Of a stretch of DNA of 64,000 nt, positions 1-64,000 are shown piece by piece. The notes below the pieces were generated by a model. The model saw only the letters and a program-made list of their open reading frames with translations, did no database searches and was not told where the DNA came from. Within the stretch, counting starts at the first letter, position 1; each line of letters begins with the position of its first letter. Position numbers and translations under genes: made by a program. Source of the stretch: Actinomyces mediterranea (GTDB lineage Bacteria; Actinomycetota; Actinomycetes; Actinomycetales; Actinomycetaceae); NCBI RefSeq assembly GCF_900155595.1, contig NZ_FTPB01000003.1:124001-188000 (forward strand), written 5' to 3'.

Positions 1-777
1 TGCGGCTCTCGTTGGGTCCGCGCCGTAGAACACGTCGCCGACGCAGGGGTGGCCGACGGCGGCCATGTGGACGCGGATCTGGTGGGTGCGCCCCGTTTCC
101 AGGTGGATCTCCAGCAGGCTCGCCCCCGCCATGAGTTCCAACGTGTCGTAGTGGGTGATGGCCCCTTTGCCGCCGTCGATGACCGCCATGCGCCATTCGC
201 GCGAGGGGTGGCGCCCGATGGGCGCGTCGATGGTACCCGAATCGGGGTCGAGGTGCCCGGCGACGATCGCATGGTAGATCTTCGACACAGTGCGCTCTTT
301 GAAGGCGCGTTTCATCACCGAGTAGGCGAGTTCGGACTTGGCGACCATCATCGCCCCGGAGGTGCCCACGTCGAGCCTGTGAACGATGCCCTGGCGCTCC
401 GGCGGCCCATGCGTCGTGATCCGATATCCGGCAGCCTCGAGATTACCCAGAACGGTCGGCCCCTCCCAACCCGGGCCCGTATGTGCGGCGACTCCCACCG
501 GCTTGTCGACGACTACGACGTCGTCATCGTCGTAGAGGATGTTCATGCCTGTGACGGGCGGGGGCGCGGTGTCGGGCTCCGGGATCGTCACCTCGATGAG
601 GTCGGTTGCTGCGAGCCGGGTGGACTTCGAGGAGGCTACGCCATTGACGAGGACGAAGCCGTCCTCGACGAGACCCGCGCACGACGAGCGCGATATGCCG
701 AGCATCCGTGACAGCGCCTGGTCGACGCGCTCGCCCACGAGGGCGTCGGGCACCGGGAACATCCGCGCATCACTCAT
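1..777 (-). CDS. rluD: RluA/RluD-family 23S rRNA pseudouridine synthase, 3' end cut by window edge
   Basis: About 259 codons are visible before the gene runs off the left edge. An N-terminal S4-like RNA-binding region (residues ~13-70, with [11 protein letters not shown] and VNG) is followed by the catalytic domain. The family signature [13 protein letters not shown] (residues ~131-143) carries the catalytic Asp, and later [16 protein letters not shown] is a second RluA-family hallmark. The enzyme isomerises uridines in large-subunit rRNA in the cytoplasm. The ATG at 777 overlaps the lspA stop by 8 bases, so the two genes are probably translationally coupled. lspA-rluD at the end of the dcw cluster is a conserved actinobacterial arrangement. 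The subfamily (RluD rather than RluA or RluC) is inferred from the S4 domain and the context. Confidence 0.93.
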
Positions 778-1309
778 CGGCGCTCGCCGATCGCTTCTGC
801 GAACCCGTGAGTGCTTCGGGAAACTCCATAGACACTGCGAAAGCGAGCCACAGCGCCCCCAAGACGATCCAGATGTCGGCGACATTGCCGACGAATGCTC
901 CGAAATAGTCGATGAAGTCGATGACGTGTCCGACCCCGAATGCGGGGGGCTGGACTAGTCTGTCGATGAGATTGCCAATGGCGCCCCCGGCGAGCAGGCC
1001 GATCGCCAACACCGACTGCCAGGACTTGACCTTCGTGAAGCCCCAGACGAGGACGGTGAGGATCACAACCGTGAGGATGGTGAAGATCCAGGTTGTACTC
1101 GCGCCGAGTGAGAAGGCAGCCCCGGAGTTGCGGATGAGGTGAAGGGTGAGCACATCGCCGAGCAGAGGCACCGTCTGTCCATCGCTGAGCCCGCTGATGG
1201 CCGCTGTCTTCGTCGCCTGGTCCGATGCAACTGCGGCGAGGACGAGGGCGGAGAATGCGGCGACGCGGATGCGAAGGGGCGGGTGGGTGATGGCGGTGGC
1301 CTGACTCAT
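770..1309 (-). CDS. lspA: Lipoprotein signal peptidase (signal peptidase II)
   Basis: 179 aa, the usual family length. It is an inner-membrane aspartic protease that cleaves the signal peptide of diacylglyceryl-modified prolipoproteins. Four hydrophobic segments are visible (about residues 15-32, 70-90, 96-112, 140-160). Family motifs are RNSGAAFS (~60-67), GNLIDR with the first catalytic Asp (~111-116), VGHVIDF (~125-131) and NVADIW with the second catalytic Asp (~141-146). It starts at an ATG just downstream of a purine-rich stretch and overlaps rluD by 8 bases. It lies after the terminator-like hairpin that follows divIVA, so it may be expressed with rluD from its own promoter. Confidence 0.96.
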
Positions 1310-1333
1310 GGACTTCTTTCTTCACACATGATG

Positions 1334-1368
1334 GTGGCGGCGGTGCCTTGAGGCACCACCGCCGCCAC
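1334..1368 (-). terminator. Hairpin downstream of divIVA
   Basis: GTGGCGGCGGTGCC pairs with GGCACC...GCCGCCAC around a TTGA loop, with a 3-base bulge. It lies about 20 bases past the divIVA stop and before lspA. No U tract follows, which is common for strong GC-rich hairpins in actinobacteria. It probably ends or attenuates divIVA transcripts; function inferred. Confidence 0.6.
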
Positions 1369-1388
1369 TGTATCTGTATCGCCGTGAG

Positions 1389-2000
1389 TCAGTTCTCGAT
1401 GCCCGCGTTGACCTCGTTGAGGAGGGACTCGAGGTGTCCGCGCAGGTTCGAACGGTACTCGGACTCGAAGGTGCGCAGCTCGTTGATCTTCGTCTCGAGT
1501 AGATCGCGCTGCTGGTCGAGCTGGGCGAGGATGGTCTCGTGCTGGTGTTGTGCGTCGGCGACGATCTCGTCGCCCTTGACGCGGGCCTCGGCGATGATAC
1601 GCTCGGACTCTTCGCGTCCATCGCGCACGTACTCGTCGTGGACGCGCTGAGCGAGGGCAAGCATCGCGGTTGCAGACTCGGGGGTCTGACCGGTGGGCAC
1701 CTCGGCAATGGGGGTGGCCTCTTCGACGACGGGAGCGGCCTCTTCTTCGACTTTCTCCTTTTCGGCCGCAACGGGCTCGGCGACAACGGGCTCCGAGGCA
1801 ACGCCCTCGGACAGCTCGGCGATGCGGCGCTCCGCAGCTTCGAGCTTCTCCTTGAGATCCTGGTTCTCCACCTGAAGGGCGTAGATCGTCGACACGACTT
1901 CGTCGAGGAACTCGTCGACCTCGACTTGGTCGTATCCCTCGCGGAACTTCACGTACTGGAACTTCTTGTTCAGAACGTCCTCAGTTGTCAAAAGGGCCAT
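1389..2000 (-). CDS. divIVA: DivIVA/Wag31 polar growth and septum protein
   Basis: 203 aa from the ATG at 2000. This start is chosen because GAGG precedes it and the product then begins MALLTTEDVLNKKF, the conserved DivIVA membrane-binding N terminus; an in-frame start 20 codons upstream lacks this support. The N-terminal domain (residues ~1-60, with FREGYDQVEVDEFLDEV) begins a coiled coil, an acidic Ala/Glu/Val-rich linker spans ~70-120, and a second coiled coil runs ~125-195. In actinobacteria this protein marks poles and septa and recruits cell wall synthesis. It follows sepF and yggT in the cluster but is separated from yggT by about 190 bases, so it may have its own promoter. Confidence 0.95.
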   Translation of the reverse strand: MALLTTEDVLNKKFQYVKFREGYDQVEVDEFLDEVVSTIYALQVENQDLKEKLEAAERRIAELSEGVASEPVVAEPVAAEKEKVEEEAAPVVEEATPIAEVPTGQTPESATAMLALAQRVHDEYVRDGREESERIIAEARVKGDEIVADAQHQHETILAQLDQQRDLLETKINELRTFESEYRSNLRGHLESLLNEVNAGIEN

Positions 2001-2186
2001 TTCCTCGCCTCTCGGTCTAGGGTGCGATGCGAGCCCAAGCGGTTCCCGTCGGTCGCGCATCAGGACAGCGGATCAACCGCTGCCATTTGACACATTACTG
2101 GAATAGTAACCGACCCACGTGCCACAGGCACACCATTGACCACATCCTGTGCAGATAAATCCTTGATATTGCTCACCCTGTGCGGC

Positions 2187-2543
2187 TCAGGCGAGGACCT
2201 GGATCACATATCCGAGCCGTTGAATGATAATCACCGCGATAAAGAGGACCATGAAGCCGACGTCGAGGGCCGCTCCCCCGCCCAGCCTCAATGGCGGGAT
2301 CACTCTGCGCAGGACGCGCAGCGGAGGATCCGTCAGCGCATACACGACATTCGCGAGGACGAGTACGACTCCCCTGGGCCGGAACGACGGGATGAGGAAT
2401 TGCATCCAGTCGATCACCATTCGGACGAATAGAACCAGCAGATAAAGGCTGGCCGTCGTATATACGACCCAGCCGAGGAAGGAGATAACCGCCAATGCGT
2501 CAGCCCTGGTTGAAAAGTGAGCCGCGGCGCGAACCCGCAACAT
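2187..2543 (-). CDS. YggT-family membrane protein
   Basis: 118 aa with two long hydrophobic segments (~residues 18-45 and 88-115) and the family segment [16 protein letters not shown] followed by [19 protein letters not shown]. YggT proteins of unknown biochemical role commonly sit between sepF and divIVA in Gram-positive dcw clusters, and a role in envelope or division is inferred from that. The ATG at 2543 has GAGGTG about 8 bases upstream but lies inside sepF (44-base overlap). A TTG at 2495, just after the sepF stop, would give a shorter protein starting at the first hydrophobic segment and is a reasonable alternative. Confidence 0.85.
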
Positions 2544-2961
2544 CGCCGGTCACCTCGACTGTGCGGGGCGACAGCAGGAACACGCGGCTGGTGACGCGCT
2601 CAATAACGCCGTGCAGTCCGAAGGTCAGTCCGGCGGCAAAGTCGACGAGACGACGGGCGTCTTCCTCGTTCATATCCGTGAGGTTCATGATGACGGGCGT
2701 CCCCTGACGGAAAGCCTCGCCGATGGTGACGGCGTCCGAGTAGGCGCTCGGATGGACGGTCACAATGCGGGACAGATCTGTCGCCGCGACCTCGCGGACC
2801 TCACGGTGGACCGGCGCAATAACGGGCCGCTCGACGGGGGCGATTTCGGTGACGGGTGCGACGTCAGTGTACTCCTCGAATTCCTCGACATCATCGATAG
2901 CATCCTCCGGCGTATACCAGCCCATGAACTTGCGTGCCTTTGCACCGAATGTGTCGCCCAT
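2500..2961 (-). CDS. sepF: SepF cell division protein
   Basis: 153 aa. Begins [20 protein letters not shown], the amphipathic membrane-targeting helix typical of SepF, then an acidic linker (~20-60), then the SepF core domain (~65-140) with [21 protein letters not shown] and [22 protein letters not shown]. SepF anchors FtsZ to the membrane and aligns the Z ring; in actinobacteria, which lack FtsA, it is the main FtsZ membrane anchor. Located two genes after ftsZ. The start is an ATG preceded by GAGGAGAAG. The end overlaps the likely yggT reading frame. Confidence 0.95.
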
Positions 2962-3007
2962 TTCTTCTCCTCACCCAGGTTGATTCTCACAAGGTAGTGC
3001 GCGATTC

Positions 3008-3029
3008 ACGCAAGTCGCGGCACTTGCGT
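3008..3029. terminator. Small inverted repeat between sepF and pgeF
   Basis: ACGCAAGT and ACTTGCGT form a perfect 8-bp stem around a 6-base loop in the 93-bp gap between pgeF (ends 3055) and sepF (starts 2961). It could be a weak terminator/attenuator or a regulator site. Only the symmetry is seen; the function is inferred. Confidence 0.35.
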
Positions 3030-3054
3030 CGGCATGTCGCCGCTTGATTCGCGC

Positions 3055-3801
3055 CTATGCGCGCGGCGCGATGACCGAGGCGTTCCTCCCACAGCCGCTA
3101 TCGCGCCGATACGAGTGCAATTCCAGGGTCTCGAGGGTGCAGCGCGGGTCGATGGTGATACTCTGGCATCCGGCCGCGTCAAGGACCGCGCGAGCACCGG
3201 CTCTGAGGTCGAGTGAGGGCGTGCCCCATGAGGTGGTCGCGCGAGTCGCAGGATTGGTGAGCGTCGCCTCGTCGCGCATCCGCTCGGACACCTCGTAGCA
3301 CGCCGCACAGATGGAGGGGGCGATATAGGCGTGGATCGCAGAATCGGGGTCAAGGGACCGGATGAGGCCGACCGCCCGGGAGGCGATGCCATTGAGGAGG
3401 CCCCGTCGCCCCGCATGTACCGCCGCGATGATCCGCCCGCCTGCTGCGGATAGCAGGATCGGGAGGCAGTCCGCGGTAAGGACCGCCGCCGCGGGCGCAT
3501 CGGTCCAGTCGCGCGCGTCGATGACGACCCCATCCGCTTCAATCGATGCCATGGAATCATCGAGTTCGAGCGGATCGGCCCCCGCTGCCTCGTCGCCTCG
3601 TATGAGGGCGACGCGTGTGGAGTGGGTCTGGTTCATCCACACGACTCTGCGTCCGATGCTCGCGGCGAGGGCGTCGCGCCTGACGCGCACAGCCTCCGGA
3701 TCGTCGCCGACGTGGTGACCGTAGTTGCCCCGGAACGGATCGGCACCCCGATCCGCCTCGGGCAGGTAGATCGGAGTGCCATCCGCTAGGAACCGTGTCA
3801 C
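3055..3801 (-). CDS. pgeF: PgeF/YlmD-type multicopper-oxidase-fold enzyme (laccase domain)
   Basis: 248 aa. Belongs to the YfiH/YlmD/DUF152 family, described as purine nucleoside phosphorylase/adenosine deaminase and in some bacteria as a peptidoglycan editing factor. Conserved metal-site segments are visible: MNQTHS (~55-60), LTADCLPIL (~108-116), AAVHAGRRG (~125-133), the C-containing stretch PSICAACYEVS (~163-173) and SYRRDSGCGR near the C terminus. Start is GTG at 3801, directly after the ftsZ stop (two bases between), so it is almost surely co-translated with ftsZ. This ftsZ-pgeF-sepF order is conserved in many actinobacteria. Confidence 0.92.
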   Translation of the reverse strand: MTRFLADGTPIYLPEADRGADPFRGNYGHHVGDDPEAVRVRRDALAASIGRRVVWMNQTHSTRVALIRGDEAAGADPLELDDSMASIEADGVVIDARDWTDAPAAAVLTADCLPILLSAAGGRIIAAVHAGRRGLLNGIASRAVGLIRSLDPDSAIHAYIAPSICAACYEVSERMRDEATLTNPATRATTSWGTPSLDLRAGARAVLDAAGCQSITIDPRCTLETLELHSYRRDSGCGRNASVIAPRA

Positions 3802-3803
3802 TG

Positions 3804-5066
3804 TCAGCGTAGGAAGTCCGGGATGTCGAGTTCCTCGGGCTTGTCGGACTCCTCATCGAAGATTCTGGGAACTTCGAGTGAGCGGTCCTCGTTGTGCTCA
3901 GCGGGGGGCGCGGAACGCGTTGCCACGGGGATTGCACCCGTCCTCGTCGGAACGTCAACGACAGCGCGATGGGCGCCTCCGCGCACAGAAGGCACTTCGC
4001 CAAGAGAGCGCGTCGCCGTGGTGGGGGCTTCTGCTTCGGCGACCTGATCGACGGGGGCCGCGGCGACCGGCTGCTGCCACGCGGCACCGGGCGCGGACGT
4101 GTCGACCATGGGGTCTTCTTCCGGATCGTCGAAGCCCGCGGCGATGATGGTGACGCGGATCTCGTCGCCGAGGGCGTCGTCAATGACATTACCGAAGATG
4201 ATATTCGCCTCGGGGTGGGCCGCCTCACGGACGAGCTGCGAAGACTGGTAGATCTCTTGGAGCCCGAGGTCCGATCCGCCCTGGAAGAACATGAGGACGC
4301 CGTGTGCGCCGTCAATGGAGGCTTCGAGCAGCGGCGAGGAGATCGCCGTCTCCACTGCACGCACTGCGCGATCGTCGCCCGTTGCGGCGCCGATGCCCAT
4401 GAGCGCGGAGCCCGCGTCCTTCATCACGGACTTCACGTCGTTGAAGTCGACATTGATGAGGCCCGGCGTGGTGATGAGCTCCGTAATGCCCTGAACGCCG
4501 GACAGGAGCACCTGGTCTGCGGCACGGAAGGCATCGAGGACGGAGATATTCGTATCGGAGATCTCTAGGAGGCGGTCGTTCGGGATGACGATGAGGGTGT
4601 CGACCTCTTCGCGGAGATTCTCGACACCGGTCTCTGCCTGGGCGGCACGGCGGTTGCCCTCGAAAGAGAAGGGGCGGGTGACGACGCCGACGGTGAGCGC
4701 GCCCGCAGAACGGGCGATCCGCGCGACGACGGGTGCCGCGCCGGTTCCCGTGCCGCCGCCCTCGCCCGCGGTGACGAAGACCATGTCGGCCCCCGCGAGG
4801 GACTCGGTGATCTCGTCGACGTGGTCTTCCGCGGCCTTGCGCCCCACATTCGGATCGGCACCGGCACCGAGCCCGTGAGTGAGGTCGCGGCCGATGTCGA
4901 GCTTCGTCTCCGCATCCGACATGAGGAGCGCCTGCGCATCGGTGTTGACGGCGATGAATTCGACGCCTTTGAGACCGACTTCGATCATCCGGTTGACCGC
5001 ATTGACTCCGCCGCCGCCGACGCCGACGACTTTGATCACTGCCAGGTGGTTCTGGGGTGCCGCCAT
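3804..5066 (-). CDS. ftsZ: Cell division GTPase FtsZ
   Basis: 420 aa from the ATG at 5066, chosen because AGAGG precedes it and the protein then begins at the conserved core ([15 protein letters not shown]). An in-frame extension of 35 codons upstream is not expected. The tubulin signature GGGTGTG is at residues ~103-109, and NTDAQAL and the T7 loop region ([11 protein letters not shown], ~203-213) are present. A variable linker runs from ~315 to 405 and the conserved C-terminal peptide ends [10 protein letters not shown], which in this phylum contacts SepF. Assembles the Z ring at midcell. The 131-bp gap to ftsQ is one of the largest in the cluster and may hold an ftsZ promoter. Confidence 0.98.
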
Positions 5067-5197
5067 TCCTCTTACTCCCTTGCGAAACAATCCTTCACCC
5101 TCAGGTTGAAGGTTGAGCTTGTCCCTGCGCGTTGTCGGAAGAAAGTTAGGGACCAAGCGCCCCGTCTTCAAGCCAACACGCGGGCGTGTCTCATCGA

Positions 5198-6172
5198 TTA
5201 CGAGGTGACGGGGTGCGCCGGGGAGGACACGTCATAGCGGGACGCCGCCCGCTGGGAGATGAGAACCTCCAGGACCTGTGATTTCAGCTCATTCTCGTCG
5301 GGAGTGCCCCACGCCGCACTCGCACCGCTCGTCAAGGACAGCGTGACGGTGGAACCATTCGCATTAATGGAGGCGACCTGTGGTTTCATCGAATCCGACA
5401 GGCTGGACCACACGGTCATCGCATCCGTCGCAGCGTCGAGACGGTCATCCCCCTCGGCCAGTGAGACAAGGGGAAGACCCGAGGGCGCATCCGCGACCGC
5501 TTGGAATGCGACCGCGTTGGCATCGACGAGCGAATACCCATTCGCCGTCTTCTCTGCCATGACGGCGGTGCGCAGGGTGATGGAGACGCGAAGGCCCGAG
5601 GGCCAGCGCCTGGTCACCTCGGCATCGTTGACGACGAGGTGGGACTCGATGGACTCCTCGATCTTCGAGGTCGGGATCCTCGGCAGGGGAACCCCCTCAT
5701 AGGGGGTGATGGAGGTGAAGACCTGAGCCGATGACAGGGACTCCTCCTCATTGCCCTCCACGATCACTCGTGACGGGTCGAGGGCGAAGAGAGTGGAGAA
5801 GAAGACCACCCAGATCACCACGCCGATGAGGACCGCGCCGCCCAGACCCGTCAGGGCCGCACGGATGTAGAAGGTGAGTCTCGCCCGCTTACGCTCGTGG
5901 CGCCTCTCCTCGATGCTCGTGGCGCTCGCATTCTTCGACGGCCCGAGAATCGAGGCCGCATCAGTCTGCCCGACGGGTCGGCTGAGATCATGCGATGTGG
6001 GGGTGGTCGGCTCCATCTGTCGGGAGGCCCTCTCGCCGACGCCTCGTAAGAAGCGGCGCTTGGAGCGCGCAGCCGGGGCAGTGTGCCGGGGCACGGGCGC
6101 GGCTGAGGATTCGGCCGGAGTATCCGCGGGGGCGGCGGGGCGCGCCGGTCGGCGCGGAGCAGGAGGCTTCAC
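5198..6172 (-). CDS. ftsQ: FtsQ/DivIB-type division protein with POTRA domain
   Basis: 324 aa from a GTG at 6172 that overlaps the murC stop as GTGA. This start is chosen for coupling; longer in-frame starts lie deep in murC. The cytoplasmic N-terminal ~100 residues are Pro/Ala/Arg rich, then comes one transmembrane helix (~102-126, [19 protein letters not shown]), then the extracytoplasmic POTRA-like domain starting [21 protein letters not shown] and a FtsQ/DivIB C-terminal domain with [14 protein letters not shown]. It forms a bitopic divisome complex with FtsL and FtsB-like proteins. It sits between murC and ftsZ in the usual order. Confidence 0.93.
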
Positions 6173-7572
6173 TTGGTTCCCCCGCGCATCCACTCGTCGA
6201 GGACATCGTCCCCGCATGAGGTGATCGATCCGGCGCCCATGGTGATGAGGATGCCCCCTTCGCCGACGAGACGAGCGCCGACGCGGGCCGCCTCGTGCAT
6301 ATCGGGGACGAAGAACGCGCCCTCGATCTGATCGGAGATGAGCCGCGAGGTCACGCCCTCCTCAGGATCCTCGCGGGCGGCGTAGACGTCGGTGAGCACC
6401 ACATGGTCGGCACCGCGAAGCGCGTCGGCGAAGCGGTCGGCGAAAAGCCGCGTGCGCGAATACAAGTGGGGTTGGAAGACGACCGTCACGGAAGCTCCAT
6501 CGGCGACGGTGCGCGCCTGCGCGATCGCCGCCGCGACCTCGGTCGGATGGTGGGCGTAGTCGTCGAAGAGCCGACGCCCATCGACCTCGCCTCTCTTCTC
6601 GAATCTGCGCGAGGTTCCCGTGAACGCCGACAGAGACGCCGCCATCGCCTCGGGGGCGACCCCCAGTTCGACGCCAGCAGCGAGGGCCGCCACAGCGTTG
6701 AGGACATTGTGGGCGCCGGGGACGCTCAGGCGAAGAGCAACCGTCCAGGAGGAGGCGGCTAGGCGCGAGGAGGCACCCGTTGCGTCAACGCTCACCCCCG
6801 TCAGAGCGATATCGGGGCGATCATCGCAGTAGTCGGGGCGGCCGTAGGTGATGACGCGGTGGCCGAGCCCGCGAGCCGCGTGGGCGAGGCGCATGGCGCC
6901 CTCGTCCTCGCCGCAGCAGATGAGCAGGCCACCGGGGCGCAGACGATTCGCGAAGTCCACGAAGATCGCTTCGAATGCCTCGCGCGTCCCATAGCGGTCA
7001 AGGTGGTCGGGCTCGACATTCGTGACGATCTCAATCGTCGGCGAGTAGTTGAGGAAGGAGCCGTCGGATTCGTCGGCCTCGGCGACGAAGACGTCGCCCG
7101 AGCCCAGGTGCGCGCCGGAGCCGAATTGGGGAACGAGCCCCCCGACCGCGACACTCGGATCGAGGCCCGCATCGCGCAGGGCGACGGCGAGCATCCCCGA
7201 GGTGGTCGTCTTGCCGTGCGCCCCGGCGACACCGACGAAGCGCATACCCGATGCGGCGAGGGCGAGCGCCTGCGAACGGTGGATGATCCTCTGCCCCCGT
7301 TCGCGCGCGATCGCAAGCTCGGGGTTCGATTCGCGGATCGCCGTCGATACGACGAGAGTTGCCTCCTGCGGCACATGGGAGGCGTCGTGGCCGACATGCA
7401 CGTCGATGCCGAGTCCGGACAGTCGAGCGAGCAGCGCGGAATCCGCTTTGTCTGAGCCCGATACGGTGGCGCCGCGCTCGTGGAGCAGTTCGGCGACGAC
7501 GGACATCCCGGCTCCGCCGATTCCAATGAGGTGGAAAGGGCCTGACAGTGCGACGGTGTCTGTCGTGGTCAT
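6169..7572 (-). CDS. murC: UDP-N-acetylmuramate--L-alanine ligase
   Basis: 467 aa. Adds L-Ala to UDP-MurNAc, the first amino acid of the peptidoglycan stem, with ATP. N-terminal Rossmann domain with HLIGIGGAGMS (~14-24), central ATPase domain with GAHGKTTTSGML (~115-126), and C-terminal domain with DDYAHHPTEV (~338-347), all classic MurC motifs. The ATG overlaps the murG stop as ATGA and the stop overlaps ftsQ as GTGA, so the murG-murC-ftsQ run is tightly coupled. No murB or ddl follows in this cluster. Confidence 0.98.
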   Translation of the reverse strand: MTTTDTVALSGPFHLIGIGGAGMSVVAELLHERGATVSGSDKADSALLARLSGLGIDVHVGHDASHVPQEATLVVSTAIRESNPELAIARERGQRIIHRSQALALAASGMRFVGVAGAHGKTTTSGMLAVALRDAGLDPSVAVGGLVPQFGSGAHLGSGDVFVAEADESDGSFLNYSPTIEIVTNVEPDHLDRYGTREAFEAIFVDFANRLRPGGLLICCGEDEGAMRLAHAARGLGHRVITYGRPDYCDDRPDIALTGVSVDATGASSRLAASSWTVALRLSVPGAHNVLNAVAALAAGVELGVAPEAMAASLSAFTGTSRRFEKRGEVDGRRLFDDYAHHPTEVAAAIAQARTVADGASVTVVFQPHLYSRTRLFADRFADALRGADHVVLTDVYAAREDPEEGVTSRLISDQIEGAFFVPDMHEAARVGARLVGEGGILITMGAGSITSCGDDVLDEWMRGGTK

Positions 7573-8690
7573 TGCTTCTCCTCTAGGATCTCCTCAATGG
7601 CATCGACGAGGACGCTCGCCGCGTCCACCCGTCCCAATTCGGCCGACGCCTGCGCCATCGGGGCGAGGTCGGGCGAGCCGAGCAGGGTGAAGACCCTATC
7701 GGTCATGTATTCCGGCGTGAGGTTCGCGTCGTCGATGAGTCTGGCCCCGCCCGCTGAGACGTGCTCTTGAGCGTTGAGTCTCTGCTCCCCATTGCCGATC
7801 GGCAGCGGGACGTACACACAGGGCAGGCCGAGGGCCGTCATTTCGGCGACGGTCCCCGCACCGGAGCGACAGATGACGAGGTCAGCGACGGCCAGGGCAT
7901 CCTCCATGGTCGTCAGGTAGTCGACGACGAACCAGCGGTCGGCGACCCCCGCCGCTTCGACGGCTCGGCGCACGGGGGTGTCCTTGTCCCGTCCGGTCAG
8001 GTGGATGACCTGAACGCCCTCGGGCAGTGTCGCGGCAGCGACGGAGGCAGCGGTGTTGAGGGAGAGGGCTCCCAATGAGCCGCCGGTGATGAGCAGTGTC
8101 GGAGCATCGGGGCTCACCCCGAGGCGCCCCGCTGCTTCGATGCGCGCGGCTCGGCGATCCTCGTCGGTGGAGCGCCGCGCGGCGAGAGCGGCGATGGGGG
8201 CCCGCAACGGCAGGCCCGTGACCGTTGTGCGCCCGCGGCGCGCCCGCAGGGGCGTGTGCGCGAATGTGAGGGCGACGAGGGCGGCGCTGCGCGCCCCCAC
8301 CCGATTCGCGAGCCCCGGTCGGGCATTCTGCTCGTGGATCGCAACGGGAATGCCGCTGCGCTGGGCCGCACGATAAGCGGGGGTGGAGACGTAGCCGCCG
8401 AAGCCGATGACGCAGTCGGCACCGCGGATGACGTTCTCGCACAGTGACACGGCGGTCCGCCAGCGCCTGGGCAGGGTGAAGAACGCCGGGGAGGGGCGCC
8501 TGGGCAGCGGCACCTTCGGGATCGTGTGGAGGGGGAAGCCCGCTGCGGGGACGAGGTCGGATTCCAGCCCCTCTGCGGTCCCCAGGACATCGACCTCGAA
8601 ACCGCGGGAGACGAACTCCGCAGCCGTTGCAAGAAGGGGGTTGACATGTCCGGCTGTTCCTCCGCCCGCCAGAACTACCCTATGTGCCAT
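7569..8690 (-). CDS. murG: Lipid II synthase MurG (N-acetylglucosaminyltransferase)
   Basis: 373 aa from the ATG at 8690, which has TGAGGAAC at the right distance. A GTG at 8702 overlapping the ftsW stop would add four residues. It transfers GlcNAc to lipid I on the inner face of the membrane. The glycine-rich loop VVLAGGGTAGHVNPLLA is at residues ~4-20. GFGGYVSTPAYRAA (~96-109), HEQNARPGLANR (~118-129), LLITGGSLGALSLN (~198-211) and the UDP-GlcNAc-binding CRSGAGTVAEMTALGLPCVYVP segment (~269-290, quoted in part here) are typical. Overlaps murC by 4 bases. Confidence 0.98.
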   Translation of the reverse strand: MAHRVVLAGGGTAGHVNPLLATAAEFVSRGFEVDVLGTAEGLESDLVPAAGFPLHTIPKVPLPRRPSPAFFTLPRRWRTAVSLCENVIRGADCVIGFGGYVSTPAYRAAQRSGIPVAIHEQNARPGLANRVGARSAALVALTFAHTPLRARRGRTTVTGLPLRAPIAALAARRSTDEDRRAARIEAAGRLGVSPDAPTLLITGGSLGALSLNTAASVAAATLPEGVQVIHLTGRDKDTPVRRAVEAAGVADRWFVVDYLTTMEDALAVADLVICRSGAGTVAEMTALGLPCVYVPLPIGNGEQRLNAQEHVSAGGARLIDDANLTPEYMTDRVFTLLGSPDLAPMAQASAELGRVDAASVLVDAIEEILEEKQ

Positions 8691-8698
8691 CGTGTTCC

Positions 8699-9979
8699 TC
8701 ACTTCCGCACGCGTCCCACGCCCCTGCGACGGGGCTCGATCCGCGGATCGCGCGCCCGCGTCTCAGCCGACGTGCTCCCCATCATTCTCATACCTGCGCT
8801 CGTTCTCGCGAAAGAGGCCACGACGCCGACAGCCACAGCGGTGAACAGGAAGGAGGATCCGCCATAGGACACGAGGGGCAGGGGGACTCCGATGACTGGG
8901 CCGATTCCCGTCACCGACAAGACGTTGACGACTGCCTGAACGCCGATCCAGGTCGCCACTCCTCCCGTCGCGATGACTACGAACGGATCCGTTGCATCCT
9001 GGCAGACCCGCACCATCCCCCAGACGAGCATGCCGATGGCGATGAGCACCGCGAGGGTACCGAGCAGCCCGAACTCTTCGCCGATAATGGCGAGGATGAA
9101 GTCGGTGTGGGCGGCCTGCAGGTAGTTCCACTTCTCGCGCGAGGCCCCCGGCCCTAATCCCATGAGCCCGCCTGAGCCGAAGGCCCACAGCGAGTGGTCG
9201 ATCTGTTCGGGCGCAGAGATATCCCGCTCCACTGTATTCCATGGCAGGATCGCCTCAATCCGCTTCATGCGCGTCGGATTGGACGCGACGAGGAATGCTA
9301 GGGCGGGCAGGGACAGCGTCCCCAGGACGAAGAACCACTTGCCGGGAATGCCGGACATCCACACGGCGCCCACCGCCGCAGCGGCGACGATCATCGCGGT
9401 CCCCATGTCGTGTCCCAGCATGACGTCCCCGAGCGCCACGACGATGGGCAGACCGGCAATTACTCCGATCTGCTTCCAGTCGTTGATGCGCGTCCCCTCT
9501 CTGTCGATGGCTCTGGCAATGACGAGGACGAGCGCGAGTTTGAGGAACTCTGAGGGCTGCACGAGGAAGGGGACGCCGGGAATGTGCACCCAGTTCGCAT
9601 TACCGCCCTCCGAGCGCCCCAACGGCGTGATGACGAGGACCTGCATGCCCAGGGCGATAAGGAACAAGGCGATCGCCGAGCGCCGGAACACCCACGTGGG
9701 AATGAGATGGACGATGAAGGCGATCACCAGGGAGAAGACGATGATGCCGAGCGGGCGCAGGAAGGCGATATACGGGTTCTCCCCCGCCGCGATATTCGTC
9801 ACCGCCTGCGAGGAGAAGCCCATCATGAGGCCGAACACCGCGAGGACGAGGGCCGGGACCACGACGAGGTAGTACGTCGCAACGGGTGAGCGCGCATGAT
9901 GGGAATCCCCGCCCCTGCCGACTTCGATGCGCGGAATGGCGCGGATGAGCTCCCCGAGGCGCTTAAACGGATTCGCCAT
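8699..9979 (-). CDS. ftsW: SEDS-family peptidoglycan polymerase FtsW
   Basis: 426 aa polytopic membrane protein with about 10 hydrophobic segments. SEDS landmarks are VQPSEFLKLALV (~148-159), a large extracytoplasmic loop containing SLWAFGSGGLMGLGPG, and AHTDFILAIIGEEFG and PLVSYGGSS near the C terminus. FtsW polymerises lipid II at the septum with the class B PBP FtsI, which is upstream in the same cluster. The N-terminal ~35 residues and the Arg-rich tail are cytoplasmic. Its ATG at 9979 overlaps the murD 3' end by 17 bases. Assignment as FtsW rather than RodA comes from its place between murD and murG. Confidence 0.96.
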   Translation of the reverse strand: MANPFKRLGELIRAIPRIEVGRGGDSHHARSPVATYYLVVVPALVLAVFGLMMGFSSQAVTNIAAGENPYIAFLRPLGIIVFSLVIAFIVHLIPTWVFRRSAIALFLIALGMQVLVITPLGRSEGGNANWVHIPGVPFLVQPSEFLKLALVLVIARAIDREGTRINDWKQIGVIAGLPIVVALGDVMLGHDMGTAMIVAAAAVGAVWMSGIPGKWFFVLGTLSLPALAFLVASNPTRMKRIEAILPWNTVERDISAPEQIDHSLWAFGSGGLMGLGPGASREKWNYLQAAHTDFILAIIGEEFGLLGTLAVLIAIGMLVWGMVRVCQDATDPFVVIATGGVATWIGVQAVVNVLSVTGIGPVIGVPLPLVSYGGSSFLFTAVAVGVVASFARTSAGMRMMGSTSAETRARDPRIEPRRRGVGRVRK

Positions 9980-11423
9980 CAGAGGATCCCCATTGTTCGG
10001 CGAGGCGATTCACCGCATCGGCGAATGCATCGCCGCGCTGGCCATAGTCGTCGAACTGGTCCCAGGAAGCGCACGCCGGTGCGAGGACGACCGTGTCGCC
10101 CGGCATCGACAGCGCGACGGCCTCGTTGACGACGGAGAACATCCAGCCCTCGTGGGCGTCGACCTCGACGACGGGCACTCCGGGCGCTCCCAGGCGCAGG
10201 GCGTCAATGAGTGGCGCCCGCTCCTCGCCGATGACGACGACGCCGCGCAGGGCGGGGGCGACGGAGGCGATGAGTCCGGTGAAGTCCTGGCCCTTCGCGT
10301 CCCCGCCGAAGATCCATACGGCGCGTTTGGCGGGGATGCCCGCAAGCGAGGCCTGCGCAGCGTGCGCATTCGTCGCCTTCGAGTCGTCGATCCACGTCAG
10401 ATCCGCCGCATGGGCGACGACTGCGCGTCTGTGCCCGGCGGGGCGGAACTGGCGGAGTCCCGCGGCGACCGCTTCGGGGTCGACGCCGTGAGCTCGGGCG
10501 AGTGCGGCGGCGGCGAGGGCGTCCCAGACGACGGCGATGCTCGGATGGCTCCCGTATGCGCCGGACAGGTCGTCGAGGTCGGCGAGGTGGAGGGCGCGGG
10601 TCGCGCGGTCGGTGAGGAATGCCCGATCGACGAGGGCGCCCTCGACGATACCGACCTGGGACACTGCGGGCGCCCCGAGGGTGATGCCGATGGCGCGGGC
10701 CCCTTCGATGACATCAGCCTCTTCGACCATTGTCTGCGTCACCGGGTCTGAGGCCGTGTACACGCAGGCCGTGCGGGTGTTCTCGTAGACGCGGGCCTTA
10801 TCGGCAGTGTAGGCGGCCTCAGTGCCGTGCCAGTCGAGGTGGTCGGCCGCCACATTGAGGCAAATCGACGCTTCCGGCGACACCGTATGGGCGGTGTGGA
10901 GTTGGAAGCTCGACAATTCGACGGCGAAGACCGTCGCATCGGAGTCGATCGCCTCGGTGATGGGGGTCCCGATATTGCCCACTTCGAGCGCGTTCTCACC
11001 ATTGGCGCGAAGGATGGAGCCGAGCATGCCCACGGTCGTCGTCTTCCCGTTGGTGCCGGTGACGGCGAGCCAGGGGCGCCCCGCATGCAGCCCGGCTTCT
11101 TGGAGGCGCCAGGCGAGTTCGACCTCGCCCCACACGGGAATGGAGTTCTCGGCGCAGGCGGTGAAGATCGGGGCGTGCGCGGGCACTCCGGGAGATACGA
11201 CGACGAGGTCGACCCCCGATTCGATGACTCGGCGGGCGAGAGAGTGCGGATCATCGTCGACCTCGACGCGCACCTCGTCGAGGCCGACGCCGACGTATGC
11301 GGGCGGTCGCGCATCGAAGGCGATGACGCTCGACCCCCTGGAACGCAGGGCGCGCGCGGCGGCCCGCCCGGACTTGCCCCAGCCGATGATCGCGACGAGG
11401 CCGTTCACCGGGCGGACACCCAT
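9963..11423 (-). CDS. murD: UDP-N-acetylmuramoyl-L-alanine--D-glutamate ligase
   Basis: 486 aa from the ATG at 11423. A GTG at 11408 overlapping the mraY stop as GTGA is an equally plausible start, and neither has a clear ribosome-binding site. Adds D-Glu to UDP-MurNAc-L-Ala. N-terminal domain with IIGWGKSGRAAARAL, ATPase loop AVTGTNGKTTTVGML (~119-133), NVAADHLDWHG (~190-200), and the C-terminal domain with DDSKATN. Overlaps both mraY and ftsW. Confidence 0.96.
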   Translation of the reverse strand: MGVRPVNGLVAIIGWGKSGRAAARALRSRGSSVIAFDARPPAYVGVGLDEVRVEVDDDPHSLARRVIESGVDLVVVSPGVPAHAPIFTACAENSIPVWGEVELAWRLQEAGLHAGRPWLAVTGTNGKTTTVGMLGSILRANGENALEVGNIGTPITEAIDSDATVFAVELSSFQLHTAHTVSPEASICLNVAADHLDWHGTEAAYTADKARVYENTRTACVYTASDPVTQTMVEEADVIEGARAIGITLGAPAVSQVGIVEGALVDRAFLTDRATRALHLADLDDLSGAYGSHPSIAVVWDALAAAALARAHGVDPEAVAAGLRQFRPAGHRRAVVAHAADLTWIDDSKATNAHAAQASLAGIPAKRAVWIFGGDAKGQDFTGLIASVAPALRGVVVIGEERAPLIDALRLGAPGVPVVEVDAHEGWMFSVVNEAVALSMPGDTVVLAPACASWDQFDDYGQRGDAFADAVNRLAEQWGSSDGESV

Positions 11424-12490
11424 TCGGCGTAGAAGGCGCCCGCGCCGCCGATCGCGAAGAGCGCCGCGATGAGCCAGAAGCGGATGACGATCGTCACTTC
11501 CTTCCAACCGGCGAGTTCGAAGTGGTGATGCAGCGGCGCCATGCGGAATACCCGCTTACGGGTGACCTTGAAGACGCCGACCTGGATGGCGACCGACAGA
11601 GTGATGATGACGAAGAGTCCGCCGATGAGGATCGCGAGGAACTCAGTGTTCGTGAGCATGGACAGGCCGGCGACGGCGCCGCCCAGGGCGAGGGAGCCCG
11701 TGTCGCCCATGAAGATCTGAGCGGGTGAGGCGTTCCACCACAAGAACCCGGCGAGGGCACCGACGAGTGCCGCTGAGAAGACCGCCAGGTCAAGGGGGTC
11801 GCGGGTCGTGTAGCAGGCCGACACATTGTCATTGACGGTCCAGCACGATTGGATGCGCTGGAAGAAGGTGATGAAGGTGTAGGCGCCGAAGACGAAGATC
11901 GAGCAGCCTGTCGCCAGTCCGTCGAGGCCGTCGGTGAGGTTCACGGCATTCGACCACGCGGCGACGATGAAGTTCGTCCAGATGAGATACAAGACGATCC
12001 CGATACCGAATCCCGCGAAGGCGAGGGTGAGAGTGGAGGGGCGGGCGAAGGAGATCGCCATTGAACCCGGGGTCGTCCCCCATTCGTCGGGTCGTGTGAC
12101 GGACGCCAGTGCGAATGCCGTTGCGACTGCGATCTGGCCGAGGAACTTGCCGCCCGCGTGGAGTCCGAGGGAGCGTCTTCGCACGATCTTGATGCCGTCG
12201 TCGAGTAATCCGATGAATCCGAGGCCCGCGAAGAGGATGACGAAGCAGATGCCGGACCACGAGGGGCCCGCGCCGGAGATCACCGATCCTGCGAGCCAGG
12301 CGACTATGGTCGCAATGATGATGACGATGCCGCCCATGGTCGGAGTGCCGCGCTTGGTCAGGTGCTGGGTGGGTCCGTCTTGGCGGATGAATTGGCCGTA
12401 CTGGTGGATGACGAGGAAGCGGATGAGCAGCGGTGTCGCGAGGATCGACGTCGCCATCGCAATGATGAACGCCGCTATCAAGCCGATCAT
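11405..12490 (-). CDS. mraY: Phospho-N-acetylmuramoyl-pentapeptide transferase
   Basis: 361 aa from the ATG at 12490, which overlaps the murF stop as ATGA and follows AAGGGAGA. Transfers phospho-MurNAc-pentapeptide to undecaprenyl phosphate to make lipid I. About ten transmembrane helices. Conserved loops are PTMGGIVI (~50-57), GLLDDGIK (~93-100, the Asp pair involved in Mg binding), NAVNLTDGLDGLA (~185-197), FMGDTGSLALGG (~260-271) and the histidine motif PLHHHFEL (~314-321). Central member of the operon. Confidence 0.98.
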   Translation of the reverse strand: MIGLIAAFIIAMATSILATPLLIRFLVIHQYGQFIRQDGPTQHLTKRGTPTMGGIVIIIATIVAWLAGSVISGAGPSWSGICFVILFAGLGFIGLLDDGIKIVRRRSLGLHAGGKFLGQIAVATAFALASVTRPDEWGTTPGSMAISFARPSTLTLAFAGFGIGIVLYLIWTNFIVAAWSNAVNLTDGLDGLATGCSIFVFGAYTFITFFQRIQSCWTVNDNVSACYTTRDPLDLAVFSAALVGALAGFLWWNASPAQIFMGDTGSLALGGAVAGLSMLTNTEFLAILIGGLFVIITLSVAIQVGVFKVTRKRVFRMAPLHHHFELAGWKEVTIVIRFWLIAALFAIGGAGAFYAEWVSAR

Positions 12491-13890
12491 CGTGCATCTC
12501 CCTTCTCGGTGAGGCCGTCGGCGACCTTCCACGAATTCGACCCCAGTGAGCCTTTGACGAGGACAACACAATCGTGGGTCAGTGTGTCACATGCGGTCTC
12601 GATCGCTTCGGCGACACCGCCGACCACCGTGCATTGGACAGAATCTGCGGCGCCCTCGCAGTAGTAGTGCGCATCTTCTCCCATGACGATGAGGGTGCCC
12701 GCGCCCGCATCGGCGGCCATGCGCCCGACGGCGCGGTGGATGTCGGCCGATTCATCGCCCAGTTCAAGCATCTCCGACAGGACCGCGATCTTCTTCTTAC
12801 CTGAGCCGATGCGCGTGAGTGCGTCGAAGGCGGCCCTCATGGAGTCGAGGTTCGCGTTATAGGCGTCGTCGATGAGGGTGAACCCGCATGAGTCGATCTC
12901 AAGCATGCGTACATCCATCCGGTGCGGGGACAGGGCGCGCGCCCGGTTGAGGGCGTCTGCGATGACGTCGAGGCCGAGGCCGAGGACGAGGGCGCCGCTG
13001 ATCGCGGCGAGGGCGTTGGCGACGTGATGGACGCCGACGATTTGAAGGCTGATGTCGGCGCTTTCTCCGCGCGCAGTGACTGTGAAGGAGGCGCGCCCGA
13101 GGGGGTCGAGGACGACATCCGATGCGATGACATCTGCGCCGGAGTCCGTGCGCGTGGAGAAAGTCGTGATGGGGCCGCGCGCCTTATCGACCATGGCGGC
13201 CACGCGCGGGTCGTCCGCGTTGAGGATGGCGGCGGCGCCGTCGCGACTCCCCTTGAGCAGTTCCGCCTTCGCACGGGCGATCGCGTCGATGGAGCCGAAT
13301 CCGCCCAGGTGGGCGTGGCCCACCATCAGTTCGATCGCGGCGTCCGGCGGGGCGATCGAACTCAGGTAGGCGATGTGCCCGACAGCGGATGCCCCCATTT
13401 CGAGGACCATGTGGCGGGTCTGCTCATCTGCGGTGAGGACCGTCAGGGGCAGCCCCACCTCATTGTTGTAGGAGAGCTTCGGGGCGACCGTCGGACCGTC
13501 GGCGGACATGATCTGCGCCAACAGATCCTTGGTCGTGGTCTTGCCAACGGATCCGGTGACCGCGATGACATCAATGTCTCCGCGGGCGCGCAGGTCCTCG
13601 AGGTGGGCCGCCGCTAGGCGCCCGAGGGCCTCGGTCGATTCGTCGACGACGATCTGCGTGAGGCCGCCGCCGACCTCGACAGCCCTCTCCACGATTGCTG
13701 CGACGGCGCCATTGGCGAGGGCCGCCCCGACGTAGTCGTGACCGTCCGAGTTCTCGCCGCGGCGCGCGACGTACAGGCCGCCCGGGGCGGCCTCGCGAGA
13801 ATCAGTGACGATGGGAGCCGTGACGTCGACATCGGGACCGTGAATGGTTCCACCCACTGCGCGTGCGATCCACTGCGTTGAGCGTTGCAT
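12487..13890 (-). CDS. murF: UDP-N-acetylmuramoyl-tripeptide--D-alanyl-D-alanine ligase
   Basis: 467 aa from the ATG at 13890, which follows GAAGGGAGA. Adds D-Ala-D-Ala to the stem peptide. N-terminal domain with TDSREAAPGGLYVA (~29-42), ATP loop AVTGSVGKTTTKDLLAQ (~109-125), NEVGLPLT (~144-151), and the C-terminal domain with DDAYNANLDSMRAA (~340-353). There are 38 bases between the ftsI stop and this gene. In most actinobacteria murE lies here, but no trace of it is visible, so the third amino acid must be added by an enzyme encoded elsewhere. Confidence 0.97.
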   Translation of the reverse strand: MQRSTQWIARAVGGTIHGPDVDVTAPIVTDSREAAPGGLYVARRGENSDGHDYVGAALANGAVAAIVERAVEVGGGLTQIVVDESTEALGRLAAAHLEDLRARGDIDVIAVTGSVGKTTTKDLLAQIMSADGPTVAPKLSYNNEVGLPLTVLTADEQTRHMVLEMGASAVGHIAYLSSIAPPDAAIELMVGHAHLGGFGSIDAIARAKAELLKGSRDGAAAILNADDPRVAAMVDKARGPITTFSTRTDSGADVIASDVVLDPLGRASFTVTARGESADISLQIVGVHHVANALAAISGALVLGLGLDVIADALNRARALSPHRMDVRMLEIDSCGFTLIDDAYNANLDSMRAAFDALTRIGSGKKKIAVLSEMLELGDESADIHRAVGRMAADAGAGTLIVMGEDAHYYCEGAADSVQCTVVGGVAEAIETACDTLTHDCVVLVKGSLGSNSWKVADGLTEKGDAR

Positions 13891-13928
13891 GGTTCTCCCT
13901 TCGGGGCGATCCCCCATCGCCAGCGGAG

Positions 13929-15686
13929 TCACTGCTGGGGCGTCGTCGGATAGAGCTGCGGAGCCTGTGATGAAGCCGGGATCCCGAGATTGCGCACGGC
14001 CTCGCGGGCGATGTCGCCGAAGAGCGGAGCCGAGGAATCGGAAGAGATGTAGCCGACCTTTGGATTGTAGAGCACGACGGAGATCGCCAAACGCGGGGCG
14101 TCCACCGGCAGCAGGCCGGCCGTCGTGGAGACGATGCCCTGCTGTCCGTCGACGATGATATCGGCGGTACCAGTCTTAACGGCGAGACGGTATCCGTCGA
14201 CCTTCGCAGCGCCCGCCGTTCCCAGTTGATCGGAGACGACGGATTCCATCATGAGCATGAGTTGCTGTGCGGTGTCCGCGGACATCACCTGGGTCGGTTC
14301 GGGCTGTTCGGGCGTCTCCACCGTCCCATCTGCATTCGTCCAGGATTTGACCAGGCGCGGCGCGATCCTCACTCCCCCGTTGGCGATCGTCGCCATGAGG
14401 GAGGCCTCTTGGAGGACGGAGATGGAGTAGGACTGCCCGAACATTGAGACATAGCGGTCGCGACCCGCCCACTCGGAGGCGGGGCGAACGATGCCCGCAG
14501 TCTCCCCGGCCAACTCGATGCCGGTGAGACTGCCGAATCCGATCCGCTGCATCATCTCGTAGCGCTGCTCGTCGCTGACGGTCTGACCGACGAGGACGGT
14601 CCCCGTATTCGACGACTCGGCGAGGATTCCCGTCGCCGTGAGCGCTTCGACATCGTGGTAGTGGAAATCGTTGATGGAGCCGCCGGCGTCGGGCATGTCG
14701 AGCGAGTAGGGCACCGTGAATTGCGTGGTCGGCGTGATGGCGCCCGCATCGAGGGCGGTGGCGAAAGTGACGACCTTGCCGACGGAGCCCGGTTCGACGG
14801 CGTATTGGACTGCGGACACGGGTTGCGGCTTCGCATTGTCGGGCTCGGTCGAATTCGAATCGGCGAGCACGAGGACCTGCCCGGTGGACACGTCCTCAAT
14901 GACGACCGCACCCCATTCCGCCTCATGCTGGGCGACTCGGGCATCGAGGAGCTTTTGCACGATGTGCTGCAGATCCGCCCGGATGGTGACCGTCAACGAA
15001 CCGCCGTCGGCGGGCTCTTTCGTCGTTTTCTTCCCGCCCGGCAGGATCGCCCCATTCGGCGCGATTTCGAAGGCCTCGGTGCCGGGGACCCCTTGGAGCA
15101 GTTCGTCGAATTGCGCCTCCAGGCCAGACGAACCGACTCCTTCAGCGTTGACGGTCCCAACGACGGGCGCCGCCACATTCCCATTGGGATACGTGCGCTC
15201 GTACACGGCTTCCCACTCGATGCCGTAGATATTGAGCGCGCGAATCGCGCGGTATGTCATGGCGTCGACATTGCGCTTGACGTAGGCGTATGTGGAGTCC
15301 CCGACGAAGAGACCGCCGAGCTCGGCAGCGTCTATCCCGAGCGGGTCGGCGAGCTGACGGGCGGCCTCGGCGGGCCCCCGTCCTACTTCGACCTTACGGG
15401 TGACGCCGCCGACCGTCTCCTCCTCGTAGTGGACGTAGGAGCGGATATTGACCTGGTTGACAGCGATGTCGTAGGTAAGGATCGAGTCGGCGAGGACGAC
15501 CCCGGTGGCATCGGTGATGGTTCCGCGCTTAGCGGTGATCGCAGTCGTCGATGTGCGGACCTCTTCGCCCTCTGCGGCGAGCGAGGGCCCCTGAATGATC
15601 TGCAAGTCGACGAGGCGCGCTGCACACAGTGAAAGGACGACGACGATAATCCCGAGAATGACTCTCGATCGTCTCACCGATGTCAC
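13929..15686 (-). CDS. ftsI: Class B penicillin-binding protein FtsI (PBP3-like)
   Basis: 585 aa from a GTG at 15686, chosen because AGGAGA precedes it and it lies 16 bases after the ftsL stop; a GTG further upstream would overlap ftsL. One N-terminal membrane anchor (~7-28), a dimerisation/pedestal domain starting AKRGTITDATGVVLADS, and a transpeptidase domain. The active-site tetrad is EPGSVGKV (SxxK, ~299-306), the second motif ESSNTG (SxN, ~353-358) and the third motif VKTGTA (~501-506). Cross-links septal peptidoglycan with FtsW. No PASTA repeats are present. Confidence 0.96.
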   Translation of the reverse strand: MTSVRRSRVILGIIVVVLSLCAARLVDLQIIQGPSLAAEGEEVRTSTTAITAKRGTITDATGVVLADSILTYDIAVNQVNIRSYVHYEEETVGGVTRKVEVGRGPAEAARQLADPLGIDAAELGGLFVGDSTYAYVKRNVDAMTYRAIRALNIYGIEWEAVYERTYPNGNVAAPVVGTVNAEGVGSSGLEAQFDELLQGVPGTEAFEIAPNGAILPGGKKTTKEPADGGSLTVTIRADLQHIVQKLLDARVAQHEAEWGAVVIEDVSTGQVLVLADSNSTEPDNAKPQPVSAVQYAVEPGSVGKVVTFATALDAGAITPTTQFTVPYSLDMPDAGGSINDFHYHDVEALTATGILAESSNTGTVLVGQTVSDEQRYEMMQRIGFGSLTGIELAGETAGIVRPASEWAGRDRYVSMFGQSYSISVLQEASLMATIANGGVRIAPRLVKSWTNADGTVETPEQPEPTQVMSADTAQQLMLMMESVVSDQLGTAGAAKVDGYRLAVKTGTADIIVDGQQGIVSTTAGLLPVDAPRLAISVVLYNPKVGYISSDSSAPLFGDIAREAVRNLGIPASSQAPQLYPTTPQQ

Positions 15687-15702
15687 AGGCGGTTCTCCTG
15701 TC

Positions 15703-16095
15703 TCACTTCGCGGGTGCGCCACCCTCTACGGTCCCGGTTTCCAGAGTGATGAAACCGGTTTTTCCGGCTGCCACCATACCCTGGCTCTTGGCCGCAGCGT
15801 CGAGCGAGGACGGCGAGGCGGCTATCTCGATCTGGGCCTGCATCGACCACGCCTGAGCGTCGAGTTCATTGAGGTAGATCTGCTGCTCGCGGATCGCGAA
15901 TGCGGTCTGCGCCATACGGGTGTGAAGCACCATCGACCCCGCGATTGAGATGAGGATCACCGCGATCGTCATGATCGCGATCGCAAGGAGGGAGCGCGTG
16001 GGACGACGCCCCTCGACGACGCGCAATTCGCGCGCCTCGGCGCGGAGCCGCTCGGGGCGCGATGCGGGTCGCGTGGACGCTGCGGCAGTGCTCAT
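15703..16095 (-). CDS. ftsL: FtsL-like septum-formation protein
   Basis: 130 aa from the ATG at 16095, which overlaps the rsmH stop as ATGA and follows AAGGAGC. Bitopic: an Arg-rich cytoplasmic N terminus (~1-37), one transmembrane helix (~38-60, SLLAIAIMTIAVILISIAG), then a short coiled coil (~63-95) and a polar tail. Sequence is poorly conserved, and the name rests on this topology and the rsmH-ftsL-ftsI position. It would link FtsQ to FtsW/FtsI in the divisome. Confidence 0.88.
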   Translation of the reverse strand: MSTAAASTRPASRPERLRAEARELRVVEGRRPTRSLLAIAIMTIAVILISIAGSMVLHTRMAQTAFAIREQQIYLNELDAQAWSMQAQIEIAASPSSLDAAAKSQGMVAAGKTGFITLETGTVEGGAPAK

Positions 16096-17072
16096 GAGAG
16101 CTCCTTCCATTCGCGAATGAGTTCCGCTCCGCGCAAGCGCACGGAAGCGGATCTGGGGTTCTTCGATCGTTCGGTGTCGTCGGCGAGCCTGGCCCCTCGG
16201 GTGAGCAGTCGCAGGCTCGGCGCCGCTTCCTCGGGGATGACGGGCATATCGGGCGGGACGTCGATATTCGAGGCTCTCTTGAAGACGTCCTTGACGATCC
16301 GGTCCTCCAGGGACTGGTAGGACTCGACGGCGATGCGCCCGCCGATGACGAGGGAGGCGCATGCTGCGGGGATGGCGCGCTCGAGGATGCGCAGCTCATC
16401 GTTGACGGCGACGCGCAGCGCCTGGAAGGTCCTCTTCGCCGGGTTGCCTCCGCTGCGCCGGGCGGGCGCGGGGATCGCCGTTTTCACAATGTCGGCGAGT
16501 TCACCGGTCCTCGTGAGCGGAGCCTTCTCACGGCGCTCGACGATGAGCCGGGCAATGCGCGGGGCGAACTTCTCCTCGCCGTAGACGCGCAGGATGCGCA
16601 CGAGTTCGGACTCGCTCACGCTGGCGAGCAGTTCGGCGGCGCTGATGCCGCTGCTTGGGTCCATCCGCATGTCCAGGGGAGCGTCGTGCGCGTAGGAGAA
16701 GCCTCGCTCGACCTCGTCAAGTTGGAAGCTGGAAACCCCCAGGTCCAGGAGGATGGCATTGACCCTCCCCCCGTCGCCGTAGTCTTCGGCGATCTCGCCG
16801 ATATGGTCGTAGGTGGTGTGGACTGCGGTGAAGCGATCGGCGTAGGGGGCGAGCCGCTCGGAAGCGAGGGCGATCGCCTGGGGATCCCTGTCGATGCCGA
16901 TGAGTCGGATGTGTTCGAAGCGGCGCAGCGCCCCCTCGGCGTGTCCGCCCATGCCGAGGGTCGCATCGATGAGGACGGCGTCGCCGACGTCGAGGGCGGG
17001 GGCGAGCATATCGAGGCACTCGTCGAGGAGTACGGGGATGTGACGGTCGGATGTCGGCCGAGTCTGACCCAT
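16092..17072 (-). CDS. rsmH: 16S rRNA (cytosine-1402 N4)-methyltransferase RsmH (MraW)
   Basis: 326 aa. SAM-dependent methyltransferase acting on C1402 of 16S rRNA. Motifs: HIPVLLDECLDML (~11-23), DATLGMGGHAEGAL (~36-49, SAM site), GIDRDPQAIALA (~59-70), LLDLGVSSFQLD (~108-119), and RTFQALRVAVNDEL (~215-228), all typical. The ATG at 17072 follows AAAGGAGAT. A structured leader (see 17092-17161) sits just upstream of this ribosome-binding site, so translation or downstream transcription may be controlled through it. Confidence 0.97.
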   Translation of the reverse strand: MGQTRPTSDRHIPVLLDECLDMLAPALDVGDAVLIDATLGMGGHAEGALRRFEHIRLIGIDRDPQAIALASERLAPYADRFTAVHTTYDHIGEIAEDYGDGGRVNAILLDLGVSSFQLDEVERGFSYAHDAPLDMRMDPSSGISAAELLASVSESELVRILRVYGEEKFAPRIARLIVERREKAPLTRTGELADIVKTAIPAPARRSGGNPAKRTFQALRVAVNDELRILERAIPAACASLVIGGRIAVESYQSLEDRIVKDVFKRASNIDVPPDMPVIPEEAAPSLRLLTRGARLADDTERSKNPRSASVRLRGAELIREWKELS

Positions 17073-17091
17073 AGCATCTCCTTTCGATGAG

Positions 17092-17161
17092 TGCGGTTCC
17101 GACCCGTACCGCCAGGTCCCCCACCGTGCTCCGCCATCGGGGAAGTGATGTCGGAACCGCA
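17092..17161 (-). ncRNA. mraW RNA motif-like structured leader between mraZ and rsmH
   Basis: On the minus strand TGCGGTTCCGAC (17161-17150) and GTCGGAACCGCA (17103-17092) form a perfect 12-bp stem enclosing about 46 bases with further pairing (TTCCCC with GGGGGA). The stem ends 7 bases before the rsmH ribosome-binding site. An actinobacterial cis-regulatory element called the mraW RNA motif is known from upstream of this operon, and position and shape fit it. The match is from memory of the family, not a covariance search. Confidence 0.7.
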
Positions 17162-17183
17162 GATGGAGACCTCGCGGTGCGCG

Positions 17184-17615
17184 TCAGAAGACGCCCGGAA
17201 TGATTTGTTCTTCGGTTTGGGCGAATACGTCCTCCTGGACGGCGAGGTAGTCGCGCCAGGCGGAGGAGTTCCAGATTTCTGCTCGCAGACCCGCGCCGAT
17301 GACGGTGAGTTCGCGATCGAGGCCCGCATAGGCGCGCAGATCTGCGGGGAGGGAGATCCTCCCCTGCTTATCCGGGACCTCTTTGTATGCGCCCGACAAC
17401 ATGACGCGGCTCCAGTCGCGCGCCTGTTTGTGCGACAGGGGCGCCCTGATCATGTCCTTCGTCATCTCGTCGAACTGTGCGGCGGGGAATGCGTAGATGC
17501 AGTGCTCCTGTCCGCGAGTGAGGACGATGCCGCCCTCCATGTCTTCACGGAACTTCGCGGGCAGGAACACGCGCCCCTTGTCGTCGAGCTTGGGCTCGTA
17601 CGTGCCGAGGAACAT
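17184..17615 (-). CDS. mraZ: MraZ transcriptional regulator of the dcw cluster
   Basis: 143 aa, typical length. Two tandem SpoVT/AbrB-like MraZ repeats: residues ~1-60 starting [20 protein letters not shown] and ~70-130 with [21 protein letters not shown], each holding the DxKGR-type signature. MraZ forms rings and binds direct repeats at its own promoter; it usually represses the cluster and is antagonised by RsmH. First gene of the 17-kb minus-strand cluster. Starts at ATG 17615 after GGGGGAAGG. Candidate operator repeats lie just upstream. Confidence 0.97.
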
Positions 17616-17635
17616 GTGTCACCGCCTTCCCCCGT

Positions 17636-17660
17636 TCAACACTTTCCACCACTTTACCCC
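17636..17660 (-). promoter_or_regulatory. MraZ-box-like direct repeat upstream of mraZ
   Basis: On the minus strand AAAGTGGTGG is followed directly by AAAGTGTTGA, a 10-base periodic repeat of AAAGTG. It lies 20-45 bases upstream of the mraZ ATG inside an AT-rich promoter region. MraZ is known to bind direct repeats of a GTGG/TGGG core with about 10-base spacing, so this is a likely autoregulatory operator. Confidence 0.55.
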
Positions 17661-17741
17661 ACATTTTTTCCTTATCAGCCATTTCAATGCTCAAATTTTA
17701 CAAATTGTACTCAGAAAACCGCATGATTCTGCTGAAAATTT

Positions 17742-17760
17742 AAGTGGAGGAAAGTGGGGA
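17742..17760 (+). promoter_or_regulatory. Second MraZ-box-like repeat, opposite orientation
   Basis: AAGTGGAGG followed by AAAGTGGGG on the plus strand repeats with about 10-base spacing, like the site near 17640 but inverted relative to it and about 100 bases further upstream. The mraZ promoter should lie between or near the two sites (AT-rich stretch 17660-17740). Binding is inferred. Confidence 0.45.
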
Positions 17761-17831
17761 ATTTTTTCGACATTTCGCACACATCGGCAATGAAGCGACG
17801 GGATGAGGTGCTGGAGCGCCGGAGATGAGGA

Positions 17832-17874
17832 GCGGACCGGGGAGTGACCCGAGGGCGGGTACTCCCCAGTCCGC
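17832..17874. other. Strong 18-bp interrupted hairpin in the mraZ upstream region
   Basis: GCGGAC, GGGGAGT and ACCCG pair in order with CGGGT, ACTCCCC and GTCCGC around an AGGG loop, a 43-base near-perfect inverted repeat. A second short palindrome (ACCCGCGCGGGT) starts near 17909. It may end transcripts from the DUF3040/pseudogene side or belong to a small RNA. No RNase P, SRP or tmRNA core sequence was found in 17761-18083, and I see no gene there. Confidence 0.5.
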
Positions 17875-18083
17875 GGAAACCCTGAGCTGCCTGTCCTCCC
17901 CAGGATGCGACCCGCGCGGGTGCTCCCAGGTGCACGGAGGCCCCGGTGAGCATGCCCGAAGACGGCGGGCACGATGGTGGAGCACAGTGGAGGGCAATGT
18001 GGCACCCCCTGGAGGCGGGGGCACCCTACTACGACGACCGACCGGAGGCCATGGCGTCCGGGCGGAATCGTCCTCGCCGACGA

Positions 18084-18530
18084 TTACCTGCGCGCCGCAG
18101 CCTTCATCCGGCTCGCAAAGGACACCAGATCCTTAGCGAGCGCCTCGACGTCGACGCGGGACCGGCGTACACGTAGCCCCTCGAACTGTGCGCCACCGCG
18201 TCGAGGGTCTTCTTCGACGACGAGGGCGCACCTCTTGCCCATCTCCTCGAGCATGACCACCGCCCTGGCGACGACGGACTACTCCCTGAAGGAGCTGCCC
18301 AGGCGCATCCGCACCTGCTCGAGGCCCTTATCGCCGCGACCCGACAGGCAAACGAGCAGATGGGGCGCGGGGCATCCGCAGGGGTATCGCGGACGATCTT
18401 CAGGGCCTGCGCGAGGGCGTGCGCCCTCGGTGGGGACGAGTCCGGCTCTGACGAGTCTTTCGAGGAGGCGCCCTGCGTCGGTCCGGTATCGAATGGATCT
18501 CGTTGCAAGATCCGGTTGCCCGTGAGTCAT
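18084..18530 (-). pseudogene. Decayed gene of unknown function
   Basis: The remnant starts with a good ribosome-binding site (AAGGA) and ATG at 18530 (MTHGQPDLATRSIRYRTD), then loses frame after ~37 codons. A plausible continuation (LAQALKIVRDTPADAPRP) lies in another frame. Near the 3' end the first frame has a TAG at about 18281 and then reads MLEEMGKRCALVVEEDP to a stop at 18086, ending LAKDLVSFASRMKAAARR. At least two frameshifts and one stop are therefore needed to explain the reading. I do not recognise the family. It lies downstream of the DUF3040 gene on the same strand. Confidence 0.35.
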
Positions 18531-18761
18531 GAGGGTCCTTGTCGTTGGAGTCAGGACCCGCCTCTCGTGGGACACAAGAAGAGCCCGCCTGACGGCGAGC
18601 TCGTGAGTGGTTCCGTATATGCGTGATGAGCGGCTCGCCTGTCAGCTGAGCCACCACCAGCGGAGGGAACGCGTTGTCATCATGTGTTGAGATAAAGCCG
18701 CTGCGTTGCGGCTCCCCGGCGGCGTCCTCATTCTGGGAGGAGGTGAGGGCGACACCCGTTC

Positions 18762-19163
18762 TCAGTCGTCGCGGCGGCGTTCCTCCCAGCGGCGCTCCTG
18801 GTCGGCGATGAAATGTGACCAAGCGCTCGGCTTTCGAGATCCGCCGCCCGGGCGCGAACCATTGGCGGCGGCATTCTTCGGGGAGGACAGTGCGAACCAG
18901 ATCCCTGCGACCATGAGGACGAATCCGAGGACTCCGAGGAGGATCGACCACAGTGAATAACCGAGAGAGACGGCTGCGACGAGCACTCCCAGTCCGATGA
19001 CGGCGATGACGATTCCGACTGCGATGCGGCGCACCGACAGCGTGATCCCTGCTCTCGAGGAGGTCTGCGCGCTGGCCATCTGTTTCGATAAGTCCGGGTC
19101 GACGCTGCGGAACTGCGCCTCCATCTCGTCGAGTACCTGTTTCTCATAGTCCGACAGGGCCAT
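18762..19163 (-). CDS. DUF3040 membrane protein
   Basis: 133 aa from the ATG at 19163, preceded by GAGGAGGA. Begins MALSDYEKQVLDEMEAQF, the signature N terminus of DUF3040, a family found in actinobacteria usually near dinB and mraZ. Residues ~1-38 are predicted cytoplasmic. Two hydrophobic helices follow (~45-66 and ~68-88), and the tail is polar and Arg/Glu rich. The function is unknown; the steady link with the dcw cluster suggests an envelope role, which is inference. It lies 51 bases downstream of dinB on the same strand. Confidence 0.88.
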   Translation of the reverse strand: MALSDYEKQVLDEMEAQFRSVDPDLSKQMASAQTSSRAGITLSVRRIAVGIVIAVIGLGVLVAAVSLGYSLWSILLGVLGFVLMVAGIWFALSSPKNAAANGSRPGGGSRKPSAWSHFIADQERRWEERRRDD

Positions 19164-19214
19164 AATTCCTCCTCTCATCCGTTCACTGTCTCAAGTCTAG
19201 TGGCTGTGCCCGTC

Positions 19215-20447
19215 TCAATGCGATTCGGGCTCATCACGCGGCCCCAGCAGCGACGCTGGGCGCAGAGCGTCACGCCCGAATCTGAGACTCACCTCGTCCA
19301 TCGCCCGCTCCGATGCGAGCGGCTTCTCGTCGCTGTCGAGGGTGACGGCGACCCCGTCGAGCCGGGATTGCAGGCCCTCGCAGCGCACTCCGCACAGGCG
19401 CACTCCCCCTGCGGGCATACTCTCGGCGGCGAAGAGGAGGCGGACTGCCTCGAAGATTGTGCGCCCGACATCCGTCGGCGTGTGCAGGGTCGTTGAGCGG
19501 GTGATCGTGTGGAAGTCGGCGCCGCGCAGTTTGAGGACGACGGTCCAGGCGACCATCGACCCCGAGCGCAGGCGTCGCGCACAGGCATGGGAGGCGATGA
19601 GGAGGAAGCGGTCAATGACCCGACGGTCGATGATGTCCTCGTCGAAGGTGGACTCGGTTCCCACGGACTTCTCATCGCCCCTTGGTTGCACAGGACGGGG
19701 GTCGATCCCCCATGCAAGATTGTGCAACTGATGGGCGTGGGCGGCGCCGAGGAGCCGCGACAGCCTGGCCAGGTCGGTGTGGGCAAGATCCCCGATCGTG
19801 TCGATGCCCTCGGTGTCGAGGCGCCTGCGGGTCACCGCTCCCACGCCCCACAGTGCCCCGACGGGTAGGGAGTGGAGGAAGGCGGTCGTCTGGTCGTGGG
19901 GGATGAGCAGCAGCCCATCGGGTTTGGCGTGGGCGGATGCGATCTTCGCGACGGATTTGACTGCTGCGATGCCCACCGAGGCGGGCAGGCCGACCTCGTC
20001 CCGGATCCTGGAGCGGATGAGGCGTCCGATGGTGACGGGGGTGCCGAGCCGCCTGCGAGCGCCCGCAACATCGAGGAAGGCCTCATCGACGCTGAGCTGC
20101 TCCACCTTGTCCGTGATCTCGCGCAGTATCGTCATCACCCTGGCCGAGTAGTGGGAGTAGAGGCCGTGGTGACCGGGCACGACGAGGGCCGTGGGGCACA
20201 GCGCCCTCGCTCGGGAGATCGGCATACCGGCACGCACCCCGTAGGCGCGCGCATCGTAGGTCGCCGAGGTGACGACTCCCCGATTCCCCCGCCCGCCGAC
20301 GATGACGGTCCGCCCCGCAAGCGACGGGTCCTCTTGAATCTCCACTTGGGCGAAGAAGGAGTCCATGTCGACGTGGAGGATCGGCGTCAGGGAATCATCA
20401 TCGCCCCAGGAACGCCTGGCGCGCTGATCGCGCGGCGCATTCGACAT
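19215..20447 (-). CDS. dinB: DNA polymerase IV (Y-family)
   Basis: 410 aa from the ATG at 20447, which has GGAGG 8 bases upstream. Translesion polymerase. Catalytic motif I HVDMDSFFAQVE (~24-35) with metal-binding Asp, the YDARAYGVRAGMP segment (~63-75), motif III SVDEAFLDV (~117-125) with Asp-Glu, a helix-hairpin-helix thumb (GVGAVTRRRLDTEGIDTIGD) and the little-finger domain (~240-350). No LexA box was seen in the short gap to the divergent gene at 20509, so SOS control is not supported here. No beta-clamp motif was assigned. Confidence 0.96.
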   Translation of the reverse strand: MSNAPRDQRARRSWGDDDSLTPILHVDMDSFFAQVEIQEDPSLAGRTVIVGGRGNRGVVTSATYDARAYGVRAGMPISRARALCPTALVVPGHHGLYSHYSARVMTILREITDKVEQLSVDEAFLDVAGARRRLGTPVTIGRLIRSRIRDEVGLPASVGIAAVKSVAKIASAHAKPDGLLLIPHDQTTAFLHSLPVGALWGVGAVTRRRLDTEGIDTIGDLAHTDLARLSRLLGAAHAHQLHNLAWGIDPRPVQPRGDEKSVGTESTFDEDIIDRRVIDRFLLIASHACARRLRSGSMVAWTVVLKLRGADFHTITRSTTLHTPTDVGRTIFEAVRLLFAAESMPAGGVRLCGVRCEGLQSRLDGVAVTLDSDEKPLASERAMDEVSLRFGRDALRPASLLGPRDEPESH

Positions 20448-20508
20448 CGTGGACACCTCCCGGCATCCAGTATGACTCAGGCCGACGAGCGCCGACTACC
20501 ATGGGCTC

Positions 20509-21318
20509 ATGGCCAGGCGAACACGCGGATCGGAGTTCTACGAGGTCGACTCGGGGACGGTGGAGATCCGCTGGGAGGGGACGAGGGCGACCCTGTTCCT
20601 CGAAGGCATTGAATCCTCCTGCATCGACACCGCCCGCCCCGAACAACTCGAATTCGAGTACATGCAGCACATGACCTGCGCCGTGAAATGCCTTTTTGAC
20701 GCAGACCAGCCGATTCGCGTAATTCACCTGGGGGGCGCCGGATGTGCGCTGCCCTCTGCGTGGTCCCTCCTCTTCCCCCGCTCGCGCCAGACCGTGGTGG
20801 AGATCGACGCGGCGCTCGCCGCCGGGGTGAGGAACTGGTTGGATTTGCCCCGCTCCTCCGCCCTGTCGATCCGCGTCGGCGACGCCCGAGAGGTATTGGA
20901 GTCCCTGCGCCGCGAATCGTGTCAGATCATCGTCAGGGACGCGTTCGATGCGGGGCGGGTCCCCGATCATCTGGTGACCGTCGAATGCGCACAAATCGCC
21001 TGCGATCGCCTCCGCGACTCCGGGTTGTATATCGTCAATGCTGCGCATGGAGCGGGCGAGGACGCACGGCGGGAGGCGGTGTCGCTGCGGGAGGTCTTCC
21101 CCGGCGTCGTCACCATCGCCGACCCGAAGGTGGGACGGTCGGGCCGACGCGGCAATGTCGTCATCGTCGCCCATAAGGCGCCTGCGGGCGCCTACCCCAT
21201 CGCCGACCTCGACCGGGAGTTGCGCAGGCTCCCGCTTCCGGCGCGCGCCACCAGTGGCGCCGCCCTCGGCAAGTGGTGCGCGGGTGCGCGGCCGCTGTTC
21301 GATGTTGCTCCGGCGTGA
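20509..21318 (+). CDS. Spermidine synthase-like (SpeE-fold) protein
   Basis: 269 aa. A Rossmann-fold, SAM-methyltransferase-like protein of the spermidine synthase family. Visible are the region EYMQHMTCAVKCLF, the glycine-rich strand VIHLGGAGCALPSAW (~70-84), VVEIDAAL (~95-102), GDAREVL (~123-129) and IIVRDAFDAGRVP (~138-150). Many actinobacteria carry such stand-alone homologues whose substrate is not known. The conserved Asp of true aminopropyltransferases is in RDAFDA, but polyamine synthesis cannot be assumed. Divergent from dinB and convergent with the PAC2 gene. The start is the ATG at 20509. Confidence 0.82.
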   Translation: MARRTRGSEFYEVDSGTVEIRWEGTRATLFLEGIESSCIDTARPEQLEFEYMQHMTCAVKCLFDADQPIRVIHLGGAGCALPSAWSLLFPRSRQTVVEIDAALAAGVRNWLDLPRSSALSIRVGDAREVLESLRRESCQIIVRDAFDAGRVPDHLVTVECAQIACDRLRDSGLYIVNAAHGAGEDARREAVSLREVFPGVVTIADPKVGRSGRRGNVVIVAHKAPAGAYPIADLDRELRRLPLPARATSGAALGKWCAGARPLFDVAPA

Positions 21319-21350
21319 TCGGTGCGCGTCGTCGCTGATCGGTCGCCAGT

Positions 21351-22481
21351 TCAGTCAGCGGCGTCCGTGCCCGACGGATCCTCCGCGTCGGCGTCCGCGG
21401 CGGAGGTCTCTTCCGCCGCCGCGCGGTGTCGCGGCGCCGCCATTCCGCGGGCCGCTTCGGGGTCGGCACGGCGCAACTCGACGCGTCTGAGGGCCGCCTG
21501 AAGCGGGTCTTCCTCGTCGAATACTTCGACCTCGTCGACTCGGACTTCGTCCTCGCCCTGTTCGAGGCGGGTGATATTCGCCAGGTAGGCCTCGATGACA
21601 TCGCCGATGTCCTTCGAGTCCTTGCTCTCCTCCTGAGTGTCGCGCCCTCCCAGGGTGCCTAGGGGAATAGAGGTTGCTCCGCCCGTCCACGCGTCGTAGT
21701 GCTTCTCAAGAGCTTCCACGGTGTGCATGATCTCCGGGTTCGCCGCAACGAGTTGGGCGATCGTCCCCTGATCCTCCGCAGCCCCCTGTTCGAGATCGCC
21801 GACGGGCAGCGACAGGTCCGCGAAATCCGACAGGGTCGTCAGCAGCGCGGATGACGCCGCCGGGTAGGGGGAGTCAGAGGTGTAGAAGGGCACTGCGGCG
21901 AGCAGGGCGAGGCCCGAGATCGACTCTTCGGACAGGCGCGTCTGAAGGAAGGAGGTCATCGGCGCGGGGAACTGCATGATATTCGCCATGCGCGGTTGAC
22001 TGGGGATCAGCGACGAGTCCGTCGCCTGGAAGTGCACAGGGGTCGGCCTCGTGTGGGGCACCCCCGAGGGGATGCCGTGCAGGGACACGGAGATCTCCAC
22101 CCCCGCCTCTTTCGCAATCTCGGTGATGATGCGCGCGAAGGACTCCCACCTGGCGTCCGGCTCGGGACCGTGGAGTACGAGGATCGGGTTCCCCAGGTCG
22201 TCGAGGACGCGATCAATGACGATCTCGGGCATCTCCATATCGGAGGTCACCCAGTCCTGGATAGTCATGATCGGCCGGTGCGAGCGGTAGTCGATGAACT
22301 GATCGGAGTCGAATGTGAGGATTCTCTCGACGGACAGGGAGCGCAGCATCTGCGAGATCGCCATACGCCCCGCAATACCGGCGTCCATCGCGCCGGAGAA
22401 GTGGGTGACGAGGATCCGGGCATGGATGTCCTCAGTGTTTCCGCGTTCGAACAGGCGCTCGTCGTCTGGTCGCATCTCCAT
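21351..22481 (-). CDS. PAC2 family protein
   Basis: 376 aa from ATG 22481, which follows GGAGGAGGAG; an ATG two codons downstream is equally possible. The PAC2 (proteasome assembly chaperone 2-like) fold covers ~20-260, with LVTHFSGAMDAGIAGRMAIS (~24-43), DWVTSDMEMP, ILVLHGPEPDARW and GIPSGVPHTRP. The C-terminal ~90 residues are acidic and Ala/Glu rich and probably disordered. Actinobacterial PAC2 proteins of this size are common and their role is unsettled. Divergent from the HelD-like gene. Confidence 0.85.
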   Translation of the reverse strand: MEMRPDDERLFERGNTEDIHARILVTHFSGAMDAGIAGRMAISQMLRSLSVERILTFDSDQFIDYRSHRPIMTIQDWVTSDMEMPEIVIDRVLDDLGNPILVLHGPEPDARWESFARIITEIAKEAGVEISVSLHGIPSGVPHTRPTPVHFQATDSSLIPSQPRMANIMQFPAPMTSFLQTRLSEESISGLALLAAVPFYTSDSPYPAASSALLTTLSDFADLSLPVGDLEQGAAEDQGTIAQLVAANPEIMHTVEALEKHYDAWTGGATSIPLGTLGGRDTQEESKDSKDIGDVIEAYLANITRLEQGEDEVRVDEVEVFDEEDPLQAALRRVELRRADPEAARGMAAPRHRAAAEETSAADADAEDPSGTDAAD

Positions 22482-22674
22482 CTCCTCCTCCGTGCACAGT
22501 CGACTCCTTATTCCTCCTGTCTCAACGCTACCCGGCCCAGCCCCTTTCGGCTCGTCCGAATCCCGCATTTTGCCGACGGCGTAGCGCCCGTCCACGCTGT
22601 GTCACCCGCTGGGCGCTTCGAGTCGGATGGGGCACAATGAATGGCCCCATTTCAGATCCCAGTGGAGTAGTCGA

Positions 22675-24936
22675 ATGGCAGACCAGCCCGACACGTCGGA
22701 TTCGACGCAGGCGATGCCTGAACAGGATTTCGTTGATTCCGCATACGCGAGGCTCGATACCCTGCGCGATTCCTACCGCGAGCGCCAGCGCCGAGCCCAC
22801 GCGACGCACGGAGTCGGCAATGCCCAGGCGTGGACCGAGCGAGACGCCATCTCCTCCCACCTGGGAGATGTGGCCGCCAGATTGGAAGGGGTAGAGGACC
22901 GCCTCGTCTTCGGACGCCTCGACATGACCGACGGCGAAGTCCACCACATCGGCAGGGTCTCTCTGTCCCGCGAATCCGGCACCCCCCTGCTCATCGACTG
23001 GAGGGCCCCCGCGGCGATGCCCTTCTACCAGGCGACCGCCGTCACCCCGCTGTCGGTGGTCAGGCGTCGTCACATCACGACGCGCGCGCGGCGCGTATTG
23101 GCCGTCGAGGACGAGCTGCTCGACGCGAGCGGCGGCTCCGGCCTCGATCTTCAGGGCGAGGGCGCCCTCATGTCGGCCCTGGGCAAAGCGCGCGATGGCA
23201 GGATGGGCGATATCGTCGCAACGATACAAGCAGAACAGGACCGCGTCATCCGCGCCCGCCAGCGCGGCCTCATCGTTGTGCAGGGTGGCCCGGGGACCGG
23301 CAAGACCGCTGTGGCGCTGCACCGCATCGCCTATCTACTGTACGCCGAGCGCGAACGCCTCGAACGCTCGGGAGTGCTGCTCATCGGCCCGTCACGGATT
23401 TTCTTGCGCTACATCGAACAGGTCCTGCCATCCCTGGGTGAGACGGGTGTCGTATCGACGACCATGGCCGACCTGCTCCCGGGGATCAGCGCACAGTGCT
23501 CCGATTCTCTCGAGGTCGCCGACGCGAAGGGCGCCGCCGGGTGGGCGAACCTGCTCAAGCAGGCGGTCAGGTCCCTCCCCCGCGTCCCCGATGAACCGGT
23601 GACGCTGACGGTATGGCACCGGCAAGTGACGCTCCACCCGCACGATGTGGCACAAGCGCTGCGCCACGCTCGCCGTTCCCATCGCCCCCACAATGGGGCC
23701 CGCGAGGGATTCGCCCTTGAGCTCATGGAGATTCTGGCGAATCGCTTGGCCGCCCAGTCGGGCGACGCCGACGCGTCGGGGGCCGTGTCGGGAGAGGAAC
23801 GGCGCACGTGGATGGCAGAGATCCGCGATTCGATCGACGCGCGCCGAGCGATCAACCTGGCGTGGATGCCGACGAGTGCGACGACCCTCCTGTCGCGCTT
23901 GTACGCCCGCCCGACTCTGCTCGCCGCGGTGAATGAACAGGCCGGTTCTCCCCTCAGTGCCGAGCAGCTCGCCCTCGTTGAGCGGCGAAGCGGGGCGTGG
24001 ACCGCAGCGGATGTGCCGCTGCTCGACGAGCTCGAAGAACTTCTCGGCCCGCTGCCCGCTTCATCGTCTCCGTCGGCGTCCGTAAATGATGACGTGGCCC
24101 GCGCGCAAGAGGCGATCGACGCGCAGGGCCTGGGCGGGGGCATCGTCACTGCGGCGATGCTCGCCGCCGCGACTTCGGACCGCAATGAGTGGGCGCCTTT
24201 GGCGGAGAGGGCCACGACGGATCGCGCATGGACGTACGGGCACGTCGTCGTCGACGAAGCCCAGGACCTGTCCCCGATGGCGTGGCGCTCCCTGCTGCGC
24301 CGCTGCCCCGCCCGCTCCTTCACCGTCGTCGGCGACCTCGATCAGCGCAGGGGCGCGAATCGTCCGACGACGTGGGAGCAGGCCCTGGGGCCCGCTGCCC
24401 GCGCTTTCGACAAGGAGTTCGTCCTCACGGTTTCCTACCGCACGCCCCGAACGCTGACGAGGATTGCCGAAGGGGTGATGGCCCGCATCGGTGAACCCGT
24501 CTTGCATCCACTGACGGCTGTGCGCGATGTCGACGGCTGTTACGCGGTGTTCTACGTCCCCGGCCCCGCCGACGCGAGCGGGCGCGGCTCAGACCCCCTA
24601 TGGGGCGCAGTCCATGATGCGGTGGCGCGCGCCGGTGCGAGGCTCGACGAGGAGTCGGGTCCGGGCCGGGGGCGCATCGGCGTCATCGTCGGGCATCGAC
24701 GCGGCCTCGCCTGGCAGGCCGACTCGTCGGGAGCGCAGGGCCTCGATGAGCGGGTCGCCGTGCTGACGGCCGGAGCCTCGAAAGGTCTGGAGTTCGACTC
24801 GGTCGTCCTCGTTGAACCCGCGGAGATCCTCGCCGACGGCCCGGGTGATCTTTTCGTCGCATTGACGAGGGCGACTCACGATGTCACGGTCGTACATTCA
24901 GCGCCCTTGCCTCCGGGGATGGACGACTGGCAGTAG
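22675..24936 (+). CDS. helD: HelD-type superfamily 1 helicase (RNA polymerase recycling factor family)
   Basis: 753 aa from the ATG at 22675; GTGGAG is upstream. An in-frame ATG 16 codons earlier is less likely. The N-terminal coiled coil (~20-90) is the arm that in HelD proteins enters the RNA polymerase secondary channel. Then comes the HelD-specific segment with GRVSLS and LIDWRAPAAMPFY, Walker A VVQGGPGTGKTAVALHR (~200-216), Walker B VVVDEAQDLSPMAWRSL (~525-541), motif III VVGDLDQRRG, motif IV VSYRTPRTL and motif V/VI near GASKGLEFDSVVLVEP. Only HelD among UvrD-like proteins has this N-terminal arm. In actinobacteria class II HelD/HelR proteins release stalled RNA polymerase and some confer rifamycin tolerance. 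Gene symbol by family. Confidence 0.85.
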   Translation: MADQPDTSDSTQAMPEQDFVDSAYARLDTLRDSYRERQRRAHATHGVGNAQAWTERDAISSHLGDVAARLEGVEDRLVFGRLDMTDGEVHHIGRVSLSRESGTPLLIDWRAPAAMPFYQATAVTPLSVVRRRHITTRARRVLAVEDELLDASGGSGLDLQGEGALMSALGKARDGRMGDIVATIQAEQDRVIRARQRGLIVVQGGPGTGKTAVALHRIAYLLYAERERLERSGVLLIGPSRIFLRYIEQVLPSLGETGVVSTTMADLLPGISAQCSDSLEVADAKGAAGWANLLKQAVRSLPRVPDEPVTLTVWHRQVTLHPHDVAQALRHARRSHRPHNGAREGFALELMEILANRLAAQSGDADASGAVSGEERRTWMAEIRDSIDARRAINLAWMPTSATTLLSRLYARPTLLAAVNEQAGSPLSAEQLALVERRSGAWTAADVPLLDELEELLGPLPASSSPSASVNDDVARAQEAIDAQGLGGGIVTAAMLAAATSDRNEWAPLAERATTDRAWTYGHVVVDEAQDLSPMAWRSLLRRCPARSFTVVGDLDQRRGANRPTTWEQALGPAARAFDKEFVLTVSYRTPRTLTRIAEGVMARIGEPVLHPLTAVRDVDGCYAVFYVPGPADASGRGSDPLWGAVHDAVARAGARLDEESGPGRGRIGVIVGHRRGLAWQADSSGAQGLDERVAVLTAGASKGLEFDSVVLVEPAEILADGPGDLFVALTRATHDVTVVHSAPLPPGMDDWQ

Positions 24937-24997
24937 ACTCATCCGCTGGCCGGTCACCTGCGTCATCAATGCCTCAGCTTCTGGCACCATGGGGCAC

Positions 24998-26203
24998 ATG
25001 ACGCGTGCACTGCTTCTTGAGAATCCCCATAAGGTTGCTGACGATGTCTTCACGGGCCAGGGCATCGAAACGGTTCGCATTAAGGGCGCTCTCGATGAGG
25101 ATGAGCTCATCACCGCGCTGGAGGGGATGACCTATCTCGGAATCCGGTCCAAGACCACGGTGACGCGCCGCGTCTTGGAGGCGCACCCGCAGTTGCAGGC
25201 GATCGGGGCGTTCTGCATTGGGACAAACCAGATCGACCTCGCCGCTGCGACCGAGCTTGGAATCAGCGTCTTCAACGCCCCCTATTCGAATACCCGTTCC
25301 GTCGTCGAACTCGCCATCGGCGAGATCATTGACTTGACGCGCCGCGTCACCGTGAAGAACTCGCGTCTGCACCGGGGCATTTGGGACAAGTCCGCCGACA
25401 GGGCGCATGAGGTGCGCGGGCACACCCTCGGCATCATTGGCTACGGCTCGATCGGAACTCAGCTGTCGGTGCTCGCCGAGGCGATGGGCCTCAATGTCAT
25501 CTTCTACGACGTCGCCGAAAGGCTCGCCCTCGGAAATGCGACGCAGATGCCGACGATGGAGTCCGTACTTCGCGAGGCGGATGTCATCTCCATCCACGTC
25601 GACGGCAAGGCGTCGAATACGAATCTCATCGGTGCGCGCGAATTCGCGATGATGAAGCCTGGCGCTTTGTTCATCAACCTGTCGCGCGGGCACGTCGTCG
25701 ACATTGACGCCCTCCACGAATCCCTCGTCTCCGGTCACCTCGCGGGCGCCGCCATTGATGTGTTCCCTGAGGAGCCGAATAAGAATGGTGATCCCTTCTC
25801 CTCGCCGCTGGCCACACTCGACAATGTGATCCTCACACCGCATATCGGCGGCTCCACCGAGGAGGCTCAGTACGACATCGGTCGTTTCGTCGCGTCGAAG
25901 ATCTGCGACTTCGAGCACACCGGGTCGACGGATATGAGTGTCAACCTGCCGAATCTGCAGCTGGCGGTCACCGATGAGTCGCGTTACCGGATTCGCCTCA
26001 TCCACCGCAATACGCCTGGCGTCCTGGCACGGGTCAACAACCTATTCGCGCAGACCGGCGCCAATATCGGCGGCCAGATCCTCTCCACTGCGGGCACGAT
26101 CGGCTACGTGCTCACCGACATTAATTCGGAGCTGCCCGTCGATGCGCTGGACGCGATCCGCTCTCAGCCGGACACGATCCGTTTGACGACGACTCGCCTG
26201 TGA
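24998..26203 (+). CDS. serA: D-3-phosphoglycerate dehydrogenase with ACT domain
   Basis: 401 aa, starting MTRALLLENPHKVADDVF; an ATG three codons upstream is possible. First step of serine synthesis: 3-phosphoglycerate to 3-phosphohydroxypyruvate with NAD. The substrate-binding part contains GIRSKTTVTRRVLEAHP and AIGAFCIGTNQIDL. The NAD fold contains LGIIGYGSIGTQLSVLAE (~144-161). The catalytic Arg is in LSRGHVVD, the Glu in the PEEP region, and the His in LTPHIGGSTEEAQ (~280-292). A C-terminal ACT domain (~325-401) begins RIRLIHRNTPGVLARVN and is the serine-feedback site in the E. coli-type enzyme. Lies 61 bases downstream of the helicase gene. Confidence 0.96.
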   Translation: MTRALLLENPHKVADDVFTGQGIETVRIKGALDEDELITALEGMTYLGIRSKTTVTRRVLEAHPQLQAIGAFCIGTNQIDLAAATELGISVFNAPYSNTRSVVELAIGEIIDLTRRVTVKNSRLHRGIWDKSADRAHEVRGHTLGIIGYGSIGTQLSVLAEAMGLNVIFYDVAERLALGNATQMPTMESVLREADVISIHVDGKASNTNLIGAREFAMMKPGALFINLSRGHVVDIDALHESLVSGHLAGAAIDVFPEEPNKNGDPFSSPLATLDNVILTPHIGGSTEEAQYDIGRFVASKICDFEHTGSTDMSVNLPNLQLAVTDESRYRIRLIHRNTPGVLARVNNLFAQTGANIGGQILSTAGTIGYVLTDINSELPVDALDAIRSQPDTIRLTTTRL

Positions 26204-26242
26204 TCCGTCAATAGCAGGGCGAACGCTCTTGCGAGGGGGTAA

Positions 26243-26258
26243 CCTACGGAAGCGTAGG
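26243..26258. promoter_or_regulatory. Palindrome upstream of the acyl-CoA ligase gene
   Basis: CCTACG-GAAG-CGTAGG is a perfect 6-bp inverted repeat with a 4-base centre, 31 bases before the GTG start at 26289. The symmetry and place suit an operator for a TetR-type fatty acid regulator, but no regulator gene is adjacent. Inference only. Confidence 0.45.
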
Positions 26259-26288
26259 AAGTTCATTGCCGACTCTTCGGAGGTTGAC

Positions 26289-28007
26289 GTGACCCTGACT
26301 GAGCAGTTGCGCAGCCAATACGCACCCGGCGTCGCCGCAACGGTCGAAGTCCCGGATCAGACGATCCCCCAGATGTTCGAGGAGGTCGCCAGGCGCTATC
26401 CCGACCGCGTCGCCCTCGACTTCTTCTCCCGTTCGACGACATACGCGCAGCTGGTCCAACAGGTCAGACAGGGGGCGATGGTCCTGTCCAAGGCGGGCGT
26501 ATCTCCCGGCGACCGAGTCGGGCTCATCATGCCGAATTGTCCTCAGCACGTCGTTGCGATCCTGGCAACCATGCTCATCGGCGGAGTCGTCGTCGAGCAC
26601 AATCCCCTCGCCCCCGCACAGGAACTTGAAGACGAATTCTCCCACCACGGCGCCCGCGTCGCCGTCGCCTGGGAGAAGTCCATCGAGAAGCTCTCCTTCC
26701 TGCGCGGAAGGGCCCTCGTCTTCTCGATGGATCTGACGCGCGCCCTGCCCCGCACCAGCCAGTTCCTCTTGCGCCTGCCCGTCGCATCCGCGAAGGAGAA
26801 GCGCGAGGCGCTGTCCGCCCGCGCACCGGCGTGGACGAAGTCTTGGGACGCAGAGGCAGCGCGCAGCCCGATCTGGCGCGGCGACTGCCCCGTCGCCCCG
26901 TCGGCTCCCGCGCTGCTCATCCACACGGGTGGAACGACGGGCGTTCCGAAGGCCGCGTGCCTCACACACCGCAATATCCTCGCGAATGTCACGCAGTCCA
27001 TCGAATGGGTTCCGGTCCTGCACGAGGGCGCAGAGGTCTTCTACTGCGTGCTCCCCATGTTCCACGCCTTCGGCTTCACCATCGGCCTGTTCGCGGGCGT
27101 GCGCCTCGGCGCGACGATCGCTCTCTTCCCCAAGTTCGACACGACGATAATCCTGACGAGTCAAAAACGCCTGCCGTGCACCTTCTTCCTCGGCGTCCCC
27201 CCGATGTACGAACGGCTCCTCGCGATGGCGGAGCAGCTCGATACAGACTTGTCGTCAATGACCTTCTCATTGTCGGGCGCCATGCCGCTGTCGGGCGAGC
27301 TCGCCGACCAATGGGAGGCGGCGACGGGCGGCCTGCTCATCGAGGGCTACGGGATGACGGAGGCCTCCCCTATCATTCTCGGATCCCCCCTGTCGCCCTC
27401 GCGCCGACCGGGCTCCCTCGGCTTGCCCTTCCCATCCACCGAGATCAGGATCGTCGATCCGGAGGATCCGTCGCGCGATGTCGACGAGGGCGAGATCGGC
27501 GAGCTCATCGCCCGCGGCCCCCAGGTGTTCTCCGGCTATTGGGAGCGCCCCGAGGAGACTGAGGAGACGATGTTCGAGGATTGGCTGCGCACGGGCGACC
27601 TCGTTCAGGTGCGAGACGGCTACATCTACATGGCGGATCGGCGCAAAGAGATGATCAACGCCTCCGGCTTCAACGTCTACCCGAGTCAGGTCGAAGAGGC
27701 CGTGCGCTCAATGCCCGGGGTCCGCGACGTCGCCGTGATCGGCATTCCCGCGGGTTCCACCGGTGAAGATGTCGTTGCCGCGATCGTCTTGGAGGCGGGC
27801 GCATCGATCACGTTGACGGATGTGCGCTCATGGGCGGAGAAGTCGCTGTCCCATTATGCTCTGCCCCGCCAGCTGGTGGTGATGACGGAACTGCCGCGAA
27901 GTCAGCTCGGCAAGGTGATGCGCAAGAAGGTGCGCGAGCAGGTGATGGATGCTGCGGACAGTGCGGCGTCGAAGATCCGCCAGTTCACCGCGAGGCGCGA
28001 CTCGTAG
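26289..28007 (+). CDS. fadD: Long-chain fatty-acid--CoA ligase (AMP-forming)
   Basis: 572 aa from a GTG at 26289 with GGAGG 6 bases upstream. ANL-superfamily adenylating enzyme that activates fatty acids via acyl-AMP to acyl-CoA. Motifs: P-loop-like LIHTGGTTGVPKAACLTH (~212-229), the aromatic/His segment PMFHAFGF (~256-263), GYGMTEASP (~354-362), and DWLRTGDL with the adenylate-binding Asp (~437-444). The C-terminal lid has DRRKEMINASGFNVYP, and the catalytic Lys is in QLGKVMRKKV (~545-554). Convergent with nrdR, only one base between stops. A palindrome upstream may be an operator. Confidence 0.92.
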   Translation: MTLTEQLRSQYAPGVAATVEVPDQTIPQMFEEVARRYPDRVALDFFSRSTTYAQLVQQVRQGAMVLSKAGVSPGDRVGLIMPNCPQHVVAILATMLIGGVVVEHNPLAPAQELEDEFSHHGARVAVAWEKSIEKLSFLRGRALVFSMDLTRALPRTSQFLLRLPVASAKEKREALSARAPAWTKSWDAEAARSPIWRGDCPVAPSAPALLIHTGGTTGVPKAACLTHRNILANVTQSIEWVPVLHEGAEVFYCVLPMFHAFGFTIGLFAGVRLGATIALFPKFDTTIILTSQKRLPCTFFLGVPPMYERLLAMAEQLDTDLSSMTFSLSGAMPLSGELADQWEAATGGLLIEGYGMTEASPIILGSPLSPSRRPGSLGLPFPSTEIRIVDPEDPSRDVDEGEIGELIARGPQVFSGYWERPEETEETMFEDWLRTGDLVQVRDGYIYMADRRKEMINASGFNVYPSQVEEAVRSMPGVRDVAVIGIPAGSTGEDVVAAIVLEAGASITLTDVRSWAEKSLSHYALPRQLVVMTELPRSQLGKVMRKKVREQVMDAADSAASKIRQFTARRDS

Positions 28008-28008
28008 A

Positions 28009-28536
28009 TCACGAGTCGAGGAGGGTGGGCGCCGTCTCCAGCGGTGCTTGCTTCTTCTTGCGCCGTTTGGGCGCTTGGGCGGGTTTGGCGACTGGTCGGC
28101 CTTTGAGGCGGGCAATCGCAGCTTCGAAGTCTTCGAGGCTATTGAACGCCTGATAGACGGATGCGAAACGCAGGTAGGCGATTTCATCGAGGTCGCGAAG
28201 GAACGGCAGGATGGCCTTGCCCACTTCGTCGGAGGACACATTCGACACGCCTGCGGTGCGCAACTGCTCTTCAACCTGTTGGGCGAGGATCGCGAGGTCG
28301 TCGTCGGAGACGGGTCGCCCTTGGCATGCTTGTTTGACGCCGGAGACGACTTTGTCCCGTGAGAAGGGTTCGACAACGCCGGAGCGTTTGACGACTTGGA
28401 ATGATGATGTTTCGAGCGTCGTGAAGCGCTTCTTGCATGCAGTGCACTCGCGACGACGCCGGATGGAGGCGCCATCGTCGGCGATCCGCGTATCAACGAC
28501 CCTGGAATCGGGGTTATGGCAGAACGGGCAGTGCAC
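28009..28536 (-). CDS. nrdR: Transcriptional repressor NrdR
   Basis: 175 aa from a GTG at 28536. The N-terminal zinc ribbon has CPFC (residues 3-6) and CTAC (~31-34). The ATP-cone domain (~49-139) starts [21 protein letters not shown] Lys/Ala-rich C-terminal tail (~150-175) is an extension beyond the usual ~150 residues. NrdR represses ribonucleotide reductase genes when dATP is bound. No nrd gene is in this window. In actinobacteria nrdR is commonly near lexA and a LysM gene, as here. Confidence 0.96.
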
Positions 28537-28627
28537 TCCATAACGCTACACGGTTCAGACGCATCATTGGTAACACACGACTCAATCGCCCCATTATTCG
28601 GGACTATTTGAGCGCATGACCGCGCTT

Positions 28628-29101
28628 TCAGTACACGGGCACGACGATGCGCTCCCCGACTGCGAGGCCGCCGTCGAGACTATTGAGCGTTTCAATATCG
28701 ATGACCGTCTGTTCGAGGGAGGAACCTCCTGTAATGCCCTGGGCGATACTCCACACGGATTCGCCCGGAGTGACGGAGTGGGTGCGTGTCGGACCCGAAT
28801 AGGCGCTCGGCTGGGCGAGGGTGCCGAGCCAGAATCCTCCGGCGGTGACGGCGATGATGGCGAGGACGCCCGCAATGACGGAGACGGGCGAGGAATGACG
28901 CGAGGCGCGCGTCCTGACACAGGCGGGCTTGCGGCGCATCGACGGCGGTTCCGCGATGAGGGCGGCGCGGCGCCGCTGGAAGGAGGGGGCGGAATCGATG
29001 GAGCGGACATCCCCCTGGGACCATTGCGGAACAGGTGTAAGGATGCGCCGCTCGGGGCGGCGTTCAACGTATGAGCCGGTCATTACAGCATTCGCACTCA
29101 T
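28628..29101 (-). CDS. LysM-domain single-pass membrane protein, likely SOS-controlled
   Basis: 157 aa from the ATG at 29101, preceded by AAGGAGATA. A cytoplasmic N-terminal half (~1-72, Arg-rich) is followed by one transmembrane helix (~75-95, SVIAGVLAIIAVTAGGFWLG) and an extracytoplasmic LysM-like domain (~107-157) with HSVTPGESVWSIAQGI and GERIVVPVY. The gene is divergent from lexA. Two LexA-box-like sites lie 23-53 bases upstream of its start. Layout and architecture resemble Bacillus YneA, the LysM protein that blocks division during SOS, but there is no evident sequence match beyond the domain. A role as an SOS division inhibitor is inference. Confidence 0.85.
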   Translation of the reverse strand: MSANAVMTGSYVERRPERRILTPVPQWSQGDVRSIDSAPSFQRRRAALIAEPPSMRRKPACVRTRASRHSSPVSVIAGVLAIIAVTAGGFWLGTLAQPSAYSGPTRTHSVTPGESVWSIAQGITGGSSLEQTVIDIETLNSLDGGLAVGERIVVPVY

Positions 29102-29123
29102 CACTATATCTCCTTCACTGCGC

Positions 29124-29139
29124 TCGAACACCTGTTCGT
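29124..29139. promoter_or_regulatory. LexA box 1
   Basis: TCGAACACCTGTTCGT matches the actinobacterial/Gram-positive LexA consensus CGAAC-N4-GTTCG exactly. It lies 23 bases upstream of the LysM gene start and in the promoter region shared with lexA. Confidence 0.85.
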
Positions 29140-29154
29140 CGAACATCTGTACGA
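29139..29154. promoter_or_regulatory. LexA box 2
   Basis: TCGAACATCTGTACGA matches CGAAC-N4-GTTCG with one mismatch and abuts box 1, so two LexA dimers could bind side by side. Confidence 0.7.
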
Positions 29155-29186
29155 TATCATGGTGCACAGGCGATGTCGAGACCCGC

Positions 29187-29202
29187 TCGAACAAATGTTT
29201 CA
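29187..29202. promoter_or_regulatory. LexA box 3 (weaker)
   Basis: TCGAACAAATGTTTCA keeps GAACAAATGTTT symmetry and most of the CGAAC-N4-GTTCG consensus. It is closer to the lexA side, about 88 bases before its start, and is a candidate autoregulatory site. A separate perfect repeat, TCAGATT-N5-AATCTGA, follows at 29211-29229. Confidence 0.55.
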
Positions 29203-29289
29203 TCTGCGCATCAGATTCGTTTAATCTGACCCCGACAGTGGAACAGAGGGCATAGGCATTTGCGTCCGCACCGACCTCGAGGAGGCCCC

Positions 29290-29985
29290 ATGAACCAGCA
29301 CGAAGGGCTCACGCCCCGCCAGCAAGAGATCCTCCGTCTCATCCACGAAGAGGTCTCCTCGCACGGCTTCCCCCCGTCGGTGCGTGAAATCGCGACACGC
29401 GTTGGCCTCGCCTCCCCGTCGACGGTCAAACACCACCTCGACGCCCTCGAGCGCAACGGATACCTGCAGCGCTCCCCGGGCCTGCCCCGCGCCCTCGAAT
29501 TATCCGATCAGGCGCGCGAGGAACTCTCCCTCACCCCCCCGCATAAGGCACAGCCTCAGCCGCAGGCGCGGGTCGTCACTATCGACGTGCCCGCGGGTCT
29601 CGTTGACGAGGACACCTCCTCCATTCCCCTGGTCGGCAGGATCGCGGCCGGAGCGCCCATCACCGCCGAGCAGTACATCGAGGACGTCTTCGAGTTGCCT
29701 ACCCGCCTGACCGGTCACGGGAACCTGTTCATGCTGGAGGTCAGCGGCGACTCCATGGTCGATGCCGGGATCCTCGACGGCGACTTCGTCGTCGTGCGTT
29801 CGCAGAACACGGCATCACCCGGAGAGATCGTCGCCGCGATGATCGATGGCGAGGCAACCGTCAAGGTGCTCTCGCGGGCGGACGGCCACATCTGGCTCCT
29901 GCCCCGCAACGACGTCTACGCGCCCATCCCCGGCGATGAGGCGACCATCCTCGGCCGGGTCGTCACCGTCATCCGTTCCTTGTAG
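29290..29985 (+). CDS. lexA: SOS response repressor LexA
   Basis: 231 aa from the ATG at 29290, which has GAGGAGG upstream. N-terminal winged HTH (~8-70): LTPRQQEILRLIHEE, the recognition region SPSTVKHHLDALERNGYL. A flexible linker (~75-108) precedes the S24 peptidase domain. The self-cleavage site Ala120-Gly121 is in GRIAAGAP, the nucleophile Ser155 in SGDSMVDAGI and the general base Lys192 in EATVKVL. It represses DNA damage genes until RecA filaments trigger its self-cleavage. recA in this window also has a LexA box. Confidence 0.98.
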   Translation: MNQHEGLTPRQQEILRLIHEEVSSHGFPPSVREIATRVGLASPSTVKHHLDALERNGYLQRSPGLPRALELSDQAREELSLTPPHKAQPQPQARVVTIDVPAGLVDEDTSSIPLVGRIAAGAPITAEQYIEDVFELPTRLTGHGNLFMLEVSGDSMVDAGILDGDFVVVRSQNTASPGEIVAAMIDGEATVKVLSRADGHIWLLPRNDVYAPIPGDEATILGRVVTVIRSL

Positions 29986-30001
29986 AACCCATTCTCTGCG
30001 C

Positions 30002-30038
30002 ATCGGCGCCCCGACACATCCGGTGTCGGGGCGCCGAT
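30002..30038. terminator. Bidirectional terminator between lexA and ldh
   Basis: A perfect 16-bp stem (ATCGGCGCCCCGACAC with its complement) around ATCCG lies between the two convergent stops at 29985 and 30052. No U tract; the stem is strong enough to serve both strands. Confidence 0.85.
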
Positions 30039-30051
30039 ACTCGTCGGGGAA

Positions 30052-31044
30052 TCAGAAACCGAGGTTTCTAGCCACCTCGCGCAGGCGGGCCGCCGAGGCG
30101 GTCAGACCGTCGCGCTCGTCGAGGGTCAGCGGCGGGCACAGCACGCGGCCCGCACCATTGCGGTCGACGAGGGTCGGCGCGGCCATACAGACGTCGGAGA
30201 TGCCCTCCCAGTTCTCGAGGAGCGTGGACACTGTGAGAACCCGGTTCTCATCGCGCAGCACAGCGGAGGCAATATTGGCGCCCGCCAGACCGATGGCGTA
30301 GTTAGTCGCGCCTTTACCCTCGATGATCTTGTAGGCGGATTGGACGACTTCTTCGGCGATGCTCTTGCGAAGGTCGGCGTCGAAGGGAACGCCCGATACC
30401 GTCTGACCCCAGCGGGTCAGGGGGATGTTGCCGATCTCCGCTGAGGACCACAGGGCAACCTCGGAGTCGCCGTGCTCGCCAGCGATGTAGGCGTGGATAT
30501 TCTGCGTGGCGACGCCCGTCTGCAGCGAGACGAGGTAGCGCAGACGCGAGGTGTCGAGGACGGTTCCCGAACCGAAGACCTGGTTGCGCGGCAGGCCGGT
30601 GATCTTCAGAGCCGCGTAGGTGACGACGTCAACGGGATTCGTGATAAACATGAAGCGCGCGTCGGGAGCGACATTCTGCAGGTTCGGAACAATCTTCTTC
30701 ATGAGCCCGATGGTGGACTCCGCCAGTTCGAGGCGCGACTGGCCGGGTAACTGCTTGGCGCCCGCTGTGATGATGACGAGGTCGGAGCCGCGGACGATTT
30801 CGACGTCGTCAGAGCCCTCGACGCTGCCGCAGGGGGTGAACTGAATGCCATGGGCGATGTCGAGGGCTTCGGCCTCTACCTTCGCTTTATTGATGTCCTG
30901 TAGGACGATGTTGCGGGCGTCTCCGCGCATCGCGCAGGCGTAGGCGACTGCTGTGCCGACTGCACCAGCCCCGATGATGGCGATCTTCGATGGGCGACCT
31001 GTTGATTTTGCTGGGTACAGGCTGCTTTTTCCTGTTGCGGTCAC
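30052..31044 (-). CDS. ldh: L-lactate dehydrogenase
   Basis: 330 aa from a GTG at 31044 with GAGGAGG upstream. NAD-dependent reduction of pyruvate to L-lactate. The Rossmann motif IAIIGAGAVGTAVAYA is at ~21-36, the substrate loop with GQSRLELAE at ~101-109, the TNPVDVVTY strand at ~135-143, and the catalytic His-bearing segment IAGEHGDSEV at ~191-200. The active-site loop reads GAKQLPGQSR, fitting an L-LDH rather than a malate dehydrogenase. No FBP-site assignment was attempted. Fits a fermentative lifestyle. Confidence 0.95.
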   Translation of the reverse strand: MTATGKSSLYPAKSTGRPSKIAIIGAGAVGTAVAYACAMRGDARNIVLQDINKAKVEAEALDIAHGIQFTPCGSVEGSDDVEIVRGSDLVIITAGAKQLPGQSRLELAESTIGLMKKIVPNLQNVAPDARFMFITNPVDVVTYAALKITGLPRNQVFGSGTVLDTSRLRYLVSLQTGVATQNIHAYIAGEHGDSEVALWSSAEIGNIPLTRWGQTVSGVPFDADLRKSIAEEVVQSAYKIIEGKGATNYAIGLAGANIASAVLRDENRVLTVSTLLENWEGISDVCMAAPTLVDRNGAGRVLCPPLTLDERDGLTASAARLREVARNLGF

Positions 31045-31168
31045 GATTCCTCCTCTGGACCAACGGTGCCCCTATCATTCCAGACTGGATGAGAGGTGCA
31101 CCACCCTTTCATAATTGTTGGCAGTCGCCAATTCGGCGGGGCGGTGCTCCCACAGTCTGAATTGGGAC

Positions 31169-33109
31169 CTAGGGACGTGCGGCCAAGCGCGCAAGAGCCT
31201 CCCTTACGACCTGCGCATCCGTCGTCGGCCACATGGTCGGCATCGAGGAGCGGATGAAGGACCCGTAGGACTTGCTCACCACTCTGCGGTCAAGGATCGC
31301 CACCACTCCCCGATCTTCGCCCGAACGCAGCAGGCGCCCGGCTCCCTGCGCCATGAGCAGGGCCGCGTGGGTGAGCGACACCGTCTGGAACCCGGACATG
31401 CCCCTACGTTCGGCATCAATGGCCCGCGCCTTCGCCACCGGGTCTAATGGATGGGGGAAGGGGATCCGATCCATCACCACGAGGCGGCATGACGAACCCG
31501 CGACATCAACGCCCTGCCACAGCGACAGGGTCCCCACCAGGCAGGCGTCCCGGTTGGCGCGGAACCTGTCGACCAGCGCAGACAGGGTCTCATCCCCTTG
31601 GACGAGGATCTCCAGATCCGTACGCTCCCTCAGTGCCTCTGCCCCCGCCTGAGCTCCGCGCCACGAGGAGAAGAGGGCGAGCATTCCCCCACCCGACGCC
31701 TGGGCGAGGCCAACGAGCTCATCGAGGGCCCCCTCGTTGGGCCACCGCAGCCCCGGGTCCTCCAGATGCGCGGCGACGTAGACGATGCCCTGACGGGCGG
31801 GGTCGAACGGGGAGCCGACATCGATCGCCCTCCACGGAACCTGGCCCATCATGAATCCGCATTCGCGGGCCATTGCGTCGAAGGATCCGCCCAGTGACAG
31901 GGTCGCTGATGTCAATACGACCGGGTGATCGGCGAAGCCCTTGAGCCCCAACGCGGGAGCAACATCAAGGGGGCACATCGACAGGGTCGTCGCCGGGAAG
32001 TCATCCGGCCTCGACACCCAGGTGATCGTCTCGGCTTCGCCTCCCGACCAGGCACTCATCGCATCTTTGAGCTCATCGAGTGCACTGCGCGCCAGGGCCT
32101 TCGCGGCGGCATCGGCCTGGCAGTCCTGCACGCCCGTGGCTGCGCGTCGCACAGCGTCGTCGACCAGCCTCATCGCATCCCGCACCGGCTCCGGCCTCGT
32201 CATCATAAGGCCCACTGGCTCCGGCCCCAGGGCCGCTCCCAGCTCTGCACCCGCCGTGTCGAGATCGTCGACCACCACCTTCGCGTGGGTGCGCACAGTC
32301 CTCACGACCCGTGCGATCCCCGACTGCGACAGTGATTGGGTCGACTGGGTGCGCACACGATCCGACAACTCATGAGCCTCATCAATGACGATGGCGTCAA
32401 TATCGGGAAAGAGGTCAGATTCGCTCGTCGCGTGGATCCCGAAGAGAGAGTGGTTCGTGACGACGAGATCAGCCTCATTCGCTGCTTCGCGGGCGCGCTG
32501 GGCGAAGCATTCGTCAATCATCGGGCAGTTCTTGCCCAGGCACTCTCTCTTCGACACGGACACCTGCCGCCATGCGCGATCCGACACACCGGGGACGAGG
32601 TCGTCGCGGTCGCCCGTGTCGGTGTCGGAGGCGAATTCGCGGAGCCTCAGGATCTGCGCCCCCAGGTCCGAGGAGGGGCCCGCTGATGCGTCGGTGCCGA
32701 ACCCCTCGAAGAGCGTCCCCTCGCTCGGATAACCGCCGTTGATGCGATGCAGGCACAGGTAATTCGACCAGCCCTTGAGGACGGCGACGGTCGGGCGCAC
32801 ACCGGTGATCCTGCCGACCGCCTCCTGAACGATCGGCGCGTCCTTGGTGAGGATCTGACGCTGGAGTGCGAGGGTCGCAGTGGAGACGAGGGCCCTGCGT
32901 CCCGTTGCCGCACACGACACGAGGAGCGGGACGAGGTAGCCGATCGACTTGCCGGTGCCGGTGCCCGCCTGGACCATGAGGCGCGTCCGATTGCAGATCG
33001 CGTCGTCGATTTCGGCGACCATGCGCTGCTGGCCCTCGCGCGTGCTTCCTCCCATCGCCTCGATGACGGCGTCGAGGACATCGCGGGCGGTGGATGCCGT
33101 TTCGCTCAT
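31169..33109 (-). CDS. DinG/YoaA-type XPD-like ATP-dependent DNA helicase
   Basis: 646 aa. Superfamily 2 helicase with Q-motif-like REGQQRMV, Walker A VQAGTGTGKSIGYLVP (~47-62), four cysteines that could hold a 4Fe-4S cluster (NYLCLHR and ECLGKNCPMIDECFAQ, ~118-205), Walker B IDEAHEL (DEAH, ~239-245), motif III TSATLSLGG, motif V VGTLSLWQGVD and motif VI QGAGRLLR. Such enzymes unwind 5'-overhang, D-loop or R-loop substrates and help replication-transcription conflicts. The ATG at 33109 overlaps the hflX stop as ATGA. No LexA site was noticed at its start because it is inside the hflX operon. Confidence 0.92.
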   Translation of the reverse strand: MSETASTARDVLDAVIEAMGGSTREGQQRMVAEIDDAICNRTRLMVQAGTGTGKSIGYLVPLLVSCAATGRRALVSTATLALQRQILTKDAPIVQEAVGRITGVRPTVAVLKGWSNYLCLHRINGGYPSEGTLFEGFGTDASAGPSSDLGAQILRLREFASDTDTGDRDDLVPGVSDRAWRQVSVSKRECLGKNCPMIDECFAQRAREAANEADLVVTNHSLFGIHATSESDLFPDIDAIVIDEAHELSDRVRTQSTQSLSQSGIARVVRTVRTHAKVVVDDLDTAGAELGAALGPEPVGLMMTRPEPVRDAMRLVDDAVRRAATGVQDCQADAAAKALARSALDELKDAMSAWSGGEAETITWVSRPDDFPATTLSMCPLDVAPALGLKGFADHPVVLTSATLSLGGSFDAMARECGFMMGQVPWRAIDVGSPFDPARQGIVYVAAHLEDPGLRWPNEGALDELVGLAQASGGGMLALFSSWRGAQAGAEALRERTDLEILVQGDETLSALVDRFRANRDACLVGTLSLWQGVDVAGSSCRLVVMDRIPFPHPLDPVAKARAIDAERRGMSGFQTVSLTHAALLMAQGAGRLLRSGEDRGVVAILDRRVVSKSYGSFIRSSMPTMWPTTDAQVVREALARLAARP

Positions 33110-34617
33110 TCGTCTGTGCCGGTCTGCCCGGCGGCGCGCACGGCGGCGGCGAGGTGTTCGTCGACGCGGGCTTCGATATGTGTCCCCTCGGCGACGTACT
33201 CTTCCGCGTCGACCTCCCCGTCCTCGTGGATGCGGTGGATGAGGTCGCCGCGCGAATACGGGATGACGCAGTCGATGACAACTCTCGGGCGCGGAAGCGC
33301 GCCGTCGATGCGTCTGCGCAATTCGTCGATGCCGAATCCGGTGAATGCCGACACGGGCACGGCGTCGGGGAAGTAGGTGCGGGTCAGGGCGATCTGTTCG
33401 GCGGTGGCGAGATCGGCCTTATTGAGGACGATGATCTCCTCAATGTCCTCGACCCCGTCCATCTGCTCGAAGACCGCATGGACCGCTTCGACCTGACCGA
33501 CCGGATCGGGGTGGGCGGCGTCGATGACGTGGACGATGAGGTCCGCTTCTTCTACCTCTTCCAGCGTCGAGCGGAAAGCTTCGACCAATTGGGTCGGCAG
33601 GTTGCGCACGAAGCCGACGGTGTCCGTCAACGTGTAGGCGCGCCCATCCGCCGTCTGGGCTCGTCGCACCGTCGGATCGAGGGTTGCGAAGAGGGCGTCT
33701 TCGACGAGGACGCCCGCACCGGTGAGCCGGTTGAGCAGCGTTGACTTTCCGGCGTTCGTGTATCCGGCGATGGCGACGGAGGGGACTGCGCCGCGACGCC
33801 TCGACAAGCGCTGCGTGCGCCTGGCGGGTTCCATCTTGCGGATCTCCTCACGCAGCTTCGCCATGCGGGTGCGGATCCTGCGCCGGTCGAGTTCGATTTT
33901 CGTCTCACCGGGGCCGCGAGAGCCGATGCCTGCGCCCGCTGCGACGCGCCCACCCGCCTGTCTCGACATGGATTCGCCCCAACCTCTCAAGCGCGGAAGC
34001 AGGTATTCGAGCTGGGCGAGTTCGACTTGTGCCTTGCCCTCGCGGGACTTCGCGTGCTGGGCGAAGATGTCGAGGATCAGCGCCGTACGGTCGACGACCT
34101 TCGCGTCGACGACGTCTTCGAGGCCGCGGCGCTGGGAGGGAGACAACTCCTCATCGACGATGACGGTGTCGGCGTCACAGGCCGCCACAATATCAGCGAG
34201 CTCCTTCGCCTTGCCGGAACCGAGGTAGGTCGCAGGATCCGGGGTCACTCGTTTCTGGACGACGGCGTCGAGGACTTCGGATCCTGCGGTGTGAGCGAGG
34301 GCCGCGAGTTCGCGCAGTGAGTTGTCGACCTCATCCTCGCTCTGCGTCGTGCGCAGGGCGACGAGGACGACCCGCTCGAGTCGCACCTGGCGGTACTCGA
34401 CCTCGGAGATCATCTCGCGGTCATTGGACGGCCCCTGGATGCGCCGTGTCCCCGCCCTCGCCTCACGTTCCAGGGCACCCGCCTCGTCCCGGTGGTCGAC
34501 GCCCTCGGTGGAGGCCATGGCCGTTGCACGACGAGCGAGGATTCTGGCGACCACGTCCGCGGCCCGGTCCCGTTCCTGGGGAGTCAAAGCGCCGTCGTCG
34601 TGTTGAGGCCGATCCAT
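33106..34617 (-). CDS. hflX: Ribosome-associated GTPase HflX
   Basis: 503 aa. HflX N-terminal domain (~80-200) with YLGSGKAKEL and FDELSPSQ-like DEELSPSQRRGLED, then the basic coiled region with GGRVAAGAGIGSRGPGETKIE and RRRIRTRMAKLREEI, then the G domain: G1 GYTNAGKSTLLN (~289-300), G3 DTVGFVRNLP (~336-345), G4 NKAD (~401-404). HflX splits stalled or heat-stressed ribosomes. The N-terminal ~75 residues are a charged extension, a typical actinobacterial feature. First gene of a two-gene unit with the DinG-like helicase. Divergent from the methyltransferase at 34726. Confidence 0.96.
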   Translation of the reverse strand: MDRPQHDDGALTPQERDRAADVVARILARRATAMASTEGVDHRDEAGALEREARAGTRRIQGPSNDREMISEVEYRQVRLERVVLVALRTTQSEDEVDNSLRELAALAHTAGSEVLDAVVQKRVTPDPATYLGSGKAKELADIVAACDADTVIVDEELSPSQRRGLEDVVDAKVVDRTALILDIFAQHAKSREGKAQVELAQLEYLLPRLRGWGESMSRQAGGRVAAGAGIGSRGPGETKIELDRRRIRTRMAKLREEIRKMEPARRTQRLSRRRGAVPSVAIAGYTNAGKSTLLNRLTGAGVLVEDALFATLDPTVRRAQTADGRAYTLTDTVGFVRNLPTQLVEAFRSTLEEVEEADLIVHVIDAAHPDPVGQVEAVHAVFEQMDGVEDIEEIIVLNKADLATAEQIALTRTYFPDAVPVSAFTGFGIDELRRRIDGALPRPRVVIDCVIPYSRGDLIHRIHEDGEVDAEEYVAEGTHIEARVDEHLAAAVRAAGQTGTDE

Positions 34618-34725
34618 GCCTCCCCTTCCCGATCGAAATGATGCCCTGCCAGTGTGTCACGCCCAACGGCATTTGTATTGTCGACGGGCCCGCCCGATTC
34701 TGAAGCAAACCGATAGGCTGAGTGC

Positions 34726-35340
34726 GTGGCTGAACAGTACTTCACGGATCACGCCCCCGCGCTGGAGGACGATCTTCACCTCATCACCATGTCGGTTAGG
34801 GGCACTGACTTGCAGATGTGGGTGTCACCGAAGGTGTTCTCGTCGAACCGCCTCGACCTGGGCACCCGTCAACTCCTTGCTGAGGCTCCTCCGCTTCCGC
34901 CAGAGGGCACATTCCTCGACATCGGCTGCGGATGGGGTCCCATTGCCGTATCAATGGCGTTGGAATCGCCCGCCGCCCGCGTATGGGCGATCGACGTGAA
35001 TTCACGTGCACTCGACCTGACGCGGCGCAACGCAGCAGTCAATGAGTGCGATAACGTCATCGCCCTGTCCGAAGAGGAGGCTTTGTCGCGCGTTGAGGCC
35101 GAGAACACCCGCTTCGATGTCATCTGGTCGAACCCTCCGATCAGGATCGGCAAAGAGGCGGTGCACAGCCTCCTGCTCACGTGGCTCGCCCGACTCGCCC
35201 CGACTGGCAGGGCATTCCTCGTCGTGAGTAAAAACCTTGGCGCCGATTCCCTTATCTCCTGGCTCAACCAACAGGGATATTCGGCGGCGAAGATCGCCTC
35301 GAAGAAGGGCTACCGGATCATCGAGGCCGCCCACGACTGA
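34726..35340 (+). CDS. RsmC/YbxB-like class I SAM-dependent methyltransferase
   Basis: 204 aa from a GTG at 34726. MTS-domain methyltransferase: SAM site GTFLDIGCGWGPIAVSMA (~61-78), WAIDVNSRALDL (~87-98) and the catalytic NPP motif in WSNPPIRIGKE (~133-143), typical of enzymes that methylate guanine N2 in rRNA. Half the size of E. coli RsmC because only the catalytic half is present, as is usual in Gram-positives. The target is probably a 16S rRNA guanine but is not shown here. Followed by a strong terminator. Confidence 0.88.
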   Translation: MAEQYFTDHAPALEDDLHLITMSVRGTDLQMWVSPKVFSSNRLDLGTRQLLAEAPPLPPEGTFLDIGCGWGPIAVSMALESPAARVWAIDVNSRALDLTRRNAAVNECDNVIALSEEEALSRVEAENTRFDVIWSNPPIRIGKEAVHSLLLTWLARLAPTGRAFLVVSKNLGADSLISWLNQQGYSAAKIASKKGYRIIEAAHD

Positions 35341-35368
35341 CGATTCCCGAACTATTCGACGAATACTT

Positions 35369-35402
35369 TCGCCCCTGTCTGCGCCATTGCAGTCAGGGGC
35401 GA
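35369..35402 (+). terminator. Terminator after the methyltransferase gene
   Basis: TCGCCCCTG-T-CTGC pairs with GCAG-T-CAGGGGCGA around GCCATT: 13 pairs with one T-T mismatch, followed by TTG. Lies 28 bases past the stop and before the convergent miaA end. Confidence 0.8.
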
Positions 35403-35514
35403 TTGCATCGTCCCTCAACGGAGTTGGGGAACGTCTCCTGGGCTCTCGCGCGGTGCGCGGGGGCGGTGCGGACATCGGATACTGCGTTGTCCGGCTGCCT
35501 TACGCTATCGGATG

Positions 35515-36513
35515 TCAGTCCGTCGAGTATGCCTCAATCGCCCGTTGGACAATGTCAATGGCGCGACTCGTCATATGCTCCTCGTCTGCTGCGTCGATCC
35601 AGTGGACGCGGTGATCGGGGCGCAGCCACTTGATCTGTCTACGCGCCAGCTGCCGGGTGGCGACCCCGATCGATTCGGCGGCCTCGTCGACGCTCATCTC
35701 CTCATTGATGACGCTGATCGCCTGCGCGTAGCCCGTCGCCATGCGCGCGGTCTTCGCGTCGCGCAGCCCCCGGTCGATGAGGCGCCGTGTCTCGTCAATG
35801 AGTCCGTCGTCGAGCATGCGGCGGATGCGGATGCGGATCCTCTCGTCGAGTGCATCCAGGCGATGGCGGATCGCGATCATCACGGCGGGCCGGATGAAGG
35901 TCTTGGCTGGCATATGCGACGAATAGGGGCGCCCTGTGATCTCAATCACTTCCAGGGCACGGATGATGCGGCGCGCGTTGTGCGGATCGATGCGCGCCGC
36001 GGATGCGGGGTCGAGTGCAGCGAGCCTGGCATGTAAGCCGCGCGGTCCCATGGGACCGGCGCCTTCGGCTTCCAGGGCCGCGCGGATGCTCGGGTCGGTG
36101 CCGGGGAAGTCGATGACGTCGAGGAGGGCCCGCTGGTACAGGCCCGATCCGCCTGCGACGACTGCGACTGCCCCCCGGGAGTGGATCGCCGCAATATCTG
36201 AACGCGCCTCCTTCTGATAGCGGGCGACCGATGCCTCTTCGATCAGGTCGAGCACGTCGATCTGGTGGTGGGGGATCCCGCGGCGTTGTGCGACGGGCGT
36301 CTTCGCCGTCCCGATGTCCATCCCCCGGTACAGCTGCAGCGCATCGGCGCTGACGATCTCACCCGTCCCTTGCGCTCCCATGACGTCGGGCAGTCGCTCG
36401 GCGAGGTCGAGGGCGAGGTCAGATTTGCCCGATGCGGTCGGCCCGACCACGGCGACAATGAGGTCGCAGGGACGTTCGAGAGCGGCAGAGACTTCGAGTG
36501 CTCTTTCAGGCAT
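35515..36513 (-). CDS. miaA: tRNA dimethylallyltransferase MiaA
   Basis: 332 aa. Adds a dimethylallyl group to A37 of tRNAs reading U-starting codons. P-loop VAVVGPTASGKSDLALDLAE (~20-39), SADALQLYRGMDIGTAK (~55-71, with the catalytic Asp), VAGGSGLYQRAL (~119-130), and DPHNARRIIRALEVIEITG (~176-194). The product is the substrate of MiaB, encoded about 1.1 kb further along on the same strand. The end of the coding sequence is the TGA-equivalent at 35515. Divergent from the YbjN pair. Confidence 0.96.
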   Translation of the reverse strand: MPERALEVSAALERPCDLIVAVVGPTASGKSDLALDLAERLPDVMGAQGTGEIVSADALQLYRGMDIGTAKTPVAQRRGIPHHQIDVLDLIEEASVARYQKEARSDIAAIHSRGAVAVVAGGSGLYQRALLDVIDFPGTDPSIRAALEAEGAGPMGPRGLHARLAALDPASAARIDPHNARRIIRALEVIEITGRPYSSHMPAKTFIRPAVMIAIRHRLDALDERIRIRIRRMLDDGLIDETRRLIDRGLRDAKTARMATGYAQAISVINEEMSVDEAAESIGVATRQLARRQIKWLRPDHRVHWIDAADEEHMTSRAIDIVQRAIEAYSTD

Positions 36514-36573
36514 GAATACGAGTCTAGACGCAGCGCACGGCCGCGCTTGTGCCCGAGCCGATAGGGTACGACT

Positions 36574-37020
36574 ATGAGTTCATCAGATAGTGCGCCCGTC
36601 ACGCTCGAGCGCATCGCATCCGCGCTCGACGCCATGGGCATCGTCCCCTTCGTCGCGTCGAACAACCAGGTGGCGGCGATCCTGCCGACGAGGACGATCC
36701 GCATCGTCTTGCCCGAGGGGCGACCCGCCCAGGGCGTCGCCGATTATCCGCGCGTCTTCCACCCCTCCCATGCGCAACAGCTGGCGCAGACCATCGCCAT
36801 GTTCAATGCGACGACCTACGTTCCCAAGGTGACGACCGGACCGGCGGATCAGGGGACGATCGGCGTGCGCGTGCACCACTGCTTCAATTGGGTGACGGGC
36901 GCCTCTGACGCCCAGGTCAACGCGGAGGTCTCGCAGTTCGTCCTCGCATGCGTCGCCCTCATGAATCGGCTCGACCAGATGTACCCCGACCAGTGGGCTA
37001 AGGAGGCGCACGATGCCTGA
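36574..37020 (+). CDS. YbjN domain-containing protein 1
   Basis: 148 aa, starting MSSSDSAPVTLERIASALDA. The YbjN fold (a type III secretion chaperone-like alpha/beta domain) spans most of the protein. A conserved-type stretch near the C terminus, VHHCFNWVTGASDAQVNAEV (~105-124), precedes a long helix. The function of actinobacterial YbjN proteins between miaA and miaB is unknown. It overlaps the next YbjN gene by 8 bases, so the two are likely co-translated and could form a heteromer (inference). Confidence 0.8.
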   Translation: MSSSDSAPVTLERIASALDAMGIVPFVASNNQVAAILPTRTIRIVLPEGRPAQGVADYPRVFHPSHAQQLAQTIAMFNATTYVPKVTTGPADQGTIGVRVHHCFNWVTGASDAQVNAEVSQFVLACVALMNRLDQMYPDQWAKEAHDA

Positions 37021-37576
37021 ATGGAAATCCTGGACGCTCGGCTCCGATGACGACGTGTCATTCCTCGTTCCCACGCCCGAGGCTCCTGCGGCTCCGACCG
37101 ATGCCGCGACTCCTGTGGGGATGGAGCCCGACGAGGCGGCGGCGAAGTGGTCGACCGAGATCGAACCCGTGACGATCGAACGGGTGGAGAGGGTCGTCGA
37201 GGGCGATGGTCTGCCCCACGGGTCGACCGAGTTCGTCATGGTGACCGATGCGGGCGGCATTCGCCTCCAGTTCCACCGCGAGCCCGCCGACGCCGCCTGG
37301 CTGCAGGTGGAAACGCGCCTCCCCCTCGATGAGGAGATCCTCGCGGGACGCGGCCGAGTCGAACTCGACGAGGTCGCGAACACGTGGAATACGGAGAACC
37401 TTCAGCCGACCGTGTTCCCCTTGCAGTCGGACGGCGCGTGGGCGCTCGTCCTCGCGACGCGCTTCTTCGTCGGTGAGGGGATGTCGGATCGCCAGATCCA
37501 CGCGATGGTGCGCCGCGGCATCGGCGTCACCGTCCAGGCGGCGCGAGAACTCCCCCAGCGCCTAGCCCAGAGCTGA
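37013..37576 (+). CDS. YbjN domain-containing protein 2
   Basis: 187 aa. A longer partner with an N-terminal Pro/Ala/Glu-rich region (~18-45) and a C-terminal YbjN-like domain (~50-180): VNTWNTEN-type motif seen as VANTWNTENLQPTVF (~122-136) and GMSDRQIHAMVRRGIG (~152-167), which are characteristic of YbjN/CesT-fold proteins. Overlaps the first YbjN gene by 8 bases. Its 3' end faces miaB, 45 bases away. Confidence 0.82.
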   Translation: MPEWKSWTLGSDDDVSFLVPTPEAPAAPTDAATPVGMEPDEAAAKWSTEIEPVTIERVERVVEGDGLPHGSTEFVMVTDAGGIRLQFHREPADAAWLQVETRLPLDEEILAGRGRVELDEVANTWNTENLQPTVFPLQSDGAWALVLATRFFVGEGMSDRQIHAMVRRGIGVTVQAARELPQRLAQS

Positions 37577-37621
37577 GCGCGCGGGCACCGACTGCGCGTT
37601 GGCCGTGGGTCGGCCGTGGGC

Positions 37622-39151
37622 TCAGCGTCCGACGCGCAGCGCGGGCATCCCCAGGGATACCCTCGTCTCCTCGTCGCTCGCCTGGCGGTTCTGCCAGGCG
37701 TCCCCCGCGCGGGTACGGCGCATGACGTAGGTGCCGCCGTTCAGCGCGGAATCGGCGATGAGGTGGTGGGGTGCTCCGTGGGTGACCGTCGCCGTCACCA
37801 TGTCCCCCGGACGGGGGCGCTCGTCCTCGCCGATGTCTGCGGGCAGGGCGACGTGGACGAGCCGATTGTCGCGCGCCCGCCCCGTCACGCGGCGGGTCGC
37901 GTCGTCTTTGCGCCCATCGCCCTCGGAGATGAGGACTTCTACGTCGCGTCCGACGAACTCGGCATTGTCTTCGGCGCAGATCCTCTCTTGGAGTGCGACG
38001 AGGCGCTGGTAGCGTTCGAGGGCGATGTCGGCGCTCACCTGGTCCTCGCGGTCGGCGGCGGGGGTGCCCGGGCGCGGCGAGTACAAGAATGTGAAGGCGG
38101 AGGAGAATCGTGCCTCTTCAACGACGTCGAGGGTGAGTTGGAAGTCTTCTTCCGTTTCGCCGGGAAAGCCCACGATGATATCCGTGGTGATCGCCGCCTC
38201 GGGGATCGCAGCGCGCACGCGGTCGAGGATCCCCATGAACTTGTCGCGTCGATAGGAGCGCCGCATCTGTCGAAGCACAGCGTCCGAACCGGATTGCAGG
38301 GGCATGTGGAGGCTCGGCATGACGGTCGGCGTTTGGGCCATCGCGGCGATGACATCATCGGTGAAGGCCGCCGGGTGGGGACTGGTGAAGCGGACCCGCT
38401 CGAGGCCTTCGACGTCTCCCGCGGCGCGCAAGAGGGCCGCGAAGGCGCCGCGCTGGCCGAATCCGACTCCGTAGGAGTTGACGTTCTGGCCGAGCAGGGT
38501 CACTTCGATGGCGCCCTCGGAGACGACGGCCTCGATTTCGGCGAGGATTTCGCCGGGGCTGCGGTCGCGCTCCTTGCCGCGCAGGTGGGGGACGATGCAG
38601 AAGGTGCACGTGTTATTGCATCCCACGGAGATGGACACCCATGCGGCGTAGGCGCTCTCGCGGCGGGTCGGCAGGGTCGATGGGAAGACTTTGAGGGACT
38701 CTTCGATCTCGACGGCGGCCTCGCGATTGTGTTCGGCGCGGCGAAGCAGGGCGGGCAGGACGTCGATGTTGTGGGTTCCGAAGACGGCGTCCACCCATGG
38801 GGCCTTGGCGACGATGCCGTCGCGCATCTGCTGGGCGAGGCAACCGCCGACGGCGATCTGCATGCCGGGGCGTTCGCGTTTGACCTGTGCGAGCTGCCCG
38901 AGGTTGCCGAAGAGTCGGTTGGCGGCGTTCTCGCGCACGGAACAGGTGTTGAGAACGACGACGTCGGCGCCCATGTCCCCCGCTTCGGTGGCGCGCGCAG
39001 CGGCGCCGGGAACGAGGTGGACGGGGAGCAGTCCGGCTTCTTCAAGCAGGCCCGCCATGCGTTCGGAGTCGTGCTCGTTCATCTGACAGCCGAGAGTGCG
39101 CACGGCGTAGGTGCGGGGCAGCTGCGTCATCGGGGTATCAACGGTATTCAT
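37622..39151 (-). CDS. miaB: tRNA-2-methylthio-N6-dimethylallyladenosine synthase MiaB
   Basis: 509 aa from the ATG at 39151; an ATG 7 codons on is an alternative and neither has a strong ribosome-binding site. Radical-SAM methylthiotransferase that adds 2-methylthio to i6A37. N-terminal UPF0004 domain with cysteines in [14 protein letters not shown] (~19-32), NTCSVRENA (~68-76) and VGGCLAQ (~101-107). The radical SAM CxxxCxxC motif is CNNTCTFC (~179-186). The C-terminal TRAM domain spans ~400-465. Acts after MiaA, encoded nearby. Confidence 0.96.
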
Positions 39152-39161
39152 CGGTGGCAGT

Positions 39162-39656
39162 CTAGTCGCCCGCGCCCTGGTCCCCCGAGTCGAGGACGGA
39201 GCGGACGAGGTGAAGTGCGGCATCGACGCTGAGCGCCCGTATCTGTGCGCGCTCCCCCACCAGATGCAGTTCCCTATGGTCCTCTCCCCCGGGTCCGTTC
39301 ACTGCGATGTGGACGGTGCCGACCTCGTGCCCATCGGCGGGTCCGGGCCCGGCGACGCCGGTGGTGGACACCCCGATATCGGCTCCCATGAGGGCGCGCA
39401 CGCCGCGGGCCATCTGCAGCGCGACTTCAGCGTCGACGGGGCCCCGGGCGGCGAGCAGGTCAGCGTCCACGCCGAGGACGCTCGCCTTGAGGTCCGTGGC
39501 GTAGGTGCATACTCCCCCGCGTACGACGGCGGAGGCGCCGGGCACGTCAACGAGCCGGGCGCACAGAGCGCCTCCCGTCACGGATTCGGCGGTCGCGATC
39601 GACAGTCGCGCCTGCGAGAGGTCGTTGATGAGTCGGTGAAGGTCGTCACTGTTCAC
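39162..39656 (-). CDS. pncC: CinA C-terminal-type nicotinamide-nucleotide amidase
   Basis: 164 aa from a GTG at 39656, stand-alone amidase domain. It deamidates NMN to NaMN in pyridine nucleotide recycling. Family segments: [16 protein letters not shown] (~20-35), [17 protein letters not shown] (~47-63) and [19 protein letters not shown] (~97-115). In most actinobacteria this gene (cinA) lies between pgsA and clgR; here it has been moved beside miaB, about 9 kb away from pgsA. The gap to miaB is 10 bases. Confidence 0.93.
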
Positions 39657-39684
39657 GGGTACAGCCTATGCGCTGTTGGCGGGG

Positions 39685-41199
39685 TCAAGGCGCTTCTGGG
39701 AGGCTCTCGGCCTCGCTCGGCATCCTCTTCGCTGCCTCGCCGTAGAAGCAACCGATGCCGGTGATCGCCAGGAGTGGCGCGATGATGAAGTTGACCCATT
39801 GCAAGAACATGTACGGCACATACGCGGCGTAGGCCACTCCGAGGGTTGCGACCATGTACACGCCGGTGGTCGTCCACGGGAGCATCGGCTCGATGAACGT
39901 TCCATAGTCCTCGATCGATCTCGACAAGACTTTACGCGGAATCCCCGCCTCGTCGTACTTGGGTCCGAAGGCCGTGCCGATGATGAAACTGGTGGCGTAC
40001 TGATTCGAGGAGAAGCTGTTGATGAAGGCGGAACTGACGAGCGAGGAGATGATGATGCCCGGTCGTGATGTGATCCTGCCGAAGGCCTTGTCCACCACTG
40101 TCCCCATCGCATTGATGAGGTCCAACGATCCGATGTACATGAAGACGCACAGGGTGATGAGCACTGCGCTGGCCATGGAATAGAGACCGCCGCGTTCGAT
40201 GATCGAGACCGCCTGTTCACCGACCTCCGCCCCTGTCATATCGATGGAGACGCCGTTGATCAGTGATCGGATGACATTGTCGAGGCTGAAGCCCTGTGTG
40301 ATGAGTGCGACGAGCGCGCCGGAGGCTGCGGAGTAGAGCAGGGTCGGCAGCGGGGGCTTGCGCAGGAATGCCCCGATCAGCATCACGAGCAGCGGCACCC
40401 ACACAAGGAGGGTGAAGTCGAATGCGCTGGCCAGATCGTCTGCGACGGGGCGTGTGAAGGCCGACACGTCCACGCCCTCGCCCCGGGCAGGCTGGAAGAC
40501 GCCGAAGACAGCGGTGAGAACCAGGGCGACGAGGTACGCGGGACCCGTCGTATTGACCATGGACCGCACGTGCGAGTACAGGGGGACGCCCGCACCCATG
40601 GCGGCCATATTGGTGGTATCGGACAGCGGTGACATCTTATCGCCGAAGTATCCGCCCGAGATGATCGCCGCAGCGAGCAGACCGAGATTCGCGTCGGTGG
40701 CCATGCCGATGTTGATGAGGACGACCCCGATGGTCCCGACAGATCCCCATGACGTGCCGGTCAGTACTGAGAACAGCGATGTCAGTAACAACGCCACGAT
40801 GTAGATCCAAGCGGGGTCGATGATGAGCATGCCGTAATGCACCAGCATCGGGATCGTGCCCGCCGCCGTCCACGATCCGATGAGGATGCCGATGGCCATG
40901 AGCATCCAGATGGCGGGTAGCGCGGTGCGAGTGCGCCGCGCCATCGCCGTGGCGATGGCGTCGAAGCGGAAGCCGAGATGGAACAGCAGCAGCCATGTCG
41001 ACAGGGCTGCGAGGACGAAGGTGAACTCCAGCGGCCAGGACGGCAGATCGAATGCGAGTGGGCCGACGATCATACCCCAGATGATGAAGACGACCAGGAC
41101 GGCGACGGGCAGGAGGGCATGCCAGAAATGCACGGGTTTGGCGGCCGGTGGAAGCGGCTCGGTGTCGAGCAGCGAATGATCGACGCGTTGTGTACTCAT
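39685..41199 (-). CDS. nhaC: NhaC-family Na+/H+ antiporter
   Basis: 504 aa, about 11-12 predicted membrane helices. NhaC/ArsB-like superfamily. Landmarks are TGTSWGSVGTIGVVLINIG (~168-186), GGYFGDKMSPLSDTTNMAAM (~201-220), with the charged GDKxSPxSDTT signature of the family, and NSFSSNQYATSFIIG (~402-416). It may act as a sodium/proton exchanger or as an organic-acid/proton or sodium exchanger; family members differ. The ATG overlaps the fucosidase stop as ATGA, so it is co-expressed with it. The pairing suggests a metabolic unit rather than salt stress. Confidence 0.87.
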   Translation of the reverse strand: MSTQRVDHSLLDTEPLPPAAKPVHFWHALLPVAVLVVFIIWGMIVGPLAFDLPSWPLEFTFVLAALSTWLLLFHLGFRFDAIATAMARRTRTALPAIWMLMAIGILIGSWTAAGTIPMLVHYGMLIIDPAWIYIVALLLTSLFSVLTGTSWGSVGTIGVVLINIGMATDANLGLLAAAIISGGYFGDKMSPLSDTTNMAAMGAGVPLYSHVRSMVNTTGPAYLVALVLTAVFGVFQPARGEGVDVSAFTRPVADDLASAFDFTLLVWVPLLVMLIGAFLRKPPLPTLLYSAASGALVALITQGFSLDNVIRSLINGVSIDMTGAEVGEQAVSIIERGGLYSMASAVLITLCVFMYIGSLDLINAMGTVVDKAFGRITSRPGIIISSLVSSAFINSFSSNQYATSFIIGTAFGPKYDEAGIPRKVLSRSIEDYGTFIEPMLPWTTTGVYMVATLGVAYAAYVPYMFLQWVNFIIAPLLAITGIGCFYGEAAKRMPSEAESLPEAP

Positions 41200-42515
41200 C
41201 GGGTTGTCCTTCCTTCAACCGTGCATGCCAGTGCACACGGGAGTCGTCGTTGGGCGGGCGGGAACAGGCGCGTCCCCTGTGTGTCGAGGGCGTTGCCGGT
41301 GGCGAGGTCCGCAGCACTCGTGATCTTCCAGGGCAGGTTGATGACATCGGGACCGTCGGTGGTGACCAGCACGTATACCGTGCCGTTGCGCTCAACGGCG
41401 AAGGCTCCCTCGCCGAGGTCGAGGTGCAGCGGCTCGGTGTCGTAGATAGCACCCTTGTTGGCGTCGAGCCACTCCCCGATCTCGATCAAGCGCTGGCGCT
41501 GGACCTCGGGAATCGTGCCATCCTCCCGTGGGCCGACATTGAGGAGGAGGTTGCCGCCTCGGCCGACCGTGCGCACCAGCAGGTCGATCAGCTCCGGGGT
41601 CTGAGCGTAGTCGTCGAGCGTCTCGGCCCTGTTGTAGCCGTAGGACTTGCCGATGCCCCTGCTCTCCTCCCACGGGTGGAGCGCTCCATATCCCTCGATG
41701 TCCGAATACTCGGTGGAGAAGTAGTCGCCGTGCCGACCGGGCATTCCGACATGCATGCGGTCGTTGACCACGACCTCGTCTCGGTTCGGCGCCTCTGTGT
41801 AGAGCCATGTGAGCAGTTCACGGGAACGGGTGTAGTCCTCGGAGAGGTCCCATTCCCCACCATCGGTGTAGATGACGGAGGGGCGGTAGCGCTCGTTGAG
41901 TTCCTTCCACTGGGGATGCAGGACTTCGTCGGGATAGTCGTCGGGATCCATGCCGAAGAGACGCACGTCGTGCTCGGGGACGAAGTATCCTCCGTCGCAT
42001 CGGTGACTGGGATGAGTCTCCCACTCGGGGATGGAGTAGTAGACTCCCATTTTCATGCCCTCGGCGCGCACTGCATCGGCGAGTTCTCCGAGAATGTCAC
42101 GGCGCGGTCCGACATCGCCTGCGTTCCACCCGCTCTTGTGGGGGTTGTCAGTGGCCCACATGCAGAAGCCGTCGTGGTGTTTGGAAGTGAGAACGACGTA
42201 GCGCGCTCCGGCGCGGCGGAACAGTGACGCCCATTCGACGGGGTCGAAGCGCTGTGCGGTGAAGAGGGGGGCGAAGTCGCGGTAGGCGAAGTCCTCTCCC
42301 CAGGTCTCACGGTGGTAGTCCGGGTCCGCGTTGCGGTACTCCCCGTAGACGCAGGCGTAGTACCACTCGGCGTAACCGCCGAAGAGCTCATCCGACACAG
42401 TGCGCCACGCGGGAACGGAGAAGGGCCCCCAATGGATGAAGATTCCGAATTTGGCCGCAGGGAACCATGCCGGAATGGGCCTGGCATCGAGTTGTTCCCA
42501 GGTCTGGGTGTCCAC
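41196..42515 (-). CDS. GH29 alpha-L-fucosidase
   Basis: 439 aa from a GTG at 42515 with GAGGAG ~10 bases upstream. Hydrolyses alpha-L-fucosyl residues from glycans. Catalytic TIM-barrel motifs: AKFGIFIHWGPFSVPAW (~21-37), LTSKHHDGFCMWAT (~109-122), and the region VIYTDGGEWDLS (~214-225) holding the nucleophile Asp. No signal peptide, so the enzyme is cytoplasmic and must act on imported fucosylated oligosaccharides. A short C-terminal beta domain is present. The operon with nhaC is divergent from a GntR regulator, with operator palindromes between, suggesting induction by a fucosylated host sugar. No transporter for sugars is adjacent. Confidence 0.92.
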   Translation of the reverse strand: MDTQTWEQLDARPIPAWFPAAKFGIFIHWGPFSVPAWRTVSDELFGGYAEWYYACVYGEYRNADPDYHRETWGEDFAYRDFAPLFTAQRFDPVEWASLFRRAGARYVVLTSKHHDGFCMWATDNPHKSGWNAGDVGPRRDILGELADAVRAEGMKMGVYYSIPEWETHPSHRCDGGYFVPEHDVRLFGMDPDDYPDEVLHPQWKELNERYRPSVIYTDGGEWDLSEDYTRSRELLTWLYTEAPNRDEVVVNDRMHVGMPGRHGDYFSTEYSDIEGYGALHPWEESRGIGKSYGYNRAETLDDYAQTPELIDLLVRTVGRGGNLLLNVGPREDGTIPEVQRQRLIEIGEWLDANKGAIYDTEPLHLDLGEGAFAVERNGTVYVLVTTDGPDVINLPWKITSAADLATGNALDTQGTRLFPPAQRRLPCALACTVEGRTTR

Positions 42516-42566
42516 TATGCGGCGCTCCTCATTGTGCGACTAGCCTTGAATCATCAGATTACTGCG

Positions 42567-42579
42567 ATTGTCTGACAAT
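42567..42579. promoter_or_regulatory. GntR-type operator 1
   Basis: ATTGTC-T-GACAAT is a perfect inverted repeat in the shared promoter region, fitting the GntR/FadR pattern GT-N3-AC. It lies 52 bases upstream of the fucosidase start. Confidence 0.65.
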
Positions 42580-42620
42580 AACAGGAATTTTCTCGATATA
42601 AAACCCATATTTAACCTGTT

Positions 42621-42631
42621 TTGTCAGACAG
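42621..42631. promoter_or_regulatory. GntR-type operator 2
   Basis: TTGTCAGACAG has the same GTC/GAC core as operator 1 and sits 20 bases before the ATG at 42651. It shows that upstream TTG at 42621 is not the start. Confidence 0.6.
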
Positions 42632-42650
42632 TAAGGTTGTGGAGGTTCAT

Positions 42651-43349
42651 ATGAGCGCCGTCGACGAAGCCCGTTCCGCATTGTGCACGATGCTCTCCAC
42701 GGGTGAACTCTCACCCGGTCAGCGCCTCCCCGGGGAACTGGAGTTGTGCGAGCGCTTTGGCCTGTCGCGCAGTTCTCTGCGAGAGGCGCAGAAAATGCTG
42801 GTAGCAGTCGGAGTGCTCGATTCCCAGCCCGGCGGACGGCTCACAGTGTCCGACATGTCTGCGCCCAAATTGATGACCGGCCTGTCCATGGTTGTGCCGC
42901 TGTTACCGCTCGAACGCCTTTTGGAGCTGTTCGCACTACGCCAAGTCCTCGAGGCCCACACGACAGCACTGGCGACGGCTCGAATGTCCGACGAGCAACT
43001 TGCCGCCTTGAGGGGGTTGGCCGATGAAGTCGCCGGATTAGATGTCGACGACCCCTGTTTTGAGGAGCGCGATCAGGAGTTCCACCTGCGCATCATCCAA
43101 GCCGCGGGAGACCCCATGATCCAGGCGCTGCTCGAGACCATCCACCACCGCGGCGCCGACTACCACCTCTTGGCGCACGGGGAACTCAAACGCCTCAGCG
43201 ATGCCGCCCATCGGAGGATCGCCGAGGCCATGTCCCTCAGACAGGCCGGATTGGCTCAGGCACTCATGACCGCACACATCCAGGATTCGTACGAGTGGCT
43301 GGCGAATCTCAAACCCGCGCCCCACCCCGGGGGCGCCGCCGCTTCTTAG
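42651..43349 (+). CDS. GntR-family (FadR subfamily) transcriptional regulator
   Basis: 232 aa from the ATG at 42651, which follows GGAGG; the in-frame TTG 30 bases upstream is inside an operator repeat. Winged HTH at residues ~3-68 (ELSPGQRLPGELELCERFG and LSRSSLREAQKMLVAVGVL), then an all-helical FCD effector domain (~85-215) with EFHLRIIQAAGDPMI and HRRIAEAM. FCD proteins often bind organic acids or sugar acids. Divergent from the fucosidase-antiporter operon and therefore its probable repressor. Its 3' end overlaps that of recX by 4 bases. Confidence 0.9.
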   Translation: MSAVDEARSALCTMLSTGELSPGQRLPGELELCERFGLSRSSLREAQKMLVAVGVLDSQPGGRLTVSDMSAPKLMTGLSMVVPLLPLERLLELFALRQVLEAHTTALATARMSDEQLAALRGLADEVAGLDVDDPCFEERDQEFHLRIIQAAGDPMIQALLETIHHRGADYHLLAHGELKRLSDAAHRRIAEAMSLRQAGLAQALMTAHIQDSYEWLANLKPAPHPGGAAAS

Positions 43350-43972
43350 AGGCCGCGACCGCCGGGAGGAGTCGGCGCCGAGTCGTCGTCGCGGCCGTTG
43401 AGCGCTGCGGAGATGACGGCGTTGGCGAGCGAGGGCGAATATCCCTTGCGGGCGAGCATCCCCGCGAGGCGCCGATAGGCGGCGTCGCGTGATACGGCGT
43501 TCATGGAGCGCATCTTGCGCTCGACGAGTTCACGGGCGCGCTCGAGCTCATCATCGGGATCCACCGCGTCAAGGGCACGGGCAATGGTCTCGGCGTCGAG
43601 GCCCTTGCGGGCCATCTCCTCCGTGAGAGCGCGGCCGACTCTTCCGCTGCCGCGGAAGCGGTCTGCGACGAGGGCGCGCGCGAACGCGTCGTCGTCGATG
43701 AGGCCGACGCGGGTGAGCCGCTCGAGGACTTCCTCGGCGATCGCCTCGTTGAAGCCCTTCGAGGTGATCGCTGTGCGCAGTTCACCCGTGGAGCGCGAAC
43801 GGGTGTCGAGGAGGCGCAGGGCGACCTCCCGGGCTGCCTCAACAGCCTCTGCGCCGACGAGGGCGGCGTTGCGCTCGCGTATGAGGGTGAGCCTCTCGGC
43901 CGGTGAGCGCCGCGCCTTCTCGCTGCACTCACCGAGCTCGGGATGCTCCTCCGGGTCAAGGTAGCGGACCAT
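43346..43972 (-). CDS. recX: RecX regulatory protein
   Basis: 208 aa. Three-helix repeat protein that inhibits RecA filament growth. Three tandem repeats are seen (~45-95, ~95-140, ~145-195) with ALRLLDTRSRSTGELRTAI, EVLERLTRVGLIDDDAFARA and the C-terminal RRLAGMLARKGYSPSLANAV. The ATG at 43972 abuts the recA stop (no gap), so expression is coupled. Its end overlaps the convergent GntR gene by 4 bases, which marks one boundary of the carbohydrate island. Confidence 0.95.
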   Translation of the reverse strand: MVRYLDPEEHPELGECSEKARRSPAERLTLIRERNAALVGAEAVEAAREVALRLLDTRSRSTGELRTAITSKGFNEAIAEEVLERLTRVGLIDDDAFARALVADRFRGSGRVGRALTEEMARKGLDAETIARALDAVDPDDELERARELVERKMRSMNAVSRDAAYRRLAGMLARKGYSPSLANAVISAALNGRDDDSAPTPPGGRGL

Positions 43973-45070
43973 TTAGAATCCGGCGTCCTCCATCGGGTCA
44001 ATGGCCGCTGTCGAGTCTTTCGACGCGGGCGTGTCCTCTTGGGGGGCCTCGGCGACGCCGACGGCGATGAGGATCTTGTTCTCGATCTCATTGGCGAGTT
44101 CGGGGTTGTCGACCAGGAACTGGCGGACGTTCTCCTTGCCCTGTCCGAGCTGATCGTCGCCGTAGGTGAACCAAGAGCCGGATTTGCGAATGATCCCCGC
44201 GTCGACTCCCATGTCGATGATCGACCCCTCTCGCGAGATCCCCTTGCCGTAGACGATGTCGAACTCGGCCTGCTTGAAAGGCGGGGCCATCTTATTCTTG
44301 ACGACCTTGGCGCGGGTGCGGTTGCCGACGGGGGCGCCCGCTTCCTTGAGGGTCTCGATGCGTCGCACGTCGATGCGAACGGAGGCGTAGAACTTGAGGG
44401 CCTTGCCGCCGGTCGTCGTCTCGGGGGAGCCGAAGAAGACGCCGATCTTCTCGCGCAACTGGTTGATGAAGATGGCGGTGGTGCCGGTTGCGGACAGTGC
44501 GCCCGTGATCTTGCGCAGGGCCTGGCTCATGAGGCGGGCCTGGAGGCCGACGTGGGAGTCTCCCATTTCGCCCTCGATCTCAGCCTTGGGGACGAGGGCG
44601 GCGACCGAGTCGATGACGATGATGTCGATGCCGCCGGAGCGGATGAGCATGTCGGCGATTTCGAGGGCCTGTTCGCCCGTGTCGGGCTGGGAGACGAGGA
44701 GGGCGTCGGTGTCGACGCCGAGGGCCCGGGCGTACACGGGGTCGAGGGCGTGCTCGGCGTCGATGAAGGCTGCATTGCCCCCGGCTTTCTGAGCGTTGGC
44801 GACGGCGTGGAGGGCGACGGTCGTCTTGCCGGAGGATTCGGGTCCGTAGATCTCCACTACTCGGCCGCGCGGCAGGCCGCCGATTCCGAGGGCGACATCG
44901 AGGGCGAGGGAGCCCGTGGGGATCACCTGGACGGGCGGCCTGGAGTCGTCGCCGAGGCGCATGACCGAGCCCTTGCCGAACTGCTTATCGATCTGGGCGA
45001 GCGCGAGTTCCAGCGCTTTGTTGCGATCCCCTCCGCCCGATGCGGGAGTCGACTTTCGTGCAGCGGCCAT
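43973..45070 (-). CDS. recA: RecA recombinase
   Basis: 365 aa from the ATG at 45070, preceded by AGAGGAC. An ATG 5 codons upstream also has GAGG and is possible. Walker [14 protein letters not shown] (~70-82), the catalytic Glu-containing AEHALDP, Walker [11 protein letters not shown] (~142-151), the MAW-motif-like [21 protein letters not shown] (quoted to 20 residues in spirit: positions ~205-225) and the C-terminal domain. Forms the DNA filament for recombination and triggers LexA cleavage. A LexA box lies about 180 bases upstream. Confidence 0.99.
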
Positions 45071-45439
45071 GTCATGTCCTCTCATAGTGGAGCCTCTCCG
45101 GCCCTCGGATGATCTGATCGATCAGCGCGGGTCCCCTCTCCGGGGTCGCGCGATGACACTACGCCCGACCATTGGCGTTTGCGGTAGGCGTTGCCCCCTC
45201 CTGTGGATGGGCAGCCGTACCCGCGTCATCTGTGGACAACACTACTGTGGAACATATGTTCGACACATGTCGACACGCCGTATCAATCCCATGCACTCGA
45301 CGTCCAGTAGGCGACCTAACCGCGGTATCATATCTGCCCGTCCGGTTTCTACGAGCGAGGGCCTGAACTCGATCGGTGGGTCATACTTTGCAGGGGCCAT
45401 GGTCTGAGATTATCTCCTATGTAACTCACTGCCTCTCAC
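45071..45439. other. Untranslated recA upstream region
   Basis: No gene seen in this 369-base stretch. It holds the recA promoter and the LexA box at 45248-45263. A second imperfect LexA-like palindrome TCGACACATGTCGA overlaps its end at 45260-45273. The right end grades into transposase-like relics from about 45440. Confidence 0.6.
45248..45263. promoter_or_regulatory. LexA box of recA
   Basis: TGGAACATATGTTCGA has the perfect core GAACATATGTTC of the actinobacterial SOS box, and lies about 180 bases upstream of the recA ATG. Confidence 0.85.
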
Positions 45440-46040
45440 GAGCTTATTCGGCAAGAAACAGGGGCCGAAATGGTCGGCCCGGGACCGGCGGTGCATGATG
45501 ACCCGTGCACCATCGTCGACTCCCGTGGGGTCGTGCGCCACAAGCTCGACGTCTAGGCCCCTTAACGAGTGGTGGTTGACGGATATCACCGAGCATCCCA
45601 GGGGTGAGGGCACGCTGTATGTGTGTGCCGACAGACGTCTTCTCACCAGATTCGACAAGCTCCTCGATCGACTCGAGGATGAAAGCACGGCTCGCGGTCG
45701 ACGCGCTCACCCATGCCGTCCGTATGCGCGGCGAGGTTGCTGGCTGCATCGTGGACTCGGACCGAGCAAGCCAGTTCCGGTCCACGAAGGACCCAAAAGC
45801 CCTCGCCCGCAACCGCCTAGCCGCCCCCATGAGCACGGTCGCCTCGTGTGGGGACAACGCCGCCATGGAGACTGTTCTTCAGTCTCCTACAAAAGAACGA
45901 TTCTCAACCGGCACAGATGAGCAACCCGAAACCAACTGCGCATCACAATCATCACCCGGATCGAGCACACCTACCACAGACGCCGCACGCACAACCACCT
46001 CACACACTTGACCCCCACCAAACGCGAAACCACCATAAGC
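45440..46040 (+). pseudogene. Degraded IS3-family transposase (orfB) relic 1
   Basis: Pieces of an IS3 orfB integrase are spread over three frames: RPGPAVHDDP-like start, NEWWLTDITEHPRGEGTLYV with the first catalytic Asp, then SSIDSRMKARLAVDALTHAV and GCIVDSDRASQF where the usual HSDRG reads DSDRA, then CGDNAAME, and the C-terminal IEHTYHRRRTHNHLTHLTP. Frameshifts and the altered DDE motif show it is dead. Terminal repeats were not found. Confidence 0.8.
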
Positions 46041-46156
46041 CAGACACCAACCACCACCCCACCCACCCTGCCACCAACCCCACACCAGACCCTGGAGATT
46101 CAGACCAATCTTCCACCGTTAATTACTGAGGTTGTCTGCAAGTTGTGGACAGTTTG

Positions 46157-47372
46157 TTAAGCGGCTTTGGGGGTAACTGGGTCTGGCTTGGCGGGATCCT
46201 TGATGATGGAGTTTTCGAAGGTCACGGGTGTGTGCATTCCAAGTGATGAGTGTATGCGGCGCTGATTGTAGACTACTTTGATCCATTGTGCGACTGCCTT
46301 GCGTGCTTGATGACGTGTGAGCCACTTCTTTCGATCATAGAATTCGGTCTGTAGTGTTAACCAGAATGACTCCGACATGGCGTTATCGAAGCACACGCCA
46401 GTACGCCCCACGGATTGGGCGATCCCCAGATCCTGACAGACCCGCCATATCCGGTCACTGATGTACCGCCTCCCACGATCAGCATGGAATACAAGCCCCC
46501 CCCTTAGGGATCTCACCGCGCAACGTGTACGCCATCTGTAATGCTCGTTGTACCAGGTCAGTAGACTGGGTATCATCCATCGCCCAGCCAATCACACAGC
46601 GGGAATGACCATCACGCACCGCACACAGGTATAGCCAGCCTTCACCAGTGCGCAGATAGGTAATGTCACTGAGCCATACGCGGTTGAGCTCGCCAACATC
46701 AAACAACCGTTTAACCACGTCAGGCAATGTAGATTTCTTCTTCGACGCAATTGTGATCACCGGCACGAACACACGCGGCGAGATCCCCTCAACACCCATT
46801 ACTCTCATACATTTAGCCACGGTTTTCCTATTCACCTTGATACCCCTCTTAGCAAGCATCGCAGTGAATCGAGGAGCACCATAGACTTCATCAGAATCTT
46901 CCCAAAGCACATAAATATGCTGGTCAAGATCTTCAACAAATGCCTGACATGAATCAAGACCCATGTGTTTAGCGTCGTCTTTAGTCGCCCAGACGTAATA
47001 GCCGGAACGAAACACTTTTAAGAGTCTGGCCATACATATACTGCTGAAATGCGCCTTCTCCTGCTCCATTAGTTGAAACTTTTCCTCTCTCACTGCTTTG
47101 CAACGAAGAGAAGGCTGCAACTTTTGACAAGAACACGTTATCTAAACGAACCTCAGCACGCTCACGACGCAAACGAGCATCCTCAAAACGAAGATCAACT
47201 CCCCTCCAACCATCCTCACTACCCCATCGTTACCGCTCCCGCTTAACCCAATTACCCAGTAGCCCAACACTCACACCAAGCTCTGCAGCAACCCTAACAA
47301 TTAACCGACCAGACTCAATAACCAACCACGCAGCCTCCACCCGACACCCCGAAGCATACCTCCGACGTCATT
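46157..47372 (-). pseudogene. IS3-family transposase relic 2 (orfA with stop, orfB with frameshift)
   Basis: On the minus strand an orfA-like part (about 47372-47130) reads RRYASGCRVEAAWLVIESG, GVSVGLLGNWVKRER, then a TAA stop at 47232-47230, then RWGSEDGWRGVDLRFEDARL. orfB has the integrase core: WLSDITYL (first Asp), VFHADRGRRYIS (second Asp) and DNAMSESFWLTL (Glu), so the DDE triad is intact. It is split between 46479-47120 and 46157-46591 by an 8-G run at 46496-46503, where 7 Gs would restore one frame. GC content is visibly lower than the neighbours. Confidence 0.85.
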
Positions 47373-47461
47373 ACTGACTCATAATGAACATCCCCTCCCA
47401 CGGACACAACATCCGCACAAACCAGGCACCCACTACCCGAGAATAACCTCACCGCGAAGAC

Positions 47462-47560
47462 CTACGTATCGCGATCACCACCCGGATCAAACGCACCCAC
47501 CACCAACACTGTAAGCACAACCACCTCACACACTTAACCCCACCGAACACGAAAAGATCA
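47462..47560 (+). pseudogene. IS3-family transposase C-terminal relic 3
   Basis: The plus strand reads LRIAITTRIKRTHHQH then CKHNHLTHLTPPN, matching base-for-base in large part the C-terminal end of relic 1 (45935-46030). Only this fragment is left. It shows at least two insertions of the same transposase family in this gap. Confidence 0.65.
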
Positions 47561-48009
47561 CAACCACAACAACCCACCAAACTACATACCCACTATCACC
47601 CAAACCTACAACAGACCCCCAGCATCGTCATAGAGCAACATGACTTGCGGTGGCGAGTAGCTGTACTTGGGTCCGATCTGGGTCGTCACCATACTCGATG
47701 AAATCGGACCACCATCAGTCATTCGACCGTCAGGAGATGAGAGTGACGAAGATCGGAAAGGTGACCTCGATAGCATCTCCCGTATCGCGGACCATCACCA
47801 CAATGTCAAGGTCAGGCGTATCACGATTTCCATCATGAGATGACACAGCCTCAGTTCCCCAACAAGAAGCTTGTTCTCAACCACCAGTTTCCCTCAACAT
47901 GCTTCGTATGCCTGTTACCCGTATGCATTTCCAACGCGTCTTCACCCACGTCACACCACTGACGAGGCAGCAGTACACGGCGATCCCAGGGCATGTCCTG
48001 CTGCTGCGT
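47561..48009. other. Decayed DNA between the IS relics and DUF3046
   Basis: No intact gene. On the minus strand short readable pieces remain (TPDLDIVVMVRDTGDAIEV ending VTLIS with a stop at about 47731, then in another frame FIEYGDDPDRTQVQLLATAS). The sequence at 47728-47754 closely resembles the 3' end of clgR at 48230-48257, so part may be a duplicated fragment. Function unknown. Confidence 0.35.
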
Positions 48010-48231
48010 TCACCGCTCCTTCGGGTCGACGCGGTGGAGGAAACGAGCGGCCTCGTCGACGCCCATCTCATCGAGGAGGGCGTTCCACACCTGCTGCGGT
48101 TCGACATGGGCGTCGAGGGCATCGACGCAGGTACCGCCGAGGGCGGGGATGTACAGGTCCGAGGCGTAGGAACGACCGAGGGCGGGGCTGAAGACTGTGT
48201 CGACGCCCTCCCAGAACTCTGAGCGCTTCAC
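48010..48231 (-). CDS. DUF3046 protein
   Basis: 73 aa from a GTG at 48231, two bases after the clgR stop. Reads VKRSEFWEGVDTVFSPALG and HVEPQQVWNALLDEMGV, the DUF3046 pattern (small actinobacterial helical proteins, usually 60-75 aa, located between clgR and recA). Function unknown. Its conserved link with clgR and recA is kept here apart from the IS relics that now separate it from recA. Confidence 0.85.
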   Translation of the reverse strand: MKRSEFWEGVDTVFSPALGRSYASDLYIPALGGTCVDALDAHVEPQQVWNALLDEMGVDEAARFLHRVDPKER

Positions 48232-48233
48232 CG

Positions 48234-48548
48234 TCAGGAGATGAGGGTGACGGGGATCAGATCGTCCGGAACGGTATCGGGGACGACTGCGCCGTCGAGG
48301 AGCGCCATGCGGTCGGAGATCTCTCGCAGAACGAACCACAGGGGCACGCCGAGAGCCGTGCAGATCGCTTCGAGGAGTTCCGAGGAGGCCTCCTTCTGGC
48401 CGCGCTCGACCTCGGAGAGATATCCGAGGGAGACCTGGGCCATGGAGGACACTTCCCGCAGAGTGCGACCCTGGTGCTTGCGCAGTCCGCGCAGCACGTC
48501 GCCGAGCTCGGTACGCAGGAGCGGCGTTGAAGTACGGGAAGTGTTCAT
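48234..48548 (-). CDS. clgR: XRE-family regulator, ClgR/PopR type
   Basis: 104 aa. Cro/C1-type HTH at ~14-70: [40 protein letters not shown]. ClgR activates clp protease genes in actinobacteria and is itself a Clp substrate; here the C-terminal end is VTLIS, whose hydrophobic tail would suit degradation. Starts at ATG 48548 and is followed by DUF3046 after 2 bases. A perfect palindrome CACAGTC-GAA-GACTGTG lies upstream at 48593-48609. Confidence 0.88.
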
Positions 48549-48592
48549 ACCCCGACTCTAGACCGAGTGGGCGCACCCGTGCATCTTCAATC

Positions 48593-48609
48593 CACAGTCG
48601 AAGACTGTG
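48593..48609. promoter_or_regulatory. Palindrome upstream of clgR
   Basis: CACAGTC-GAA-GACTGTG, a perfect 7-bp inverted repeat, lies 45 bases before the clgR ATG and 105 before the pgsA end. Candidate site for ClgR autoregulation or another regulator. It does not match the CGC-N5-GCG ClgR core I recall. Confidence 0.45.
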
Positions 48610-48713
48610 AAACAGTATCCACCCCGCCGCGTGCAACGACTTTTCCGCTTAATAGAGCCATTTGACATAAAACTGAATATCTGCTGAGAACCTGTGAATT
48701 GCGTCGCCCAGAC

Positions 48714-49343
48714 TCAACTTTGCTCGTTGGACGCTCTCCACAGGCGAACGCCCTCGGACACATACACCCAGCCCGACCAGAGGGTCACGATCAAAGCGAG
48801 CCCCACGACGATAAGTCCGGCGATGGAGAACCCACGGGCGATGGGCGCCACCGCGTCATAGCGCTGCGCGATCGCATCCCACGGGATGAGCAGCAGCCAG
48901 ATGCCGAGGATCTGCAGCACAGTCTTGAGCTTGCCGCCCTTATTCGCCGACACGACGATATCGCGGCGCAGCAGCACCGCGCGCAAAGCCGTAATACCCA
49001 GCTCGCGCACCGCGATGAGGATCGTCACCCACCACGGCAGGATGTCCGCCAGGGACAGGACGGCGAAGGCCGACAGGGTGAGCGCCTTATCCGCGATCGG
49101 GTCTGCGATGCGCCCGAAGTCGGTGACGAGGTTGTGCGAGCGGGCGATGTGCCCGTCGAGTTGATCCGTGGCGGCGGCGACCATGAAGATGATAACCGCC
49201 CACCACCTGAGCGGCTCCCCGGACTGCAGCGCGAGGAGGATGAACACGGGCACCAAGACGAGGCGCAGAACAGTCAGCGCATTGGGCAGGTTCACCAACG
49301 ATGCCTTCTGGTCATGCCGACGCTGCGACACATTGTCATCCAT
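48714..49343 (-). CDS. pgsA: CDP-diacylglycerol--glycerol-3-phosphate phosphatidyltransferase
   Basis: 209 aa from the ATG at 49343, preceded by GGAGCGAGG. CDP-alcohol phosphotransferase with about six membrane helices. The family motif D-x2-DG-x2-AR-x8-G-x3-D-x3-D is DQLDGHIARSHNLVTDFGRIADPIAD (about residues 60-85, given in parts). Makes phosphatidylglycerol phosphate, the first step to PG and cardiolipin. Its stop is followed by clgR after a short gap; the usual partner pncC is missing from here. Just downstream of ftsK on the same strand (23-base gap). Confidence 0.93.
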   Translation of the reverse strand: MDDNVSQRRHDQKASLVNLPNALTVLRLVLVPVFILLALQSGEPLRWWAVIIFMVAAATDQLDGHIARSHNLVTDFGRIADPIADKALTLSAFAVLSLADILPWWVTILIAVRELGITALRAVLLRRDIVVSANKGGKLKTVLQILGIWLLLIPWDAIAQRYDAVAPIARGFSIAGLIVVGLALIVTLWSGWVYVSEGVRLWRASNEQS

Positions 49344-49366
49344 GACCTCGCTCCTCTCTCGTGCGC

Positions 49367-52084
49367 TCAGCGGCCCGTGAGCTGCCATGCGTCTTCGTCT
49401 CCTTCCGGGTCCTCGTCGATCCAGTCGGGCACATTCCCACCGAAGTCATGTCCAGCATAAGGGTCCGACGAAGACGAGGCACTGCGTGTGTCATCAGCCG
49501 GTGCATGTGCGAGCGGGGTGAGCGCCTCGTCGCCCTCGTCCGCTCCCCCATCCGACACCGGATCCGGCTGTTCCGCGGTCGCGGCCTCGCCCAGCGAGGT
49601 CGACTCCCCCCGCAGCATGGCGAGCACCTCGGGCAGCTGCTCGGGCTGCACGAGGACCTGACGCGCCTTCGACCCCTCGGAAGGGCCGACGATGTCACGC
49701 GACTCCAACAAGTCCATGAGGCGTCCGGCGCGCGCGAAGCCGACCCGCAACTTCCTTTGAAGCATCGAGGTCGACCCCAACTGCGTAGAGACGACCAGTT
49801 CCGCCGCCTGCAACAGATCGTCGAGATCATCGCCGATATCCTCAGCGACCTTCGTCGTCTTCTGCTCGACGACGACATCATCGCGGTAGTGCGGCCGCAT
49901 CTGTTCCTTCACGTGGGCGACAACCTTATGGATCTCCGACTCCGAGACCCATGCGCCCTGGACGCGCATCGGTTTCGATGCCCCCGCCGGGAGGTAGAGG
50001 GCGTCACCCTGACCGATGAGCTTCTCCGCACCCGGCTGGTCGAGGATCGTGCGCGAGTCCGTTAGCGACGAGGTCGCGAAGGCGAGCCTGGAGGGGATAT
50101 TCGCCTTGATGAGACCCGTGACGACATCGACCGACGGGCGCTGCGTGGCGAGCACCAGGTGAATGCCCGCTGCTCGGGCCAACTGTGTGATCCTCTGGAT
50201 GGATGCCTCCACATCGCGGGGCGCCACCATCATGAGGTCGGCGAGTTCGTCGACGACGACCAGCAGATACGGGTAGGGGCGCAGCGTCCGCTCCAAGCCG
50301 GGCTTAGCCTGTACCTGTCCCGAGGCGACCGCCTTATTGAAGTCGTCGATGTGCTTGAAGCCGTAATCCGACAGGTCGTTGTAACGCGCGTCCATCTCCC
50401 GCACCACCCATTCGAGGGCCTCGGCGGCCTTCTTCGGGTCAGTGATGATCGGCGAGATGAGATGCGGGATTCCCTCGTAGATGGTGAGTTCGACGCGCTT
50501 GGGGTCAACAAGGATCATACGGACCTCGTTGGGTGTCGCACGCATCATGATCGACGTGATCATCGAGTTGACGAAGCTCGACTTACCCGAACCGGTCTGG
50601 CCGGCGACCAGTAGGTGCGGTGTCTTCGCCAGGTTCGTCACGACATACCCGCCCTCGACGTCTTTCCCAACGCCGACGACGAGGGGATGCTGATTGCGCA
50701 GTGCCGCACCCGAGCGGAGCACATCGCCCAGGGCGACATTTTCACGGTCGGTGTTGGGGATCTCGATGCCGATCGCGGACTTGCCGGGGATCGGCGCGAG
50801 GATGCGCACATCGGCTGAGGCCACCGCGTAGGCGATGTTCTTCGACAGGTTCGTCAACTTGTCGACCTTGACCCCCGACCCGAGAACGACCTCGTAGCGG
50901 GTGACCGTCGGTCCGCGGGAGAAGCCCGTCACCTGCGCGTCAATCTTGAAGTCGTTGAACACCTGGCCGAGGGCGCGCACCACCTGGTCGTTGACGGTGG
51001 AGCGGGTCTTGTGGGGCGGACCCGTCACGAGGAGCGCATCATCGGGCAGCGTATAGGTGATCGACTCGTCGAGGTCGGGCTGGACCTCGGCACCATCGGG
51101 GGCGGGGGTGATCGGCGGCGGGGTGATCGACGGTGTGGACGCGGTCGGGGCGTCGGCCTCGTTCGTCAACGGCGCGAATTGCTCGGTAGGGGCGTCTGGC
51201 GCCGATGGGGACACTCCGATCGCGAGCTGCGTCGCAGTATCGTCGCCCGCGGGCGCATTGGTGAGCAGCACGGCCTCGTCGTGGGAGGACTCTAGCTGCG
51301 CAGTGCGGAAGGACTCGTCCCCATCGTACTGATCGAGGAAGGGGTCATCGCCCGCTGCGAGCCCCTCGCGCAGGCGTGAGCGCGCGGACTGGGCATCATC
51401 CGATGACGAGTCGGGGCGTGTTCTGCGACTCAGCACATCCCACAGGCGACGCGCCCTATCGGGGACATCGGCAACGCGCGTCCGAGTCGCCAGCAGCAGC
51501 GAATAGACGAAGAGCAGGACGAGGACGGCGCCCGCCCCCCATGCGGATAGGAGGATCGTGAGGGGGCGCGCGATGAACCAGCCGATCAGTCCCCCGGCAC
51601 CCTCGATCGCCTCGAAATCCTGCGCCGACGGATTGCCCTGGCTGACGTGCACGAGGCCCGTCAGCGCGACAACGATTCCGAGACCGCCCGCCACATGATG
51701 CGGCAGAGCGTGATTGCCGCTGCGAGCCCGGAACAATTCGACGGAGAATCCGATGAGGGCGATGGGCACGACGACGGAGAAGAGCCCCACGGCCCCGGCT
51801 GCCCCGTGATGGATGAAATCGCCGGCCTGTCCGGAGATGCGGAACCACTCCCGCAGCGCGACGAGAATACCAGCCGCCAGGCACACGAATGCAAGCGCAT
51901 CGCGCTTCACCTGTGCATCGGTTACCCTCCAAGCGGTGATCGCCGCTATGAACGCCCGCCCGCCCGCCGCGAAGAAGCGCGCGAGCAGTCCTGATTGATT
52001 CATCGCCGAAGAAGAAGCCGAAGAGGTCCGCCCGGACTGGGCGTTCCTCCCCTTCTTCCCCGAAACAGGGGTACGTGATGCCAT
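49367..52084 (-). CDS. ftsK: DNA translocase FtsK/SpoIIIE
   Basis: 905 aa. Four N-terminal membrane helices (~35-185), then a long Pro/Ala/Thr-rich linker (~210-355), then the translocase motor: alpha domain (~360-450, ending KSAIGIEIPNTDRENVALGD), beta domain with Walker A VAGQTGSGKSSFVNSMI (~490-506), Walker B LVVVDELADLMMV (~600-612), and the C-terminal gamma winged helix (~765-840, QRKLRVGFARAGRLMDLLES), which binds KOPS DNA. Moves chromosomes at the septum. Stops 23 bases before pgsA. Confidence 0.97.
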   Translation of the reverse strand: MASRTPVSGKKGRNAQSGRTSSASSSAMNQSGLLARFFAAGGRAFIAAITAWRVTDAQVKRDALAFVCLAAGILVALREWFRISGQAGDFIHHGAAGAVGLFSVVVPIALIGFSVELFRARSGNHALPHHVAGGLGIVVALTGLVHVSQGNPSAQDFEAIEGAGGLIGWFIARPLTILLSAWGAGAVLVLLFVYSLLLATRTRVADVPDRARRLWDVLSRRTRPDSSSDDAQSARSRLREGLAAGDDPFLDQYDGDESFRTAQLESSHDEAVLLTNAPAGDDTATQLAIGVSPSAPDAPTEQFAPLTNEADAPTASTPSITPPPITPAPDGAEVQPDLDESITYTLPDDALLVTGPPHKTRSTVNDQVVRALGQVFNDFKIDAQVTGFSRGPTVTRYEVVLGSGVKVDKLTNLSKNIAYAVASADVRILAPIPGKSAIGIEIPNTDRENVALGDVLRSGAALRNQHPLVVGVGKDVEGGYVVTNLAKTPHLLVAGQTGSGKSSFVNSMITSIMMRATPNEVRMILVDPKRVELTIYEGIPHLISPIITDPKKAAEALEWVVREMDARYNDLSDYGFKHIDDFNKAVASGQVQAKPGLERTLRPYPYLLVVVDELADLMMVAPRDVEASIQRITQLARAAGIHLVLATQRPSVDVVTGLIKANIPSRLAFATSSLTDSRTILDQPGAEKLIGQGDALYLPAGASKPMRVQGAWVSESEIHKVVAHVKEQMRPHYRDDVVVEQKTTKVAEDIGDDLDDLLQAAELVVSTQLGSTSMLQRKLRVGFARAGRLMDLLESRDIVGPSEGSKARQVLVQPEQLPEVLAMLRGESTSLGEAATAEQPDPVSDGGADEGDEALTPLAHAPADDTRSASSSSDPYAGHDFGGNVPDWIDEDPEGDEDAWQLTGR

Positions 52085-52165
52085 GATGCTTCGACGCTAC
52101 CGCGACGCCAACTCAGCCCCGAACAGGCGCGCCGATGAGGCCCGAAGCGCGAGAACCTCACGTTT

Positions 52166-53113
52166 CTAAAAGATGATGCCGGTCGCAGAACCCGTCTCGA
52201 GGACGTGGTTGATCTGATCGAGGGCCGGTACGGGCAGCGCGGACTCGTGGCTGATCGCAATGGCGGCCCCCGCATTCGCCATGAGGCACGCCTCCTCCAG
52301 ATCCTTGCCGCGCAGCAGCTGCGCGCACATGGTCGCGATATGCGTATCGCCGACACCCGCAGTATCTGCGATATGCGTCTCGAATGGGGGGATCTGCAGG
52401 CGCAGTTCACCCCGGCCGAGCTGAACCTCGCAGCCCATCCTGCCGGTGCGCCTCACAAGCGCCGCCTCCGGCTTCATGAGGGTGCGAATCGACAGGCCCG
52501 ACTCATATTTGGCGAGAATCGCCGTCAGGGCGGCCGCCTCACGCACATTCATCGTCACGATATCGGCCCGTCCGAGCAGTTGGTGCCAGCATTCGACGGG
52601 CACCTGCTCGACGGCGGGCGACACGGCGACGACGAGCGTCACCGACGAGGGCAAGGCGGCCCCCCACCCGGCGAGGACCTTCGCCGAATGCGGGTTCGCC
52701 AAGTCGGAGGCGGTGATGTGGATGAGGTCCCCGGGGGTGAGGACGAGGCGGTCCAATGCCGTGCGCGAGGGTTCGGACTCGACGCCCGCCGTCACAATGG
52801 ACGTCATCGACCCGTCGGGCTCGATAAGCTGGATCGCAACACCAATGTCGCCGACGAGTTCCTGCGTGAGGACCGTGATCCCCTCGGCGATGAGCTGCTG
52901 GCGCACCGTGTACGAGTTCGGGCCCGTCCCCAGGGGCGACGCCATTGCGGCGGATATCCCCTGGGCGGCGACCGCGCTCAGCGTGGTGAAGCCGCCGCCC
53001 GGCCTCGAACTGGCCGCATCGGCGTGGATCGAGGCACCGCGCACCGGGGAATGCGCGATGTGCATGGGCAGGACCAGCACTACTGAGTGGGTGGAAACGA
53101 AGCGAGCGGTCAT
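52166..53113 (-). CDS. PfkB-family carbohydrate kinase
   Basis: 315 aa. Ribokinase fold. GGGFTTLSAVAAQGISAAMA (~39-58) fits the substrate-binding GG segment, and IADTAGVGDTHIATM (~249-263) is the ATP/anion-hole motif where the usual DTxGAGD reads DTAGVGD; the catalytic Asp is kept. The substrate is not predictable. Begins at an ATG at 53113, 22 bases downstream of rnj, and lies on the same strand as the rnj and ftsK genes. Confidence 0.82.
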   Translation of the reverse strand: MTARFVSTHSVVLVLPMHIAHSPVRGASIHADAASSRPGGGFTTLSAVAAQGISAAMASPLGTGPNSYTVRQQLIAEGITVLTQELVGDIGVAIQLIEPDGSMTSIVTAGVESEPSRTALDRLVLTPGDLIHITASDLANPHSAKVLAGWGAALPSSVTLVVAVSPAVEQVPVECWHQLLGRADIVTMNVREAAALTAILAKYESGLSIRTLMKPEAALVRRTGRMGCEVQLGRGELRLQIPPFETHIADTAGVGDTHIATMCAQLLRGKDLEEACLMANAGAAIAISHESALPVPALDQINHVLETGSATGIIF

Positions 53114-53135
53114 GGGAGTATCGTCGTCCTATCCG

Positions 53136-54827
53136 TCACTGCTCGACGACGACGGGCACGATCATCGGGCGGCGGCGCAACCTGCGCGCCACCCAGCGAC
53201 CGATGACGCGGCGCATCGCCTGCTGCAGGATGTACGGATCCTTACCGCCCGGGGACGCCGCCTCTTTCAGCGCCGCATCAACATCGGGCAGGATCTCGTC
53301 GAAGACGGACTCGTCCTCGGCCATGCCGATCGCGCGGATCGTCGGACCGGAGAGCACCGCCCCCGAATCGTGTTCGACGACCGCGTAGACGCTGATGAAT
53401 CCTTCAGAACCGAGAGTGCGCCTGATCTCGAGTTCCTCCTCGGAGATCTCCCCGATTGAGCGCCCGTCGACGTACACGTACTCGCAGGGGACGGCTCCGC
53501 TGATCGATGCCTGCCCGTCGCACAGGTCGACGCACACTCCCCCGTCGGCGAGGACGACCCTGGCGGGGTCGACCCCCGTGGATGCGGCGAGCTTGCCGTT
53601 GGCGACCAGATGGCGCAATTCGCCGTGGATCGGCATGACATTGCGGGGGCGGACGAGGTTGTAGAAGGTGAGCAATTCACCCTGGCATGCGTGCCCGGAG
53701 ACGTGGACCTTCGCATTTCCGCGGTGGAAGACCTTGGCGCCCAGGCGCGTGAGGTCGTTGATGACGCGGTTGACGTCGGTCTCATTGCCGGGGATGAGGG
53801 AGGCAGCGATGATGACGGTGTCCCCCGCTTCGAGGGTCACGGACTTGTGGGAGCCGGAGCTCATGCGGGCCAGTGCCGCCATCGGTTCTCCCTGCGAGCC
53901 GGTCGCCATGTACACGCGTTTATCGGGTTCGAGGGCGGCGATCTCCCCCATGTCGACGATAAGGCCCTCGGGGGCGGTGAGGTAGCCCTTGTCTTGGGCG
54001 ATGCGCATATTGCGCTCCATGGAGCGCCCGACGAGGGCGACATGGCGCCCCGCATTCGCAGCGGCGTTGATAACTTGCTGGACGCGGTGCACGTGGGAGG
54101 CGAAGGAGGCGACGACGACCTGCCCGGTCGCCTCGTTGATGATGCGGTCGAGGACGGGGCCGATTTCGCGTTCGGAGGGGATGAACCCGGGAACTTCGGA
54201 GTTCGTCGAGTCGATCATGAACAGGTCGACGCCCTCCGAACCGATGCGGCCGAGCGCGGGCAGGTCGGTGGGGCGCCCGTCGAGAGGCTGATGGTCAATC
54301 TTGAAGTCGCCGGTGATGAGGACGGTTCCGGCGCTGGTGCGCGCGCACACGGCGAGGGCGTCCGGGATGGAATGGGTGACCTGCACGAATTCGAGGTCGA
54401 AGGGGCCGACCGTCACACGGTCGCCGCTCTTGACGACGTGCATGTCCCCGGCGGGGAGGCGGTGCTCACGCAGTTTCGGCTCGGTGAACGCCAATGTCAG
54501 GTCGGAGCCGTAGATCGGGATGTCGTCGCGGAGCTTGAGCAGGTAGGGGACGGCGCCGATGTGGTCCTCGTGTCCGTGGGTGAGCACCATGCCCACGACG
54601 TCTTCGAGGCTGTCCTCGATCCACGTGAAGTCGGGGAGGATGAGGTCGACGCCGGGCTGGTAGACCTCGGGGAAAAGGACGCCGCAGTCGACGATGAGCA
54701 GCTTCCCGTCGCATTCGAGGACGTTCATATTGCGTCCGACCTCGCCCAGGCCGCCCAGTGGGATGACACGCAGCGCGCCGTCCTCGAGGGGCTCGGGCGC
54801 GGACAGGTTTTCGTACAGAGGCTTCAT
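53136..54827 (-). CDS. rnj: Ribonuclease J
   Basis: 563 aa. Metallo-beta-lactamase and beta-CASP nuclease: HGHEDHIG (residues 84-91) binds zinc, then TGDFKIDH (~172-179), the beta-CASP region with GSQGEPMAALARM (~309-321) and SGHACQGEL (~376-384), and a C-terminal domain. It is a 5'-3' exoribonuclease and endonuclease in RNA decay and rRNA maturation. Starts at ATG 54827. dapA upstream and rnj order is common in actinobacteria. Confidence 0.96.
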   Translation of the reverse strand: MKPLYENLSAPEPLEDGALRVIPLGGLGEVGRNMNVLECDGKLLIVDCGVLFPEVYQPGVDLILPDFTWIEDSLEDVVGMVLTHGHEDHIGAVPYLLKLRDDIPIYGSDLTLAFTEPKLREHRLPAGDMHVVKSGDRVTVGPFDLEFVQVTHSIPDALAVCARTSAGTVLITGDFKIDHQPLDGRPTDLPALGRIGSEGVDLFMIDSTNSEVPGFIPSEREIGPVLDRIINEATGQVVVASFASHVHRVQQVINAAANAGRHVALVGRSMERNMRIAQDKGYLTAPEGLIVDMGEIAALEPDKRVYMATGSQGEPMAALARMSSGSHKSVTLEAGDTVIIAASLIPGNETDVNRVINDLTRLGAKVFHRGNAKVHVSGHACQGELLTFYNLVRPRNVMPIHGELRHLVANGKLAASTGVDPARVVLADGGVCVDLCDGQASISGAVPCEYVYVDGRSIGEISEEELEIRRTLGSEGFISVYAVVEHDSGAVLSGPTIRAIGMAEDESVFDEILPDVDAALKEAASPGGKDPYILQQAMRRVIGRWVARRLRRRPMIVPVVVEQ

Positions 54828-54921
54828 GACTCTAAGTGTGCCACGCCCCGACGCCGCCCCGGCTCCCAGCGCCCGAGCTGACGCATTTGCCCGCCCTCCG
54901 CACCAGGGTGTTCAGTCCCCA

Positions 54922-55818
54922 TCAGAGGAGCTCAGCGGCCTCGAGGGCGCGTCGCAGGCGGTCGACCTCGTCATCAGATGCGGGCACGAGCGGCAAGCGC
55001 ACGGTCGGAGTGCCGATGAGGCCCTGGAGGTGGACGGCGTGCTTCGCCATGACGGCCCCCTGGCCGCCGCCCATGATCGCACTGACGAGGGGGCGCAGCG
55101 AATAGGCGAGCTCTCGCGCCTCCCACACCTGGTCCGCGTCGAGCAGGTCGATCATGCGGCGGTAGCGGGATGCGGCGACGTGGCCGACGACTGACACGAA
55201 ACCGGAGGCTCCGCCCGTCATCCACGCGAAGTTGAGCCCGTCATCGCCCGAGTAGTATTCGAGGCCGGTGCGGTGCATGCGCTCCACACCCTGTTCGACG
55301 TTCCCCGTCGCATCCTTGACCGCCCTGATCCGCGGATGCGTCGCCAGATCGTCGAGGGCGGAGTCTGAGAATGCGAGTCCGGTGCGCCCGGGGATGTCGT
55401 AGAGCATGACCGGCAGGTCGGTGGCGTCGGCGATGGCGCGCACATGTGCGATGAGGCCCGCCTGCGAGGGGCGGTTGTAGTAGGGGGACACGACGAGCAG
55501 GCCGTCCGCGCCGTGGGCCTGGGCGCCCTCGGCGATGCGGACCGCATGCGCCGTGTCGTTCGAGCCGGCGCCGCACAGGATGAACGCCTGATCCCCGACG
55601 GCCTCCTTCACGGCGACGGTGAGGTCGTTCTTCTCCGGCTGGTGGGTCGTCGGCGACTCGCCGGTGGTTCCGGACAGAAGGATCGTGTCGCAACCGTCGA
55701 GGACGAGTTTGCGGGCGAGGCGCTGCGCGGAGTCGAGGTCGATGCTGCCATCTGCATGGAAGGGCGTGACCATCGCGGGGGCGAGGGATCCGAACAGGCG
55801 CGGGGGGATGTGACTCAT
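54922..55818 (-). CDS. dapA: 4-hydroxy-tetrahydrodipicolinate synthase
   Basis: 298 aa. TIM-barrel aldolase: condenses pyruvate with aspartate semialdehyde. Key residues: SGTTGESPTTHQPEK (~49-63), LLVVSPYYNRPSQAG with catalytic Tyr (~106-120), the Schiff-base Lys in RIRAVKDATGN (~162-172), and GGASGFVSVVGH (~199-210). First committed step of the lysine branch; dapB is nearby with a GNAT gene between them. Confidence 0.96.
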   Translation of the reverse strand: MSHIPPRLFGSLAPAMVTPFHADGSIDLDSAQRLARKLVLDGCDTILLSGTTGESPTTHQPEKNDLTVAVKEAVGDQAFILCGAGSNDTAHAVRIAEGAQAHGADGLLVVSPYYNRPSQAGLIAHVRAIADATDLPVMLYDIPGRTGLAFSDSALDDLATHPRIRAVKDATGNVEQGVERMHRTGLEYYSGDDGLNFAWMTGGASGFVSVVGHVAASRYRRMIDLLDADQVWEARELAYSLRPLVSAIMGGGQGAVMAKHAVHLQGLIGTPTVRLPLVPASDDEVDRLRRALEAAELL

Positions 55819-55861
55819 GGTGTGAGCATATGCACGTCCGAGGCCGTTTCACATCCTGTGT

Positions 55862-56479
55862 TCAGTCGGTGGTCGCGCCCTCGTCGACGCCCGCCCACCA
55901 CAGGTGTTGGACGAGCGGCTCCCCCTCCTCCACGGGCAGTCTCCTCCTCAACGAGGAGGGCGCGAATCCGCAGGAGTGGAAGAATCTCAGGCGCGCCTCG
56001 TCGCCCGATGCGATCCATATGCGCAGCGTCGGAGCCTCCGATAAGTCAGCGACCGCCGACATGAGCCGGGAGGCGTGGCCGGATCTGCGGAAGCGCTCGT
56101 CGACCGCGAGGTCGAGGATCTCAGCTCCCGCGCCGATCACATCCGAATCGGAAGCCGCTTCCTCTGCGGGTGCGAATGCCGCGAAGCCGACGACCGTGTC
56201 CGCATGGAGTGCGACGAGGGTGAGGCACCCGGGGGGCGCAGGCGCAGACAGCGTGGCGGTCCACTGCGCTGCGAGACGTTCATCGTCAACGGCGATCTGG
56301 GAGGAGGGCGGGAGCATGAGGCGCAGAGGCGAGGGGGGGAGGGGAGGAGGGGAGAGGGAGGGAGGGGAGAAAAAAGAGAAGAAGAAGAAGAAGAGAGAGG
56401 AGGAGAGGAAGGGGGAGGAGGGAAGGAAGAAAAAAAAAAAAAGGAAAGAGAGAGGAAAGGGAGGAGAGAGGCCGGTCAC
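55862..56479 (-). CDS. GNAT acetyltransferase with aberrant 5' end
   Basis: The open frame runs from a GTG at 56479, which overlaps the dapB stop as GTGA, to 55862 (205 codons). The C-terminal ~145 residues are a normal GNAT domain: TLVALHADTVVGFAAFAP, then ILDLAVDERFRRSGHASRL (acetyl-CoA site) and RIWIASGDEARLRFFHSCGF. Codons ~5-51 lie in a pure pyrimidine tract and read as Phe/Leu/Ser/Pro only, where GNAT proteins should have their first strand and helix. Residue M55 (56317) could be a late start but lacks the N-terminal beta strand. The gene is probably damaged, or the tract is an assembly artefact. Substrate unknown. Confidence 0.6.
   Translation of the reverse strand: MTGLSPPFPLSFLFFFFFLPSSPFLSSSLFFFFFSFFSPPSLSPPPLPPSPLRLMLPPSSQIAVDDERLAAQWTATLSAPAPPGCLTLVALHADTVVGFAAFAPAEEAASDSDVIGAGAEILDLAVDERFRRSGHASRLMSAVADLSEAPTLRIWIASGDEARLRFFHSCGFAPSSLRRRLPVEEGEPLVQHLWWAGVDEGATTD
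56331..56471. repeat. 141-base uninterrupted homopurine/homopyrimidine tract
   Basis: All 141 plus-strand bases are A or G (the complement is all C or T), including a G7 run, GAA repeats and an A13 run near 56430. Such tracts can form triplex DNA and are slippage-prone. It lies at the 5' part of the GNAT reading frame next to dapB. Confidence 0.95.
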
Positions 56480-57216
56480 AGTCCGAGGTAGGTGTCGAGG
56501 CCGATGGACAGTCCCGGGTGCTCGCCGACCGAGCGAATCGCGAGGAGAACCCCCGGCATGAAGGAGATGCGGTCGAAGGAATCGGTTCGGATGACGAGTT
56601 GCTCTCCGGGGTTGCCCAAAAGGATCTCTTCCGACGCGGTCAGTCCGCGCAGCCGGACCGCGTGGACGGGGATCCCCTCGATCCTGCCCCCGCGGGTGCC
56701 CTCCGGGTCGGTCTGTGTGGCATCCGGTATGGCGCCCAGCCCGGCATCCCGGCGGGCTGCGGCGATGCCGCGCGCGGTTGCGGCGGCTGTGCCCGAGGGG
56801 GCGTCGACCTTATTCGGGTGGTGCATCTCGACGACTTCAGCGGACTCGAAGTAGGGGGCGGCCAGGGCTGCGAATTTCATCGCGAGGACGGCTCCCATCG
56901 CGAAATTCGGAGCGATGAGGACATTTCTGCCCGCCCGCTCGGCGTGCTCGCGGACGCGCGCATAGGACTCATCAGTCCATCCGGTCGTGCCGACGACGAC
57001 GTCAACACCCGCGTCGAGCAGGGCGTGCACATTCGACTCGGTGACGGCGGGGATGGAGAAGTCGACTCCGACCTGCGCCCCGGACAGGGTCTGGGAGGTG
57101 ATCTCGTCCCCGGCGTCGAGTTGCGCGACGACCTCCATGCCGGGCGCCGCGGTGACGGCATCGACCACCGTCGATCCCATGCGGCCCTTGGCTCCGGTGA
57201 CGGCTACGCGAATCAT
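56476..57216 (-). CDS. dapB: 4-hydroxy-tetrahydrodipicolinate reductase
   Basis: 246 aa. Reduces the DapA product. NAD(P) motif VAVTGAKGRMGSTVVDAV (~4-21), the loop VVVGTTGWT (~73-81), catalytic segment EMHHPNKVDAPSGTA (~129-143) with the His/Lys pair, and the C-terminal family signature near RTDSFDRISFM. ATG at 57216. The 5' gap separates it from one copy of the 97-bp repeat at 57233. The stop overlaps the GNAT frame by 4 bases. Confidence 0.96.
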   Translation of the reverse strand: MIRVAVTGAKGRMGSTVVDAVTAAPGMEVVAQLDAGDEITSQTLSGAQVGVDFSIPAVTESNVHALLDAGVDVVVGTTGWTDESYARVREHAERAGRNVLIAPNFAMGAVLAMKFAALAAPYFESAEVVEMHHPNKVDAPSGTAAATARGIAAARRDAGLGAIPDATQTDPEGTRGGRIEGIPVHAVRLRGLTASEEILLGNPGEQLVIRTDSFDRISFMPGVLLAIRSVGEHPGLSIGLDTYLGL

Positions 57217-57232
57217 GATGCTCCTATCGGTC

Positions 57233-57329
57233 GGGTGTGTCAGTTCTCAGGAAGGACGAGGGCGCGGGCGCGCGGCTGGGAGACGAGCTGGGCGGCGAGG
57301 ACACGCACGTCATCGGTGGTGACGGCGTT
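57233..57329. repeat. 97-bp direct repeat, copy 1 (truncated M16 3' end)
   Basis: Matches 58402-58498 over 97 bases with two mismatches. On the minus strand it encodes the C-terminal ~30 codons of the M16 peptidase, including LVSQPRARALVLPEN and stop, but no upstream body, so it is a duplicated fragment. Confidence 0.95.
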
Positions 57330-57397
57330 TGCGGCGTTCGCAGTTGGGAGCACATACGGGAAGGCAGACTCATGCGTTCACGAATGCTAAAACGTAT

Positions 57398-58282
57398 TCA
57401 GTCGACAGCACGAATGAACTCCTGCCGAATGACATTCAGTTCATCGGCAGTCAACCGTCGACTCCCCTGGAGCTTCGATACCGAGGCAATCAAACGACCG
57501 TCGAATTCTCTGGGAATTTTCCCCGCGATCTCGATCTGCGCTCGGATCTGCTCCTTATCTCTTTCGTCCATTCCGTTGACGAGTTGGTGGACCACTCTGC
57601 TAATCGAATCATTAATCGTCTCTCCCTCAATGGGATCCAATTCGACTCGTCGTGTTGATCGCCTCCCGATGCCGACCTGCGTCGATTGGCAATCAACCAC
57701 GCTTTCGACCGTCGGCGCTGTTGTGGCCCCTGTTACTGAGCCCGGAACTTCGAGAACCTCGGTGAACCACTCACTCGGCAGTATTTCTACAGTATCCGCT
57801 TCCTGGCGCAGCAATCTGCTCATATTCCTTGACACGTCCCCGGCGCCGAGCAAATGGACGCGAATACCATAGTTCTGCGCTAACTGCACTCCTAGGCGAA
57901 TATCTTCATCTCCGGAGAGAACGACCGCATCGACGACTGCTCGATGGCGAGCCAAATCGATAAGATCTGTGACGATCAGGGAGTCAACTCCCTTTTGTTG
58001 TCCGGCGCCGTTGAGAACGCCGAGCCGAAGCTTGACAGAAGGTAACAGCGCCAATTCAGCCTGATCCGCAGACAATTGATTTCCAGGCATGGCATCATAC
58101 CAGTAGGTACGCAGGAGCGGCACATCCGATGCCAATCGTTGAGAGATCTCAACCAGCTTATCGATCATCCGCATCGGGTCCTTGAGGCGAATCTGGTCGC
58201 GTCTCAGCTTCTCTCCAAATGCTGCGCGTATCCCCGCGGCATAGAAGTATCCCGCATCTACTAGGAGCGCACAACGATCCAC
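57398..58282 (-). CDS. NYN-domain (PIN-like) ribonuclease protein in an inserted cassette
   Basis: 294 aa from a GTG at 58282, preceded by GGGGG; a TTG upstream would add 37 residues. NYN/DUF88 (LabA-like) domain at ~1-170: CALLVDAGYFYAAG with the first catalytic Asp, then KGVDSLIVTDLIDLA and AVVLSGDEDIRLGVQLAQ with the acidic metal site, and VHLLGAG. The C-terminal region (~175-294) is low-GC and helical, ending VSKLQGSRRLTADELNVIRQ. NYN proteins are RNases or scaffolds in defence and RNA decay. Codon use is less GC-rich than neighbours. Flanked by 97-bp repeats. Role not known. Confidence 0.8.
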   Translation of the reverse strand: MDRCALLVDAGYFYAAGIRAAFGEKLRRDQIRLKDPMRMIDKLVEISQRLASDVPLLRTYWYDAMPGNQLSADQAELALLPSVKLRLGVLNGAGQQKGVDSLIVTDLIDLARHRAVVDAVVLSGDEDIRLGVQLAQNYGIRVHLLGAGDVSRNMSRLLRQEADTVEILPSEWFTEVLEVPGSVTGATTAPTVESVVDCQSTQVGIGRRSTRRVELDPIEGETINDSISRVVHQLVNGMDERDKEQIRAQIEIAGKIPREFDGRLIASVSKLQGSRRLTADELNVIRQEFIRAVD

Positions 58283-58401
58283 ATCGACCCCCAGATCAAA
58301 TACATAGGCCCCCTTGCGGGGGCCATACGCTGACCGTGCAACTAATAACGACCAGCAGATTATTAGGCTACCAGATTTGGTAGCGGTCCACAATCGTTAA
58401 G

Positions 58402-58498
58402 GGGTGTGTCAGTTCTCAGGAAGGACGAGGGCGCGGGCGCGCGGCTGGGAGACGAGCTGGGCGGCGAGGGCGCGCACGTCATCGGTGGTGACGGCGTT
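58402..58498. repeat. 97-bp direct repeat, copy 2 (true M16 3' end)
   Basis: Covers the last codons and stop of the intact M16 peptidase gene. Together with copy 1 it brackets the NYN gene, giving a cassette of about 1.17 kb (one repeat plus 1072 bases). Confidence 0.95.
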
Positions 58499-59722
58499 GA
58501 CGGCGTCGAGGGACTCGGTGACGGTCTTGTAGCGCCCTGAGACTTCGGAGCGCCCCAAGCGCATCATCTTCGACCAATTGTCCTCCAAGCCGAGGGCGAC
58601 TGAGCCGCGGACTTGGCCGCGCACACGTTCGAGTTCGGCGTCGGTAGGGCCGGTGGCAGCGAGGTCTTCGAGTTCGCCGATCATGATGCGCTGGACCTCG
58701 TCGATGTTCGAGGGCGAGGTGCCCGCGTACATGCCGACGGTGCCAGTGTCGGTGTAGGCGGATTCGAAGGCGTAGGTCGTGTAAGCGAGGCCGCGCTTCT
58801 CGCGCACTTCTTGGAAGAGCCTCGATGACATGGAGCCACCGAGGACGCTGATGAGCACCGACATGGTGGGGCCCTCGTCGGCGTGGACTCGCCTGCCCTT
58901 CGTTCCGACGATGAGGTGCGCCTGTTCGACAGTGCGCCTGCGGATGACCTCGTACTCGTGCTCGGGCGTCGCCTCCGGGGTCATCGACCTGCGAGGCCTG
59001 GGCTGGGCGCTGGTCGGGGCGTCCGACCAGGCGGAGGCGCTGATCGCCTCGTCGATGAGTGCGACGAGCCTGTCGTGGTCGACGGCGCCCGAGGCTGCGA
59101 CGACGAGGGAGTCGGGCGCGTAGTGGCGGCGGTAGTGCTCCCAGACGGCGTCGCGCGTGACCGATGAGATGACGTCGGGAGTTCCTCCTATGGGTCGGCC
59201 CAGAGGTGTGTCGCCGTGGACGGCAAGTTGGAAGGCGTCGTGGACGACTTCGTTGGGACTGTCCTCCGCCATGGCGAGCTCGTCGAGGATGACGCCGCGC
59301 TCCATGGAGAAGGCGTCGGGGGTGAGCATCGAGTTGGAGAGCATGTCGACGAGGACGCCGGTCGCCATATCAAGGTCGTCGGAGAGGATCCGCGCCCAGT
59401 AGGCGGTGTGTTCGCGGGCGGTTTCCGCGTTCGAGTCCCCGCCGACCCGGTCGAAGGATTCTGCGATGTCGAGGGCGCTGCGCCGCGTCGTCCCTTTGAA
59501 GAGGAGGTGTTCGAGGAAGTGAGTGGATCCGGCGAAGTCCGCGGATTCGTCGCGCGACCCGACGGGCACCCACAGACTGAGTGCGACCGAGCGGGTTGCG
59601 GGGACCGTCTGGGTGATGATTCGACTTCCCGATGAGGTGACGGTTCGCAGGATGTCGCCTTCGGAGTCGTCAAGCAGGTGCGCCCGGGTCGCTTCAAGGG
59701 GCAATTCGATCGGCGGAGTCAT
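58409..59722 (-). CDS. M16 family zinc metallopeptidase
   Basis: 437 aa. HFLEH zinc-binding inverted motif (residues 68-72, HxxEH) and a third ligand Glu in ERGVILDELAMAEDS-like segment (~141-155). The second half has the family's DHDRLVAL and GGSMSSRLFQEVREKRGLAY (~297-316). Members of this size (half of pitrilysin) usually act as homodimers or with an inactive partner; in this phylum the gene often sits beside dapB. No signal peptide is evident. Its 3' end has been copied at 57233, which marks a cassette insertion next to it. Confidence 0.92.
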   Translation of the reverse strand: MTPPIELPLEATRAHLLDDSEGDILRTVTSSGSRIITQTVPATRSVALSLWVPVGSRDESADFAGSTHFLEHLLFKGTTRRSALDIAESFDRVGGDSNAETAREHTAYWARILSDDLDMATGVLVDMLSNSMLTPDAFSMERGVILDELAMAEDSPNEVVHDAFQLAVHGDTPLGRPIGGTPDVISSVTRDAVWEHYRRHYAPDSLVVAASGAVDHDRLVALIDEAISASAWSDAPTSAQPRPRRSMTPEATPEHEYEVIRRRTVEQAHLIVGTKGRRVHADEGPTMSVLISVLGGSMSSRLFQEVREKRGLAYTTYAFESAYTDTGTVGMYAGTSPSNIDEVQRIMIGELEDLAATGPTDAELERVRGQVRGSVALGLEDNWSKMMRLGRSEVSGRYKTVTESLDAVNAVTTDDVRALAAQLVSQPRARALVLPEN

Positions 59723-59784
59723 GGCGATGATTCTAGCCGCCCGACGGTAAAGCTCCCTCCGGGGGTGACACAGACACAGAACAA

Positions 59785-59828
59785 CGCATAGTCGGGGCTA
59801 GCGTGACGACGCTATCCCCGACTATGCG
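59785..59828. terminator. Terminator at the end of module A
   Basis: CGCATAGTCGGGG pairs perfectly with CCCCGACTATGCG, with an inner TAGCG/CGCTA stem. It lies between the two-helix protein gene (ends 59842) and the M16 gene (starts 59722) and isolates them. Confidence 0.85.
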
Positions 59829-59841
59829 GCATTGGAAGATG

Positions 59842-60093
59842 CTACTGGCCGTTTTGGAGGGCTGCGGCTTGCTCGTCCATGATCCGGCGCCGATTGCGGT
59901 CATAGTCCCCCAGACCCCGCCCCACCGTGAACAGCAGGAATGCCACCATCCAGGTATTCTCAGGAGTTTGGCTTTTCGTGATCAACGCGTACCCGAAGCT
60001 CATCACTAGGACCGCGATCGTCAGCCAGTCGCAGGCGCGACCGACCTTTCCCCACGCGCTCATGTCCTTCCATTGAGCCATTGTGCTTGTCAC
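59842..60093 (-). CDS. Small two-helix membrane protein, putative immunity protein (module A)
   Basis: 83 aa from a GTG at 60093; an ATG four codons on (60081) is an alternative. Two hydrophobic segments (~22-39 and ~46-60) flank a polar loop, and a basic/charged tail ends with NRRRIMDEQ. Seven bases downstream of the exported peptide gene, so co-transcribed. Its paralogue is at 61747. The paralogues share the pattern W-x4-W-x2-[VI]G-[RE]AC-x-WL at the N terminus and D-YD-[RQ]-x2-RR at the C terminus, but are otherwise diverged. Hypothesis: self-protection against the peptide. No known immunity family recognised. Confidence 0.7.
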   Translation of the reverse strand: MTSTMAQWKDMSAWGKVGRACDWLTIAVLVMSFGYALITKSQTPENTWMVAFLLFTVGRGLGDYDRNRRRIMDEQAAALQNGQ

Positions 60094-60099
60094 TTCCTC

Positions 60100-60510
60100 T
60101 CACCTGTAGTAGCAGTACGAGTGATTGGGGCATTCTTTCTGGAACCCGTGACTCCATCCATGGTATCCGGCGATTCCCACCGGACCGAGTCCATAAGCAG
60201 CTCCCATCAGACCCCATCCCCAGTCGCCGCTCCACATACTCCATGTCACTTGGCCTGTGGCAGCACGGGCAACACCATCATTGTAAGCCACGGTGTAACC
60301 TGCCATCAGAACGGCAACAATAGCCGCTATAGGAATCGCTCTCGTCTGTTCAGATTCTCTTTCAAATGTCGTACTCTCGACCGTGACAGACACGCTATCA
60401 CGGTCTTGCATTGTGACAGTATCAGTGGAGCCGTACGCGACTCCAGCGCCACTGAGTACGAGCGCACACGAAGTCAGTGCACTGATCACAGTCCTCTTCA
60501 ACGTCGTCAT
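60100..60510 (-). CDS. Exported Cys-containing peptide, putative bacteriocin-like toxin (module A)
   Basis: 136 aa from the ATG at 60510, preceded by AAAGGAG. Sec signal peptide with basic start MTTLKRTV and hydrophobic core, predicted cleavage after VAYG (~27). Residues ~28-54 are a polar pro-region. A hydrophobic stretch (~58-72) follows, then YNDGVARAATGQVTWSMW (~76-93) and the Gly/Trp/Tyr-rich end GLGPVGIAGYHGWSHGF with Cys127 and Cys133, ending YCYYR. Residues 1-54 are identical to module B. Secreted, small and paired with a small membrane protein, as in bacteriocin/immunity systems; SdpC-type toxins are an analogy only. No export or processing genes are nearby. Confidence 0.7.
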   Translation of the reverse strand: MTTLKRTVISALTSCALVLSGAGVAYGSTDTVTMQDRDSVSVTVESTTFERESEQTRAIPIAAIVAVLMAGYTVAYNDGVARAATGQVTWSMWSGDWGWGLMGAAYGLGPVGIAGYHGWSHGFQKECPNHSYCYYR

Positions 60511-60737
60511 TGTTGTCTCCTTTGAGACAAAGCTGCTTGAGTGATTGTCGGCGGACGCCGTCATTTTATGATTTGCGACTCGTCCTCTTCTATCGAGGAA
60601 TGTTAATGATTGTTGGGATGGTGCCTGTCTCGGCGTTCATCGCCAGATAGCATCCGACCGAAGACGCACGGCATACCCCGCTTCCACGACACGTGGTGCA
60701 GCACGGACATGTGAAACACGTTGAGTACGAGAATCTG
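60349..60737. repeat. 389-bp direct repeat, copy A
   Basis: Nearly identical to 62274-62662 (same length, about ten mismatches). It covers the first 54 codons of the peptide gene plus 227 bases upstream, so the two modules share leader, signal peptide and promoter. Confidence 0.95.
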
Positions 60738-60975
60738 CGTCTATGCAGGTGAGGGTAGGGGTCGTGGAGCGGGTCTGGGTGGTGCTTGCTGTCTAGTTCA
60801 TGGTGGTTTTCCATTCGATGGGGGGTCAGGCGGTCGAGGTGGTCGTGTCTGCGGTGCCTGTGGTAGGTGCGTTCGATCCAGGTGACGATCGCGATGCGTA
60901 GTTGGTCGTACTCGCTCAAGATCTGCGCCGCCAGGGCATGAGCCTCGCTCGCATCGGGCGGATCCTTAACTGCTC
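60700..60975 (-). pseudogene. IS3-family transposase C-terminal relic 4
   Basis: On the minus strand ILSEYDQLRIAIVTWIERTYHRH and RRHDHLDRLTPHR is the C-terminal end of an IS3 integrase, similar to relics at 45.9 and 47.5 kb. It then runs into the 389-bp repeat. Suggests a transposon was involved in moving or duplicating the peptide modules. Confidence 0.6.
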
Positions 60976-61019
60976 AACCTCAACAATCAGACGCGCTGTG
61001 GGTTGCTAACACCATAGAT

Positions 61020-61030
61020 TGGTAGTACCA
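61020..61030. promoter_or_regulatory. Palindrome upstream of the toxin-antitoxin pair
   Basis: TGGTA-G-TACCA is a perfect inverted repeat 7 bases before the GTG at 61038. RHH antitoxins usually bind such short repeats to repress their operon. Confidence 0.45.
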
Positions 61031-61037
61031 TTCTCGT

Positions 61038-61325
61038 GTGGCCATTAGATTCACTAAGAGTGCCGGACGCCACGGGGTATCTCAACAAGAAGCCCTGCAC
61101 GCTGTTTTCCATCACGTTAACGCTGCTTCGATTGAAGGAGAGCCGGGAGATAAGACCATGGTCTTCGTCGGATTGCCGCACCCTCAAGCACGGCGGTTCA
61201 TCGAGGTGATTGCTTCGATCAGGGGGAGCGCAGATATCAAGATCTTTCACGCAATGGAGGTCACCGACGCGTGGAAGCATCTGGTCTACGAAGCCGGGCA
61301 CACAGAATGGGAGAACGAATCGTGA
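61038..61325 (+). CDS. BrnT-like toxin of a type II toxin-antitoxin pair
   Basis: 95 aa from a GTG at 61038. BrnT-like RNase fold hints: ARF/KHG-type segment KSAGRHGVSQQEALHAVFHH (~7-26), then a hydrophobic strand MVFVGLPHPQARRFIEVIAS (~41-60) and IKIFHAMEV (~67-75), as in toxins of this group. Toxin gene first and antitoxin second, as in BrnTA. Overlaps the antitoxin gene as GTGA. Confidence in the family is moderate because pairwise similarity is low. Confidence 0.65.
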   Translation: MAIRFTKSAGRHGVSQQEALHAVFHHVNAASIEGEPGDKTMVFVGLPHPQARRFIEVIASIRGSADIKIFHAMEVTDAWKHLVYEAGHTEWENES

Positions 61326-61660
61326 CTCACACACTGACTGAGGAAGAAGAAGCCCGCTACAGCGCCCTCGCAGACACAGCGGAAAGGGGCGAACTCAAGC
61401 AACTCGGACCCGCACTCGGGTCGAGGACGCTCGCCAACGCGGACGATCTTGCGTCGTTCATGGTGACTCATGGCGTGACCACTGGGGGCCGACCTAATCT
61501 CGGGAGAGCGCGCGCTACGGGTCATGGGCGGTCGCCGCGGCGCCAGGTACGGCTGCCTGAGGATCTGAACAATCGCTTGGATGCATATGCTGACGCCAAA
61601 GACCTCACAGTCTCCGATGTCATCCGCGCCGCCCTCGAAGCGTATCTTCAACCCGCCTAA
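61322..61660 (+). CDS. Ribbon-helix-helix antitoxin
   Basis: 112 aa from a GTG at 61322, which overlaps the toxin stop by 4 bases. The acidic N-terminal region (~1-60) is probably the toxin-binding part. The C-terminal RHH/CopG motif is RRQVRLPEDLNNRLDAYADAKDLTVSDVIRAALEAYL (about residues 73-108, given in parts: RQVRLPEDLNNRLD then SDVIRAALEAY). It should neutralise the toxin and bind the upstream palindrome. Lies between the two peptide modules on the opposite strand. Confidence 0.8.
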   Translation: MTHTLTEEEEARYSALADTAERGELKQLGPALGSRTLANADDLASFMVTHGVTTGGRPNLGRARATGHGRSPRRQVRLPEDLNNRLDAYADAKDLTVSDVIRAALEAYLQPA

Positions 61661-61746
61661 CCGCCGGTATTGATCACTGCCAGGAGGCATCCTTGGATTG
61701 CCAGCAGACTGTGCACATCAGATGTAGCCGCGGCATTGAACGATGG

Positions 61747-62001
61747 CTATTGACCAATATCGATGCCAGGTCTTTGCGCTGGGCAAGACGCTGACTCGTT
61801 CCGCCGACGAATACGTTGATCATATTCCTTGAATCCGGCACCTAACAGCATCAGGAATATCGCCATCCACCACATGAATTCAGAAACCTGAATCCCCCGA
61901 ATCATCGAATACGCCAAGTTAACGCCCAGCCCCACGGCTGCGAGCCAGTAGCACGCCTCACCGATGAGAGCCCACACACCCATGTTGTTCCACCGAGACA
62001 T
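61747..62001 (-). CDS. Small two-helix membrane protein, putative immunity protein (module B)
   Basis: 84 aa from the ATG at 62001, preceded by GAGGGGG. Two hydrophobic segments (~20-36 and ~43-58), then a charged tail with EYDQRIRRRNE. Eleven bases downstream of peptide gene B. Paralogue of 59842-60093 with shared N- and C-terminal residues. Hypothetical immunity partner of peptide B. The codons between segments diverge from module A, as would be needed for specific recognition. Confidence 0.7.
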   Translation of the reverse strand: MSRWNNMGVWALIGEACYWLAAVGLGVNLAYSMIRGIQVSEFMWWMAIFLMLLGAGFKEYDQRIRRRNESASCPAQRPGIDIGQ

Positions 62002-62012
62002 CACCCGCCCCC

Positions 62013-62435
62013 TCACCTGTAGTAGCAGTACGAGTGCTTTGGACACTCCGTCTTAAAGCCGTGGCTCCATCCTTGGTACCCCGCCCAGCCAACGGGACCA
62101 AGTCCATTTGCGTACGCAAGTAAAGCCCATCCCCACTGTCCCTCCCACATGCTCCATGTCACTTGGCCTGTGGCAGCACGGGCAACGCCATCGTTGTACG
62201 CCCACTTGTAACCACCCGCCAGGACAGCAAAGACGACAGTGACGGCTACGCCTACTCTTCTCGGCGACTCGGGTTCAGATTCTCTTTCAAATGTCGTACT
62301 CTCGACCGTGACAGACACGCTATCACGGTCTTGCATTGTGACAGTATCAGTGGAGCCGTACGCGACTCCAGCGCCACTGAGTACGAGCGCACACGAAGTC
62401 AGTGCACTGATCACAGTCCTCTTCAACGTCGTCAT
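62013..62435 (-). CDS. Exported Cys-containing peptide, putative bacteriocin-like toxin (module B)
   Basis: 140 aa from the ATG at 62435, preceded by AAAGGAG. The first 54 residues, covering signal peptide and pro-region, are identical to module A. Then it diverges (PESPRRVGVAVTVVFAVLAGG) and converges again at AYNDGVARAATGQVTWSMW, then WGWALLAYANGLGPVGWAG, YQGWSHGF and ECPKHSYCYYR with Cys131 and Cys137. The pattern is constant leader, variable hydrophobic core, and constant Cys-bearing tail. Co-transcribed with the membrane protein at 61747. Confidence 0.7.
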   Translation of the reverse strand: MTTLKRTVISALTSCALVLSGAGVAYGSTDTVTMQDRDSVSVTVESTTFERESEPESPRRVGVAVTVVFAVLAGGYKWAYNDGVARAATGQVTWSMWEGQWGWALLAYANGLGPVGWAGYQGWSHGFKTECPKHSYCYYR

Positions 62436-62662
62436 TGTTGTCTCCTTTGAGACAAAGCTGCTTGAGTGATTGTTGGCCGACGTTGTCATTTTATGATTTG
62501 CGACTCGTCCTCTTCTATCGAGGAATGTTAATGATTGTTGGGATGGTGCCTGTCTCGGCGTTCATCGCCAGATAGCATCCGACCGAAGACGCACGGCATA
62601 CCCCGCTTCCACGACACGTGGTACGGCACAGACGCGTGAAACACGTTGAGTACGAGAATCTG
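62274..62662. repeat. 389-bp direct repeat, copy B
   Basis: Partner of 60349-60737, in the same orientation 1925 bp apart. Together they frame a potential recombination event that would delete or amplify a module plus the toxin-antitoxin genes between them. Confidence 0.95.
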
Positions 62663-62765
62663 GGCCTTTGCAGGTGAGGATGGAGGTCGTGGGGTGGGAC
62701 TGGGTGGTGGTGGGGGTTGAGGTCTCTCGGTGATGGGAGTTCTTACACGACCTGTCAGAGAGGCC
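62663..62765. other. Short decayed stretch after repeat copy B
   Basis: GT-rich on the plus strand (TGGTGGTGGGGG). No gene seen. It may be the continuation of the same IS3 relic as at 60.7-60.9 kb, which it resembles near the repeat edge. Confidence 0.3.
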
Positions 62766-62935
62766 TGGGCGTGTGTCACGTTACCGGCAGTCTTGCTGAT
62801 CTCACTGCTTTCTTGTCCCTGGATCGGCTCGGTCTACGAGCGCTGTGGCAGCAACTCAACGAGCAGCCCACCGTCATCGAGTGTGCCGTCATCGAGTTGT
62901 ATCCGTGGTGTTTTGCTCGTGGTGGCCGGGAGTCT
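62766..62935 (+). pseudogene. ISL3-family transposase N-terminal relic
   Basis: The plus strand reads HVTGSLADLTAFLSLDRLGL then QQLNEQPTVIECAVIELYPWC, like the N terminus of ISL3 transposases (an IEC-type strand then a zinc-finger Cys, here degraded). No catalytic region follows; the frame is lost after GGRESVT. Identification is from memory of the family pattern. Confidence 0.4.
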
Positions 62936-63090
62936 GTAACCCCGACAACAACCGCCTCAGAATACTCCTCAACGGCGGCGGCCCACACACCTACCCCACG
63001 CTCAAATACGAAGAGCCGGTTGGAGTCCCCACGCAAAGGATCGATGGCGCAACCCTATTTCCGGGACCGTCGCCCCTCGATCGAGGAAAG

Positions 63091-63789
63091 TCAACAACCC
63101 GGAGTCGACCCGATCCGAGCGGCGCGAACGGCGAGTTCGGTCCGTGAGGTGCAGCCGAAGCAGTCGAGCAGTTGTGTGACATAGGTACGCACCGTCCCCT
63201 CCGAGTAGCCAACCTGCTCTGCGATCTCCCGATTCGTCACGCCTTGTATCAGGCACTCGTAAACAGCCCTCTGGCCTGTCGACAGTGAGTCGACGATCCG
63301 TTCCCACCGTTCAACCGCCTCGTGCCGTTCTCCGAAGGATCTCAACACATTGACGGCGGCATCCATCACTCGCGGCGAGAAGACATGCCTCCCTGAGACG
63401 ACGCGCACGAGGGAGTCCACGATTTCATCGATCGGCAGATCCTTCGTAAGGAAGGAGCAGGCTCCCGCAGCCATTGCCTCGGCGAGGCGATGCTGGACCT
63501 CGAAGGCCGTGAGCATCACGACTCTCACCGATGAGTGCTGCTCAGACATGATCCGAGTAGTCTCCACTCCGTCAAGCACGGGCATCTCAACATCCATCAG
63601 AACGATGTCGGCAGGGCGGTGTTTCACAAGCGCGAGGACCTCGCGCCCATCAGCAGCGGTCCCGACAATGCTGATGCGAGGATCCAGACCCAGAAGGGAG
63701 GCGAGGCCGTCGCGCAGATCAGGATCGTCATCCGCCAAGATCACCCGGATGGGGCGGATATGATCGTACGGCGACATGGGGTCGATCAT
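63091..63789 (-). CDS. NarL/FixJ-type two-component response regulator
   Basis: 232 aa from the ATG at 63789, which overlaps the kinase stop as ATGA and follows GAGGAAA. Receiver domain (~12-130): acidic pair in LADDDPDL, phosphorylated Asp in VLMDVEMPVLDG, Thr/Lys in LTAFE and LTKDLP. A C-terminal LuxR-type HTH (~165-225) has GVTNREIAEQVGYSEGTVRTYVTQLL. Pairs with the kinase just upstream. Regulated genes are unknown; it lies downstream of peptide module B, with a divergent gap. Confidence 0.93.
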   Translation of the reverse strand: MIDPMSPYDHIRPIRVILADDDPDLRDGLASLLGLDPRISIVGTAADGREVLALVKHRPADIVLMDVEMPVLDGVETTRIMSEQHSSVRVVMLTAFEVQHRLAEAMAAGACSFLTKDLPIDEIVDSLVRVVSGRHVFSPRVMDAAVNVLRSFGERHEAVERWERIVDSLSTGQRAVYECLIQGVTNREIAEQVGYSEGTVRTYVTQLLDCFGCTSRTELAVRAARIGSTPGC

Positions 63790-64000
63790 TCCATTTCCTC
63801 ATTTCGGGCAGTATCAATCGGCATGACGAGAGATATCATCCAGCGCCGGAGCACCGCGCCGAAATAAACATCGCCGCCGAGCGCCTGTGCCCGGCTCTGC
63901 AGACTGACGATTCCCAGTCCGGACGACAATTCGAGTTGAAGATCCGGTTCTCCCTTCGAAAGATCCGATACGACGGTGACTTCCACGCCGAGATCCGACA
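63786..64000 (-). CDS. Sensor histidine kinase, 3' part only (cut by window edge)
   Basis: Only the last ~71 codons are seen, ending in a stop at 63786. The segment SSGLGIVSLQSRAQALGGDVYFG is the G2 box end of a HATPase_c domain (GLGL-type), followed by the C-terminal strand. NarL-type kinases have this layout. Overlaps the response regulator start by 4 bases, so the two are one operon. Confidence 0.85.
   Translation of the reverse strand, partial: SDLGVEVTVVSDLSKGEPDLQLELSSGLGIVSLQSRAQALGGDVYFGAVLRRWMISLVMPIDTARNEEME

What the first reader, a model, noticed from the sequence alone, without database searches (positions are those of the whole stretch)
59842..62435. Two tandem exported-peptide plus two-helix membrane-protein modules: putative new bacteriocin/immunity family
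Each module has a Sec-exported 136/140-aa protein with Gly/Trp/Tyr-rich C terminus and two cysteines (spaced 6 apart), followed within 6-12 bases by an 83/84-aa two-helix membrane protein. I recognise neither family. Constant leader, variable hydrophobic core and constant Cys tail, plus diverged membrane partners, suggest specificity variants of toxin and immunity. Known: class II bacteriocins and SdpC-type toxins pair with small membrane immunity proteins. Inference: the function here.
Basis: partly seen in the sequence, partly recalled or inferred. Interest (0 to 1): 0.85.

Follow-up and report, generated by a model that had tools for sequence, protein, structure and literature searches.

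The report
Pheromone-wired bacteriocin-like gene pairs
Two copies of an unrecognised pair of genes (a secreted peptide and a small membrane protein) look like a bacterial weapon with its antidote, and they share a DNA switch with a neighbouring, equally unrecognised peptide-signalling system.

Summary
Two exported-peptide/membrane-protein gene pairs lie on the minus strand at 62435-61747 and 60510-59842. Neither protein reaches a family cut-off in Pfam or NCBIfam, and PHROGs and PADLOC list nothing. The peptide occurs in 7 of 35 genomes searched of the genus (Schaalia), with no convincing hit outside it. All 8 copies are followed, 6-41 bases on, by a hydrophobic ORF. One relative keeps a lone partner at the same chromosomal site. 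Promoter and leader of the window copies are near-identical, while core and partner diverge together.

The new part is upstream: a NarL-type response regulator, a histidine kinase and, just outside the window, a small exported peptide ending C-x3-P-x4-C. A shared site (ACATTCCTCGATAG) precedes both peptide genes and the small-peptide gene, about 34 bases before a -10-like hexamer. Two near relatives carry the same regulatory trio here, followed by unrelated exported-peptide/membrane-protein genes. The C-x3-P-x4-C peptide precedes 15 of 30 related kinase genes in Actinomycetaceae, against 1 of 6000 random stretches.

Best reading: a pheromone-controlled, exchangeable bacteriocin/immunity locus with new peptide, partner and signal families. 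Killing, immunity and signalling are inferred, not shown.

The parts
62013..62435 (-). peptide A, 140 aa: signal + propeptide (1-54), hydrophobic segment, Gly/Trp/Tyr-rich core, C-x5-C tail
   Evidence: translation; family alignment; no match at cut-off
61747..62001 (-). partner A, 84 aa small membrane protein (putative immunity), 11 bases after peptide A
   Evidence: hydropathy; profile
60100..60510 (-). peptide B, 136 aa, same family; core close to that of G009
   Evidence: alignment; dS 0.15 in core against G009
59842..60093 (-). partner B, 83 aa from GTG (79 aa from the ATG), 6 bases after peptide B
   Evidence: profile; hydropathy
62515..62528 (-). shared regulatory site ACATTCCTCGATAG upstream of peptide A
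60590..60603 (-). shared regulatory site ACATTCCTCGATAG upstream of peptide B
62488..62493 (-). -10-like TAAAAT, 34 bases from the C of CATTC; would place the transcript start after the alternative 158-aa start, favouring the 140-aa start
   Evidence: read by eye; inference
60563..60568 (-). -10-like TAAAAT upstream of peptide B, same spacing
   Evidence: read by eye; inference
63091..63789 (-). NarL-type response regulator (Response_reg + GerE)
   Evidence: Pfam (as L054:92-790)
63786..64000 (-). C-terminal part of the histidine kinase (match reaches G000:C1:188850, outside the window; five hydrophobic segments); the exported C-x3-P-x4-C peptide matches at G000:C1:188940-189098
61038..61660 (+). 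two-ORF unit between the modules: unknown 95-aa ORF and RHH-domain ORF (toxin-antitoxin-like); may have come in with module A
   Evidence: origin is inference
60777..60906 (-). stretch repeated at window 45931-46059 (78%); transposase-like by eye, no Pfam match
58409..59722 (-). M16 peptidase, conserved chromosomal neighbour (pnp-M16 site), not taken as part of the system

Best explanation
A cell-density-regulated bacteriocin/immunity locus. A small Sec-exported peptide with a C-terminal C-x3-P-x4-C ring, encoded just outside the window, acts as pheromone. The polytopic HisKA_3-type kinase senses it and phosphorylates the NarL-type regulator. The regulator binds an ACATTC(C/G)TCGAT site (part of a dyad in G007), about 34 bases upstream of the -10, and switches on its own pheromone gene and both peptide genes. 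Each 136/140-aa product is exported by Sec, loses its signal (and perhaps the 54-residue leader), closes one disulfide, and its hydrophobic Gly/Trp-rich core inserts into membranes of competitors. The membrane protein encoded 6-11 bases downstream protects the producer. New core+partner cassettes enter by recombination in the constant promoter-leader. Shown by sequence: gene anatomy, linkage, shared sites, mosaic structure, purifying selection, distribution. Inferred: export, pheromone action, DNA binding, killing, immunity and the route of cassette entry.
For: Peptide family in 7 of 35 genus genomes. Hydrophobic ORF directly downstream of 8 of 8 copies. A partner profile built from 4 sequences finds, as its three best new hits among 35 genomes, the ORFs beside the peptide in G030 (1.4e-5), G003 (5.1e-5) and G028 (7.8e-4). 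Lone partner in G008 upstream of M16; no peptide match in that genome even at E 10. A and B share promoter+leader (identity 0.95-1.0 from about -160 to +157) while cores have dS 1.23 and partners 1.64; B core and partner are close to G009 (dS 0.15 and 0.22), and A's upstream DNA matches G009's. Regulatory site: 17 exact 12-mer sites in 35 genomes, reversed control 0; at this locus lie 3 of 5 in G000 (the other two inside called genes), 2 of 2 in G009, 2 of 2 in G007. G013 and G007 carry the same small peptide-HK-RR trio at this site, followed by unrelated exported glycine-rich proteins and membrane ORFs. C-x3-P-x4-C peptide before 15 of 30 HK loci (29 with at least 700 bases upstream; recheck); 0 of 30 on the opposite strand, 1 of 6000 random stretches.
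Against: No activity data and no detectable relation to any known bacteriocin. No transporter, and no protease other than the conserved M16 one, is apparent by eye among the genes called next to the modules. Core charge is only +3.1 (A), +1.0 (B) and down to -1.0 (G023). The G003 copy lacks a leader. The G032 and G023 partners were not found by the partner profile, and the G023 partner is larger (148 aa, three hydrophobic segments). G030, G032, G028, G003 and G023 have no match to the kinase at E <= 1e-15, so the regulatory link holds for 2 of 7 genomes. The G013 exported gene lacks the site, the G013 small-peptide site departs from the 12-mer, and the truncated G007 gene has none. Not every off-locus site is inside a gene: the G001 one lies about 0.2 kb before an rpsO-like ORF. 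AlphaFold models are too poor to use.
Confidence: 0.62

Rival explanations
1. The 136/140-aa proteins are themselves signals or surface peptides (pheromone, adhesin or matrix component), and the membrane protein is a docking or export partner, not an immunity protein.
For: Sec-type leader, disulfide-capable tail and a conserved aromatic C terminus; site shared with a signalling system; no killing shown.
Against: Patchy presence (7 of 35), cassette exchange with a constant leader, an orphan partner, and unrelated exported-protein/membrane pairs behind the same regulator fit conflict genes better.
Confidence: 0.17
2. An intracellular or self-acting membrane toxin-antitoxin or stress-lysis pair (SdpC-like cannibalism or holin-like), used on siblings rather than on competitors.
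For: Small hydrophobic pair; density-type regulation would suit self-lysis; RHH ORF nearby.
Against: Apparent Sec leader; no sdpAB-like genes recognised by eye among the called neighbours (not searched by homology); no phage, plasmid or viral-contig match; two different alleles kept side by side.
Confidence: 0.13
3. The shared site and the linkage are coincidental: the NarL system regulates something else and the modules only happen to be inserted beside it.
For: In 5 of 7 genomes the module lies elsewhere and the kinase has no match at E <= 1e-15; many kinase cassettes in other genomes show no such module beside them (by eye).
Against: Exact 14-mer before pheromone and peptide genes in two species, and a 15-base match before pheromone and an unrelated exported gene in a third; constant spacing to a -10-like hexamer in the G000 and G009 genes (by eye).
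Confidence: 0.12

Closest known systems
ComX-ComP-ComA (comQXPA) quorum sensing of Bacillus
   Same: Peptide gene followed by a polytopic HisKA_3-type kinase and a NarL/LuxR-type regulator; the G007 small-peptide site is a dyad of 8-4-8 geometry, like the ComA box (6-4-6, recalled).
   Different: Peptide is apparently Sec-exported with a two-Cys ring; no comQ-like gene recognised by eye among the called neighbours. PMC8895600 (passages read) reports the full ComQXPA pathway in Bacillus relatives and clostridia, with the HK-RR pair in chloroflexi.
Pheromone-regulated class II bacteriocin loci (pln, blp, sak type; recalled)
   Same: Inducing peptide, kinase and regulator drive bacteriocin-immunity pairs through a shared promoter element; cassette variety and orphan immunity genes.
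   Different: Those use double-glycine leaders with ABC exporters and LytTR regulators (recalled); here a Sec-type leader, no exporter recognised nearby, NarL regulator; no match at family cut-offs.
SdpC/SdpI toxin-immunity of Bacillus subtilis (recalled)
   Same: Sec-exported precursor giving a disulfide-containing hydrophobic peptide, with a membrane immunity protein.
   Different: No Pfam/NCBIfam match; no SdpA/SdpB relatives recognised nearby by eye; partner only 67-87 aa in 7 of 8 copies.
Actifensin (afn) of Actinomyces ruminicola, PMC6989792 (passages read)
   Same: Leadered Cys-containing bacteriocin of the same family Actinomycetaceae; multiple structural genes within one operon; a LuxR-family gene in the cluster.
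   Different: Six cysteines and a defensin-like structure, 37-aa mature peptide, ABC transporter and protease genes in the cluster; different Cys pattern and gene order (sequences not aligned here).

Membership tests
class II bacteriocin with immunity protein (broad sense) | small gene-encoded precursor with an N-terminal export leader | tested here: met
   signal peptide judged by eye only; the G003 copy lacks it
class II bacteriocin with immunity protein (broad sense) | adjacent small membrane-protein gene co-inherited with the peptide | tested here: met
   8 of 8 copies; co-divergence
class II bacteriocin with immunity protein (broad sense) | cationic, membrane-active mature peptide under 10 kDa | tested here: inconclusive
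   core 80-87 aa, charge +3.1 to -1.0; mature ends unknown
class II bacteriocin with immunity protein (broad sense) | kills relatives; partner protects | not testable with these tools
   needs bench work
pediocin-like (class IIa) | YGNG-V/L box with N-terminal Cys pair (recalled) | tested here: not met
   absent from sequences; no Pfam match
SdpC | sequence match to a described family model | tested here: not met
   no match in Pfam/NCBIfam; whether those libraries hold an SdpC model was not checked
comQXPA | HisKA_3 kinase + NarL/LuxR regulator directly after a small peptide gene | tested here: met
   the kinase's HisKA_3 score is just below Pfam's cut-off (22.8 vs 24)
comQXPA | ComQ isoprenyl transferase before the peptide gene | tested here: not met
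   the next called gene upstream of the small peptide is polynucleotide phosphorylase
agr | AgrB-type processing protein and LytTR regulator | tested here: not met
   regulator is Response_reg+GerE; no gene called between pnp and the small peptide

The most novel reading that the evidence does not exclude
Actinomycetaceae possess an undescribed class of peptide pheromone: Sec-exported, cyclised by a disulfide across C-x3-P-x4-C, sensed by a dedicated HisKA_3/NarL pair. In one lineage it commands interchangeable bacteriocin/immunity cassettes of at least three unrelated families that plug in behind a constant regulatory trio (and, within the family studied here, behind a constant promoter-leader), so that toxin specificity is swapped without rewiring.
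Probability: 0.45. Interest if true: 0.85.

Novelty: new variant of a known kind. Interest (0 to 1): 0.72.

Why it matters
The searches made here turned up defensin-like bacteriocins of Actinomyces but, in the listings seen, no bacteriocin of Schaalia and no peptide pheromone of Actinomycetaceae. If right, this gives a testable signal peptide, receptor, regulator site and toxin/immunity pairs in human-associated bacteria (habitat recalled). It also shows how toxin specificity can be exchanged by recombination in a constant leader while staying under the same quorum switch.

Tried and rejected
Known-family labels: Pfam and NCBIfam gave only sub-cut-off hits for the four window proteins (for example Imm5 0.018, SitI6 0.016, EfeU 0.0082), PHROGs and PADLOC none. 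A PDB sequence search with P0001 gave one weak S-layer hit (0.0057), judged chance. Phage, plasmid and viral collections: nothing, so a phage-borne origin is not supported. Lipoprotein reading (L-T-S-C ending at residue 15): rejected by eye, since the Cys is not conserved in the family. AlphaFold of the precursor (pLDDT 43, 3 sequences) and of the core (pLDDT 55, 3 sequences) were all-helical but too poor for a fold search, which was therefore not run. Weak phylum hits (3 of 396, E 0.0014-0.0095) and order hits (3 of 396, E 3.7e-4 to 5.1e-4) are partial matches, all but one in frames of 306-721 aa, judged chance. M16 peptidase as dedicated processing enzyme: rejected, it is present in 34 of 35 genus genomes. 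The kinase first looked truncated in the window genome; that was a gene-caller start artefact, since the frame aligns over query residues 2-347 and has five hydrophobic segments. In some searches two of 30 kinase loci that end at a contig edge (L127, L122) were read at a wrong offset; one search repeats the test with right offsets: still 15 of 30, L127 having only 171 bases upstream. The opposite-strand control (0 of 30) was not repeated for those two.
Full report
What is there. The window is G000:C1:124001-188000. On the minus strand, in transcription order, lie the end of a histidine kinase gene (63786-64000, continuing outside), a NarL-type response regulator (63789-63091), peptide A (62435-62013) with partner A (62001-61747), about 1.2 kb of other DNA, peptide B (60510-60100) with partner B (60093-59842), and an M16 peptidase (59722-58409). 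The 1.2 kb holds two + strand ORFs, the second with a ribbon-helix-helix domain, and a stretch repeated elsewhere in the genome. I took that stretch by eye for a transposase remnant, but Pfam does not confirm it.

The peptide family. Relatives occur in 7 of 98 genomes searched as relatives (own genome included), 7 of 213 family genomes and 7 of 35 genus genomes, all in the same genus. Samples of 396 phylum and 396 order genomes added only weak partial hits outside the genus. Plasmids, phages and viral contigs gave none. Eight aligned copies share 18 invariant columns; leaving aside Met1, all lie in the last 58 residues, including T-W-S-x-W, G-x3-G-F and E-C-x2-H-x2-C. The leaders vary between species; the C-terminal core is what is conserved.

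The partner. All 8 copies are followed on the same strand by a hydrophobic ORF after 11 (A), 6 (B), 18, 7, 9, 7, 10 and 41 bases (for G003 counted from the M; the G023 start is my choice of ATG). Seven of the eight are 67-87 aa; the G023 one is 148 aa. A profile of four partners (two of the window, G009, G008) ranks the ORFs beside the peptide in G030, G003 and G028 as its best new hits in 35 genomes. Those beside the G032 and G023 peptides were missed. G008 has a lone partner homologue just upstream of M16 and next to a pilin gene, with no peptide match in that genome, as expected of an orphan immunity gene.

Mosaic structure. A and B are 95-100% identical from about -160 to +157 relative to the start codon and 88-93% identical back to about -240, falling to 40-72% just beyond and to 47% in the first 40-column block after +157. 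The 54 leader codons have no difference, while the cores have dS 1.23 and dN 0.21, and the partners dS 1.64 and dN 0.49. B core and partner are close to G009 (dS 0.15 and 0.22), whereas A's upstream DNA matches G009's (93-100% from -420 to about -20). For comparison the regulator-to-pnp side is 82% identical between the two genomes over 4.9 kb, and an alignment that spans M16 and module B is 83%. This is what a single-crossover integration of foreign core A + partner A at the promoter-leader would leave (inference). The three core and three partner comparisons give dN/dS of 0.16-0.40.

The regulatory trio. In 17 of the 30 genus M16 loci, pnp lies within 1.5 kb upstream of M16 (four further M16 matches had no locus and were not examined). 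In G000 and G009 the two are separated by a 54/55-aa ORF with signal-like N terminus and two Cys, a kinase, a regulator and the module(s). In G013 and G007 the same trio is there, but what follows is different. G013 has a 220-aa exported glycine-rich protein (L091:8104-8766) and a membrane protein with four hydrophobic segments. G007 has a truncated copy of the former, the same membrane protein, a second, unrelated exported protein (L093:8691-9194, two Cys bracketing a glycine-rich core) and a possible 38-aa one-helix ORF after it. The two exported proteins reached no family cut-off in Pfam or NCBIfam and had no PHROGs or PADLOC match; the G013 membrane protein has one sub-cut-off Pfam hit (TMEM260-like, 1.3e-4). 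The 38-aa ORF was not scanned.

A family of Cys-ring peptides. The kinase of G013 has 35 matches at E <= 1e-15 in 25 of 213 family genomes. I examined the 30 for which loci were returned; five were not examined. An ORF ending C-x3-P-x4-C lies within about 0.7 kb upstream, on the same strand, in 15 of 30 (29 of the 30 have at least 700 bases upstream). Likely variants outside the strict rule are in G033 (C-x8-C without that Pro), G231 (longer tail) and G121 (CVLFPGCC). Controls: 0 of 30 on the opposite strand and 1 of 6000 random stretches of equal length. A second kinase query in 396 order genomes hit 6, all in the window's own family. In the six further loci then read no C-x3-P-x4-C ORF was seen; one (G153) has a C-x8-C ORF without the Pro. 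So the peptide is not universal for this kinase group.

The shared site. ACATTCCTCGATAG precedes both window peptide genes and the small-peptide gene of G000, and the peptide and small-peptide genes of G009. G007 has TCGACATTCGTCGAT before its small peptide and before its unrelated exported gene; the former lies in a perfect dyad CCATCGAC-ATTC-GTCGATGG. The 12-mer ACATTCSTCGAT occurs 17 times in 35 genomes (reversed control 0). Seven of the 17 are at this locus: 3 of 5 in G000, 2 of 2 in G009, 2 of 2 in G007. The two remaining G000 sites are inside called genes; eight other genomes have one each, not all inside genes. In the window alone, with one mismatch allowed, 4 sites were seen against 0.87 expected; 1 of 100 shuffles reached 4. 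In G000 and G009 a -10-like hexamer starts 34 bases from the C of CATTC before both gene types (read by eye). Against: the G013 exported gene has no such site, its small-peptide site departs from the 12-mer, and the truncated G007 gene has none.

Interpretation. The set (Sec-type leader, hydrophobic Gly/Trp core with a disulfide-capable tail, constant membrane partner, orphan partner, allelic exchange, a site shared with a pheromone-like trio, replacement by unrelated exported-protein/membrane pairs) is what is expected of a quorum-controlled bacteriocin/immunity locus. Nothing here shows killing, protection or signalling. The link to the trio exists in 2 of the 7 genomes with the peptide family; in the other five the module sits in other contexts, for example after an RsgA GTPase gene in G028 and, by likeness, G023.

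Literature. Searches in an open-access library showed, in the listings, no description of the module or of the C-x3-P-x4-C peptides; searches returned no paper, and one search listed 15 of 27 and 6 of 30. Of papers I read passages only: PMC8895600 and PMC6989792; all others were seen as listings. Subscription journals are largely absent, so absence from print is not established.

On rereading, the identity tract, the flank comparison, two start codons and the offsets of two kinase loci were corrected.

Noticed in passing
L054:1938-2102 (-), L060:11513-11719 (-, frame), L091:5856-6017, L093:5261-5425, L194-L196, L198, L201, L202 and others: Family of small exported peptides ending C-x3-P-x4-C directly upstream of a HisKA_3/NarL-type two-component pair in Actinomycetaceae (15 of 30 kinase loci); candidate new pheromone class.
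   Followed up: partly
L091:8104-9171; L093:8691-9310: Unrelated exported glycine-rich proteins with membrane-protein neighbours behind the same regulatory trio in two near relatives; no family at cut-off.
   Followed up: partly
L092:9297-9560: Lone partner homologue upstream of M16 in G008, just after a pilin gene.
   Followed up: yes
window 61038-61660: 95-aa ORF plus RHH protein on the + strand between the modules, toxin-antitoxin-like but without a family match for the first ORF.
   Followed up: partly
L191:4743-4997, L192:3546-4133, L193:3556-4143 (coordinates of the kinase-oriented strand): In G002 and G001 the related kinase-regulator pair is followed by charged ORFs ending in -YGYK, and no Cys peptide of the strict type was seen upstream; another signal type may be served.
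   Followed up: no
L096:230-3214: In G014 the pnp-M16 gap holds a tandem duplication of two small genes with hydrophobic N termini.
   Followed up: no
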